44,557 bases of DNA from a virus. Below, piece after piece: positions 1 to 44,557 of the stretch (the stretch's first letter is position 1; every line of letters begins with the position of its first letter). The position numbers were made by a program, and so were the translations under genes. The notes beneath the pieces are model-generated. The model was not told the DNA's origin and did not search any database. It worked only from the letters and a program-made list of their open reading frames with translations. Location: the IMG/VR virus record IMGVR_UViG_3300032315_001065, positions 1 through 44,557 of that record, one strand, 5' to 3'.

Positions 1-89
1 AACCAACGATACGAATCACGACTGGCAGTTTGTAATTGTGCTGCGGTCTTTTGTTTCGCCAAGGTCGTAAGGTTGGATGTGTATGCCAT
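1..89 (-). CDS. Probable DNA end protector gp2 (start of gene, cut by window edge)
   Basis: An ATG at 89-87 on the minus strand opens a frame that runs without a stop to the window edge, giving 29 residues that begin MAYTSNLTTLAKQKTAAQLQ. It lies just downstream of gp4 on the same strand, with only 12 nt between the gp4 stop and this ATG, so the two are probably co-transcribed. In T4-like phages gp2 (which protects packaged DNA ends) and gp3 (tail completion) lie next to gp4, so one of these is expected here. The fragment is too short to identify by sequence. The gp2 call rests on position only. Confidence 0.45.
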   Translation of the reverse strand, partial: MAYTSNLTTLAKQKTAAQLQTASRDSYRW

Positions 90-101
90 TAGATTATTTA
101 G

Positions 102-536
102 TTACAGTCCCAAATGGTCTTCGGTGATTACTTGAAACTCCCAACCACGGTCTAGACAGTATTCATTAGCGGCTTTCCATTTGGCCTGATTGACACCATA
201 AGTGGTTACCTCAGTAATATATCGTTTAGTGATTCTTTTCTGTGGTTCTGGTGGTTGAGATTGTTTCTTTGGTTTGACTTCGAGTAACATAGTTTTTAAT
301 TTACCATCTTTGGTTTTCATTTTTACAAGAAAATCGGGAAAGTATCGGTGCCAACGACCATCCACAGGAGATATATAAGGAATGATCAATTCTTCAGAAG
401 CCCAAGAGATGATATTGGGATTTCTATCGAGCCAATCCATCATCTTACACTCCCAACTTGAGCGGTAAATGATATTTTTATAATCCCCAATGTATTTTTG
501 AGGGTTGCGAGGTGTAAATCGTCCAGAATATGCCAT
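102..536 (-). CDS. 4: Head completion nuclease gp4 (T4 gp4/gp50 family)
   Basis: This 144-residue protein matches the T4-type gp4 head completion protein, which acts on filled heads before tail joining and has a TnsA/restriction-endonuclease-like fold. Visible features include the N-terminal RNPQKYIGD and IIYRSSWE stretch, the FPDFLVK segment (the D of a PD-(D/E)xK-type core) and LLEVKPKK (the ExK half), about 20 residues apart as in this nuclease fold. The length is normal for the family. It is transcribed divergently from the baseplate genes. Its start codon overlaps the forward late promoter at 534-541, so the two units abut back to back. The identification is firm; nuclease activity is inferred from the motif. 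Confidence 0.9.
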   Translation of the reverse strand: MAYSGRFTPRNPQKYIGDYKNIIYRSSWECKMMDWLDRNPNIISWASEELIIPYISPVDGRWHRYFPDFLVKMKTKDGKLKTMLLEVKPKKQSQPPEPQKRITKRYITEVTTYGVNQAKWKAANEYCLDRGWEFQVITEDHLGL

Positions 537-541
537 AAATA
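534..541 (+). promoter_or_regulatory. Late promoter (CATAAATA) for the baseplate operon
   Basis: CATAAATA differs by one base from the T4 late promoter core TATAAATA and lies 32 nt before the ATG at 574. The same octamer occurs at the two other fibre operon starts (32119 and 40387) at similar distances. It overlaps the start codon of the divergent gp4 gene. A purine-rich AAAAGAG just before 574 could be the ribosome binding site. Confidence 0.7.
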
Positions 542-573
542 ATATATATTCAACACACTAAAAGAGATTTTAA

Positions 574-1563
574 ATGGCTCTCGTTACCATACCAACATCT
601 ATCGGTGGTGTATCTATACCAGGACTTGTCACCAATGGACCGTTAGGATTATTATTTAAAAATCCATTTGGTCGGCAAGATTTACAATATCCAAGAGATT
701 TGCAATCTGCCACTAGGGGTCATGTGGTTCATTTTGCGATTAATGAGATCAATCCATTAACTTACGAGGAAGCAAAAATTCTTTTTCTAGGTAAAGCAGA
801 CGAATTGTTGCAAGGTGGAATTGATGGAATACGAAACGCCAAACAAACACTAACCTCTCGGGATGCAGAAGCACAAGAAGGTGGATTTTATGGAGAACCT
901 AGTAAATCCGTCTTTAATAAAGTTATTGACGGCACATATACAAAAGAAGCTAACCTAGTATTCAAAAATCGTACAAAGAAAAGCAACAAATCAATTTCTT
1001 TGTATATGCCAGACACTCTCAATTTTACTTATTCTGCCAGTTACGGACAAACGGATTTATTAACTGCATTTAGTAGTGTCCCAATAGTTGGTGCAGCTGT
1101 TGGAGCTGTTACTCAAGCATTAAACAATCCTTTAGCACGACTTGCATTAAAAGGTACAGGATATGCTTTAAATCCTAATCAGCAAGTATTGTTTGATGGA
1201 ATTGATTTTAGAACTTACCAATTAGCTTTCACTTTCACTCCGTATTCAAAACAAGAAGCCGAAACAGTTGCTCAAATTATAAAAATGTTTAAAACACACG
1301 CAGCACCAAGATTGCTTGAGGGTGCTGGTGGTGGTATGTTTTTTATTCCTCCGTCCACATTCACACCGACTTTTAGATTTAATGGCCAAATTAATAAAAA
1401 AATTAGTCAAGTAACGGAAAGTGTTATTACAAATATTATTGTTGATTATGCACCTCAAGGATTTTCTGCACACACCGATGGTGCGCCAGTACAAACAACA
1501 TTAACTATTGACTTCAGAGAGCTCGAACTGATCACAAGTCAAAAAGTTGAACAAGGATATTAA
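574..1563 (+). CDS. Baseplate tail-tube cap, gp48-like
   Basis: This 329-residue protein is the first gene of the forward operon, directly before gp53. In T4 gp48 caps the central hub and, with gp54, starts tail tube assembly. The C-terminus (TLTIDFRELELITSQ) resembles the C-terminal strand shared by gp48 and gp54 (T4 gp48 has a TLEI-MREI-TL pattern). The N-terminal block around FPFGRQDLQYPRDL and the SLYMPDTLNFTYSASYGQTD segment look like the beta-rich tube-like fold of this group. Position favours gp48, but gp54 is not excluded. It is followed at once by gp53, with the TAA and the next ATG 1 nt apart. Confidence 0.68.
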   Translation: MALVTIPTSIGGVSIPGLVTNGPLGLLFKNPFGRQDLQYPRDLQSATRGHVVHFAINEINPLTYEEAKILFLGKADELLQGGIDGIRNAKQTLTSRDAEAQEGGFYGEPSKSVFNKVIDGTYTKEANLVFKNRTKKSNKSISLYMPDTLNFTYSASYGQTDLLTAFSSVPIVGAAVGAVTQALNNPLARLALKGTGYALNPNQQVLFDGIDFRTYQLAFTFTPYSKQEAETVAQIIKMFKTHAAPRLLEGAGGGMFFIPPSTFTPTFRFNGQINKKISQVTESVITNIIVDYAPQGFSAHTDGAPVQTTLTIDFRELELITSQKVEQGY

Positions 1564-1564
1564 A

Positions 1565-2158
1565 ATGCAATATTTTGATACTTTACCTAAAATAATTAAG
1601 ACAAGTGATGGTGTATCAATATTAATGACAGACTTAATGGCTCGTTGTTCCATTATTCCTGAAATTTTAAAGAACCCATTGTTGTATTATGATTACGATG
1701 TTCAAGATGGAGACACACCAGAGATTGTTGCATACAAATATTACGGCAATTCATATCGGTATTGGATTGTCTTGTTTGCAAATCGAATAACTGATCCACA
1801 ATGGGATTGGCCTATGAATTCAACAGTTTTTGGTGAATTTATTACCAACAAATATCAATCTTTTAATCCATATTCTACAACACATCATTATGAAAAAAAT
1901 ATCAGTCAATATGACTCAAACACACAAGTCACAACAGTTAAAAACATAATTATAGATGAGAATACATATAATAGTTTAAACCCAAGTGTGGTTACATACG
2001 CCTTAAATACAGGTAATGTAACCGTCACCACAACCAAAAAAGCTGTAAGCTATTATGATTATGAGGTTCAATTAAATGAATCCAAAAGAAACATAAAGTT
2101 AATAAATGCTAGTTATGTTGACCAATTGGAAGCACAGTTTCAAGAATTGATGGTATAA
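1565..2158 (+). CDS. 53: Baseplate wedge subunit gp53
   Basis: This protein completes the baseplate wedge (gp7-gp10-gp8-gp6-gp53-gp25 in T4) and contains the LysM-like fold that lets wedges join around the hub. The diagnostic stretch is YYDYDVQDGDTPEIVAYKYY followed by GNSYRYWIVLFANRITDPQ, which aligns with T4 gp53 (YGNPQLYWVLLMCNDNYDP). The start was set at 1565, not the upstream ATG at 1547, because AAGGA at 1553-1557 is 7 nt before it and the upstream ATG would overlap the previous gene by 17 nt. This gives 197 residues, close to T4 gp53 (196). Confidence 0.92.
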   Translation: MQYFDTLPKIIKTSDGVSILMTDLMARCSIIPEILKNPLLYYDYDVQDGDTPEIVAYKYYGNSYRYWIVLFANRITDPQWDWPMNSTVFGEFITNKYQSFNPYSTTHHYEKNISQYDSNTQVTTVKNIIIDENTYNSLNPSVVTYALNTGNVTVTTTKKAVSYYDYEVQLNESKRNIKLINASYVDQLEAQFQELMV

Positions 2159-2161
2159 TTC

Positions 2162-3556
2162 ATGCCAGAAATTGAACAACCCAATTCAAACATTAACGAA
2201 AGTCCTGGAGTATTTTATACTCAAGACTTTTCGATTGACACACTTAATTTTTTAACTTCAAGTGGCCAAACATTTGACCTTAGAAAATTGTTGGTTGAAT
2301 TGTGTTATTATGAGGACCTCTACAGTTTTTCTATTTCTGGTTATCTTACTGTACAAGATGGTCAAGGATTTATCGAATTGTTACAATTAACAGGTAATCA
2401 ATTTTTAGAATTGAATTTTGGTAAAATAAAAGGCGCACCTAATAATATCAAACAAACCGTGAGGGTTTATAAAGTTGAGGATAGAAAACCTTCCGGTAAT
2501 ATGAATACAGAAAGTTATAAAATGTATTTCTGTTCGGAAGAATTGATGTTATCGGAACAAATTAAGATAAGTAAATCGGTTGCAGGCACAAAGATATCGG
2601 AAACAATCAGAGGCATTTTAAGTAACTCCAATGGTGGATTATTCGTTGATAGTAAGAAAATTGCAGCAATTGAAGAAACGACAGGAGTATATGACTTTAT
2701 TATTCCTAGATTAAAACCATTTGAAGCAATCAGCTGGTTGTCAAACTACGCCAGGCCGGCAAGTGCCAATCAAAAAGATCAAGTGGCTGATATGTTGTTC
2801 TTTCAAAATAAAGATGGATTTAATTTTAGATCATTACAATCCATGTATAAACAACCAATCTATGGAACTTATAAGTATCAATTAAAAAATCTTGGTGACA
2901 AAGAACAATCTTTTAAAGAAAAAATGAATACAATATTAGATTATGAATTTGTTAAAACTTTTGATATGTTGAATGATATTAATCAAGGGACATTTGCAAA
3001 CAAATTAATATCTATAGATACCGTATCTAGAGTAGCTAAAACCACAACATATAAGTATGGAAGTAATAAATCTGAACACATGAATCCAGGCCTCGTTTCA
3101 AACGAATTAAAGAATAGATTAGGTTTCACACAAAGTAATTCACCTGATGCTAGTTTTAAAGTTATAACAGGAAATTCGGTGCAAGTTGATGCACCATACA
3201 TAAAACAGGCACCTGGTTCAGTTGCAAAAAATATTGCTGTAGAAACTTATGTACCTAATAGAACAGCGCAAATTTCATTGGCCAACTATACTGTAATGAA
3301 GATGACAATTCCTGGTGATCCAGGTATTAGTGTAGGAAGAACAATCAATGTGAATTTATTAACATTGAAACCTACTAAGAGTTCTAAAGGTTTGAATGAG
3401 TTTTACTCTGGTAAATATTTGGTAACGGCTGTAAGACATATCATTCAACCAACAGTATATCAAACTGTGGTTGAGATTGCAAAAGACAGTTCTGTTAAAA
3501 ATTACAATTCGATTAATACTTCATCTAGTGAATGGCAAAAAGTGATTAAGAAATAA
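2162..3556 (+). CDS. 27: Baseplate hub protein, gp27-like
   Basis: This 464-residue protein sits directly before the gp5 OB-fold gene. In T4, gp27 forms the trimeric hub ring that holds gp5 and connects baseplate to tail tube. The C-terminal segment, with a binding-site-like PGISVGRTINVNL and then FYSGKYLVTAVRH, matches the end of gp27-type hubs (in T4, LTPGVKIIFND then FYVDEVIHEL). The N-terminus (LRKLLVELCYYEDLYSFSISGYLTVQD) fits the first tube-like domain of phage hub proteins. It is longer than T4 gp27 (391 residues). The stop overlaps the next start (TAATG), so hub and OB-fold protein are translationally coupled, as fits partners in one complex. Confidence 0.75.
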   Translation: MPEIEQPNSNINESPGVFYTQDFSIDTLNFLTSSGQTFDLRKLLVELCYYEDLYSFSISGYLTVQDGQGFIELLQLTGNQFLELNFGKIKGAPNNIKQTVRVYKVEDRKPSGNMNTESYKMYFCSEELMLSEQIKISKSVAGTKISETIRGILSNSNGGLFVDSKKIAAIEETTGVYDFIIPRLKPFEAISWLSNYARPASANQKDQVADMLFFQNKDGFNFRSLQSMYKQPIYGTYKYQLKNLGDKEQSFKEKMNTILDYEFVKTFDMLNDINQGTFANKLISIDTVSRVAKTTTYKYGSNKSEHMNPGLVSNELKNRLGFTQSNSPDASFKVITGNSVQVDAPYIKQAPGSVAKNIAVETYVPNRTAQISLANYTVMKMTIPGDPGISVGRTINVNLLTLKPTKSSKGLNEFYSGKYLVTAVRHIIQPTVYQTVVEIAKDSSVKNYNSINTSSSEWQKVIKK

Positions 3557-3849
3557 TGGAAAATTTTATTGGAAAAGACGGATTCATTTGGTTCATTGGT
3601 GTTGTTGAGAACCGTGCGGACCCATTGGGTTTAGGAAGATGTCAATTAAGAATATTTGGTTGGCACACAGATAACATTTCAGATTTACCTACAGAAGTTT
3701 TACCTTGGGCTCAACCAATGTACCCAATTAATAATGCAAAATCATTTTCAGCACCAAGATTGGGTGATTGGGTTGTTGGATTTTTTATGGATGGAAATTC
3801 AGGACAGGCGCCGATTATGATGGGTATATTACCTGGTTTATCAAAATAG
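3556..3849 (+). CDS. 5: gp5 N-terminal OB-fold domain as a stand-alone protein
   Basis: This 97-residue protein aligns along its whole length with the N-terminal OB-fold of T4 gp5: FIWFIGVVENRADPLGLGRC corresponds to NWFVGVVEDRMDPLKLGRV, and LPTEVLPWAQPMYPI to IPTEKLPWMSVIQPI. The OB-fold seats the spike on the hub. In T4 gp5 (575 residues) it is followed in one chain by a lysozyme domain and a beta-helix; here the frame ends cleanly with TAG after the OB-fold. The beta-helix is encoded by the next gene but one (4681-5454). The start overlaps the hub stop by 1 nt. Confidence 0.85.
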   Translation: MENFIGKDGFIWFIGVVENRADPLGLGRCQLRIFGWHTDNISDLPTEVLPWAQPMYPINNAKSFSAPRLGDWVVGFFMDGNSGQAPIMMGILPGLSK

Positions 3850-3856
3850 GATATAA

Positions 3857-4678
3857 ATGGCAGAACAAAACACACAATCTCTTCCATCTAGTGTTACTGT
3901 AACTTTTGTTAACGGTGTTGCGGTTGAGAATCCTGCACCAAAAGTTGTACATTCGGGTGACGGACCTACACCAGGAGCTCCACAACAACCAAAATTGGCA
4001 GTAAGTCAAGTTGCAAACACATCTGTTGGTTTTGCCAATGATAACTTGGCTCATGTGTGTGATTTTGTATCTGAAATGCAAAAAAATATTGAACTTAAAC
4101 AATTTATAAAATCTCAAGCACAAAATATTAGAAAAGCAATCCGAGCAATTTTAAGACAGTTAGGACTTAGTGATGCAACAGGTGAAGCTTCATGGTTGGC
4201 AAACACACTTAAAGCTATTCAAACAGAAGTTGATTATGTTAATAAACAGATATTACAACCCATTCTTGATTTTGAAAAATATGTTGTTTCCTATATTACA
4301 AAACTGAGAGCAATACTTGCATGGATTTTAAGTTTACCTGCAAAGTTTTTAGCCATGTTGCAAGATTGTTTGGCAAGAGTAATTAAATTAATTGGTTCTG
4401 TATTCACCGACATTGGTGCAGGATTATCTGAAGGGTTTTCTGGAGGACCAAGTGACTCTAATGAAATAATTAAAGAAGCTAAAGCTCTGGCATCTTCAGC
4501 TTCTGATACAGTAAAGGCTTCCGTAGCCATAGTCGGTGGCGCAGCAAATATTGCAGTTGCTGGCACAGTAGGACTTTTAATACCCACCAATCAGGCAGAA
4601 TTGGATGTGGCCAATGCAACGATTGCTGCCTATGAAACACCAACAACACCATCATCTCAAAGTAAATCGACACCTTAA
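3857..4678 (+). CDS. Unknown protein encoded between the two gp5 parts, helical with hydrophobic segments
   Basis: I do not recognise this 273-residue protein. The first 55 residues are low-complexity and Pro/Thr-rich. Residues about 75-135 look helical, and about 146-180 are a long hydrophobic/amphipathic stretch (LRAILAWILSLPAKFLAMLQ and on). A second hydrophobic stretch lies near 222-246 (VKASVAIVGGAANIAVAGTV), and the tail is Ser/Thr/Pro-rich. An AGGATAT ribosome binding site precedes the ATG. It sits exactly where T4 gp5 encodes its lysozyme domain, between OB-fold and needle, so it is probably a hub or spike component, perhaps membrane-interacting. No lysozyme motif is visible. The function is unproven. 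Confidence 0.6.
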   Translation: MAEQNTQSLPSSVTVTFVNGVAVENPAPKVVHSGDGPTPGAPQQPKLAVSQVANTSVGFANDNLAHVCDFVSEMQKNIELKQFIKSQAQNIRKAIRAILRQLGLSDATGEASWLANTLKAIQTEVDYVNKQILQPILDFEKYVVSYITKLRAILAWILSLPAKFLAMLQDCLARVIKLIGSVFTDIGAGLSEGFSGGPSDSNEIIKEAKALASSASDTVKASVAIVGGAANIAVAGTVGLLIPTNQAELDVANATIAAYETPTTPSSQSKSTP

Positions 4679-4680
4679 TT

Positions 4681-5454
4681 ATGGCAACTATACCACAACC
4701 ACCATCAGACAATTTATGGACAGAGCCAGAATCAGCGGCAAGTATTGAAACTCCGCCGGTATATCCATATAACAACATACAACAGACGGAATCTGGTCAC
4801 TCCTTCGAATTGGATGACACTCCAACGAGAGAACGAGTAAGGTTGCAGCACCGTATAGGTACCTTCTTGGAAATGCATCCTAATGGCGATGAGGTGCATA
4901 AGGTATATGGTACTGGTTATGAAATTCATCTAAATGGCAAGAATGTTCTTATCAAAGGTACCTGTAATATTACCATTGAGGGTGATGCCAATATGGAAGT
5001 CAAAGGTGACCACAATGTTCAAGTGGCAGGTGACTACAATCTTTTGGTTGGCGGTAAAATGAATACCAGAGTTGTGGGAGATATCTCATTGTCTAGTGAT
5101 AATGATTTGTCGATTACTGCAAACGAAAACTTTGGTGGTGCCATTCGAATGGCTGCGGCTGACCATGTGTACATAGATTCTGATTTGGTGGTTGCTGGCT
5201 CTGTGGCAGCTGATTTAGTTACGGCCGAAAGCCGTATCAATGCCGGCACAGGTGTGTATGCAGGTTTATTGGGTGTGTATTCACAAGGACCGATAACCTC
5301 CTTGACTTTAGTGGAAGCTCCGTTGGTAAAAACTGGTATTTTAGATGCAGTTCTAATGTCGGATGTTATTAACAAAGGCATCTATAACACCCATATACAT
5401 AATTCACCAAGAGGACCCACAAGTCCACCTTTGACACCTTTCTTTGGAGTTTAG
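4681..5454 (+). CDS. 5: Central spike beta-helix (gp5 C-terminal part) with HxH tip
   Basis: This 257-residue protein carries the membrane-piercing needle part of gp5. After an N-terminal linker (1-40) comes RERVRLQHRIGTFLEMHPNG, typical of VgrG/gp5 helix entry, then repeated short strands of the type GDANMEVKGDHNVQVAGDYN at about residues 97-145. The C-terminus has THIHNSPRGPTSPP, with His238 and His240 forming an HxH pair. P2 gpV-type spikes use such a motif to bind an iron ion at the apex. T4 gp5 lacks this tip and relies on the separate PAAR protein gp5.4. No lysozyme domain is present. Assignment to the spike is firm; metal binding is inferred. Confidence 0.82.
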   Translation: MATIPQPPSDNLWTEPESAASIETPPVYPYNNIQQTESGHSFELDDTPTRERVRLQHRIGTFLEMHPNGDEVHKVYGTGYEIHLNGKNVLIKGTCNITIEGDANMEVKGDHNVQVAGDYNLLVGGKMNTRVVGDISLSSDNDLSITANENFGGAIRMAAADHVYIDSDLVVAGSVAADLVTAESRINAGTGVYAGLLGVYSQGPITSLTLVEAPLVKTGILDAVLMSDVINKGIYNTHIHNSPRGPTSPPLTPFFGV

Positions 5455-5457
5455 ATA

Positions 5458-6261
5458 ATGGCTTTAGTTAATAATGCAACAGGAGTATATGCAACACTAG
5501 GTTATAATTTTAATGACCCTAATGGTGATGTATTAAATCTTTCTGCAAATACAGTTGAACATTTGAATTCTATGCCAGCGTTTATTGAGTCGTGGCAAGC
5601 CAAAGACATTGCTAATGGTGCAGTTGGTGGTTATTATCAAAATCCTGTTGCGGCAAATACTAACACCATCATTATGATTGCACAGAATCTAGTAATTCAA
5701 GCAAATACGGGTGTGTCAGCAAACATCGATGGTTGTGAGATTATTGAAGCGGCGGCCAATACATTAGTTGCAAGTGCTCAAGAATTTTTGGCACACACCA
5801 ATAGAATATCTGGTGTAACTCCGTTTGTGGGCCAAGATGTGGTCAATCCATATTACGATACAGCGATGGGAATAGGTAAAACGGCTTTGTATATTACCAA
5901 TCAGACCGATAATATCACGAACACTTCACCCATTTTGGGTAGTTTCACGAGTATTTTGGTTGGACCACAAATAGCTTCGTATGTTACTGTATTGAATAAT
6001 GATTTGATTATACTAACCAATGGTGTTTCAGCAAACAATCTGACTCCGACACAAATTACAAACATCACCAACGATATAACAAATACAAACACACAATTAA
6101 ACAGTAGACGATCAGCGGATGTTACCTACTACACCAATTTACGAGCATTTGTAGACAAATACAACACAACAAAGAAATTTACCAATATGGGTGAAACGGA
6201 AACCTATTTGGTCAATAACTTTGTTGGTACCGACAAGATAAAAGAAAGAATTAACTCATAA
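5458..6261 (+). CDS. Virion structural protein of unknown function
   Basis: This 267-residue Asn/Thr-rich protein starts 3 nt after the spike gene and ends before the homing endonuclease, so it belongs to the baseplate operon. Visible segments are MPAFIESWQAKDIANG near residue 40, a helical region rich in Ala and Asn (ANTNTIIMIAQNLVIQANTG, about 64-84) and IIEAAANTLVASAQEFLAHT. The middle and C-terminal parts look helical, with ITNITNDITNTNTQLN near 200. I know no T4 counterpart by sequence. Its place between spike and gp25 suggests a baseplate or hub accessory protein. Confidence 0.55.
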   Translation: MALVNNATGVYATLGYNFNDPNGDVLNLSANTVEHLNSMPAFIESWQAKDIANGAVGGYYQNPVAANTNTIIMIAQNLVIQANTGVSANIDGCEIIEAAANTLVASAQEFLAHTNRISGVTPFVGQDVVNPYYDTAMGIGKTALYITNQTDNITNTSPILGSFTSILVGPQIASYVTVLNNDLIILTNGVSANNLTPTQITNITNDITNTNTQLNSRRSADVTYYTNLRAFVDKYNTTKKFTNMGETETYLVNNFVGTDKIKERINS

Positions 6262-6264
6262 TTT

Positions 6265-6340
6265 CAAAATTTGAATTTTTTGATTCCGGCCCAAGAATTT
6301 TTTAGGCGGAATTCAAGGTGCTAAAAATCAAATTTACTCC
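6265..6340 (+). repeat. Intergenic element, copy A (shared with 27305-27383)
   Basis: The 20-base core TTCCGGCCCAAGAATTTTTT at 6284-6303 is identical to 27327-27346. Both cores are flanked on the left by an A/T hairpin and a second GAWTTTTTTG run, and on the right by weaker similarity (TTCAA, then AAAAA, then ATTTACT at matching spacing). In this copy TTCCGGCC (6284-6291) can pair with GGCGGAA (6305-6311), forming a stem with one bulged base that encloses the endonuclease ribosome binding site. The left A/T hairpin with T-run could be a weak terminator for the gene ending at 6261. Confidence 0.6.
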
Positions 6341-6950
6341 TACAATGTTAATAAATAAGAAGATGGTACAAAAATTAAATAAATTCTATGTTTATGCTTA
6401 TCTTCGTGGGGATGGAACTCCTTATTATATTGGAAAAGGTAAAGATGATAGAGCCTGGAATACAACTCATACTATATCTGTACCCAAAGACAGATTTAAG
6501 ATAGTTATAATGGAATCTGGTCTCACCGAGCTCGGTGCTTTTGCTTTAGAAAGATTTTATATTCGTTGGTATGGCCGCAAAGATTTAGGTACAGGAATAT
6601 TAAGGAATAAAACAGATGGTGGTGAAGGTGTTTCAGGACTAATTTTTACTCATGAACACAAAGATAAGATATCAAAAAAGAAAAAAGGCATGATTCCATG
6701 GAACAAAGGAAAAAATGGAATATACTCAAAAGATAGCTTACAAAAAATGAGGCTTGCTAAATTAGGAAAAGCTTTTGATGCATCAAAACAAAGGAATAGA
6801 AAAAATCCAATACTTTGGAAAGTAAAATCACCTTCAGGTTTAATATTTAAAATTGACAACTTATATAAATTTTGTAAAGAAAACAATTTAAACCAAGGAA
6901 ATATGTTTAAGCATAACAAACATAAAGGATGGTTTTGTGAAAGACTATAA
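6318..6950 (+). CDS. GIY-YIG homing endonuclease (Seg-like) with NUMOD3-type DNA-binding repeats
   Basis: The N-terminal domain has [20 protein letters not shown], the GIY-YIG core in its variant form, followed by [11 protein letters not shown] with the likely catalytic Glu and [10 protein letters not shown]. Next comes a basic NUMOD3-like linker with [10 protein letters not shown], and a C-terminal module with [16 protein letters not shown] and KGWFCERL typical of phage homing enzymes. Such genes copy themselves into intergenic sites of related phages. The start is uncertain: GTG at 6318 follows AGGCGGA (6304-6310) at good spacing, giving 210 residues; ATG at 6345 or 6363 would shorten the protein but keep the catalytic domain. 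The gene is visibly A-rich compared with its neighbours, as expected for an insert. Confidence 0.85.
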
Positions 6951-6965
6951 AAAAAATTAACTATT

Positions 6966-7358
6966 ATGGCAACCATAAAGAAAATATACTCCGACATAGA
7001 CTTTACTTTCACCAGAAAGCCGGTGACCAATGATATTGCGATAAGTTACGATGAAATGGCTGTCGTTAGGTCGGTTCGTAACCTATTATTAACAAATAAC
7101 TTTGAAAGGCCGTTTAATCCTGAGTTAGGATCAAACATTAACGCTTTGTTATTTGAACCAATTTCAGATAATACTTCAGCTTCACTTCAAAGTGAGGTTG
7201 AAAATATGATTAATAACTATGAACCTAGAGCATTGTTAAAGGATATTACTGTATCGGCCAAGCCCGATCAGAACGCATATGATGTTACAATTACTTTTTA
7301 CCTTGAAAATGCAACTCTACCAACGACTGTAACACTTCTTTTAGAGAGAAATAGATAA
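6966..7358 (+). CDS. 25: Baseplate wedge subunit gp25
   Basis: This 130-residue protein is gp25, the most conserved wedge protein of contractile systems, which locks the sheath-connecting platform to gp6 and gp53. The family's core motif appears as NYEPRALLKDI (the EPR motif, about residues 83-93), preceded by FERPFNPELGSNINALLFEP. The length matches T4 gp25 (132). Its lysozyme-like fold name is structural only; no catalytic role is expected. It lies 1 nt before gp6, as in cyanophages, and downstream of the endonuclease insertion. Confidence 0.93.
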   Translation: MATIKKIYSDIDFTFTRKPVTNDIAISYDEMAVVRSVRNLLLTNNFERPFNPELGSNINALLFEPISDNTSASLQSEVENMINNYEPRALLKDITVSAKPDQNAYDVTITFYLENATLPTTVTLLLERNR

Positions 7359-7359
7359 A

Positions 7360-9429
7360 ATGGCAGGACAAAATTCTAATATTCAAGTTACAGATTTGGA
7401 TTTTAATTTAATTAAAACCAATCTAAAAAAATATTTACAATCTCAAACAACACTACAAGATTATAATTATGAAGGTTCTGCACTTTCTACTCTTTTAGAC
7501 ATTCTTGCTTATAATACACAGTATCAGGCTTACTATTTGAACATGGTGGCTAATGAAATGTTCTTAGATTCAGCATTACAGAGAGCTTCTGTTGTATCCC
7601 ATGCAAAACTTTTAAATTACACACCAAAATCAGCAGCTGCTCCACAAGCACAGATTGATTTGATAATTCCTGGTGTAACAGATTCCTCATTAACTTTACC
7701 TAAATTTACCAGTTTTTTATCTGAAGCTGTTGATGGTGTCAGTTACAAATTCGTAACGATGGATTCCACCACACAAAATACAGACTTATCAACAGACACC
7801 GTTACTTTCTCCAATATTGCAATCAAACAAGGTGAACCGGTAACATTAAATTTTGTTTATGATTCAGCTGCAAATCCAACAGCCATTTTTGAGTTGCCCG
7901 ATACCAATGTAGACACAGCCACAATTACGGTTTCTGTTCAAGAAAGTACATCAAACACTTCTACACAAGTGTATAGTTTGGTACAAGATTACTTGGCATT
8001 AGATAATAACACAACTGCTTTCTTTTTACAAGAAGGAAATAATGGATTCTATCAAATCTATTTTGGTGATGGAATATTAGGCAAAGCTTTGTTTGATGGT
8101 AATGTGGTTACGGTGTCATACATAATCACTTCAGGTACGGTTGCAACAGGCGCCAATAACTTTGTACTGATGGACACCATATCGGGTTACTCAACCAACT
8201 CCGTCATTCCTGTTTCATCAGCAACACAAGGTGCAGAGAAAGAAACAATTGAATCTATCAAGTACACAGCACCTAAATCCTATTCGGCTCAAGGTCGTGC
8301 TGTTACCAAAGAAGATTACATTTATCTAATTCAAAACAATGCTGGTATATTTCCAATTGATGCTGTGAATGTATGGGGTGGAGAAGAAAATGATCCTCCT
8401 GTCTATGGTGCCATCTTTATTGCAATTAAACCAAGTGGTGGATTTTTGTTAACTCCAACACAAAAAAGAGTTATTGAAGAGGAAATTATTAAACCAATTT
8501 CAGTATTAACTGTTCAACCAAGAATTATTGATGTGGATTATAATTATTTGGTTATCAATTCAAATGTTTTGTATGAACCAAAATTAACATCTTTATCTTC
8601 TTCGCAGTTGCAGACACAAGTGTTAACTGCCATTCAAGGTTTTGCAAGAGATACATTAAACACTTTTAATTCAACATTTAAATTGTCATCTTTGATTGCA
8701 ACAGTTCAAGGAGTAAGTTCATCGTTTGTTACCAATGATGCAACGATTGCTCTACAAAAAAGAATTATACCCAATTTGGGATCACCAACAACATACTCAT
8801 TAAAGTATGGAACATCGTTGAAGAAAGATATCTTTGGAAAAAGTATTAGTGCCTCACCAACTTTTCAAGTCTTGGATCCAAACACCAATATACTCAGAGA
8901 TACGGTTTATCTTGAAGAAACTCCAGTAGCAACCACTTTTGTGGAATCAATTTCAATTTTAAATCCTGGTTTTGGTTACACATCAACACCTATTGTAACG
9001 ATTCTTGGTGACGGAACAGGTGCCACTGCAAAAGCCACAGTAGTCAACGGACAAATTAGTAACATTACAGTAACAAGTGGTGGCGTTAATTACAGTCAAG
9101 CAATCATACAAATAACTCCTGTTGATGGTAATGGTTCTCTTGCCTCAGGCGTTGCGGTCTTGGCAGGCAATAAAGGTACATTGAGAACATTCTACTTTGA
9201 TAATAATGTTAAGAGAATTCTAAATTCTAATGCGGGTACAGTTGAATATGATACTGGTGTTGTGACATTGACTGATTTTACTATAAGTGCGGTTAATAAT
9301 CCATTAGGTGTTTTAAGTATTCAGGCTGTGCCGGTATCAACAATCATATCTTCAAGTAGAGATAAAATAATTACCTTAGATACTACCGATCCAAATGCCA
9401 TCAATGTCGATATAATAGCTAAAGTTTAG
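7360..9429 (+). CDS. 6: Baseplate wedge subunit gp6
   Basis: This 689-residue protein matches gp6 (660 in T4), which forms the inner baseplate ring and is related to the phage J-type proteins. The typical N-terminus is visible: LKKYLQSQTTLQDYNYEGSA, LLDILAYNTQYQAYYLNMVA and NEMFLDSALQRASVVSHAKL. The central part (GRAVTKEDYIYLIQ at about residue 310) is the conserved gp6/J core. Residues about 530-600 hold a Gly-rich module (LNPGFGYTSTPIVTILGDGT) that also occurs in gp7-like, gp8 and the DUF4815 protein here. Its neighbours gp25 and gp7-like follow the standard wedge order. Confidence 0.93.
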   Translation: MAGQNSNIQVTDLDFNLIKTNLKKYLQSQTTLQDYNYEGSALSTLLDILAYNTQYQAYYLNMVANEMFLDSALQRASVVSHAKLLNYTPKSAAAPQAQIDLIIPGVTDSSLTLPKFTSFLSEAVDGVSYKFVTMDSTTQNTDLSTDTVTFSNIAIKQGEPVTLNFVYDSAANPTAIFELPDTNVDTATITVSVQESTSNTSTQVYSLVQDYLALDNNTTAFFLQEGNNGFYQIYFGDGILGKALFDGNVVTVSYIITSGTVATGANNFVLMDTISGYSTNSVIPVSSATQGAEKETIESIKYTAPKSYSAQGRAVTKEDYIYLIQNNAGIFPIDAVNVWGGEENDPPVYGAIFIAIKPSGGFLLTPTQKRVIEEEIIKPISVLTVQPRIIDVDYNYLVINSNVLYEPKLTSLSSSQLQTQVLTAIQGFARDTLNTFNSTFKLSSLIATVQGVSSSFVTNDATIALQKRIIPNLGSPTTYSLKYGTSLKKDIFGKSISASPTFQVLDPNTNILRDTVYLEETPVATTFVESISILNPGFGYTSTPIVTILGDGTGATAKATVVNGQISNITVTSGGVNYSQAIIQITPVDGNGSLASGVAVLAGNKGTLRTFYFDNNVKRILNSNAGTVEYDTGVVTLTDFTISAVNNPLGVLSIQAVPVSTIISSSRDKIITLDTTDPNAINVDIIAKV

Positions 9430-9432
9430 TAG

Positions 9433-12336
9433 ATGATTCCTAACGATTATAAAACCTCACTTCTAGTTGCTCAACAACTTCCCGAATTTGTTCGGGATAA
9501 TGAAAGTTATCAAACTTTTGTTTCGTTTATTGAAGCCTACTATCAATGGTTGGAAACGGCACAAACAGCAAACTCAGCCAATGTAATTGCAACATCGACA
9601 GGTGAGGGTGTAACTTATGGTGCCAAGAATCTACTGAATTATACCGATGTAGATTCAACGCTGGATGAATTCGTACAATACTTTATTAAAGATTTTCTTC
9701 CTTATATACCAGAAGATGCACTAGCCGATAAAAGAAAATTATTAAAGATTGCTAGAGATTTTTATTTGGCCAAAGGTACAGAAAAATCTTATAAGTTTTT
9801 ATTCAGAGCATTATATAACTCTGATGCTGAAGTTTTCAATACTTCTGATGTTGTTCTGAGAGCATCTGATGGTAAATGGATTATATCAAAGTCATTAAGA
9901 ATCAACTCAGCTGATCCAAATTGGTTATTAATTAATAACTTAAAGGTATTTGGAGAAACTTCACAGTCATACGCAACCGTGGATTATGTTTCATCCACAG
10001 TAGATAAATCGGAAGTGTTTATTTCTGACATTTTTAGATTATTTCGGTCTGGTGAATTTGTTCGAGTGGTCGATAACAATAATTTGGATGTATACTTTCA
10101 CAATGGTCGAGTGTACATTCAAAACCAAGGTGTAGTAATACCTAGTGGCGCAACTACATTGAGGGGTAAAGTTATCGGTGTTATTTCTCAGATAAGAGTC
10201 AATCCAAGAAATAGAGGATTATTTTATGAACCAGGTGATCCTGTTATTGTTGAGGGAGGCTTAAATCCGGATACAGAAAATCCTATTGGAGCTACTGCTG
10301 TTGTAGGACAAACAACTACAGGTAGTATAACTCGTTTGGTTGTTTCTAATCCTTCAGATGGTTACCAAGTATTTCCTAATTCAGCAATAACATTTTCTGG
10401 TGGCGGTGGTTCGGGTGCCACAGCAGCAGTTAGATTAATAGATGATTCTAAAGCATCAAATGTTACCTTTGTGTCGAGTAATACATTGGGTATAGTAACC
10501 AATGTTCAAATTGGTAATGCAAATAATGTGGTTAACTATGTCAATTTTGCGGTTGCAGCTAATACCAATTCAAGACTTATTGATGCATTAACCTTTAAAA
10601 GTTTTAAGGTGGGTCCAATTGGTTCTGTTGAAGTAATAAATCAAGGTGGTGGATATTCTTCGGCGCCAGCTGTTGCCGTTGATTCATTGTATGCAACCGA
10701 TGTTGGTATTGATAGTTTAAGGTTTCTTGGAATATTGCATCCAATACAAATATTGAATGCTGGCCAAGGGTATGGCAATGCAAACACCGTGTTAATAACT
10801 GGTGGTACAGGTTCAGGTGCTTTTGCAAATGTCAAGGTTAATGCGGCCGGATCAATCGTTTCGGTTAATTATGTTTATGCAAATAATAATACCTTTCAAA
10901 CTTTTCCTTTGGGTGGATTAGGATATACAACAACAGGCTTGCCAGATATAACAATCAGTAGTAATACTGGATCGAATGCTTCCTTAATTGTTACTGGTAT
11001 TATGGGTGAAGGAGCCGTGTTGTCTCCTGTTACAGATCGAACAGGTTCAATTACAACAATCAATATTATCAATCCAGGTGAAGATTATGTTGCTGCACCA
11101 AATGTTTACCTCAGAGTTGCTGATGTGGCGGTAAGTAATGTTTCACCTACTGATTTTCCTTTGCAAGGTGATACGATTTATCAAGGCAGTGCATTGAATG
11201 TGGCTTTTTATAAAGCCAACGTGGACTCTATTCTTAGGGTTTCAACAGCTTTCCCTGCCAATTCGGCCGCAGACATATATCAGATTCGTACTTATAATTA
11301 TTCAGGAAATTACAACCCTTCATTATCTTTAAAAATTGACCATAATATTTCAAATGTTGCATCAATATTGGTATTGGATCCACAGAATTTTTACACAGAT
11401 AAAGATGGTAATCCCGCATCGATTGTTCGGTACGGCGATGGTAACGCTAAAGCTAACGCATCTTTCTTGGATGGTTTGATTGTTGGTGAAGGAAAATACT
11501 TAAATGATGATGGCCAACCTTCTTCTTTAGGTCTAGTATTACAAAGTTTACGATATAACAATTTTACATATGTTCTTTCAGTAGAGAAAGCTCTTAAAAC
11601 ATATAAAGATTTGGTATTAAACTTGGTACACCCATCAGGTATGAATCTGCGTGGTCGTTATCTATTGAGGAGTGCCAATGGTTTCACGATGGATACACAA
11701 ACCACATATCAAGAAGGTTATCATATGGACACATTTGCTGGTCCGTCTGCATTAGCCAGAATTGAAGCCAACACACAACAAGGCCAAACCAATACCAACA
11801 TCATTCGTTTTGTTAACACCATCTCGGCTAACATCGGTAATACCATATTTACAAACGATATCATTGAGTTTACTGCAACCAACAACCTTCGTGCATATTC
11901 CACAATTACTAATGTGGATTGGGCTAACAACCAAGTTATCATTCAAGACAATGTATTTGTTGTTTTTGCAAATGTTGCTACAGGTTCAGCAAATGCCTCC
12001 TCCAATGTGATAAATATACAAACAGTCACAGGCCAATATGACGGCAATTTCTTAAATAAAACACCGGCCAACAACATTATTTTTGCTGGTGATAGAGTTT
12101 CTTTAAATGGCGGACCTTATTATACCGTCACACAGGTATTTGCAAATGGTAATTTATACCTTGCTAATAACTCATTTGGACCAGTAAATAACGCATTAAT
12201 TACTGTTAATAAAACTGCGAATACAGAAAGTTGTTTGGTTTATGGTGTGATAGGTCCTTACGAATATCCAGAATTATTAACAGAAGATGGTTACATTTTA
12301 ATAACAGAATCAGGCATAACAATATTAGCGGGGTAA
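9433..12336 (+). CDS. 7: Baseplate wedge subunit, gp7-like
   Basis: This 967-residue protein follows gp6 directly, as gp7 does in T4 (1032 residues), where it is the peripheral wedge initiator. The N-terminal 150 residues are well formed (PEFVRDNESYQTFVSFIEAY, then LADKRKLLKIARDFYLAKGT and EKSYKFLFRALYNSDAEVF), a block typical of cyanophage gp7-position proteins. Gly-rich beta modules with GYxxxP cores appear near residues 309, 405, 444 and 548. The end (PELLTEDGYILITESGITIL) resembles C-termini of marine phage baseplate proteins. The call rests mainly on order and N-terminal layout. Confidence 0.75.
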   Translation: MIPNDYKTSLLVAQQLPEFVRDNESYQTFVSFIEAYYQWLETAQTANSANVIATSTGEGVTYGAKNLLNYTDVDSTLDEFVQYFIKDFLPYIPEDALADKRKLLKIARDFYLAKGTEKSYKFLFRALYNSDAEVFNTSDVVLRASDGKWIISKSLRINSADPNWLLINNLKVFGETSQSYATVDYVSSTVDKSEVFISDIFRLFRSGEFVRVVDNNNLDVYFHNGRVYIQNQGVVIPSGATTLRGKVIGVISQIRVNPRNRGLFYEPGDPVIVEGGLNPDTENPIGATAVVGQTTTGSITRLVVSNPSDGYQVFPNSAITFSGGGGSGATAAVRLIDDSKASNVTFVSSNTLGIVTNVQIGNANNVVNYVNFAVAANTNSRLIDALTFKSFKVGPIGSVEVINQGGGYSSAPAVAVDSLYATDVGIDSLRFLGILHPIQILNAGQGYGNANTVLITGGTGSGAFANVKVNAAGSIVSVNYVYANNNTFQTFPLGGLGYTTTGLPDITISSNTGSNASLIVTGIMGEGAVLSPVTDRTGSITTINIINPGEDYVAAPNVYLRVADVAVSNVSPTDFPLQGDTIYQGSALNVAFYKANVDSILRVSTAFPANSAADIYQIRTYNYSGNYNPSLSLKIDHNISNVASILVLDPQNFYTDKDGNPASIVRYGDGNAKANASFLDGLIVGEGKYLNDDGQPSSLGLVLQSLRYNNFTYVLSVEKALKTYKDLVLNLVHPSGMNLRGRYLLRSANGFTMDTQTTYQEGYHMDTFAGPSALARIEANTQQGQTNTNIIRFVNTISANIGNTIFTNDIIEFTATNNLRAYSTITNVDWANNQVIIQDNVFVVFANVATGSANASSNVINIQTVTGQYDGNFLNKTPANNIIFAGDRVSLNGGPYYTVTQVFANGNLYLANNSFGPVNNALITVNKTANTESCLVYGVIGPYEYPELLTEDGYILITESGITILAG

Positions 12337-12339
12337 CAA

Positions 12340-14505
12340 ATGCCGTCAGTAAAAATATCAGATTTACCAGTTTTATCACAGTTATCGGCTAACAACGCCA
12401 ACACAGTATTTGTGGTGGTGGATAAAACTACCAATACAACTTCACAGTTCTCTACCACGGTTTTGGCTCAGGGATTATATGCCAATAACATTTTAAATGT
12501 TGGTACTGCAAACACAGGTCTTTTACTTCCTAATTCTGTAGCACAATTTATTAGTAATACCGCAATCTTTTCACAAGTTAATTTTCAGAACATTAATTCA
12601 AAAGGTTCAGCTGACATCGTAATTACAGCTGACAATGGAGATAATTCGAATAATTATTTGGATTTAGGTGTTCAAGGTTCAAATATGGATGCTGATCCTT
12701 TATTTGACCTGCCGAATAATGATGGTTATTTGTATATGCATGGCAGAGGTACTCAAAAACAAGGTAATTTGTGGATTGGTACTGCAACATCAAATACAGA
12801 TTTAGTTTTCTTTACTGGTGCTCATAAACAGGCCAATGAGATTGGTCGTTTTGAAGATGGTGTAGGACTATCTTTGAGGATGCCTATCAAGTTTGCTGAC
12901 GGCACAACACAAAATACCGCTGCATCGCCAGCTGCGGTTACTTTGGCTACACAAGCAAATACTATCATTACGCAGGGGGTTGACGCTACACAGAACACCA
13001 GATTAAATGCTATTGAAACAAATAATATTAACCAAAATACAAGTATTGGTATTATCCAAGGTGTGGATGCGACACAGAATACACAAATATCCGGTATTCA
13101 AGGTGTGAATTTAGCACAAAATGCCAGCATTACAATCATTCAAGGGGTAGATGATACTCAGAACACCAGATTAAATGCAATAGAAACCATTAACGCCAAT
13201 CAAAACACCAGCATTTCGATTATTGAAGCTGTAAACAATACACAGAACACCAGATTAAATGCAATAGAAACCATTAACACCAGCCAAAATACGAGTATTG
13301 GCATCATTCAAGGTGTGGATCTAACACAAAACACAACCATCACAGCTGTAAATAATTACGCCAATTCAGCTTATGCCAAAGCAAATGCTGCTTTAGCCAA
13401 TACTTCTGGTACTTTTGATGGTGATTTAAGAATAACGGGAGATTTGACAGTTGTAGATAACACAACAACAAATACGGCTGTTGTATTGGATAGAATTACT
13501 TTTAATAATAATGCATTGATAAGAACCACTACTGGTTCAGGTAATCAAAAAGACATTACCATTTTGACAGGCAATGAATTAAGTGATAATGAAAGTGGAG
13601 ATATTACCCTACAAACAGGCACAGCACCAATTAATGCAACGGGCGGCAATATCAATTTAATACCTGGTGTTGGTGGATTGGGTCGAGGCACAATTAATCT
13701 TTTTGCAAATACTGTTTCCAACGGCATCGTTACAATACAAAATTCAACATTTAATCCTAATAATGCTCTTGTTAAAATTACTGCAAGTGATGGTTTTGTT
13801 ACTCAGACTTCATCAAACACCAACTATATGTTGCACGTTACTGGCAAAGCCAATTCTGTAACTCGTGTTGTATTAGATAGTTTTGGTGCAAACACCTATC
13901 CTGTTGTCGTTGGTCGTATGGGTCGTGGTTCGGCTGCGGCGCCAGTAGCAGTAGCAAATAATGATGTGATGATGCGAATTGTTGGTAACGGTTGGACAGG
14001 CACACAGTTTCCATCATCTTCTCCAGCTAAAATTGATTTTACTGCTGCTGAAAACTTTAGTGACACCAATCGTGGTACTCGAATTGAATTTTGGAATACA
14101 CCAGTAGGATCAAATACAATTCAAAAAATTGCTGATTTTAATGCTGGATCTGCTGAATTTTTAGGAACAGTTAATCCAGAAAAAGGATTCATTTATTCAC
14201 CTACTATTTTGGCTGGCAATCAAACTGCATTTACAATTGATTTTTCAACAACATCATTAATTAAAGCCACACTAGTGGCAGACCTAACTATATCACATTC
14301 AAATTATGTTGCTGGTAAGGTTGTTGAAGTTTGGTTGACAAATACTGGTGGACCAGGAAGAACAGTTACACACGGATGTACAGCAACCAATTCAACTGTC
14401 AATTCAACTACATTTACTATATCAGGAACATCTTCTGCGTACCTAAGATACTTTAGTATTGATGGTGACAATGCAAATACTTTTGTATCAATTCAATACG
14501 CTTAA
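12340..14505 (+). CDS. Fibre-like structural protein with 28-residue TQN repeats
   Basis: This 721-residue protein has a short N-terminal SVKISDLPVLSQLSANN segment typical of virion-attached fibres. A domain at about 85-200 (ADIVITADNGDNS, DGYLYMHG, NEIGRF, ending FADGTTQNTAA) recurs in the 28026-32123 fibre. Residues about 211-335 hold TQNTRLNAIET / QNTSIGIIQGVD repeats. A beta-rich middle section and a C-terminal domain (about 625-721) with HSNYVAGKVVEVWLTNTGG, a fold common in phage fibre tips, follow. It sits between gp7-like and gp8, so it may replace T4 gp9/gp11-type attachment proteins or form a short fibre. The exact virion position is unknown. Confidence 0.65.
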   Translation: MPSVKISDLPVLSQLSANNANTVFVVVDKTTNTTSQFSTTVLAQGLYANNILNVGTANTGLLLPNSVAQFISNTAIFSQVNFQNINSKGSADIVITADNGDNSNNYLDLGVQGSNMDADPLFDLPNNDGYLYMHGRGTQKQGNLWIGTATSNTDLVFFTGAHKQANEIGRFEDGVGLSLRMPIKFADGTTQNTAASPAAVTLATQANTIITQGVDATQNTRLNAIETNNINQNTSIGIIQGVDATQNTQISGIQGVNLAQNASITIIQGVDDTQNTRLNAIETINANQNTSISIIEAVNNTQNTRLNAIETINTSQNTSIGIIQGVDLTQNTTITAVNNYANSAYAKANAALANTSGTFDGDLRITGDLTVVDNTTTNTAVVLDRITFNNNALIRTTTGSGNQKDITILTGNELSDNESGDITLQTGTAPINATGGNINLIPGVGGLGRGTINLFANTVSNGIVTIQNSTFNPNNALVKITASDGFVTQTSSNTNYMLHVTGKANSVTRVVLDSFGANTYPVVVGRMGRGSAAAPVAVANNDVMMRIVGNGWTGTQFPSSSPAKIDFTAAENFSDTNRGTRIEFWNTPVGSNTIQKIADFNAGSAEFLGTVNPEKGFIYSPTILAGNQTAFTIDFSTTSLIKATLVADLTISHSNYVAGKVVEVWLTNTGGPGRTVTHGCTATNSTVNSTTFTISGTSSAYLRYFSIDGDNANTFVSIQYA

Positions 14506-14518
14506 TAGAGAATAAATT

Positions 14519-15922
14519 ATGGCAACTGCAAATACACAAGCACAACTACTACACGGTAGCAAAATCTATGAAGTATTACAATACTATTATTCGCCTAGAG
14601 TTTCTGTAAATAATGTTAACCTTAATTCACTTTATGCGTTTATAGGTCAGGTTACTCCTTGGCCAAATGAAAGTATTCCTCCTGTTCCAAATCAAGATCA
14701 ACAATCATTGAAACAATATTTTAAAAATATTATTGCAACCAAATTGGTTACCTCATCCGATATTAGTCCTGTTATTCCTCGGCGAGATTGGACTGCTAAC
14801 GTAATATATGATTATTATGAAGATAGTATTGATATGTTGGCCAAAAGTTCGAATAATATTATTGAAAAGAATTTTTATGTTAGAAATCGATTTGATCAAA
14901 TTTTTAAATGTCTTTGGAATAATAACGATACACCATCAACAGTAGAACCACAATTTCTACCTGGTACCTTCGACAACACTTTTTTGGTAAAGACTGCTGA
15001 CGGATACAAATGGAAGTTTATGTACTCTTTGGATTCAGGATCAAAACAAAAATTCTTTGATGCTGATTGGATGCCTGTACCCATCACGAAAAAAACTCCT
15101 AATCCGGTCGATACCTTTGCATCACAAGGTTCAATTGATGTTATTAATGTAACAACAACAGGTGAAGGATACTCTCCTGGCGGCGTATCGATTACAATCA
15201 ATGGCGATGGTAAGTTTGCTAATGCTACAGCACTTGTTAATAATGCTGGTTACCTGTATGATGTGGCCATGTCCAACACCGGCACAGGGTATACCTATGC
15301 AGAAACAGTTATTAGTGTATTACCAACTTTTAGTTTGCCCAATGTGCCAGCTATAGCAATTTCTCCTACTTCGCCAATTGGTGGTCATGGGTTTGATCCT
15401 ATCTCCGAATTAGGTTGTAATCACATAATGGTAGCACCAGAATTTATTGAAGATGAGAATGGTAAAATTTCTACAGATATGTCATATAGACAAGTAGGGT
15501 TATTACTAAATCCAATTTCACAAGAATCAATTTCACAAGATAGTTCAACATATGCCAATGGCGCCATATATGATGTTACAACAAAACTGTTCGTTTCTCC
15601 TGGTTCAGGTAACTTTGTAAGTGGTCAAATTGTTTACCAAGGCACAAATTTTGCGTCCTCAACATTTTCAGCTGAAGTTGTTAGTTTTAATCAAGCAACC
15701 AATGTAGTAAGTGTCATAAATATAAATGGAACTCCGGTAGACAATCAAGCTTTGATTCAGGATGCTAATGGGCCAATCATTGCATCTGTTAGAACCTTGT
15801 TAAACACACAAAATCCAGATTTTATTATATACTCAGGATATCCGTTATACATAGAAAACAGACAAGCAATAAACAGAAGTCCTGATGGAACAGAACAATT
15901 TCGTATTGTGTTAAGCTTTTAA
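14519..15922 (+). CDS. 8: Baseplate wedge subunit gp8
   Basis: This 467-residue protein aligns with T4 gp8 (334 residues) at several points: YAFIGQVTPWPNE with TFGRSEPWSSNE, VIPRRDW identical, the GYKWKFMYSLD strand with GYVWEYLFEIP, and the last residues IYSGYPLYIENRQAINRSPD...RIVLSF with MIYMENRPPI...NILFTF. gp8 bridges gp7 and gp10 in the wedge. The extra length is largely an inserted Gly-rich module at about 205-275 (GEGYSPGGVSITINGDG and GTGYTYAETV) shared with gp6, gp7-like and the DUF4815 protein. Likely ribosome binding site: GAGAATAAAT region before the ATG. Confidence 0.9.
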   Translation: MATANTQAQLLHGSKIYEVLQYYYSPRVSVNNVNLNSLYAFIGQVTPWPNESIPPVPNQDQQSLKQYFKNIIATKLVTSSDISPVIPRRDWTANVIYDYYEDSIDMLAKSSNNIIEKNFYVRNRFDQIFKCLWNNNDTPSTVEPQFLPGTFDNTFLVKTADGYKWKFMYSLDSGSKQKFFDADWMPVPITKKTPNPVDTFASQGSIDVINVTTTGEGYSPGGVSITINGDGKFANATALVNNAGYLYDVAMSNTGTGYTYAETVISVLPTFSLPNVPAIAISPTSPIGGHGFDPISELGCNHIMVAPEFIEDENGKISTDMSYRQVGLLLNPISQESISQDSSTYANGAIYDVTTKLFVSPGSGNFVSGQIVYQGTNFASSTFSAEVVSFNQATNVVSVININGTPVDNQALIQDANGPIIASVRTLLNTQNPDFIIYSGYPLYIENRQAINRSPDGTEQFRIVLSF

Positions 15923-15934
15923 TGGAAAGAAAAA

Positions 15935-18900
15935 ATGTCACTTAACTTTAATGTAGATCCTTATTATGATGATTTTAATCCTGAGAAAAATTTTCACAGA
16001 ATTCTTTTTAAACCAGGATTTGCGGTTCAAGCTCGTGAATTAACCCAATCACAAAGCATATTACAAAATCAAATTACCAGTTTTGCTGATGCAATTTTTT
16101 CACAAAACACACCAATAAGTGGTGGTAAAGTTACGGTTAATCAGAATGTCTTTTTCTTAAAATTAAACCCAACGGATAACTCTGGTGCAGAAATTGATGT
16201 GAGTAGTTTTGACAATGGCACAGTCATTAGTGGAAACGGTAGTGTTGTTGGTAAAGTGGTCGCAACGGTATCTTCCACAACAACAGCAGCTGGTGGTGAA
16301 GGTGATCCTCCCACACTCATTGTTAGTTACATATCGGGCAACAAATTTGCATCCGGTGATACTGTGTTCCTCAATGGTACAAATATCACCGCATCAATGA
16401 TTACCGAATCTGTGGGTAATCCAGCCACAGGACTTTCTTCTGTAGCCTCAATCTCACAAGGTATCTTTTATGTTGAAGGTAACTTTGTAGTAGTAAATGA
16501 ACAGACAACAGTTCTTTCAAAATACACTTCTAATCCATCTTTGCGTGTTGGTTTAAATTTAACAGAAACCATTGTAGATTATATTGATGATTCTAGTCTA
16601 TTGGATCCAGCATTTAATGCTACCAACTATCAAGCACCAGGTGCAGATAGATATGTTCTTCGCTTGTCATTACAGACCAGAACATTACAATTTGGTGATG
16701 ATGATAATTTTATTGAGTTGGTTCGTTTGGTTGATGGCGATATCGTTAAACAAGTAAACAACACAGTATATTCTGTTATTGATGATTACTTCGCTAAACG
16801 TACCAGTGACACCAATGGTGATTTTATTGTCAATGATTACACATTAACACCAAAAGTAAACACAATTGATTCTGAAAAATATAGTCTTGGTATATCAAAA
16901 GGTATTGCTTATGTTGGTGGTTATCGTTTAGAAAATCAAAGTGATGTAATTTTAACAAATGACCGTGCAAGAACCCAAGCAAATGTTACTAACAATCCAA
17001 CGTTTATTGGATATGGTAATTATTTCTTTGTCAATTCATCAAATGGTGTATTTGATGTAACAACACAACCACAGGTAGACTTTCACACCGTTGACAGAAG
17101 CAATATCGTACTGACCGATGCAAACTCATATAATTCTACCAGAGCGGCAACTGCATATATCCGTAACATGGTATATAACAGCACTTCAAACACAGCCAAT
17201 GGTGCTGCATATGTTTATAAAGCGTTTGTTTACAACATTCAAAACCAAACATTGTCGGCTAATGTTTCTCAATTTGCACCCGTAAATGCCAATAACACTT
17301 ATATAAAACTACCCAATACAAATCAGTTTTCCAATGTGGCCAATGCTTATGCTGGAGTTACCGTAAGTATTGATACAGGTACTTCTGCTGGAGATTTTAG
17401 AACAATCACGAGCTATGATGCAACTTCTAAGGTTGCTTTTGTTGACCGGCCATTTACAGTAACATTGGCTAATAACTCTGTATTCACACTTCGTTTTGAT
17501 ACTACAGACTTTGAAACAATGATTCGTTCCACACCAGGAACACCGTATACACTTACGGCCAATGCAACGATTGATAATTCAAACAAAGTAAATAATGTTG
17601 CAGATGGTGATGTTGTATTACAAAATCCAAATGCACCAGAATTATTGTTTACTGTAGGTAATCCTTTTGTTGGTAACATTACTGATACTTCATACACAAC
17701 AACACAAGTATTCCGTAACGTATCTTTTACGGTGTCGGGTTCAAACATTACTGCCGTATTAACTTTTGGTTCTGCACCTACATCAACACTTCGGTTTTTG
17801 GGTAACGGATCATTATCTGCTGATGCCATATCACAAAACTTTCAAATCATTGTAACAAACCCACAGTCAAGTGGTCTGCGAGCTGGACAAACATTACCAT
17901 GGAGTATCGGAAGCAGAACTTGTTCAGTTACCGGATCTGGTGGTACTGCTACATTCACAACACCAACATCCGACTTGAGTCCTTTTACTGCAACGATTAT
18001 TGCTAAAACTTTCGTGAGTAATGGTAACGACACTTCTTTTGTATTGAAGGCTAAGAATTTAGTTACTGGCAACACAGCAGGGGTTAATCTATCAGGCACA
18101 ACGGTTGCAACGCATACTAATGTTAATTTATCTCAAGGACAAGTTTACATCGCCAAAGCTGGTGTTGTTGCACCAGGACAGCCACAAAAACTTTATATCA
18201 CCGATGTAAAGCGTATTGTTAAAATCATTGATACAAAATCTTCAGGCACAGCAGCAACGACTGCAATGTTAACCAATCCAATCAATGATGTAACCAATCG
18301 GTTCACATTTGATAATGGCCAGCGAGATTCATATTATGATTTTGCATCGATTACATTAAAAGTAGGTCAACCACAAATTGATGGTAACCTATTGGTTATA
18401 TTGGATTATTACGCAACTACTGGTGGTGATGGTTATTATAGTGTATTGTCTTATCTCGCACCAGTATCTTCTTCACCAGAAGATTACGCAGAGATTCCGT
18501 CTTATGTGAGTTCTGGTAGTGGTAACTATTATCAGTTAAGAGATTCTTTGGACTTTAGACCATCATTGATTAATGCTCAGAGTTCATTTACAATTCGCAC
18601 ATCGAGTTCCGGATCAGGCGCAGCTGGTGCCTACATTCCTGTAGATTTAACTGAATTTCAATCTGACTACGATTTCTTCTTAGGTCGATATGACAAATTG
18701 GTATTGAGTAAAGATCGTTCCTTTGAAATCATTCAAGGAACTCCATCGGTTAATCCATTGTCACCTATTGAGCCAGACGGATCATTGGTGATTGCCAATC
18801 TGTATCACGACCCCTACACAGCATATATTCCAGGTGAAGCTTCTGGTGTGTTACCTAGCCTGTCTATCGAGAGAGTTAAAAACAAACGCTGGTTGATGAG

Positions 18901-21900
18901 TGATATTTCGGCACTAGAAAAACGTGTTAATAATATTGAATACTATACCGCACTCAATTTATTAGAGAAGGGGGCTTCATCTCTCCAGATTCCTGATGGT
19001 AACGGATTGAATCGTTTTAAAAATGGTATTTTGGTAGACGATTTCTCTAGTTATGCGGCTTCAGATGCGGCACTTAGTGATTATTATGTCTCCATTAATC
19101 GCAGAACAAAACAAATGACCGCTGCACAAGAGGTACAAAACTTTCCATTACAATCCTTGTCATTGGCTTATAATATGGGTCAATTGGATGCGGTAAGTGC
19201 AAACAATCTTGGATTTAAAATTTCAAAGAGTTCTTATTCAAACTTCTTTACATTGCCATATACAACAGCCAATGTAGTGTCACAACGAATTGCTTCAAGA
19301 ACAACCAATTTGAATCCGTTTCTTGTTGCTTTGAATCAAGGCATCGTTACATTAAGTCCTCCAATGGACAATTGGGTTGATACTCAACGAGCTCCCGATT
19401 TATTAATTGTGGATCCAAATTTACAAGTATATCGTGCAAGCGATCAGGTCAATGTGTTGCAGGTAGGCGATTGGAAAACAACAGTAAGCACAACAACAGA
19501 TCGTGTAGTTGAACGAAATAATACTGTACTTCGTGATACCGGAGGTAATTTTGCTGGATTAACACAGATTAATCAAGTCACAACATACACAGAACAGCAA
19601 CAACAAACTGTATTAGGTTATTACGACAAATTAAATTCTAGTTATGTTGAAACCGCTGGATTTATTACCGATGTAAGTGTGTTACCTTATATTCGGCCAC
19701 AATTCTTGGTGTTCAATGCTTATGGCATGACTGTAAACACAGATGTTAATTTTTATTTTGATAATGGTTTAATCAACAAATACATTCGTAAGCCAAGCGT
19801 ATTAGAATTAAGCAATGTTAGTGGTTCATTTACTGATGGTGATACTGTTGGTTACTTAGCTGGAGGCAATTTTAGTCCTGCAGCCAGAATTGTTTCTTTC
19901 TATCGTTATCCAAATGATAGCACACGCTGCCGGTTGTATCTTGCTGGTGATGTTGTGGGTCAAACTTTCAATGCCGGAGTTACCATTCGTAATGCTCAAT
20001 TCAATGCTGGTGGTCAATATCAAACATCCACAGCAAGCGGCACAATCGTTTCGTTCACACACAATGGTGGTGTAATTGTTAATGTAAATACTTCCACGAA
20101 CATTACGCTGGCTGCTACGGCTTCGAACACCGACATTTATAGTGGTAAAACATTATATGTTATTAGTGGTACGGGTGTTGGTCAATCAGCAACAATATCT
20201 TCTTATAACGGTACAACCAAAGTGGCCACATTAAGTACTCCTATTACGGCAGCCGCTAGAGATGTATATTCTATTGGCGATCTGGCCACAAACGAAGCAG
20301 GCATGGTTTCGGGTGTCTTTGCTTTACCTGGAGGAACATTTAACACCGGTCAAAGAACATTTAGGGTTGATAACTCAGTTGGTGGTAACATAACCTCTGC
20401 AACATCTATCTCTGAGGCCACCTTTCATGCTTCTGGTTTACAAGTAACCAAACAAGGTGTAAATTATGCATCTTCAATTGATTCTGCAAAGAATACATTT
20501 ACACAAACAGCTGATAGAACCAATGTAACTTCATACACCTATGTAACTCCATGGGATCCTGTTGCTCAAACATTTATTATTGATAAAGAAAATTATCCAA
20601 ATGGTATCTTTATCGATTCTATTAAATTGTTCTTTAAAACAAAACCAACAAATTATGCTCCGGTAGAATTGACTATTGTTGGCACATTAAATGGATATCC
20701 AAACGGTGATACATTAGATAATTCACAAGTTGTTTTAACAAACGACAACATTAAGATTTCTAATAATCCACATTATTTGGATCCAAATACCTACACAGTA
20801 TTTAAATTCCCAGCACCTGTGTATTTGGAATCAAATAAACTGTATGCGTTTATTGCAAAGTGTCCTACGTCTAACGAGTACACTATATACACCGCAGAAA
20901 ATGGCGACACGGCAATACCTTCATCCGTAAAGAATTTACCTACGGATCCGACACCAACAGCCATCACTAAGATTAGTTCTGCACCATATGTTGGTAACTT
21001 GTTCTTATCGCAAAACTCACAGACATGGACTGCTGATCAAAACGAATCGATGATGTTCACAATAGATCGTTGTGTGTTCTCTGTTGGTACGCAACCCACA
21101 TTACAGTTTGTGGTACCAAACAAATTACCATACCGTAAGTTGACAGAAGAAGGTTTGTCATATTATCTCAATCCAAATACAATTAATGGTGCAGCTTCAT
21201 CGGTTGCCAATACTAATGTGATTGTGGATGCATTTAATATCTCAACAACCGATTTTGTTCCTGGTAGTACCACATTGAGTTATTCATATGCTTCGACATT
21301 GAACTCAACCAAAACAGCAGCACCAACAAGAGGTGTTACTCCAGGTAAATATGGTACACCAACATACGATGATATCTATTTGAATGATGGTTTGGGTGAA
21401 CGGGTGCTTGTTGCTAACTCCAACACTTCATTCTCATTATTTGCAAATATGACATCGGTTGATGATGCTGTATCTCCCATGATTTCAGATGATGGTCTAG
21501 GTGTATACACAATTAATTGGAAAATTAATAATTTACCCGTTTCTAATAGTATGATTACTATTGCAAATGGTGGTTCGGGTTATAATGTAAACACCACATC
21601 AGTAACAGTTACTTCTGCAAATGGTTTTGGTACAGGTGCAACAGCTGTGGCCAATGTGGCAAATGGAGTTATTCAAAGCATCTTTATCACAAATGGTGGA
21701 TCTGGTTATGCTACGACACCAACAATTACCATTTCAGATGCTAATACATCTCCTGGTACCGGTGCAATCGTTACTATTGCAGGTGAAACATCTTCTTCAG
21801 GCGGCAATGCCGAAGCAAGATACATAACCAAACGTGTTATTCTGAATCAAGGATTTGAATCTGGTGATATGCGTGTATACTTTACCGCATATCGTCCCGT

Positions 21901-22225
21901 CAATACCAACATCTATGTTTACTATAAAGTTTTATCGAGAAGCGACACGCAAACATTTGATTCGGGTAACTGGCAATTAATGACTTTGATTAACAATACA
22001 GATTCGTTATATTCACAAACCAGAGAAAGCACATTTGAATTTGTTGCAGCACCTGGTACAGGCGGAGTGGCACAGAATTATGTTGAATATATCAGCAATG
22101 TTTCTGGCCAAACTTATAACGATTTCAGTCAATTTGCTATTAAGGTTGTTTTAGCTACATCTGATAAGACTGCGGTACCTTACCTGTCGGATATTCGTGC
22201 AATCGCTTTACCATCACAGGTGTAA
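15935..22225 (+). CDS. Giant baseplate/fibre protein with N-terminal DUF4815
   Basis: At 2096 residues this is the largest gene in the window. The N-terminus (FNVDPYYDDFNPEKNFHRIL, FKPGFAVQARELTQSQSILQ) is the DUF4815 signature of large T4-like cyanophage baseplate or fibre-anchor proteins, which occupy the gp9/gp10 region. The middle is beta-rich and Thr/Asn/Ser-rich. Near residues 1520-1660 is DPVAQTFIIDKENYPNGIFI followed by a carbohydrate-module-like sandwich. Near 1870-1960 are two GGSGY modules like those in gp6, gp7-like and gp8. A clear GGAAAG lies before the ATG. A role as wedge periphery and fibre attachment platform is inferred. Confidence 0.75.
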   Translation: MSLNFNVDPYYDDFNPEKNFHRILFKPGFAVQARELTQSQSILQNQITSFADAIFSQNTPISGGKVTVNQNVFFLKLNPTDNSGAEIDVSSFDNGTVISGNGSVVGKVVATVSSTTTAAGGEGDPPTLIVSYISGNKFASGDTVFLNGTNITASMITESVGNPATGLSSVASISQGIFYVEGNFVVVNEQTTVLSKYTSNPSLRVGLNLTETIVDYIDDSSLLDPAFNATNYQAPGADRYVLRLSLQTRTLQFGDDDNFIELVRLVDGDIVKQVNNTVYSVIDDYFAKRTSDTNGDFIVNDYTLTPKVNTIDSEKYSLGISKGIAYVGGYRLENQSDVILTNDRARTQANVTNNPTFIGYGNYFFVNSSNGVFDVTTQPQVDFHTVDRSNIVLTDANSYNSTRAATAYIRNMVYNSTSNTANGAAYVYKAFVYNIQNQTLSANVSQFAPVNANNTYIKLPNTNQFSNVANAYAGVTVSIDTGTSAGDFRTITSYDATSKVAFVDRPFTVTLANNSVFTLRFDTTDFETMIRSTPGTPYTLTANATIDNSNKVNNVADGDVVLQNPNAPELLFTVGNPFVGNITDTSYTTTQVFRNVSFTVSGSNITAVLTFGSAPTSTLRFLGNGSLSADAISQNFQIIVTNPQSSGLRAGQTLPWSIGSRTCSVTGSGGTATFTTPTSDLSPFTATIIAKTFVSNGNDTSFVLKAKNLVTGNTAGVNLSGTTVATHTNVNLSQGQVYIAKAGVVAPGQPQKLYITDVKRIVKIIDTKSSGTAATTAMLTNPINDVTNRFTFDNGQRDSYYDFASITLKVGQPQIDGNLLVILDYYATTGGDGYYSVLSYLAPVSSSPEDYAEIPSYVSSGSGNYYQLRDSLDFRPSLINAQSSFTIRTSSSGSGAAGAYIPVDLTEFQSDYDFFLGRYDKLVLSKDRSFEIIQGTPSVNPLSPIEPDGSLVIANLYHDPYTAYIPGEASGVLPSLSIERVKNKRWLMSDISALEKRVNNIEYYTALNLLEKGASSLQIPDGNGLNRFKNGILVDDFSSYAASDAALSDYYVSINRRTKQMTAAQEVQNFPLQSLSLAYNMGQLDAVSANNLGFKISKSSYSNFFTLPYTTANVVSQRIASRTTNLNPFLVALNQGIVTLSPPMDNWVDTQRAPDLLIVDPNLQVYRASDQVNVLQVGDWKTTVSTTTDRVVERNNTVLRDTGGNFAGLTQINQVTTYTEQQQQTVLGYYDKLNSSYVETAGFITDVSVLPYIRPQFLVFNAYGMTVNTDVNFYFDNGLINKYIRKPSVLELSNVSGSFTDGDTVGYLAGGNFSPAARIVSFYRYPNDSTRCRLYLAGDVVGQTFNAGVTIRNAQFNAGGQYQTSTASGTIVSFTHNGGVIVNVNTSTNITLAATASNTDIYSGKTLYVISGTGVGQSATISSYNGTTKVATLSTPITAAARDVYSIGDLATNEAGMVSGVFALPGGTFNTGQRTFRVDNSVGGNITSATSISEATFHASGLQVTKQGVNYASSIDSAKNTFTQTADRTNVTSYTYVTPWDPVAQTFIIDKENYPNGIFIDSIKLFFKTKPTNYAPVELTIVGTLNGYPNGDTLDNSQVVLTNDNIKISNNPHYLDPNTYTVFKFPAPVYLESNKLYAFIAKCPTSNEYTIYTAENGDTAIPSSVKNLPTDPTPTAITKISSAPYVGNLFLSQNSQTWTADQNESMMFTIDRCVFSVGTQPTLQFVVPNKLPYRKLTEEGLSYYLNPNTINGAASSVANTNVIVDAFNISTTDFVPGSTTLSYSYASTLNSTKTAAPTRGVTPGKYGTPTYDDIYLNDGLGERVLVANSNTSFSLFANMTSVDDAVSPMISDDGLGVYTINWKINNLPVSNSMITIANGGSGYNVNTTSVTVTSANGFGTGATAVANVANGVIQSIFITNGGSGYATTPTITISDANTSPGTGAIVTIAGETSSSGGNAEARYITKRVILNQGFESGDMRVYFTAYRPVNTNIYVYYKVLSRSDTQTFDSGNWQLMTLINNTDSLYSQTRESTFEFVAAPGTGGVAQNYVEYISNVSGQTYNDFSQFAIKVVLATSDKTAVPYLSDIRAIALPSQV

Positions 22226-22226
22226 T

Positions 22227-22448
22227 ATGGCCATAGTAAAAGTAGAAAACACAACCTATGTTAGAGATACACACACTATGGCCTTAATTAACACGGATAT
22301 ATCTGGTTTGGAAGATTATAAAATGAAATCAAGATTGTTAACCAACCAAAAAAACGAAATAAATAACATAAGAAATGAAATTAATGAAGTAAAAGATGAT
22401 GTTCGAACTATCAAAGAACTGTTACTTCAGTTATCAGGAAAACAATAA
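22227..22448 (+). CDS. Small conserved coiled-coil phage protein
   Basis: The 73-residue protein starts at 22227 (MAIVKVENTTYVRDTHTMAL), 1 nt after the giant gene, with AGGTG at 22218-22222 as ribosome binding site. An upstream in-frame ATG at 22197 lies inside the previous gene and is less likely. Residues 14-35 (MALINTDISGLEDYKMKSRL) resemble a short motif seen in small proteins of T4-like cyanophages. Residues 36-70 form a probable coiled coil (NEINNIRNEINEVKDDVRTI). Its stop overlaps the next start, coupling it to the S74 fibre, so it may be a fibre chaperone or connector. The function is unknown. Confidence 0.72.
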   Translation: MAIVKVENTTYVRDTHTMALINTDISGLEDYKMKSRLLTNQKNEINNIRNEINEVKDDVRTIKELLLQLSGKQ

Positions 22449-25400
22449 TGGCCAATACTGTACCAATTTTAAATTTTACAAATACTTTTGGAGATTTGCT
22501 CGCTCAACAGAATAGGCAGTCTGTTGAACTCAATAACTTAGCGGCAAACAACTATACAAAAGATAGTGGTACATTAATTCTTAATGGTGCTGGTACAGGT
22601 CTGTCTGTTACCGAAGCTGCTATTCTTGGTTCTAGTATTGTTTCGAGAACGCTTTCGGTGATTGGTGATACAACCGCTCTGTCGAATGTTTTTATTAATG
22701 GTTCTGGTTTTACTCTAGATGTGGCCAATAGTGCCATTATTCGTCAAAATATTATTACCAATCAAATAACTGCAAACACTTTAATCAGAGCAACAACAAT
22801 TAATGCTTCTGGTAATGTATTTGTAAATGATATTTCTTCAAATAATTTAATTAGAACAACAACATTAACAGCATCAGGTAATGCAATAGTTAATACTTTG
22901 CGTTCAAACACCAGTATTTTAGGTGCAACATTAAATGTTACAGGACAAGCATTAACCAATTCACTACGATCAAATACATCGATTGAAGGTTCAACACTTG
23001 CAATTTCTTCATCATCAATAACAGATACATTACAAGCAAACTCATCCGTTAATACAGCCATTGTTACGGCCACTCAAAATATTATTGGTAATAATATTCG
23101 TGCTAATACTGGCTTGAGTTCAACAACATTAAGTGTATCTGGTTTGAGCTCGGTTGATGTGTTACAGGCCAACTCATCAGTAAATACAGCAACAATATCA
23201 GTTACAGGAACGGGTTTTGTTAACTCACTCCAAGCGAACTCATCAGTAAATACAGCAACAATATCAGTTACAGGAACGGGTTTTGTTAACTCACTCCAAG
23301 CCAACTCATCGGTTAATACAGCAATAGTTACAGCAACTAATATTAGTGCCAACATAGGTTTAAGTTCACCTACTCTGAGTGTATCGGGAACAACTCGTAC
23401 AGGCGTATTGATTGCGAATACATCAATAACGGTACCAACATTAACCGTAACAACAAAGCTTGATGCCAATACAGCAACAGAGGCCTATTTTGATAACCTA
23501 CAAACGACAGGTCAATTAAGTGTTGGTGGTAATTTTGTAATTAATGGCACAACGGTATACAATACCAATAACTTTACTATTAATGCGGGATCAGCAACTG
23601 GTCAAAATAGTTTATTTGGTGTAAACAGAGGAAGTTCTGGTGCCAATGCGGCAATTCGCTGGAATGAAACATCTGATGTTTTTGAAACGAATAATGTTAA
23701 TAATGGTATATTTTATAGAGTATTAACGGATGAATATCTAAGCAGTTCGACTACATCGGCTAGTACATCAAATGTGGCCACATCGGCTGCTGTGTTGCAA
23801 TTACAAAATGTATGTAACACACAGAATACAGCCATTGCAATCATTCAAGGTGTCGATGCAACACAAAACACCAATATTACTGCTCTTAATAATTATTCAG
23901 TTACAGCTTTTAATAGAGCAAACACATCTTCAAATACATTTATTGGTACTACAGGTACTGCAAACGCAACAAGTGGTGTAACAACACTCACCAGTACCAA
24001 CGGTATGACAATTGTTGGTTCTGCTAATACACTAACAATTAATACGCCACAAGATTTAAGAACTTCTGCTTCACCAACATTTAATGGTTTAACACTATCT
24101 AATGCTTTGGCATTATCTCAAGGCGGCACTTCAGCAACTTCAGCAGCTCAAGCATTAACAAATTTATTACCAACAGGAACTATAGCCGGTTATGTATTAA
24201 CAACTGGTGGTCCAGGAACATTTTATTGGGCACCTGGCGGTACTGGTGGAGGTGGAGGAGCAGTACCAGGAACAACAATTAATTCAACACGATTAAGTTA
24301 CACAGGAAATGGATCTGGTTTAGCATATACTACACCAACATATATTCCTGGTTCTTCACAATTAAGAGTTTATTTTGATGGTGTAAGGCAATTTGCTTCT
24401 GGATATACTGAAACAAGTAACAGTATTGTTACATTTACAACATCACCACCAACCGGAACAGCAATTTTAATTGAAGTTGATGGTTACATTATTAATCCAT
24501 ATTACGCAAATAATATTAGCTTTACTACGCCTCAAGGTTCTATTCCTTCATCGGCAAACACGATTCAATTAGCAATACAAGACTTGGAAAGTAGAAAAGC
24601 GGCACTATCATCGGCTACATTTACTGGATTAACTTTAGCTCCAACACCGGCAACATCTACAAGTAATACACAAGTAGCTACTACGGCATTTGTTCACAGT
24701 TTGGCAAATTCAGGTACCACATTTTCACATAGCATTACAGGAAATGCTGGTAGCGTAACTAATGGAGTTTATACCTCAGGTGACCAAACTATTTCTGGAA
24801 CCAAAACCTTCAACTCTACTATTAGTGGTTCTATTAATGGTAATGCTGCGACTGCTACAAACGCTGGAACGGCAGCTTCTTGCTCTGGGAATTCCGCAAC
24901 AGCGTCTAACCCAGCTGGTGGTGGTTCATTTATTACCACCAACAATATTGGTAGCCAGTCAGTAAACTTTGCAAGTTCTGCGGGTGCAGTTGCTTGGGGT
25001 AACGTCTCAAGTCGGCCGTACCCAACTACATCGGATTGGGGATATTCTGGCCAAAGTGGTCAACCCTCATGGCTATGGGGCACTAATGACGGTAATGTCA
25101 TGCGTGTATGGAACCCATCAAACTTTAGTGTTAATTATGCTAATTCTGCTGGTTCTGCTGGTTCTGCTACCAATGCCACCAATTTAGTTGGCGGAACCTT
25201 GTCTTGCTCATCTGGTGAAATAAGCTCTGGTGCACCGACATTATGGCTTAGGGATACGGATCAAGCGGACTTTGCTGTTCACGTAAACAGTAACCTTTGG
25301 TACGTTTTAAATGAAGGTGGTGGTGGTATTATTTACACCGATGCATCGGGTAACTTTACTGCGGTTGGAAACATAACCGCTTTCTCAGATGAACGTGTAA

Positions 25401-25672
25401 AAACTAACTGGCGTCCTGTACAAAAAAACTTTGTCTCCAAATTAGCTAACATTAAGTCTGGCATTTACAATAGAACAGATATTAAAGATACACAGGTTGG
25501 AGTATCAGCACAGTCTTTACAAACTCTTATGCCAGAAGCTGTTCAAACAGATAAAGACGGCATGTTATCAGTAAATTACGGAGCAGCTGCAATGGTATCA
25601 GCAATCGAATTGGCAAAAGAAATTGCTTTATTAAGAGCAGAAATTGCTGAATTAAAAAATAAAGGAAATTAA
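22448..25672 (+). CDS. Tail fibre with C-terminal S74 self-cleaving chaperone
   Basis: This is a 1074-residue fibre. Residues about 90-340 are degenerate repeats of the type LQANSSVNTATISVTGTGFV, including an almost exact 66-bp DNA tandem. One TQN unit (IIQGVDATQNTNI) occurs at about 460. Later parts contain an NGGTS/ALTNLLPTG-like segment and a Gly-rich linker at about 598-610. The C-terminal ~95 residues are an intramolecular chaperone of the peptidase S74 family: AFSDERVKTNWRPVQ with nucleophile Ser980, then VGVSAQSLQTLMPEAV and LSVNYGAAAMVSAIELAKEI and a coiled-coil end. The chaperone trimerises the fibre and then cuts itself off. A fibre role is firm; the receptor is unknown. Confidence 0.87.
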   Translation: MANTVPILNFTNTFGDLLAQQNRQSVELNNLAANNYTKDSGTLILNGAGTGLSVTEAAILGSSIVSRTLSVIGDTTALSNVFINGSGFTLDVANSAIIRQNIITNQITANTLIRATTINASGNVFVNDISSNNLIRTTTLTASGNAIVNTLRSNTSILGATLNVTGQALTNSLRSNTSIEGSTLAISSSSITDTLQANSSVNTAIVTATQNIIGNNIRANTGLSSTTLSVSGLSSVDVLQANSSVNTATISVTGTGFVNSLQANSSVNTATISVTGTGFVNSLQANSSVNTAIVTATNISANIGLSSPTLSVSGTTRTGVLIANTSITVPTLTVTTKLDANTATEAYFDNLQTTGQLSVGGNFVINGTTVYNTNNFTINAGSATGQNSLFGVNRGSSGANAAIRWNETSDVFETNNVNNGIFYRVLTDEYLSSSTTSASTSNVATSAAVLQLQNVCNTQNTAIAIIQGVDATQNTNITALNNYSVTAFNRANTSSNTFIGTTGTANATSGVTTLTSTNGMTIVGSANTLTINTPQDLRTSASPTFNGLTLSNALALSQGGTSATSAAQALTNLLPTGTIAGYVLTTGGPGTFYWAPGGTGGGGGAVPGTTINSTRLSYTGNGSGLAYTTPTYIPGSSQLRVYFDGVRQFASGYTETSNSIVTFTTSPPTGTAILIEVDGYIINPYYANNISFTTPQGSIPSSANTIQLAIQDLESRKAALSSATFTGLTLAPTPATSTSNTQVATTAFVHSLANSGTTFSHSITGNAGSVTNGVYTSGDQTISGTKTFNSTISGSINGNAATATNAGTAASCSGNSATASNPAGGGSFITTNNIGSQSVNFASSAGAVAWGNVSSRPYPTTSDWGYSGQSGQPSWLWGTNDGNVMRVWNPSNFSVNYANSAGSAGSATNATNLVGGTLSCSSGEISSGAPTLWLRDTDQADFAVHVNSNLWYVLNEGGGGIIYTDASGNFTAVGNITAFSDERVKTNWRPVQKNFVSKLANIKSGIYNRTDIKDTQVGVSAQSLQTLMPEAVQTDKDGMLSVNYGAAAMVSAIELAKEIALLRAEIAELKNKGN
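23171..23302 (+). repeat. 66-bp tandem repeat inside the S74 fibre gene
   Basis: Two full copies start at 23171 and 23237, and a partial third starts at 23303. The unit codes for 22 residues (core SSVNTATISVTGTGFVNSLQ). The two full copies are virtually identical at DNA level, including synonymous positions, showing recent duplication or repeat slippage that preserves frame. Confidence 0.9.
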
Positions 25673-25675
25673 AGA

Positions 25676-27013
25676 ATGACAACGAGAGTCACATCTTCAG
25701 TTTTAGCAAACACTACAGTTACACCAGGAAACTATGGCGGCACCACACAACACTCTGTGGTTACTGTTGATGCTCAAGGTCGAATTATTTTTGCTGCAAA
25801 TGCAACACCAAGTATTGCTACCACTCAGTTAACAGGCACCATAACTAATGCTCAATTGGCTGGTTCTATTACTTCCGATAAAATTTCGAGTGTTACTAGT
25901 GGTGTAGTAACAACTGCTTTAGGATATACTCCAGTATCCACGGTAACCGGCACTTCTCCGGTAGTATCTTCTGGTGGTACAACTCCGGCAATCAGTATGC
26001 CCGCAGCGACATCCAGTGTAAATGGATTTATGACCAGCACTTACGCTGCAAAACTAGATGGTATTGCTGCTGGTGCTACGAATGTAACAAACACAAATCA
26101 ATTGACTAATGGTGCAGGATTCATCACCGGCGCAGGTAATGCTGCAACTGCAACCAACCCAGCTTCTGGTGGTTCATTTATCACCACCAACAATATTGGT
26201 AGCCAATCAGTAAACTTTGCAAGCACAGCTGGAAACGGTGGAGTGACATCTATTGTCGCTGGTACTGGTATTTCAATCTCAGGCTCTACCGGAGCGGTTA
26301 CGGTTACAAATAGTGCAACTTCCCCTTATGTTGGTGCTAGAGGTCAAGTTTTTACAAGTTCAGGAACATTTACAGTCCCTTCAGGTATAACCGCAGTTAA
26401 AATTACCGTAGTAGGCGGCGGCGGTGGTGGTGGCGGCGCACTCCAAGGCGGCCCGAATGGTGGCGGTGGTGGCGGTGGTGGCGCAATTGTAACTGGGTAT
26501 TTAACAGGATTAACGCCAGGAACAACAATTGCTGCAACCGTTGGTGCTGGCGGTGCTGGCGGCACGTATAATTTTTTTACTCCGTTTCCAGGAGAATCAG
26601 GCGGAACATCATCTTTTGGTGCTTTTGCTTCGGCTTTAGGTGGTACTGGGGGATTATCCTCCACGTTTGGTTCTGGCGGTCAAGGCGGCAATGGACAAGG
26701 ATCATCAGGAGGTACTTATAGAATTGATGGAGGTGATGGCGGAGACTCCATCAATTTGGTGGGCAGCAGCGTTCTGTCATCTGGAGCAGGTGGCGCTTCT
26801 GGCGGAGGTAGCGGAACGAGAGCTACAGAATATACGGCTTCAGTTGGTGGTGGCGGTCCGTTTGGTAAAGGTGCTCCCGGCGAAAGTCCTTCAGGCAATG
26901 GATTTTTTGCCAATTCATTTGGTAATGGTGGCTCTGGTGGTCTTGCTCTGTTTAGCCAAGACGGCAGAAGTGGCGGCGCTGGATCAAGTGGCGCAGTTAT
27001 TGTTGAATGGTAA
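25676..27013 (+). CDS. Glycine-rich tail fibre adhesin
   Basis: This is a 445-residue fibre. The N-terminal part (TVTPGNYGGTTQHSVVTVDA, QGRI, then LTGTITNAQLAGSITSDKI) is a common marine phage fibre module. The middle has LGYTPVSTVTG and YAAKLDGIAAGATNVTNTNQ shaft motifs. From about residue 225, FTSSGTFTVPSGITAVKITV is followed by long glycine tracts (for example GGNGQGSSGG) to the end, ending SGAVIVEW. This FTVPxGV-VxVVGGGGG architecture is a known phage receptor-binding tip, and polyglycine-II packing as in some gp38 adhesins is possible. A 68-bp block matches the upstream S74 fibre. Receptor binding is inferred. Confidence 0.78.
   Translation: MTTRVTSSVLANTTVTPGNYGGTTQHSVVTVDAQGRIIFAANATPSIATTQLTGTITNAQLAGSITSDKISSVTSGVVTTALGYTPVSTVTGTSPVVSSGGTTPAISMPAATSSVNGFMTSTYAAKLDGIAAGATNVTNTNQLTNGAGFITGAGNAATATNPASGGSFITTNNIGSQSVNFASTAGNGGVTSIVAGTGISISGSTGAVTVTNSATSPYVGARGQVFTSSGTFTVPSGITAVKITVVGGGGGGGGALQGGPNGGGGGGGGAIVTGYLTGLTPGTTIAATVGAGGAGGTYNFFTPFPGESGGTSSFGAFASALGGTGGLSSTFGSGGQGGNGQGSSGGTYRIDGGDGGDSINLVGSSVLSSGAGGASGGGSGTRATEYTASVGGGGPFGKGAPGESPSGNGFFANSFGNGGSGGLALFSQDGRSGGAGSSGAVIVEW
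26156..26223 (+). repeat. 68-bp module shared by two adjacent fibre genes
   Basis: This stretch matches 24908-24975 in the upstream S74 fibre at 64 of 68 bases by eye and encodes the same peptide core (GGSFITTNNIGSQSVNFAS). It marks module exchange between the fibre genes and is a potential recombination point. Confidence 0.85.
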
Positions 27014-27024
27014 AAGGATAAAAA

Positions 27025-27294
27025 ATGAAAAAAGCACTTATTAGTCCCAATAATACTTTAATTAAACACATTACAAGTTGGGTAGGAACAAATCAACCAG
27101 TCTTTAGCACATATCCTAACTCATGCCGAGTTGCTGAAGTTTGCAATATGGAATTTGAAGTTGCTCCTCCATTGTTTTGGGTTGATTGTGATGACAGCGT
27201 TGTTGCCGACCAATTTTATTTTGACACAGTAGCAAACGAAATTTTGCCAATAGTTAATGTGCCACCACCAGTTTTAGAGCAGCCCCAAGCATAA
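27025..27294 (+). CDS. Small fibre-associated protein of unknown function
   Basis: This 89-residue protein follows the glycine-rich adhesin by 11 nt, with AAAAGGAT as ribosome binding site. It contains CRVAEVCNMEFEVAPPLFWV and DCDDSVVADQFYFDT, a pattern recurring in small proteins near T4-like cyanophage fibre genes. The Pro-rich tail (VNVPPPVLEQPQA) is probably disordered. Three cysteines (C29, C34, C52) are notable in a Cys-poor neighbourhood. It could be a fibre assembly factor or tip cap; this is inferred from position only. Confidence 0.6.
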   Translation: MKKALISPNNTLIKHITSWVGTNQPVFSTYPNSCRVAEVCNMEFEVAPPLFWVDCDDSVVADQFYFDTVANEILPIVNVPPPVLEQPQA

Positions 27295-27304
27295 AATAAA
27301 ATAA

Positions 27305-27383
27305 TTAAAAAATTCGATTTTTTGCGTTCCGGCCCAAGAATTTTTTGCCTCAGTTTCAAAAGTCCAAAAAGTCCATTTACTTT
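27305..27383 (+). repeat. Intergenic element, copy B
   Basis: Carries the same 20-base core as 6284-6303, at 27327-27346, with an A/T hairpin on the left (AAAAAAT, loop TCG, ATTTTTT at about 27307-27323) and related sequence on the right. Unlike copy A it lacks the GGCGGAA arm, so the G+C stem cannot form. It lies in the 144-base gap 27295-27438, which otherwise holds only the late promoter at 27403. Confidence 0.6.
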
Positions 27384-27402
27384 TGCATCAAATAGGTGTT
27401 GA

Positions 27403-27409
27403 CTAAATA
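27403..27409 (+). promoter_or_regulatory. Late promoter (CTAAATA)
   Basis: CTAAATA is the form of the late promoter reported for T4-like cyanophages. It ends 29 nt before the ATG at 27439, and an AGGAT ribosome binding site (27429-27433) lies between. It would start the fibre unit 27439-32123. Confidence 0.65.
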
Positions 27410-27438
27410 CCTTAAAGAAATTATATACAGGATATAAG

Positions 27439-27780
27439 ATGGCTGCCGCATACCAAGAACTTTTTTTAGAACAAGGAACCACATTTACCACCAATATTAC
27501 ATTAGATAATGTTGATGGTACTCCTCTTAATTTGACCGGTGTAACCGCCAAAAGTCAAATTCGTAAATCTTACTATTCTGCCAATACAACTGCTCAATTT
27601 GATGTTGCAATTAATATTCCAACCTCAGGAGTTATACTTTTAACATTAAATGCGCCAACAACGGCTAACATTGCAGCTGGAAGATATGTTTATGATGTGG
27701 CAATTAAAGATACTACAAACACCGTGACCAGAGTATTAGAAGGAATTGTAAATGTTATTCCTCAAGTCACTAAATTTTAA
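27439..27780 (+). CDS. Small beta-sandwich virion protein (BppU-like N-domain pattern)
   Basis: This 113-residue protein reads QELFLEQGTTFTTNITLDNV, DGTPLNLTGVTAKSQIRKSY and ends with a regular series of strands (ISTSGVILLTL-like, RYVYDVAIKDTTNTVTRVLE). The layout resembles the N-terminal immunoglobulin-like domain of phage BppU/upper-baseplate proteins, which attach fibres. It is the first gene after the late promoter at 27403 and precedes the 77-residue protein and the long fibre. A role in fibre attachment is inferred; the similarity is by pattern only. Confidence 0.6.
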   Translation: MAAAYQELFLEQGTTFTTNITLDNVDGTPLNLTGVTAKSQIRKSYYSANTTAQFDVAINIPTSGVILLTLNAPTTANIAAGRYVYDVAIKDTTNTVTRVLEGIVNVIPQVTKF

Positions 27781-27791
27781 GGTACTGTCTT

Positions 27792-28025
27792 ATGCCCAAT
27801 GTTACAGTAACTACTCCGGCAGTTATACAGGTCAAGGTTAATTCTCAACAATCCAGTGAAGTAAGATCATTAAACTACGGCATACGAACACTTAAAGGTT
27901 CTACCGATCTTTCTTTGAATAATGTTCAAGATGATGATGTCATTGTCTATCAAGCCAACACCGACAGTTTTGTAGTAAAATCTGTTATAAGAGTAAATGG
28001 AAATTTAGATGAAGGATTTTTTTAA
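27792..28025 (+). CDS. Small conserved protein preceding the long fibre
   Basis: This 77-residue protein begins MPNVTVTTPAVIQVKVNSQQ and contains GIRTLKGSTDLSLNNVQDDD and VIVYQANTDSFVVKSV. It ends directly at the start of the 1365-residue fibre. The LSLNNVQDDDVIVYQANTDS segment resembles phage structural modules of the form 'LxDVxxxxDGDVLVYDxxTxxF'. It probably contributes to the base of the fibre. No enzymatic motif is seen. Confidence 0.6.
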   Translation: MPNVTVTTPAVIQVKVNSQQSSEVRSLNYGIRTLKGSTDLSLNNVQDDDVIVYQANTDSFVVKSVIRVNGNLDEGFF

Positions 28026-31000
28026 ATGGCCAATACTTCCCTACAAATCCTTCGATCATCAGTTAATAATGCCCCACAGAGTTTACTCGATGGTCAGTTA
28101 GCCTTCTCATACAAATCCGGTGTACTATACATCGGTTCTAACACCAATATTCTTACTATTGGTGGTAATGCCATTGTGTCATTTGCACAATCGGCTTTCA
28201 ATCAAGCCAATACCGTTACGGCCAATCTTACCAACAATCTGGTTTATATTCAAGGCGTTAACAATACACAGAATGTTCGGTTGAATTCAATTGAAACTGT
28301 TAATCAAGACCAGAATACTGCCATTAGTATCATACAAGGTACCAATGCAACACAGAATGTTCGGTTGAATTCAATTGAAACTGTTAATCAAGACCAGAAT
28401 ACTGCCATTAGTATCATACAAGGTACCAATGTCTGGCAGAATACTGAGATTGCAGCTGTCAGTAACTATGCACACTTCATTGGCAATTATGCAAATACAA
28501 CTGCGGTCAATCTAGGTTATGTCAATCAGTATGCGGCTTCATCGTATGCTCAGGCTAATACTAATGCACAGAACATTATATTCTTAAATCAGTATGCTAA
28601 ATCGGGATATGATACAGCCAATCTAGCAACTGCAAACACCATCTATACACAAGGTGTAGATGCCACACAGAATACTTGGATTGCATCGAACAATGCGTTG
28701 CAAGTAGGCATTAATGATACACAAAATACACGCCTGAATAGTATTGAAACAGTTGATGTGTCACAGAATACTCGAATGACCATCATCGAAGGTGTAGATG
28801 CCACTCAAAATATTCGGTTAGGTTCTATTGAAACGGTTGATGTAGCACAAAACAACCGTATGACAATCATAGAAGGTGTTGATGCCACGCAAAATGCTTG
28901 GATCACTTCTAATGTTATTTACTTCCAAAGTGTAGATGATACGCAGAACAATTGGATTAGTTCTAATGTGGCTTATTTCCAAAGTGTAGACAGTACACAG
29001 AACAACTGGATCTCGGCCAATCAGGCATACTTCCAAGGTGTGGATAATTCACAGAACACCCGTATGTCTATCATTGAAGGCACCAATGCGACACAGAATG
29101 TTCGGTTGAATTCAATTGAAACTGTTAATCAAGACCAGAATACTGCCATTACTATTATACAAGGTGTTGATGCGACACAGAATGTTCAAATTGCTGGTAT
29201 TCAAGGTGTAGATTTAGCACAGAATACGAGAATCACCGAAGTTAATCAGTATGCTGAATCTGCCTATGCAACGGCCAACTCTGCACAGACCAACACTATC
29301 TTTACACAAGGTGTTGATGTTACACAGAATGTTCGCTTAAGTTCTATTGAGACCATCAACAATGACCAAAACACTCGGATGTCTATCATCGAGAGTGTGG
29401 ATAATACACAGAATACTCGATTAAATTCTATTGAGACCGTTAATGTAGACCAGAATACTGCCATTGCCATTATTCAAGGCACAGATGCGACACAAAATGT
29501 TCGTCTGAATAGTATTGAAACAATTAATCAAAACCAAAATACCACAATAACACAGGTCAATCAGTTTGCTCAATCAGCCTATGACCATGCGAACACCAAG
29601 TTTGCTTCTGCTGGCGGTACAATTACTGGTCCCGTTGTTATCTCTGGCAATAATAATCTAACTGTAACAGGTAACTTAAGCGTATTAGGTACAACAACTA
29701 CTGTCAATACAAACCTGTTAGAGGTTAATGACCCAATGATTCTGTTGGCCAATGGTAACTTCTACTCAGATACACTCGACATTGGTTTTGCTGGAAGTTA
29801 CAATGATGGCGCCAATGCTCATACTGGTTTGTTCCGTGAGCACACAAATAAAGATTACTATTTGTTCCAAGGTTATATACCTGAAATATCAGGCAATAAC
29901 GACATTAATATTAGCGACCCTTCATTTAGAACGGCCAACCTTAATGCAGATTATGTGAAAGCCAATGTAATTGCTACTACAGCAGTCATTGGTGGAGTTA
30001 ACTTTGCAAATTATGTTTCATTGATATCCGGTATTGATGCAACTCAGAACACTCGCCTGAATAGTATTGAAACAATTAATAACGACCAGAATACTACAAT
30101 CACTCAGGTTAATCAGTATGCTGCTTCGGCATATCAAACAGCCAATCAGACTAATCAGTATGCTCAGTCAGCGTATGATCATGCAAACAATGCTTATAAC
30201 TATGCCAATACATCAATCAGTTATAATGATGGTATCAATGCAACACAGAATACCCGTATCGGTGGTATTGAAGGTGTAGACCTAACACAAAATACCAGAC
30301 TTAATGCTATTGAAACAATCAACACCGACCAAAATACTGCTATTAGTATCATTCAAGGTGTGAATCTTGGACAAAATGCTACCATTACATCTGTTAATCA
30401 GTATGCGGTTTCATCTTATAATCAAGCTAATACAAATGCAGGCAATATTAGTATTATTCAAGGTATAGATAATACTCAAAACTCTTGGATTAGTTCTAAT
30501 GTATCTTATATTGCTGGAGTTGATGATACTCAAAACACTCGTATTCAAAGTATTGAAACAATCAACACCGACCAAAATACTGCTATTAGTATCATTCAAG
30601 GTGTGAATCTTGGACAAAATGCTACGATTACATCTGTTAATCAATTTGCTCAAGCGGCTTATAACAAAGCAAATACTGGCGCAGCAGCGGTTACTTATTT
30701 GGCCAATGCTGTTTTATTTGCTAATTCTACCGGTGTAGTATCAAACTCTTCCAGTTTATCATTCTATTCTTCTAACAACACATTAGTTGTCGCTAATATT
30801 TCTGCACCTACATTATATACAACTTCTGGTGGTGTTGTGTTCCCGGACGGAACAGTTCAAACAACAGCCGGTGGTGGAGGTGGAGGTGGAGGTGATTCTG
30901 GCATCGACCAATTTGCCAGAAATACTGCTAACTCTGCTCAAGCAAACACAATTGTAACCCAAGGTGTTGATGTTACACAAAACAATAACATTATAGCAAT

Positions 31001-32123
31001 TAACAATTTTGCTGCAGCTGCATATACACAAGCCAATACAGCTAATGCACGTGCATTTAATACTGTATTAAAATCTGGCGACACCATGAGTGGTGCATTG
31101 AACATTGCTTCAAGTGCAACAGGCACCAATACATGGGATTCTGCACTTGGTGTAAATGGTTCAATTGCATCAAACAACAATCTATATCTCAAAGGCACAG
31201 GTTATTTTGGCCTAGCCAATGGTCAAGTATTATTCCCTAATGCACTTATTGAAGCAATTGGTAACAGTTCGTCATATGCACAGATTGTTATGCAGAACAA
31301 AAATGTTAACGTCAATGCTTCAGCTGATTTTGTAGCAACTGCTGACAATGGTTCTGATAGTGATACCTTCATCAATATGGGTATCAATTCATCATTATAC
31401 AATCAAGCAGGTTTTGAATTAACAGGACCAAATGATGGATATTTGTATGTTTCAGGTAATACATCAACAGGTGGCGGCGCTCTTGTATTAAGCACAACAA
31501 CACCTAAAGACATTGTATTTTCTCTCAATGGTCAAGGCGTTAATTCTGAAATTGCTCGATTCCAATTTAATACTGGATTGGTGTTAAAGAATCGTATCAC
31601 TTTTGCTGATGCAACAACACAAAATACGGCAGCTGCACCTGCAAACTATACACAATCAGCATTTAATACAGCCAATAATGCATCTCAAACTGCTCAAGCG
31701 GCTTATAACAAAGCGAACACGGGCAATCCTTACGAATCTAACACATCATTTTCAACAACGTCAGCCAATCAAGTGATGGATATGTTCAGTTCTTCTGTTT
31801 ATAGAACTGCAAAATATTTAATTCAATCGGTTAGTGATTCGGATGTACACAGCACAGAAATTCTTTTGAATCATAATGATATTAATGTGTTCATTGTTGA
31901 ATATGCAAATAATTATACCACACCTTTAATATCCGTTGATGGTGTAATTAATTCAGGAAATGTAGTGATTTATGTAACACCCTTTAATTCCGATACTACG
32001 GTAGATTTTATAAGAACAACATTGGTTTCTAGAATACCATCTGGTCCTGTTGGTGATTTAATGTTGCAATCCGGTACACAGGATTTGATGATTGATTCTG
32101 GAGCAGAAGATTTAAACACATAA
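28026..32123 (+). CDS. Long tail fibre with coiled-coil-like 28-residue repeats
   Basis: This is a 1365-residue fibre. The N-terminus LQILRSSVNNAPQSLLDGQL, AFSYKSGVLYIGS is a virion-anchoring domain of aquatic phage fibres. Residues about 75-520 and 660-880 are built from 28-residue units (TQNTRLNSIETINTDQNTAI, SIIQGVDA) with a 14-residue hydrophobic spacing that fits a trimeric coiled coil, interspersed with YAASSYAQANTNA units. Between them, at about 550-650, is the conserved LSVLGTTTTVNTNLLEVNDP domain. A Gly tract at about 955 and a domain shared with 12340-14505 (FINMG, DGYLYVSG, ITFADATTQNTAA, about 1095-1210) follow. The C-terminal end is MLQSGTQDLMIDSGAEDL. Probably a long host-recognition fibre. 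Confidence 0.82.
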   Translation: MANTSLQILRSSVNNAPQSLLDGQLAFSYKSGVLYIGSNTNILTIGGNAIVSFAQSAFNQANTVTANLTNNLVYIQGVNNTQNVRLNSIETVNQDQNTAISIIQGTNATQNVRLNSIETVNQDQNTAISIIQGTNVWQNTEIAAVSNYAHFIGNYANTTAVNLGYVNQYAASSYAQANTNAQNIIFLNQYAKSGYDTANLATANTIYTQGVDATQNTWIASNNALQVGINDTQNTRLNSIETVDVSQNTRMTIIEGVDATQNIRLGSIETVDVAQNNRMTIIEGVDATQNAWITSNVIYFQSVDDTQNNWISSNVAYFQSVDSTQNNWISANQAYFQGVDNSQNTRMSIIEGTNATQNVRLNSIETVNQDQNTAITIIQGVDATQNVQIAGIQGVDLAQNTRITEVNQYAESAYATANSAQTNTIFTQGVDVTQNVRLSSIETINNDQNTRMSIIESVDNTQNTRLNSIETVNVDQNTAIAIIQGTDATQNVRLNSIETINQNQNTTITQVNQFAQSAYDHANTKFASAGGTITGPVVISGNNNLTVTGNLSVLGTTTTVNTNLLEVNDPMILLANGNFYSDTLDIGFAGSYNDGANAHTGLFREHTNKDYYLFQGYIPEISGNNDINISDPSFRTANLNADYVKANVIATTAVIGGVNFANYVSLISGIDATQNTRLNSIETINNDQNTTITQVNQYAASAYQTANQTNQYAQSAYDHANNAYNYANTSISYNDGINATQNTRIGGIEGVDLTQNTRLNAIETINTDQNTAISIIQGVNLGQNATITSVNQYAVSSYNQANTNAGNISIIQGIDNTQNSWISSNVSYIAGVDDTQNTRIQSIETINTDQNTAISIIQGVNLGQNATITSVNQFAQAAYNKANTGAAAVTYLANAVLFANSTGVVSNSSSLSFYSSNNTLVVANISAPTLYTTSGGVVFPDGTVQTTAGGGGGGGGDSGIDQFARNTANSAQANTIVTQGVDVTQNNNIIAINNFAAAAYTQANTANARAFNTVLKSGDTMSGALNIASSATGTNTWDSALGVNGSIASNNNLYLKGTGYFGLANGQVLFPNALIEAIGNSSSYAQIVMQNKNVNVNASADFVATADNGSDSDTFINMGINSSLYNQAGFELTGPNDGYLYVSGNTSTGGGALVLSTTTPKDIVFSLNGQGVNSEIARFQFNTGLVLKNRITFADATTQNTAAAPANYTQSAFNTANNASQTAQAAYNKANTGNPYESNTSFSTTSANQVMDMFSSSVYRTAKYLIQSVSDSDVHSTEILLNHNDINVFIVEYANNYTTPLISVDGVINSGNVVIYVTPFNSDTTVDFIRTTLVSRIPSGPVGDLMLQSGTQDLMIDSGAEDLNT
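28267..28434 (+). repeat. 84-bp tandem repeat inside the long fibre gene
   Basis: Copies start at 28267 and 28351, and a third separated copy starts at 29092. Each encodes the 28-residue unit and the copies are nearly identical in DNA. A further 75-bp exact duplicate lies at 30308-30382 and 30551-30625. Conservation at silent positions indicates recent duplication or gene conversion. Confidence 0.88.
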
Positions 32124-32126
32124 ATA
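32119..32126 (+). promoter_or_regulatory. Late promoter (CATAAATA)
   Basis: CATAAATA overlaps the stop codon of the long fibre and ends 30 nt before the ATG at 32157. AAGGA lies between promoter and start. It is the same octamer and spacing as at 534 and 40387. Confidence 0.68.
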
Positions 32127-32156
32127 TTATCAATTAATAACAAGGATTAAACAGAA

Positions 32157-33944
32157 ATGCCAAAAACACTACAACTAAGACGGGGAACAACCGCTGAGAT
32201 TACTGCAAATACACCTGCATCAGGTGAGTTGTTTGTTGATACACAAAAGAAAACTGTTACTGTTGGTGATGGATCCACAGCAGGAGGCATAATCCTTGCA
32301 AGAGATGATAGGGTTTCTGATGTTTATGGCGTAGCTAACACCAAACAAGACACTCTAGTATCTGGCACAAATATCAAAACAATTAACGGAACATCATTGC
32401 TAGGCAGTGGTAATATACCAGTAAGTGGTGGCGGCAGTACAGGTGACTGGACATTCACTGCTAACGTAGCAAATGTATCATTCAACGATGCAGCACAAAT
32501 CAGTACCAGTGGTAATGTGACAGCCAATGTTACAACAACTAATAATTACACATCATCAAATTGGCCAGCTCCAAATCCGTTACGGACTGCTTTCAATCCT
32601 GGCCAACTGACACTGCCGCTATCAAGTTCATTTACTCCAACATTCTCAACTATTCCAGTTGGATCAACAATATCCTTTACTACAATCAACGGCACCACTG
32701 GTACTTATACAGGAAGAGTAACTGCTGTAGAATATTTAGGAGCCCAAATTTCTTGGATATTATATTATCAAAATACAAGTCAATATCCTACTGGCTCATT
32801 TGATGAACTTACTACTTTATCAGTTTCCACTACTGTTCCTGTGACATCAAATGTATCTGGCACATACATATTTGAAACTGATGGTACATTTGTGACCGAT
32901 TCTGCATTGGCCGGCGATGTTCTCATTGACAACAACATTGTCACTCCTTTGCCCATAGTCACGGTGGATCCTTATGGCAATGTAACTGAAACACCACAGC
33001 CCTTGGTCGTCAACGGCAACTTGAGTGTGACTGGTAATGTTACTAGTACTAATATGTCCACACGGGTTGCCATTGGTTCCAGTGCTGGTCTAACTAACCA
33101 AAATCTTGACGCTGTGGCCGTTGGCCCCAATGCCGGTCAAACAACTCAAGGCGCTGGCGCTGTGGCCATCGGTACCGGAGCTGGCCAGATAACTCAAGGT
33201 GGAATTGGTGTGGCCATTGGTTATCGTGCTGCCAACGCAGCTCAAGGCACACGAGGTATTGCTATTGGTAACCAGGCTGCTCAAACTACACAAAGTACGG
33301 ACGGTGTGGCCATCGGTACCGGGGCTGGCTCGTTAAGTCAAGGTGAAGGTTCGGTTGCCATTGGGCGAGGGGCCGGTCAAACCGTTCAACGTAACAGCGC
33401 TGTTGCGATTGGTGAAAATGCGGCCGCAGGCAGTCAAGGCAGAAACTCGATAGCAATTGGCCTACAGAGTGGCTTTACAAGTCAAAGCCAGGATGCTGTG
33501 GCCATTGGTTACGGTGCTGGTTATCAATCACAAGGCACTCAAACTGTTGCTGTTGGTTACCAAACCGCCATAACAAATCAAGGTAACTATTCCGTTGCCA
33601 TTGGTACTGAGGCCGGACAAACCAGTCAAAGCGCCAATGCCGTTGCCATCGGTGTTCTTGCAGGAAAGACCTCCCAAGCCAATTCTGCTATTGCTATTGG
33701 TGACCAAGCTGGTTTTCTTGGGCAAGGTCAAAATTCTATAGCAATTGGACGGCTTGCTGGCTCCAACTATCAAGGCGCACGCTCGATTTGTATAAATGCC
33801 ACCGGCTCTGTATTAACTTCAAGTGCCGAGGAAATATTCGTAGTCAAACCAGTCCGCAATGGTGGCACCGGTGGTAGTTTACCAAGTGGATTCTTCAACA
33901 TGGCCTACAACCCAACCACCGGCGAAATCATCTACTGGTCATAA
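32157..33944 (+). CDS. Tail fibre with YadA-type beta-roll head
   Basis: This is a 595-residue fibre. The N-terminus LQLRRGTTAEITANTPASGE, LFVDTQKKTVTVGDG resembles the N-terminal domain of phage major tropism determinants and many fibres. The middle (about 85-300) is beta-rich with LLGSGNIPVSGGG. Residues 304-543 are 15 consecutive 16-residue repeats of the form VAIGxxAGxTxQxxxA, the left-handed parallel beta-roll of trimeric autotransporter heads such as YadA. The C-terminus is FVVKPVRNGGTGGSLPSGFF ending in TGEIIYWS. It probably forms a trimeric adhesive tip. It has its own late promoter and AAGGA site and directly precedes the glycan cassette. Confidence 0.85.
   Translation: MPKTLQLRRGTTAEITANTPASGELFVDTQKKTVTVGDGSTAGGIILARDDRVSDVYGVANTKQDTLVSGTNIKTINGTSLLGSGNIPVSGGGSTGDWTFTANVANVSFNDAAQISTSGNVTANVTTTNNYTSSNWPAPNPLRTAFNPGQLTLPLSSSFTPTFSTIPVGSTISFTTINGTTGTYTGRVTAVEYLGAQISWILYYQNTSQYPTGSFDELTTLSVSTTVPVTSNVSGTYIFETDGTFVTDSALAGDVLIDNNIVTPLPIVTVDPYGNVTETPQPLVVNGNLSVTGNVTSTNMSTRVAIGSSAGLTNQNLDAVAVGPNAGQTTQGAGAVAIGTGAGQITQGGIGVAIGYRAANAAQGTRGIAIGNQAAQTTQSTDGVAIGTGAGSLSQGEGSVAIGRGAGQTVQRNSAVAIGENAAAGSQGRNSIAIGLQSGFTSQSQDAVAIGYGAGYQSQGTQTVAVGYQTAITNQGNYSVAIGTEAGQTSQSANAVAIGVLAGKTSQANSAIAIGDQAGFLGQGQNSIAIGRLAGSNYQGARSICINATGSVLTSSAEEIFVVKPVRNGGTGGSLPSGFFNMAYNPTTGEIIYWS
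33066..33785 (+). repeat. 15 x 48-bp YadA-head repeats
   Basis: Fifteen in-frame 48-bp units without indels encode 16-residue turns beginning V/I-A-I/V-G. Unlike the other repeats in the window they are diverged in DNA, so they are older or under selection for variation. A degenerate 16th turn (ICINATG) ends the array. Confidence 0.92.
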
Positions 33945-33952
33945 GTCAACCC

Positions 33953-34108
33953 ATGTTATTGAAAAATGTTAAGATTGATCCTTGCTCGTATTTTGTAGGC
34001 AACGAGCTGGATCTGTTGACATGGTGGGTAACAGACTTGGCAAGGTTTACCACAGCACAAAATTTAGCCGCAGTAAACAGCAAAATAAGTAGATTGAAAC
34101 GAAGATAA
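33953..34108 (+). CDS. Small ORF (51 residues) sharing a basic tail with the second glycosyltransferase
   Basis: ATG at 33953 opens a 51-residue frame ending TAA at 34106-34108, between the YadA-type fibre and the glycan cassette. It begins MLLKNVKIDPCSYFVGNELD and ends NLAAVNSKISRLKRR. The last 19 residues match the end of the 34864-35745 glycosyltransferase (NLARVNEKISRLKRV) at about 13 positions, and both have KIDP about 40 residues from the end. No strong ribosome binding site is seen. It may be a small protein of the cassette or the remnant of a deleted glycosyltransferase. Without it, the 182-base gap 33945-34126 shows nothing else. Confidence 0.5.
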   Translation: MLLKNVKIDPCSYFVGNELDLLTWWVTDLARFTTAQNLAAVNSKISRLKRR

Positions 34109-34126
34109 ACCGAACTCTAATTTATT

Positions 34127-34867
34127 ATGATACCAAAAACAATTTGGCAAACCTATAAGACGCAGTATCCCGACTCACAATCAGTTGATTCAATACGGAC
34201 CTGGCTGAAGCTAAATCCAGACCATGTTTGGTATTATTTTGACGATGCTCGATGTGAACGATTTGTGCGTGACCACTTTGACACCGAGTTTTATCAAATG
34301 TACATGTCTTTGCCACTTGGAGTAATGAAAGCCGATGTCTGGCGAGTGGCGGTTGTTTATGTCTACGGCGGAATCTACGCAGACCTGGATACCCAATGCC
34401 TGGTACCGGCCGCACAATGGATTCATGATACGGATGAACTAATTGTTGGAGTGGAAACTCCACACGGCGCCATCAACAATTTTGTATTTGCTGCTGCACC
34501 TCAGCATCCAGCAATATACACAGTTTTACAAACACTATTGGAATTTTACAAAGCCCCCTGGTACTTGAGCAAGGACTCACCCACACCTGTCCAAGACTTT
34601 GGAGCAAATGCCTGGTCTTATGGTCTATTGCGGCATTATGGATTAAATGATGCAGAGTCAATGTTCCAAGGCGGAGACTATTACAACACCGTAGAACAAG
34701 TCAAACAAGAAAAAACAAAATTTTTCTCATACAAAAGTAATGCTTTTTCACCTGCACCAACACATGATACACTGGTACATCATCTGACTGGTAGTGTGTC
34801 TTGGGACAACAGATATGAATCTTGGAGAACCCAACAGCAAGATGTATTTGGAGTGTGCGGACAATGA
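34127..34867 (+). CDS. GT32-type glycosyltransferase (DXD sugar-binding family)
   Basis: This 246-residue protein opens MIPKTIWQTYKTQYPDSQSV, the typical start of OCH1/GT32-like enzymes, then has LPLGVMKADVWRVAVVYVYG and GIYADLDTQCLVPA. The ADLDTQ segment carries the DXD motif that binds metal and nucleotide-sugar in the Gly_transf_sug family. It would transfer a sugar from an NDP-sugar to a glycan acceptor in the cytoplasm. It lacks the DUF4214 module of the later cassette enzymes. It ends in an ATGA overlap with the next gene, starting the coupled cassette. The G+C content looks higher than in 35742-38347, hinting at separate origins. Confidence 0.85.
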   Translation: MIPKTIWQTYKTQYPDSQSVDSIRTWLKLNPDHVWYYFDDARCERFVRDHFDTEFYQMYMSLPLGVMKADVWRVAVVYVYGGIYADLDTQCLVPAAQWIHDTDELIVGVETPHGAINNFVFAAAPQHPAIYTVLQTLLEFYKAPWYLSKDSPTPVQDFGANAWSYGLLRHYGLNDAESMFQGGDYYNTVEQVKQEKTKFFSYKSNAFSPAPTHDTLVHHLTGSVSWDNRYESWRTQQQDVFGVCGQ

Positions 34868-35745
34868 AACAAATTAAATTTGTCACGACCTTTTCCAAAA
34901 ATGGATATTATGTATACGGCCAATATTGGATAGAAAGTTTTTTAGAGTTTACTAAAAATTACAAACACATTACGGCTGTAGTGTATGTTGACGGAATGAA
35001 TCCAAATACATTGGATTATGACAGAAACCGAGTCAGTGTAGTTGATTTTGACACAGCCCTTCCTGACCACTCGACTTGGGTCAAACTGTTTAGAGAAAAG
35101 TCGACACACGAGCAGTGGAACAAAGACCTGGCAGTCAAGTTTAGTTTCAAATCATTTGTCATGATTGACCAATTAAAAAACAACACCAACTGTTATGTGA
35201 TATGGTTAGATGCTGACTGTATTTTTAAAAGTTACGAGTTTGATACATTTGTGACAGATGCGTTGCAAAATAATTTTATAGCCTGCCAAAAAGAATCTGG
35301 CAGCGAGCATGTCGAAAGTGGCATTGTTATATTTGATGCCGAACACGCAGACAAGCAACGATTCCTGGATCGATTTGAATCGTTTTACATGAATCCAGTT
35401 GAGTTCAATTCGTTTGGTCAGTTCTTTGACGGATATGCCATCAATCGAGCACTGGCCAACACTGGTGTGTCTTGCAATGACCTAAATAAAAACTACGGCC
35501 TTGGCGGAATACAATCAGACCCCGACTGCACATTCATGAATCCGTTGTTGAAGGAACGTTTTTATCACAACATTGGCATTACTGGAAAACGAAATTACCA
35601 GAAATGGCAAGACTTTGCCAAAATTGACCCGTTGTTTCAATTGATACACGGTGTAAACGATCCTGTGCCAAAAACTGTAGAACAAATAACACAAGAAAAT
35701 TTGGCGAGAGTCAATGAAAAAATCAGTAGGTTAAAAAGAGTATGA
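34864..35745 (+). CDS. GT-A-fold glycosyltransferase (DxD)
   Basis: The frame extends upstream to 34822, but the start at 34864 (MKQIKFVTTFSKNGYYVYGQ) gives an ATGA overlap with the previous stop, like every later junction, and matches a natural first strand. The protein is 293 residues. YVIWLDADCIFKS at about 106-118 is a clear DxD motif at the end of a strand, and VESGIVIFDAEH plus NYGLGGIQSDPDCTF look like acceptor-side elements of GT-A transferases. The family is not certain. The C-terminal 20 residues (QITQENLARVNEKISRLKRV) form a basic helical tail shared with the small ORF at 33953. Confidence 0.75.
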   Translation: MKQIKFVTTFSKNGYYVYGQYWIESFLEFTKNYKHITAVVYVDGMNPNTLDYDRNRVSVVDFDTALPDHSTWVKLFREKSTHEQWNKDLAVKFSFKSFVMIDQLKNNTNCYVIWLDADCIFKSYEFDTFVTDALQNNFIACQKESGSEHVESGIVIFDAEHADKQRFLDRFESFYMNPVEFNSFGQFFDGYAINRALANTGVSCNDLNKNYGLGGIQSDPDCTFMNPLLKERFYHNIGITGKRNYQKWQDFAKIDPLFQLIHGVNDPVPKTVEQITQENLARVNEKISRLKRV

Positions 35746-37349
35746 AAGTAAGTGCCTGTATCATTGCATTAAATGAAGAACAATACATAGAGCGAGCAAT
35801 TCTTAGTTTAAAAAAAATAGAATTGGTAGAAGATATTGTTGTGGTTGATGGTGGAAGCACAGACAATACTGTTAAAATTTGCAAACAATTGGGTTGTAAC
35901 GTTGTGGTTAATCCATGGCCAAACGATTTTTCCATACAAAGAAACCTCGCATTGAGTTTGTGTAAAAATGATTGGATAATTATTGCAGATGCTGATGAAT
36001 GGTATTGTGAAGATACTAGAAATTATTTAAATCAATACTTAGTTAATATACCAGAAAACATTGGAGCTATTAAAATAAATGAAATAAGTGAGTTGGGATG
36101 TAAAAATATAAATGACACACCACTACAAGCAAATGACCTTGAAAAATACTATGTTGGTTATTCACAATTAGAAAATAAAGAAATACGCAATATTAAATTT
36201 CAAGTAGATGATAGAACCATTATATTAACTTACTCAACACGAATAGTTAACAAGACTCGTGGGCAATGGGTAAATCGAGTGCATGAAATTTTTGAACTAA
36301 ATCCAAATTATCATTCTGTGTCATTACCTCAAGAATATATTATTAATCACCAAAAAAGTATAGAAAAGCAGTATCTCAGTGATTCTAGATATGATGCGTT
36401 AATGCATAACGAATGTTTATATACAGCAAATTATGATGATATTATAAATAAAACTTCACAAAAATCTGTATTATTATTGGACACTATATTTTATAAATTA
36501 ATTACAGAAGTTTCTCCTTGTGACATTTTTATTGAAGCCGGTGCATTTAATGGTCAAACATCTAGATTAGTTCACCAAATTTTGCCTAACACAAAGGTAT
36601 ATGCATTTGAAGCAAATACATATAATTATAATGAATTTAAATCATTGTTTGATAATACTACAATAAATTATTTAAATATTGCTATATCTAATCAAACTGG
36701 TGAAATAACTTTTAAAATACACACCAAAATTGGTGAATTTAACATTCCTAAAATAAAAGGAAACGATTCGTTATTATCTCGCAGCGATGATAATGTAATC
36801 TATGAAAATATCACCGTACCAGCCGTTACGTTAAACGGTTATTTTAATGATAAAATTAACACACTAGATTCTGTAGCTCTGTGGGTAGATTTAGAAGGTG
36901 CGGCACATCAAGCACTTGAAGGTGCAACTGACATATTGCCTAATGTGAATGTCATAAAAATAGAAGTGGAAAATTATGAATTTTGGCAGAATCAAAAATT
37001 AGATACAGACATCCGCATATTTTTATCACAACACGGTTTTGTTCCAATATTGCGTGATTATGAATATACTAATCAATATAATATTTTATTTTGCAAATAC
37101 AATATAATTGAATCTCAAAAATTTCAAAACTTGGCTAATACCTATAATTTAATTATGAATAGGTCTGTTGGCACAATTAGTGAAATTAATCGTATAAAGT
37201 CAATCAATGAATTATATAAAAAAATATTAAAAAGAGAAGCTGATTCATCAGGTCTACATCATTATCAGAGTAGTAGGTATTCTATAGACGAAATTGAAAA
37301 TATATTGTTACAATCTGACGAATATAAAACATTAAATGTGACACAATGA
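35742..37349 (+). CDS. Fusion: GT2 glycosyltransferase + FkbM methyltransferase + DUF4214
   Basis: A 535-residue protein. Residues 1-235 are GT2: MKVSACIIALNEEQYIERAI, EDIVVVDGGSTDNTVKICKQ and IADADEWY (the DXD equivalent), with VHEIFELNP further on as in WaaE-like enzymes. Residues about 260-450 are an FkbM-type SAM methyltransferase: DIFIEAGAFNGQTSRLVHQI (motif I), VYAFEANTYNYNEF, and WVDLEGAAHQALEGATDIL. Residues about 486-531 are DUF4214 (INELYKKILKREADSSGLHH, ILLQSDEYKTL). It could add a sugar and methylate the glycan. Both flanks overlap by ATGA. It is strongly A+T-rich relative to 34127-35741. Confidence 0.87.
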   Translation: MKVSACIIALNEEQYIERAILSLKKIELVEDIVVVDGGSTDNTVKICKQLGCNVVVNPWPNDFSIQRNLALSLCKNDWIIIADADEWYCEDTRNYLNQYLVNIPENIGAIKINEISELGCKNINDTPLQANDLEKYYVGYSQLENKEIRNIKFQVDDRTIILTYSTRIVNKTRGQWVNRVHEIFELNPNYHSVSLPQEYIINHQKSIEKQYLSDSRYDALMHNECLYTANYDDIINKTSQKSVLLLDTIFYKLITEVSPCDIFIEAGAFNGQTSRLVHQILPNTKVYAFEANTYNYNEFKSLFDNTTINYLNIAISNQTGEITFKIHTKIGEFNIPKIKGNDSLLSRSDDNVIYENITVPAVTLNGYFNDKINTLDSVALWVDLEGAAHQALEGATDILPNVNVIKIEVENYEFWQNQKLDTDIRIFLSQHGFVPILRDYEYTNQYNILFCKYNIIESQKFQNLANTYNLIMNRSVGTISEINRIKSINELYKKILKREADSSGLHHYQSSRYSIDEIENILLQSDEYKTLNVTQ

Positions 37350-38347
37350 ATAAAGAAATAGCACATTTATTTTGGCATGGCGAACTTACCAATTTAGAAA
37401 AAGTTTGTATTCAATCATTTGTTAAGCAAGGATTTGATACAAGAATTTGGTCATATACCAATATACAGGTAGATGGAGCAGAATCTTGTGATGCTAGGTT
37501 AATATTACCAGAAGAACATTTGACAAAATACAAACAACAACATTTTAAAATTACTGATGGTTCAAAAGAATTTCATACATCTATGTCTGCGTTTTCGGAT
37601 GTATTCAGGTGGAAACTCATTAATAAATTTGGTGGTTGGTGGTTTGATACTGATTGTTATTGTTTAAAATCTTCAGAAGAATTTAAAAAACTTAGAGAAA
37701 ACAAACCATTTGTTGCTGGATTACAGAACTCTAGCAATTTATCGGTTAATACGGCAGCAATTTATGCTGATTATGATATATCATTAAAGTTTTGCAATCA
37801 AATAAAAGCTGTATGCGAGTATTATAATTATAATTTACCTCAATGGGGAGATATTGGTCCAAACTTACTTACCAAATTTGTTCTAGAACAAAATTTAATT
37901 GACAATGTTGTATCAATAGAAAAAATTTATTCAATAGAAACTCATCAGTTTAATTTGTTTATAGATGCTGAATTAAAACAAACGGCCAAATCTTTGATTG
38001 TAAATTCCTACATATCTCACATATGGCATTCTCAATTGTCTGCACATGATGTTGATAAAAACAACCCTCCAGATGGCTCGTTGTTAAAAGAGTTTTATGA
38101 CGGAAGTTATACAAATACCGAATTAGAAAATAGTGTTGTCATTTCAAATTATAAAGGTTTATTTGAAAGAACTTTATTTGAAAAATACGTTAGTATATCT
38201 GAACTATATAAAAAAATACTCAACCGAAAACCTGATAATGAAGGTTTAGAACACTATTTAAATTCAAATAAAAGTATTGAAGAAATTAAAAATATATTGT
38301 TACAGTCTGACGAATACATGGTCAAAAAAAAAATTGCACAACAATGA
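37346..38347 (+). CDS. GT32-like glycosyltransferase + DUF4214
   Basis: This 333-residue protein starts MNKEIAHLFWHGELTNLEKV. It has SAFSDVFRWKLINKFGGWWF then DTDCYCLKS, the sugar-binding DXD block of Gly_transf_sug/alpha-1,4-glycosyltransferase-like enzymes, and HIWHSQLSAHDVD, a likely C-terminal active-site His region. Residues about 283-330 are DUF4214 (ISELYKKILNRKPDNEGLEH, YLNSNKS, NILLQSDEYM). The DUF4214 part is very similar, even in DNA, to that of the preceding gene. ATGA overlaps join it to both neighbours. The sugar donor and acceptor are unknown. Confidence 0.84.
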   Translation: MNKEIAHLFWHGELTNLEKVCIQSFVKQGFDTRIWSYTNIQVDGAESCDARLILPEEHLTKYKQQHFKITDGSKEFHTSMSAFSDVFRWKLINKFGGWWFDTDCYCLKSSEEFKKLRENKPFVAGLQNSSNLSVNTAAIYADYDISLKFCNQIKAVCEYYNYNLPQWGDIGPNLLTKFVLEQNLIDNVVSIEKIYSIETHQFNLFIDAELKQTAKSLIVNSYISHIWHSQLSAHDVDKNNPPDGSLLKEFYDGSYTNTELENSVVISNYKGLFERTLFEKYVSISELYKKILNRKPDNEGLEHYLNSNKSIEEIKNILLQSDEYMVKKKIAQQ

Positions 38348-39075
38348 GTAATAATATGAAAATACTTAACAACGAACAAATTAAAATTAACATAGGTGCC
38401 GGAAGCACCAGCTTTCCAGGATACTTAAATTGTGACTACTCTAATTATTATAATCCAGACTTTGTGTTTGACTTAGAAAAAGACACATGGCCTTTTGAAA
38501 ACAATAGTGTGACTCATGTAATTGCTCATCATGTGTTGGAGCATTTGGGCGAAGGATACTTTCACGCATTGAAAGAACTATACAGAGTTTGTGCTCCTGG
38601 TGCCAGTATAGATATTAAAGTTCCGCACTATACCAGTCACAATTTCTTTCATGATGCCACACACAAGCGAGCGATAACTGCTCCTGGAATGAGCATGTTT
38701 GGGCAAAAAAGAAACCACAATGATTTTCTTGCCAATGCCGCCACATCAAGATTGGGACAATATCTAAATATTGATTTAGAATTAATCTCATATTCATATG
38801 TGCCCGATGACCGATACAAAGAAATTTTACATGGCAAAACAGTAGAACAAATTGAAGAATATGCTTATGAAAAAAATAATATCATATCTGAAATAAGTAT
38901 CAAAATGATGGTGATTAAAGGAACCAGAGCTGAACAAATCAACGCATACTATGTGAATTATCTAAATCGCAACGCGGATGAAGGAGGGCTGAACTTTTAT
39001 TTGAACTCTGACATGACTTTGGAACAAATATTACACGACATAAAAAATTCAGACGAATACAAAACAATTCAATGA
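38344..39075 (+). CDS. Class I SAM methyltransferase + DUF4214
   Basis: This is a 243-residue protein. INIGAGSTSFPGYLNCDYS is a SAM-binding motif I, DLEKDTWPFENNSVTHVIAH then HVLEHLGEGYFHALKELYRV are motifs II/III typical of type 11 methyltransferases, and FHDATHKRAI matches the DPTHxR-like loop common in polysaccharide-locus methyltransferases. Residues about 199-243 are a short DUF4214 (INAYYVNYLNRNADEGGLNF, SDEYKTIQ). It probably methylates a sugar of the glycan made by its neighbours. ATGA overlaps on both sides. A second in-frame ATG at 38356 is a possible alternative start. Confidence 0.85.
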   Translation: MSNNMKILNNEQIKINIGAGSTSFPGYLNCDYSNYYNPDFVFDLEKDTWPFENNSVTHVIAHHVLEHLGEGYFHALKELYRVCAPGASIDIKVPHYTSHNFFHDATHKRAITAPGMSMFGQKRNHNDFLANAATSRLGQYLNIDLELISYSYVPDDRYKEILHGKTVEQIEEYAYEKNNIISEISIKMMVIKGTRAEQINAYYVNYLNRNADEGGLNFYLNSDMTLEQILHDIKNSDEYKTIQ

Positions 39076-40364
39076 TACCAAAAATTTTACTGCAAACGTC
39101 AAAGAACAAGTTGGATCAATATGTATTGGATGACCTTGGTAATTTTATTGCTGGTTGGAAATATTTGCATTTTACAGATTTGGAAATTGTACAATTTTTC
39201 AAACACAACCCATTGCAACAGTTCCCAGACATAGTAGAAGTTTTTGAAAACATACCTCGTGGTGAGTACAAAGCAGATTTGTTTCGTTACTACTTTTTAT
39301 ATTTGAATGGTGGAGTTTTTGTAGACAGCGACTTGCAATTAAAAATTGATTTGAACTATTACGTTGAAAATTTTAGTTATTTTACAACACAGGCTTGCCA
39401 TCCAAATGAAACTTGTTATTTCCAAGGACTGTTGGCAGCAGAACCTAAGAACAAAATAATATACGAAGCCCTGGTTGACACATACAATTTATTTAAATCC
39501 AATCATCAGTTGAGTTTTTACACTGAGCTGTGTCACAGGTTTAAACAAATATCCTTAAAACACGAATCTGAGTATCTTGTTAAACTTTTTGATGAAGTGC
39601 CGCACGATGGGTATACAACAGTATTTGACAAACTTACTGGCAAAGATGTGGCTGTGCATTTTCATGAACCTGGAATTATTCCACCGCCGGTGCTGGGCGA
39701 AGAAAACACTAGTAGAAAACAAATAATTCGTGCAGTGTATTTAAATTATCTTAAACGTGAACCTGATGAATCTGGTTTACAAAACTATTTAAATACAAAT
39801 TTAGTAGTGGCAGAAATAGTCAACGACATTTTAAGTTCACAAGAGTTCAAAAAAGTTCGTGAAATGTTTCCTAGAAATACAATTGTTTTTGCCAATGGTG
39901 GTGACCAAACCAAAGAAAACATACCAGAGATGGATACAGAAGTAGAAAATGTTGAGTTTATTTTTGGTGTTGGTGGTGAAAACAAAATGAATTCATCTTC
40001 TTGGATACTTAAAGAATGGTCTCAACAAAAGGTTTACAGGAATTGGGGGCACCACACAACTTATTTTGAAAACGACACACACAACGTTAAATTAAAACGA
40101 TTGGTTTTGAATACAAATCAATCAATTAGTATGCAAAGGCACTTTAAGCGAAATGAACTTTGGTTTGTAGAAAACGGCCAAGGCGTGGTTTATACACAAA
40201 AAGATGGTGTAAAACAAGAAGTTCAACAGTTGGGAATCGATGATACTATTAAAATTGGCGTTGGAGAATGGCACCAACTAAAGAATACCGGAACACAACC
40301 TTTAATTATTGTTGAAATTCAGTATGGAGATTTGTGTGTGGAAAATGACATCGAGAGATTATGA
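39072..40364 (+). CDS. Fusion: GT32-like glycosyltransferase + DUF4214 + phosphomannose-isomerase-type cupin
   Basis: A 430-residue protein. Residues 1-210 are GT32-like: MIPKILLQTSKNKLDQYVLD, IPRGEYKADLFRYYFLYLNG, GVFVDSDLQLK (DXD). Residues about 216-262 are DUF4214 (IRAVYLNYLKREPDESGLQN, SSQEFKKV). Residues about 315-430 form a cupin like the C-terminal domain of type II mannose-6-phosphate isomerase/GDP-mannose pyrophosphorylase: YRNWGHHTTYFENDTHNVKL, SMQRHFKRNELWFVENGQG, EWHQLKNTGTQPLIIVEIQY, GDLCVENDIERL. Cupin metal-site His residues are visible (QRHFKRNE and WHQL). It may supply or shape a mannose-type donor and transfer it. It is the last gene of the cassette. The fusion order is unusual. 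Confidence 0.83.
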   Translation: MIPKILLQTSKNKLDQYVLDDLGNFIAGWKYLHFTDLEIVQFFKHNPLQQFPDIVEVFENIPRGEYKADLFRYYFLYLNGGVFVDSDLQLKIDLNYYVENFSYFTTQACHPNETCYFQGLLAAEPKNKIIYEALVDTYNLFKSNHQLSFYTELCHRFKQISLKHESEYLVKLFDEVPHDGYTTVFDKLTGKDVAVHFHEPGIIPPPVLGEENTSRKQIIRAVYLNYLKREPDESGLQNYLNTNLVVAEIVNDILSSQEFKKVREMFPRNTIVFANGGDQTKENIPEMDTEVENVEFIFGVGGENKMNSSSWILKEWSQQKVYRNWGHHTTYFENDTHNVKLKRLVLNTNQSISMQRHFKRNELWFVENGQGVVYTQKDGVKQEVQQLGIDDTIKIGVGEWHQLKNTGTQPLIIVEIQYGDLCVENDIERL

Positions 40365-40386
40365 AATAAGGTTAAATGGTATAAAG

Positions 40387-40394
40387 CATAAATA
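40387..40394 (+). promoter_or_regulatory. Late promoter (CATAAATA) after the glycan cassette
   Basis: CATAAATA lies in the 67-base gap 40365-40431 and ends 37 nt before the TTG start at 40432. It restarts late transcription for the second fibre block. AAGGGGAG at 40416-40423 follows as the ribosome binding site. Confidence 0.68.
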
Positions 40395-40431
40395 AACCAT
40401 AAAACCTGACAATTCAAGGGGAGAATGAACC

Positions 40432-41292
40432 TTGTCAATTAAAAACTTTCAAATAAAAAATGGTTTATCGGTTAATGGCCAAGAAGTTATTGATGGTAAT
40501 GCCAATGGCGACTTTACTTCAGTAATTATATCAGGTATAGACATACTTGAATATACTCAAGAAGCATATAATCAAGCAAATACCGTTAATAATACGGCTA
40601 ATACGGCTCAATCCGCTTTTAACACCGCTAATGGTGCTAATGGTCTAGCTGTTGGTGCTTATAATCAAGCAAACGTTACCATCGGGGTTGATGCTACCCA
40701 AAATACTAGATTAAATGCTATCGAAACAACTAATGCTAACCAGAATACTGCTATTACATTAGTTAATCAATTCACACAGTCGGCATATAATCAAGCCAAT
40801 ACGGATTATACTACATTATCAATACAAACATCTACATCATCATCCAATGGACTTTATGTTCCAGTAATTACAGTATCAGCCAATGGCCGTGTTACTGCCA
40901 TATCAAACACATTAATAACTACTACTGGTGGTACAGTATACACCAGAAAGACCACAAATTCATTCATAAATAACAATGAAGGTATTATTGCAGACACCTC
41001 AGCTGGTTCTTTTACCATTACACTTCCTTCGACACCAACTGTTGGTAATCAAGTTGTTGTTGCTGATGGTAATAATTTTGCTACTAACAATCTAACTATT
41101 GCTCGCAATGGTTCAACTATTGAAGGTATTGCAGAAGATTTAATTTTAGATATTCAGGGTGTGTTGGTCACATTTATCTACGATGGTTCCACTTGGGAAA
41201 TTTATACACAAGTTGGTGCTCAGGGTGGTGTAAGTACATCATCTGGTGGAACTACTGGATTTGAACAAAACTTTCTTTTAATGGGTGCTTAA
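40432..41292 (+). CDS. Short fibre protein with TQN repeats, TTG start
   Basis: This 286-residue fibre probably starts at TTG 40432: AAGGGGAG lies 8 nt upstream, and the nearer ATG (40425) is out of frame and stops after four codons. The N-terminus MSIKNFQIKNGLSVNGQEVI is a typical phage fibre base module. It has YNQANTVNNTANTAQ and one TQNTRLNAIET / NQNTAITLVNQF unit (about 84-117). The second half is beta-rich, with DTSAGSFTITLPSTPTVGNQ and LTIARNGSTIEGIAEDLILD, a phage fibre tip fold. It is coupled to the next gene (stop and ATG adjacent). Confidence 0.78.
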   Translation: MSIKNFQIKNGLSVNGQEVIDGNANGDFTSVIISGIDILEYTQEAYNQANTVNNTANTAQSAFNTANGANGLAVGAYNQANVTIGVDATQNTRLNAIETTNANQNTAITLVNQFTQSAYNQANTDYTTLSIQTSTSSSNGLYVPVITVSANGRVTAISNTLITTTGGTVYTRKTTNSFINNNEGIIADTSAGSFTITLPSTPTVGNQVVVADGNNFATNNLTIARNGSTIEGIAEDLILDIQGVLVTFIYDGSTWEIYTQVGAQGGVSTSSGGTTGFEQNFLLMGA

Positions 41293-41619
41293 ATGCCAAC
41301 AGTTTACAAAGTATTAGGTCAGGTTAGACCATCATCAGCCACAGCAACAACTCTTTACACAGTTCCGAATTCTACTTCAGCAGTATGTAGCACATTATCT
41401 ATTTGTAACACAGGTACAAGTACAACTTATCGTATTGCTATTCGCCCCTCGGGTGGTGCGATTGCCGACATTCATTATATAGTGTATGAATCAGCGATTG
41501 AACAATATGATACCGCAATGTTGACTCTTGGAATTACTCTTGCTGCCACAGACGTTGTAACCGTTTATTCTAATACAGCTAACGTAGTATTTAATTTGTT
41601 TGGCTCGGAGATCAGTTAA
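41293..41619 (+). CDS. Small beta-sandwich virion protein
   Basis: This 108-residue protein begins MPTVYKVLGQVRPSSATATT and contains LYTVPNSTSAVCSTLSICNT and TYRIAIRPSGGAIADIHYIV. Proteins of this pattern sit beside fibre genes in T4-like aquatic phages and are generally annotated as structural. The start directly follows the fibre stop, and its own stop overlaps the next ATG (TAATG), so three fibre-region genes are translationally coupled. Probably a tip or connector protein; the function is unproven. Confidence 0.65.
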   Translation: MPTVYKVLGQVRPSSATATTLYTVPNSTSAVCSTLSICNTGTSTTYRIAIRPSGGAIADIHYIVYESAIEQYDTAMLTLGITLAATDVVTVYSNTANVVFNLFGSEIS

Positions 41620-43802
41620 TGTCGGTACGTACAGTTAGCGCATCACCTACCACAAGCAACGCAGGATTGAATACAAAGTCGTTGACAAGTAGCACATCCA
41701 CTATTTCCAGTGGTTCTGTTACTCCGTGGGTGCGAAACTCTCAATGGTTAACATTGCCAACAGTTTCGGACACAGAGCAAAAAGTTGTAGGATTATATGC
41801 AATACAGGAGAACGCTAACTTTATTGCTTTAACTTGCTCAGGCGCTTATACGGTTAACTGGGGTGATGGTACCATTCAAAACTTTGCCTCCGGGGTTACT
41901 GCTTATTATGAATATTCATATACCAATTCTGCTTTTGATGGCACTCTAACCAATGAAGGTTACAAACAAGCTATCGTAACTGTTATGCCACAGTCAGGAC
42001 AAAACTTAACTAGTTTTAATATTGTAGTCAAACACAATCAAAGTGGTTTGCAAAATGGATATTCAACGGGGTGGTTAGACCTAACCCTTTCACTTCCAAA
42101 TTGTACCACTTTGACTATAGGAAATGGTTCTGGAACAAGCACCGTGATACACGGATTTTTAGATCAAGTTACTATTTTAAACCATGCAGTGACTAGTATG
42201 TCTAATATGTTTTTTGGTTGTACTTCACTTCAATCAGTACCTTTGTTTAATACTGCTACGGTGACTGATATGAGTAATATGTTTAATGGTTGTGGTTCAC
42301 TTCAATCAGTTCCATTATTTAATACTGTTGCTGTGACTAATATGAATAATATGTTTAACAACTGCCGGCGCTTGCTATCGGTTCCTTTGTTTAATACTGT
42401 TGCAGTGACTAATATGAGTAGTATGTTTATTGGTTGTATTTCACTTCAATCGGTTCCTTTACTTAATACTGTTGCTGTGACTAATATGAATAATATGTTT
42501 AACGCCTGCCGACAATTAGAAACAATTCCATTATTCAATACTGGTGCAACAACTAGTATGAGTAGTATGTTTAATGGTTGTGTTTCACTTAAATCAGTTC
42601 CATTATTCAATACTGCTGCAGTGGCCGATATGTCTGGTATGTTTACTAATTGTACTGCACTCCAATCAGTTCCATTATTTAATACTGGTGCGGTGACTAA
42701 TATAAATAGTATGTTTAACACTTGCCGACAATTAGAAACAATTCCATTATTCAATACTGGTGCAGTGACTAATATGAATAATATGTTGGCTAATTGTAAT
42801 TCACTTCAATCAGTTCCATTATTTAATACTGGTGCGGTGACTAATATATCTGGTTTGTTTGCTAATTGTAGTTCACTTCAATCAGTTCCATTATTTAATA
42901 CTGTTGCTGTGACTAATATGAGTACTATGTTTAGTGGTTGTGTTTCACTTAAATCAGTTCCATTATTCAATACTGCTGCGGTGACTAATATGTCTAATAT
43001 GTTTAATGGTTGTAGTTTACTGCAATCAGTTCCATTATTTAATACTGCTGCGGTGACTAATATGAGTGATATGTTTAATGGTTGTAGTTCACTTCAATCA
43101 GTTCCATCATTCAATACTGGTGCAGTAACCACTTCTACTCAAATGTTTATTTCTTGTTTTGGCCTTTCACGCATACAAGTAACCGGAATGAGGGTTTCTT
43201 TTTCTACAGCAAACTGCAAACTTTCTAGCACAGCACTCAACGAAATATTTACAAACCTAACACCAGTAACTACAACACAGACACTTACTATCACAAGTAA
43301 TTATGGCGTTGACTCTGTGGTAACAAAATCTGTTACTACAACAGCACAATCACTAACAGTACCGATGGCAGTTACATCTGATTTGGTTGTAGGTGAATTT
43401 GTTACTGGTGTTGGAACTGGTATTACAACCGGAGTTTCCGTTGCTTCCGATGTAGCAGCAAACACATTTACATTAACAAACCACGGTCTTACAAACGGAA
43501 AAAGTGTTTCTTTTTCTACATTAGGGACTACAACTGGTATTTCGGCATGGACTATTTATTTTGTTGTTAATGCAACAGCAAACACATTTCAAGTTTCACT
43601 TACCGATGGTGGTGCTGCAATTGACTTGACTGGTACCAATGCATCTTTAAACGCAAGATATCCAAGTATTATCACTGCAATTACGCCAGGAGTGTCGATA
43701 ACATTAGACACACCGGCAGCTACATCAGCATCGACTACTTTGTCGTTTAGATCACTAAATTCATCCACGGCACTTTTAAAAAATTGGACTATTACCTTTT
43801 AA
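41619..43802 (+). CDS. Adhesin with BspA-like DUF285 24-residue repeats
   Basis: This is a 727-residue protein. An N-terminal section has LTCSGAYTVNWGDGTIQNFA (about 68-90), a PKD-like strand seen before DUF285 arrays. Residues 203-514 are 13 uninterrupted 24-residue repeats, consensus SLQSVPLFNTxAVTNMSNMF followed by NxCx, the BspA-like leucine-rich (DUF285) surface protein repeat. Every repeat has Cys at position 23, so stacked turns would form a Cys ladder. The C-terminal region (about 590-727) has LTNGKSVSFSTLGTTTGISA and FVVNATANTFQVS, a phage fibre module. It probably binds a host surface ligand. DUF285 in a phage fibre block suggests exchange with bacterial surface genes. Confidence 0.83.
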   Translation: MSVRTVSASPTTSNAGLNTKSLTSSTSTISSGSVTPWVRNSQWLTLPTVSDTEQKVVGLYAIQENANFIALTCSGAYTVNWGDGTIQNFASGVTAYYEYSYTNSAFDGTLTNEGYKQAIVTVMPQSGQNLTSFNIVVKHNQSGLQNGYSTGWLDLTLSLPNCTTLTIGNGSGTSTVIHGFLDQVTILNHAVTSMSNMFFGCTSLQSVPLFNTATVTDMSNMFNGCGSLQSVPLFNTVAVTNMNNMFNNCRRLLSVPLFNTVAVTNMSSMFIGCISLQSVPLLNTVAVTNMNNMFNACRQLETIPLFNTGATTSMSSMFNGCVSLKSVPLFNTAAVADMSGMFTNCTALQSVPLFNTGAVTNINSMFNTCRQLETIPLFNTGAVTNMNNMLANCNSLQSVPLFNTGAVTNISGLFANCSSLQSVPLFNTVAVTNMSTMFSGCVSLKSVPLFNTAAVTNMSNMFNGCSLLQSVPLFNTAAVTNMSDMFNGCSSLQSVPSFNTGAVTTSTQMFISCFGLSRIQVTGMRVSFSTANCKLSSTALNEIFTNLTPVTTTQTLTITSNYGVDSVVTKSVTTTAQSLTVPMAVTSDLVVGEFVTGVGTGITTGVSVASDVAANTFTLTNHGLTNGKSVSFSTLGTTTGISAWTIYFVVNATANTFQVSLTDGGAAIDLTGTNASLNARYPSIITAITPGVSITLDTPAATSASTTLSFRSLNSSTALLKNWTITF
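42225..43160 (+). repeat. 13 x 72-bp DUF285 repeats
   Basis: Thirteen in-frame 72-bp units with no indels. Several are near-identical in DNA (for example the TTCACTTCAATCAGTTCCAT segment recurs), so copy number can change by recombination while keeping the reading frame. Confidence 0.92.
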
Positions 43803-43811
43803 ACAGAATAT

Positions 43812-43976
43812 ATGAATAACATTTCAGGTTTTTATAAGTATAAAAATGAATCAACGCTCTATGGTCCGAATCAAATTACTGGACCAAACTTTGATCTTTT
43901 GCGGGAAGAACATGACAATTACACATATCCAGTTGATGGACGGTATTGGTTTGACAACAGAATAACAATGGAATAA
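43812..43976 (+). CDS. Small protein of unknown function (54 residues)
   Basis: ATG at 43812 to TAA at 43974 encodes a 54-residue protein beginning MNNISGFYKYKNESTLYGPN and ending GRYWFDNRITME. It fills the gap between two fibre genes exactly, 9 nt after one and 3 nt before the next, which supports it as real. It is aromatic- and charge-rich (six Tyr, one Trp), unlike the fibres. The ribosome binding site is weak. I do not recognise a family; LYGPNQITGPNFDLL and YTYPVDGRYWFDN may help in a search. Confidence 0.6.
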   Translation: MNNISGFYKYKNESTLYGPNQITGPNFDLLREEHDNYTYPVDGRYWFDNRITME

Positions 43977-43979
43977 AGA

Positions 43980-44557
43980 ATGGCACGATTATCACAAATT
44001 GTTGCACCAAGCGGTATTGTAACCGCTAATGGCACACAGACAATTTATAATAAAACACTAATTGATCCAATAATTGACGGTAATGTTTTAGTCAATGGAG
44101 TTAATATAAGTAACAGCATTAGTATTATCCAAGGTGTGGACTTAACCCAAAACACCAGATTGAATAGTATTGAAACAAATAATATTAATCAGAATACTGC
44201 GATTAGTATTATCCAAGGTGTGAATTTAGGTCAAAACAATACAATTACAGCAGTAAATCAATATGCAGCTGCAGCATATGCTCATGCCAATAATGCATTT
44301 AATTCTAGTAATACATTTGCTAGTTTTGAAGCTGGCATAGATGCAACTCAAAATACTAGATTAAATTCAATTGAAACAAATAATATTAACCAAAATACAG
44401 CCATTAGTATTATCCAAGGTGTGGACTTAACCCAAAACACCAGATTGAATAGTATTGAAACAAATAATATTAACCAAAATACAGCCATTAGTATTATTCA
44501 AGGTGTTGATGCAACCCAAAACACCAGGTTAAATTCAATCGAAACAAATAATATTAA
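43980..44557 (+). CDS. Tail fibre with TQN repeats, cut by window end
   Basis: ATG at 43980 opens a frame with no stop to the window edge (192 codons). It begins MARLSQIVAPSGIVTANGTQ, TIYNKTLIDPIIDG, a frequent base module of aquatic phage fibres. From about residue 45 it is made of the same 28-residue unit (SIIQGVDLTQNTRLNSIETN, NINQNTAI) and a QYAAAAYAHANNAFNS unit. DNA copies at 44118 and 44403 (offset 285) are near-identical. The rest of the fibre, including its receptor-binding end, lies beyond the window. Confidence 0.82.
   Translation, partial: MARLSQIVAPSGIVTANGTQTIYNKTLIDPIIDGNVLVNGVNISNSISIIQGVDLTQNTRLNSIETNNINQNTAISIIQGVNLGQNNTITAVNQYAAAAYAHANNAFNSSNTFASFEAGIDATQNTRLNSIETNNINQNTAISIIQGVDLTQNTRLNSIETNNINQNTAISIIQGVDATQNTRLNSIETNNI

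Follow-up and report, generated by a model that had tools for sequence, protein, structure and literature searches.

The window, by which we mean the whole 44,557-base IMG/VR virus record analysed here, is a partial genome of a T4-like phage. Its late region follows a T4-like gene order, in which gp25-type and gp6-type baseplate genes are followed by a 2096-aa gene and then by a long series of fibre-type genes. The gp6-type protein is 38-39% identical to its counterparts in Pelagibacter phage HTVC008M and Methylophilales phage Melnitz, and 53-83% identical to those of at least 80 uncultivated contigs; judged by these identities, the source phage belongs in, or near, the pelagimyophage/cyanomyophage group. 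After the VrlC-type gene and amid the fibre genes lie six ORFs, g1 to g6, that together span 34127-40364 (Table 1). This is the position of the host recognition cluster of pelagimyophages, and the gene content of the island is, as expected of such a cluster, hypervariable among related phages. Neck-type genes come after the equivalent slot in two relatives (L122 and L128), and the window stops short of the neck.

Table 1. Features of the cassette and its surroundings (positions in the window).
Feature	Position	Strand	Basis or remark
VrlC-position gene, 2096 aa	15935-22225		Positional equivalent of VrlC in Pelagibacter phage HTVC008M
Late-promoter-like CATAAATA	32119..32126	+	38 nt before fibre gene 32157; predicted promoter for fibre, 51-aa ORF and cassette
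Upstream tail-fibre gene, 595 aa, Mtd_N N-terminus, YadA-head-like repeats	32157..33944	+	Domain matches
51-codon ORF (MLLKNVKID...NLAAVNSKISRLKRR)	33953..34108	+	96% in G002
g1, GT32-type glycosyltransferase, DxD intact	34127..34867	+	Gly_transf_sug PF04488 1.4e-13; 98% homologue in G002
g2, phage-type GT-A (GT8-like) glycosyltransferase, WLDADC motif, C-terminal helix	34864..35745	+	Fold match
g3, GT2 (4e-20) + FkbM methyltransferase (4e-16) + C-terminal DUF4214	35742..37349	+	Pfam domains
DUF4214 copy in g3	37179..37346	+	Pfam
g4, Caps_synth (2e-6)/GT32 (8e-5) glycosyltransferase + C-terminal DUF4214	37346..38347	+	Pfam domains
DUF4214 copy in g4	38183..38344	+	Pfam
g5, SAM-dependent methyltransferase, Methyltransf_11 (7e-6) + C-terminal DUF4214	38344..39075	+	Pfam domains
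DUF4214 copy in g5	38929..39072	+	Pfam
g6, chimera: GT32 (1e-6) + DUF4214 + C-terminal remnant of phage nucleotidyltransferase + PMI-type cupin (5e-18)	39072..40364	+	Pfam domains and alignment
DUF4214 copy in g6, internal	39702..39854	+	Pfam
g6 segment co-linear with phage nucleotidyltransferase-cupin proteins (their residues ~93-253)	39879..40364	+	41-46% identity
Late-promoter-like CATAAATA	40387..40394	+	45 nt before downstream fibre gene
Downstream fibre-type gene, TTG start	40432..41292	+	Phage tail families, best matches 1e-11 to 2e-7

A coupled cassette, predicted to be read with its upstream fibre

The initial annotation had proposed six enzyme genes joined by ATGA overlaps and flanked on both sides by fibre genes with late promoters, and each of these elements is present, the promoters as late-promoter-like sites. 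All six ORFs begin where it had placed them. The 4-base overlap occurs at all five internal junctions of the cassette and is absent from the remaining 27 junctions of the window; the probability that five such overlaps would all land in the cassette by chance is 1/C(32,5), or ~5e-6. A 51-codon ORF ahead of g1 adds to the gene list, and its C-terminal 17 residues resemble the C-terminus of g2 (76% over 17 aa).

Both flanking genes match fibre-type or phage tail families. The N-terminus of the upstream fibre reads MPKTLQLRRGTTAEITAN, and its first ~56-57 residues are 93-98% identical in relatives while the remainder swaps. The motif YATAAATA, found at 37 sites in 15 relatives, lies 20-70 nt before an ORF start at 20 of them versus 1.3 expected, which supports the late expression that had been proposed for the cassette, as far as it can be predicted from the motif. 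Within the window the motif precedes genes 574, 32157 and 40432, and no copy stands in promoter position ahead of or within the cassette. By this motif the cassette would have no late promoter of its own, and it is predicted to be read together with the upstream fibre from 32119. Both arrangements exist among relatives: slot enzymes in L119 and L122 have their own copy directly upstream, and in others the fibre's motif is shared.

Glycosyltransferases make up five of the six proteins: GT32 accounts for three (g1, g4 and g6), and the others are a protein that is GT8-like by its fold (g2) and a GT2-FkbM fusion (g3). Four had been counted before; the additional one comes from the GT32 domain at the N-terminus of g6. 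The GT2-FkbM fusion and the free SAM methyltransferase (g5) were correctly recognized. Membership in GT32 rests on a Gly_transf_sug or Caps_synth domain and on D..R, GG and DxD columns that are invariant across the three domains, whose closest solved relative is the alpha-1,6-mannosyltransferase 9n3s. The bacterial relatives of g4 are scattered (Bacteroidota, a few Proteobacteria), without informative functional context. For g2, which matches nothing in Pfam, a model built on a seven-sequence alignment (mean pLDDT 67) adopts a GT-A fold, for which the top-scoring solved structures are the GT8 enzymes glycogenin and LgtC (E about 2e-6); on the strength of this model, g2 is a GT8-like glycosyltransferase.

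None of the six proteins contains a hydrophobic stretch of membrane-span strength. Neither is there among them any domain of an initiating glycosyl-phosphate transferase, flippase, polymerase, ABC exporter or ligase, functions that could sit in the host or beyond the partial genome. The cassette is not, in itself, a self-sufficient O-antigen or capsule locus.

Composite proteins and a shared module

The last enzyme, g6, is chimeric. An end-to-end alignment pairs its residues ~270-430 with the C-terminal two thirds of the nucleotidyltransferase-cupin proteins of other T4-like phages; the N-terminal part of those proteins, which holds the nucleotidyltransferase active site, is missing, and GT32 and DUF4214 stand in its place. 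The PMI-type cupin described in the initial annotation is present as a domain, but an isomerase activity is doubtful, because the cupin is the tail of a nucleotidyltransferase-cupin protein and because its metal motif departs from the usual one: QRHFKRNELW in g6 versus QxHHHRxEHW in PMI cupins. Against TIGR01479 the C-terminal cupin alone matches, with 61 of 373 bits, so that g6 does not qualify as a type II phosphomannose isomerase. Its structural model is poor except for the cupin (pLDDT mostly 85-94) and was for this reason left out of the fold search.

A DUF4214 module, overlooked in the initial annotation, is carried by g3, g4, g5 and g6 (5e-4, 4e-5, 2e-4 and 6e-5, two of the four passing the Pfam cut-off and two falling slightly below it). 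The copies are about 32-60% identical for the pairs computed. We found the module in none of 35 related virus records, it has no credible match among solved structures, and a pattern query of bacterial genomes returned none that could be confirmed. It does occur in 5 of 120 genomes of one bacterial phylum. The bacterial carriers examined are mostly large proteins (nucleotidase, serralysin-like, carboxypeptidase) and not transferases, some of which adjoin type I secretion or glycan genes. In the cassette, the module may serve in the docking or co-assembly of the enzymes.

The GT2 domain of g3 has as its nearest solved relatives GmaR, the flagellin glycosyltransferase of Listeria, and SunS-type peptide S-glycosyltransferases, a ranking skewed by the few LPS GT2 enzymes in the PDB. 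GmaR and SunS-type enzymes glycosylate proteins or peptides in the cytoplasm. The top glycosyltransferase model in NCBIfam is likewise SunS (TIGR04195, 4.6e-15), but with 55.4 bits against a cut-off of 350, g3 falls outside that family, and it carries FkbM and DUF4214 in place of the other domains of GmaR and SunS.

Exchange of tailoring enzymes at one slot

The slot that follows the fibre gene with the conserved N-terminus carries differing tailoring enzymes in different phages. The independent contig 3300032293_001888 (G002) shares with the window the 51-codon ORF and g1, as far as the contig runs. The left junction of the cassette thus recurs, with 88-100% DNA identity per 60-base block, mostly 97-100%, versus just 35-60% in parts of the adjoining fibre, which locates a recombination border near 33,880. 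For the right junction, a scan with the right-flank fibre recovered no orthologous junction elsewhere. Viral scans with g6, g1 and g3 and a tblastn search of g1-g6 against 50,697 phage records found no second full cassette; they returned only the g1 at the end of that contig and distant single-gene relatives.

It could be argued that we are looking at passing cargo, a short-lived and partly non-functional patchwork of glycan genes acquired by a hypervariable island. The full cassette is known from this one viral contig among those scanned with g6, g1 and g3, g6 retains neither the part with the nucleotidyltransferase active site nor the histidine motif usual in cupins, and GC3 along the cassette takes three levels by gene pair (0.38-0.40, 0.19 and 0.29-0.32), consistent with assembly from several sources. 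We consider this improbable, since six intact frames, intact catalytic motifs and exact coupling at every internal junction speak against decay, as does the near identity of the left part with a second contig whose adjoining fibre has diverged.

In three relatives (L120, L119 and L128) the slot is occupied by a 2OG-Fe(II) oxygenase plus a GT4 transferase, and collagen-like fibres come next; L122 has three proteins there, namely a sulfotransferase, a 2OG oxygenase and an APS-kinase-like/nucleotidyltransferase-like protein. By a strict definition of the repeat, the GT4 family directly precedes a collagen-like fibre gene in four of five contigs; in the remaining one, a Gly-X-Y stretch of lesser length lies two genes downstream. 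One phage (G001) has the GT4 and collagen-like pair at a different site, upstream of gp25, so that enzyme and fibre appear to travel together. This matching is suggestive only, as L119 and L120 are nearly identical and do not count as independent, and the comparison was made post hoc, once the pattern had been seen. Other enzymes occur in or near the tail region of further relatives: radical-SAM-like genes in G022, and halogenase-type and 2OG genes in G016 and L008. Several relatives, read in part, have fibre islands without a recognized enzyme.

The initial annotation had suggested comparing related phages for co-variation of the cassette with its neighboring fibres. The outcome is favorable though small, with about six contigs: the cassette or g1 is present only with the same type of fibre C-terminal half (in the window and in G002), and the other four readable slot contigs combine other enzymes with other fibre C-termini. 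As contrary evidence it had named the occurrence of the cassette far from fibres in related phages, expressed only early, and here the result is divided, for relatives of g2 and of the cupin half of g6 do lie far from fibres. They are found in a glycan cluster of other T4-like marine phages (L004, L244 and L248), beside genes that, from reading their sequences, we take to be uvsW-like, KdsA-like and KdsB-like. This cluster shares with the cassette the g2 family, and it holds full-length nucleotidyltransferase-cupin proteins, the origin of the g6 tail; it differs in its distance from fibres, in its KdsA/KdsB-like genes and in having no DUF4214 in the one record searched (G025).

Fibre decoration versus remodeling of the host envelope

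The initial reading allowed the enzymes to act either on the phage's own fibres or on the host envelope. Its elements (glycan-type enzymes, overlapping genes, a position in the fibre block, late expression) stand, and as the more probable acceptor we favor the tail fibres, with a probability of about 0.5 for their decoration. Several observations argue for it: the cassette is predicted to share a late unit with the fibre, with YATAAATA at 32119 and 40387 and none in promoter position between; the six proteins are soluble and come without initiating transferase, flippase, polymerase or ligase; the catalytic motifs of the three GT32 domains are intact; the GT2 domain of g3 is closest, among solved structures, to enzymes of the GmaR and SunS type; other alleles of the slot encode kinds of enzyme able to act on proteins (2OG-Fe(II) oxygenases with GT4, sulfotransferase with an APS-kinase-like protein); and the enzymes change with the type of fibre. 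We also considered glycosylation of phage DNA but set it aside, given the location in the structural region and a cassette that contains no base-modification gene.

Late-infection remodeling of the polysaccharide on the host surface (O-chain or capsule), which would exclude superinfecting phages or keep progeny off debris, is a serious possibility, to which we give less credence. It is the published interpretation of glycosyltransferases within the fibre island of pelagimyophages, where 63 of 162 LPS-related proteins lie in the island and GT8 is the most represented family (Zaragoza-Solas et al., 2020; PMC7029224). Our g2 is itself GT8-like, g2 and the g6 cupin have relatives that adjoin KDO-synthesis-type genes in other phages and off the fibres, and the mix of GT32/Caps_synth, FkbM and PMI-type cupin domains is typical of capsule and O-antigen loci; the last two points also weigh against decoration, as do the PDB bias in the relatives of g3, the fibre islands without recognized enzyme and a co-variation drawn from about six contigs. 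On the other hand, the predicted co-transcription with a fibre would be late for exclusion, a cassette that lacks lipid-linked initiation, flippase, polymerase and ligase would require host parts, and other occupants of the slot (2OG oxygenases, a sulfotransferase, collagen-linked GT4) are hard to see as O-chain tools.

If decoration is correct, the cassette would represent one of the interchangeable alleles at a tailoring slot, located in the late host-recognition island of a T4 relative of pelagimyophage type, and we propose the following activities and order of steps. The genes would be transcribed from the late promoter of the upstream fibre and translated as one coupled block, yielding six soluble enzymes: five glycosyltransferases (three of GT32 type, one GT8-like and one of GT2 type with a fused FkbM methyltransferase) and a stand-alone SAM methyltransferase. 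From NDP-sugars and SAM of the host, these would most likely assemble a short glycan with methyl groups in the cytoplasm, with Ser/Thr (or other) side chains of freshly synthesized fibre proteins as direct attachment sites; among these proteins, the 595-aa upstream fibre is the first candidate acceptor. The DUF4214 modules would keep four of the enzymes in one complex or bind them to a shared partner. More tentatively, the lineage may exchange fibre tips together with the matching fibre-modifying enzymes at one slot, diversifying host recognition or fibre stability by post-translational chemistry, with the DUF4214 tag assembling four enzymes on one substrate. The chemistries concerned would be a methylated glycan in the window, hydroxylation and glycosylation of collagen-like fibres, and sulfation.

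Parts of this picture are already known. Mycobacteriophages encode glycosyltransferases that attach glycans to structural proteins of the phage itself (Freeman et al., 2023, cited in PMC12619734 and PMC11256854); the targets there are the capsid and tail-tube C-termini, whereas here we propose fibres, the enzymes sit in the fibre island and the system is a prediction from genes. That glycosyltransferases lie among the fibres of such phages is likewise established: the host recognition cluster of pelagimyophages also lies between the VrlC-type gene and the neck genes, and it contains the same mix of Mtd-, YadA- and collagen-type fibres, glycosyltransferases and radical-SAM cassettes. What differs is that a fully ATGA-coupled cassette sharing DUF4214, or a slot-by-slot matching of enzymes and fibres, is not described in the parts of PMC7029224 consulted; in the searchable literature we found no description of this cassette composition, of the common DUF4214 or of matched swapping. 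The apparent novelty is a slot, after one fibre gene, with alternative tailoring enzymes: the cassette, a 2OG-oxygenase and GT4 beside collagen-like fibres, or a sulfotransferase with an APS-kinase-like protein.

In aquatic T4-like phages, glycosyltransferase genes are often interspersed with those for fibres, and the published guess for the target of these enzymes is the host. A slot in which fibre and enzyme types change together under late promoters makes the virion a directly testable alternative. If this alternative is true, phages would make widespread use of chemical fibre decoration to alter host recognition or to protect the fibres themselves.

A tail shared by a short ORF and g2

The 51-codon ORF that precedes g1, and the phage-type GT-A glycosyltransferase g2, end in closely similar tails (NLAAVNSKISRLKRR and NLARVNEKISRLKRV, respectively), the latter forming a helix in the predicted structure. 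Among the loci compared for this feature, this tail has no other occurrence except a copy in contig G002. Elsewhere in the window, a homing-endonuclease-like ORF with a NUMOD3 motif (6318-6950) is inserted among tail genes, and a fibre-region protein (41619-43802) consists mostly of repeats of DUF285 (1.6e-66), a family named after Mycoplasma proteins.

Putative modifying enzymes in or near tail regions of relatives

Halogenase-type genes occur in related phages, as does a run of genes in which three encode radical-SAM-like products with CxxxCxxC motifs and others encode proteins resembling 2OG oxygenases (see table). A GT4-type protein is also encoded at locus L022. In contigs G005 and G008, where the FkbM matches fall in 591-aa frames, the same long frame appears to join this type of protein to an FkbM domain and is read in the direction opposite to the tail genes.

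Features in the window and in loci (L) or contigs (G) of related phages
Location	Feature	Detail
window 34055-34108 and 35670-35745	C-terminal tails	51-codon ORF; g2
L008:670-2277	tryptophan-halogenase-type gene, tail/baseplate region	PF04820 1e-109
L104 (G016) at 15300	tryptophan-halogenase-type gene, tail/baseplate region	43% relative
G022 (L109-L111), roughly 16.7-26.2 kb past base 48000	~10-gene run	between two fibre genes
L022:3-1574	GT4-type protein	about 50% identity to slot GT4
L122:5667-7991	slot: sulfotransferase, 2OG oxygenase, APS-kinase-like protein	PF00685 3e-15 (sulfotransferase)
L120:13463-22192	slot: 2OG-Fe(II) oxygenase, GT4 transferase	directly followed by collagen-like (Gly-X-Y) fibre genes
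L119:7638-13742	as L120	as L120
L128:2770-6917	as L120	as L120

Slot occupants

In L122, L120, L119 and L128 these enzymes sit at the slot that the cassette fills in the window. The L122 genes, whose APS-kinase-like product has a nucleotidyltransferase-like C-terminus, possibly constitute a sulfation module. L128 adds a methyltransferase-like gene to its oxygenase and GT4 transferase. The oxygenase and GT4 set preceding Gly-X-Y fibres in L120, L119 and L128 can be likened to the hydroxylation-plus-glycosylation of collagen.
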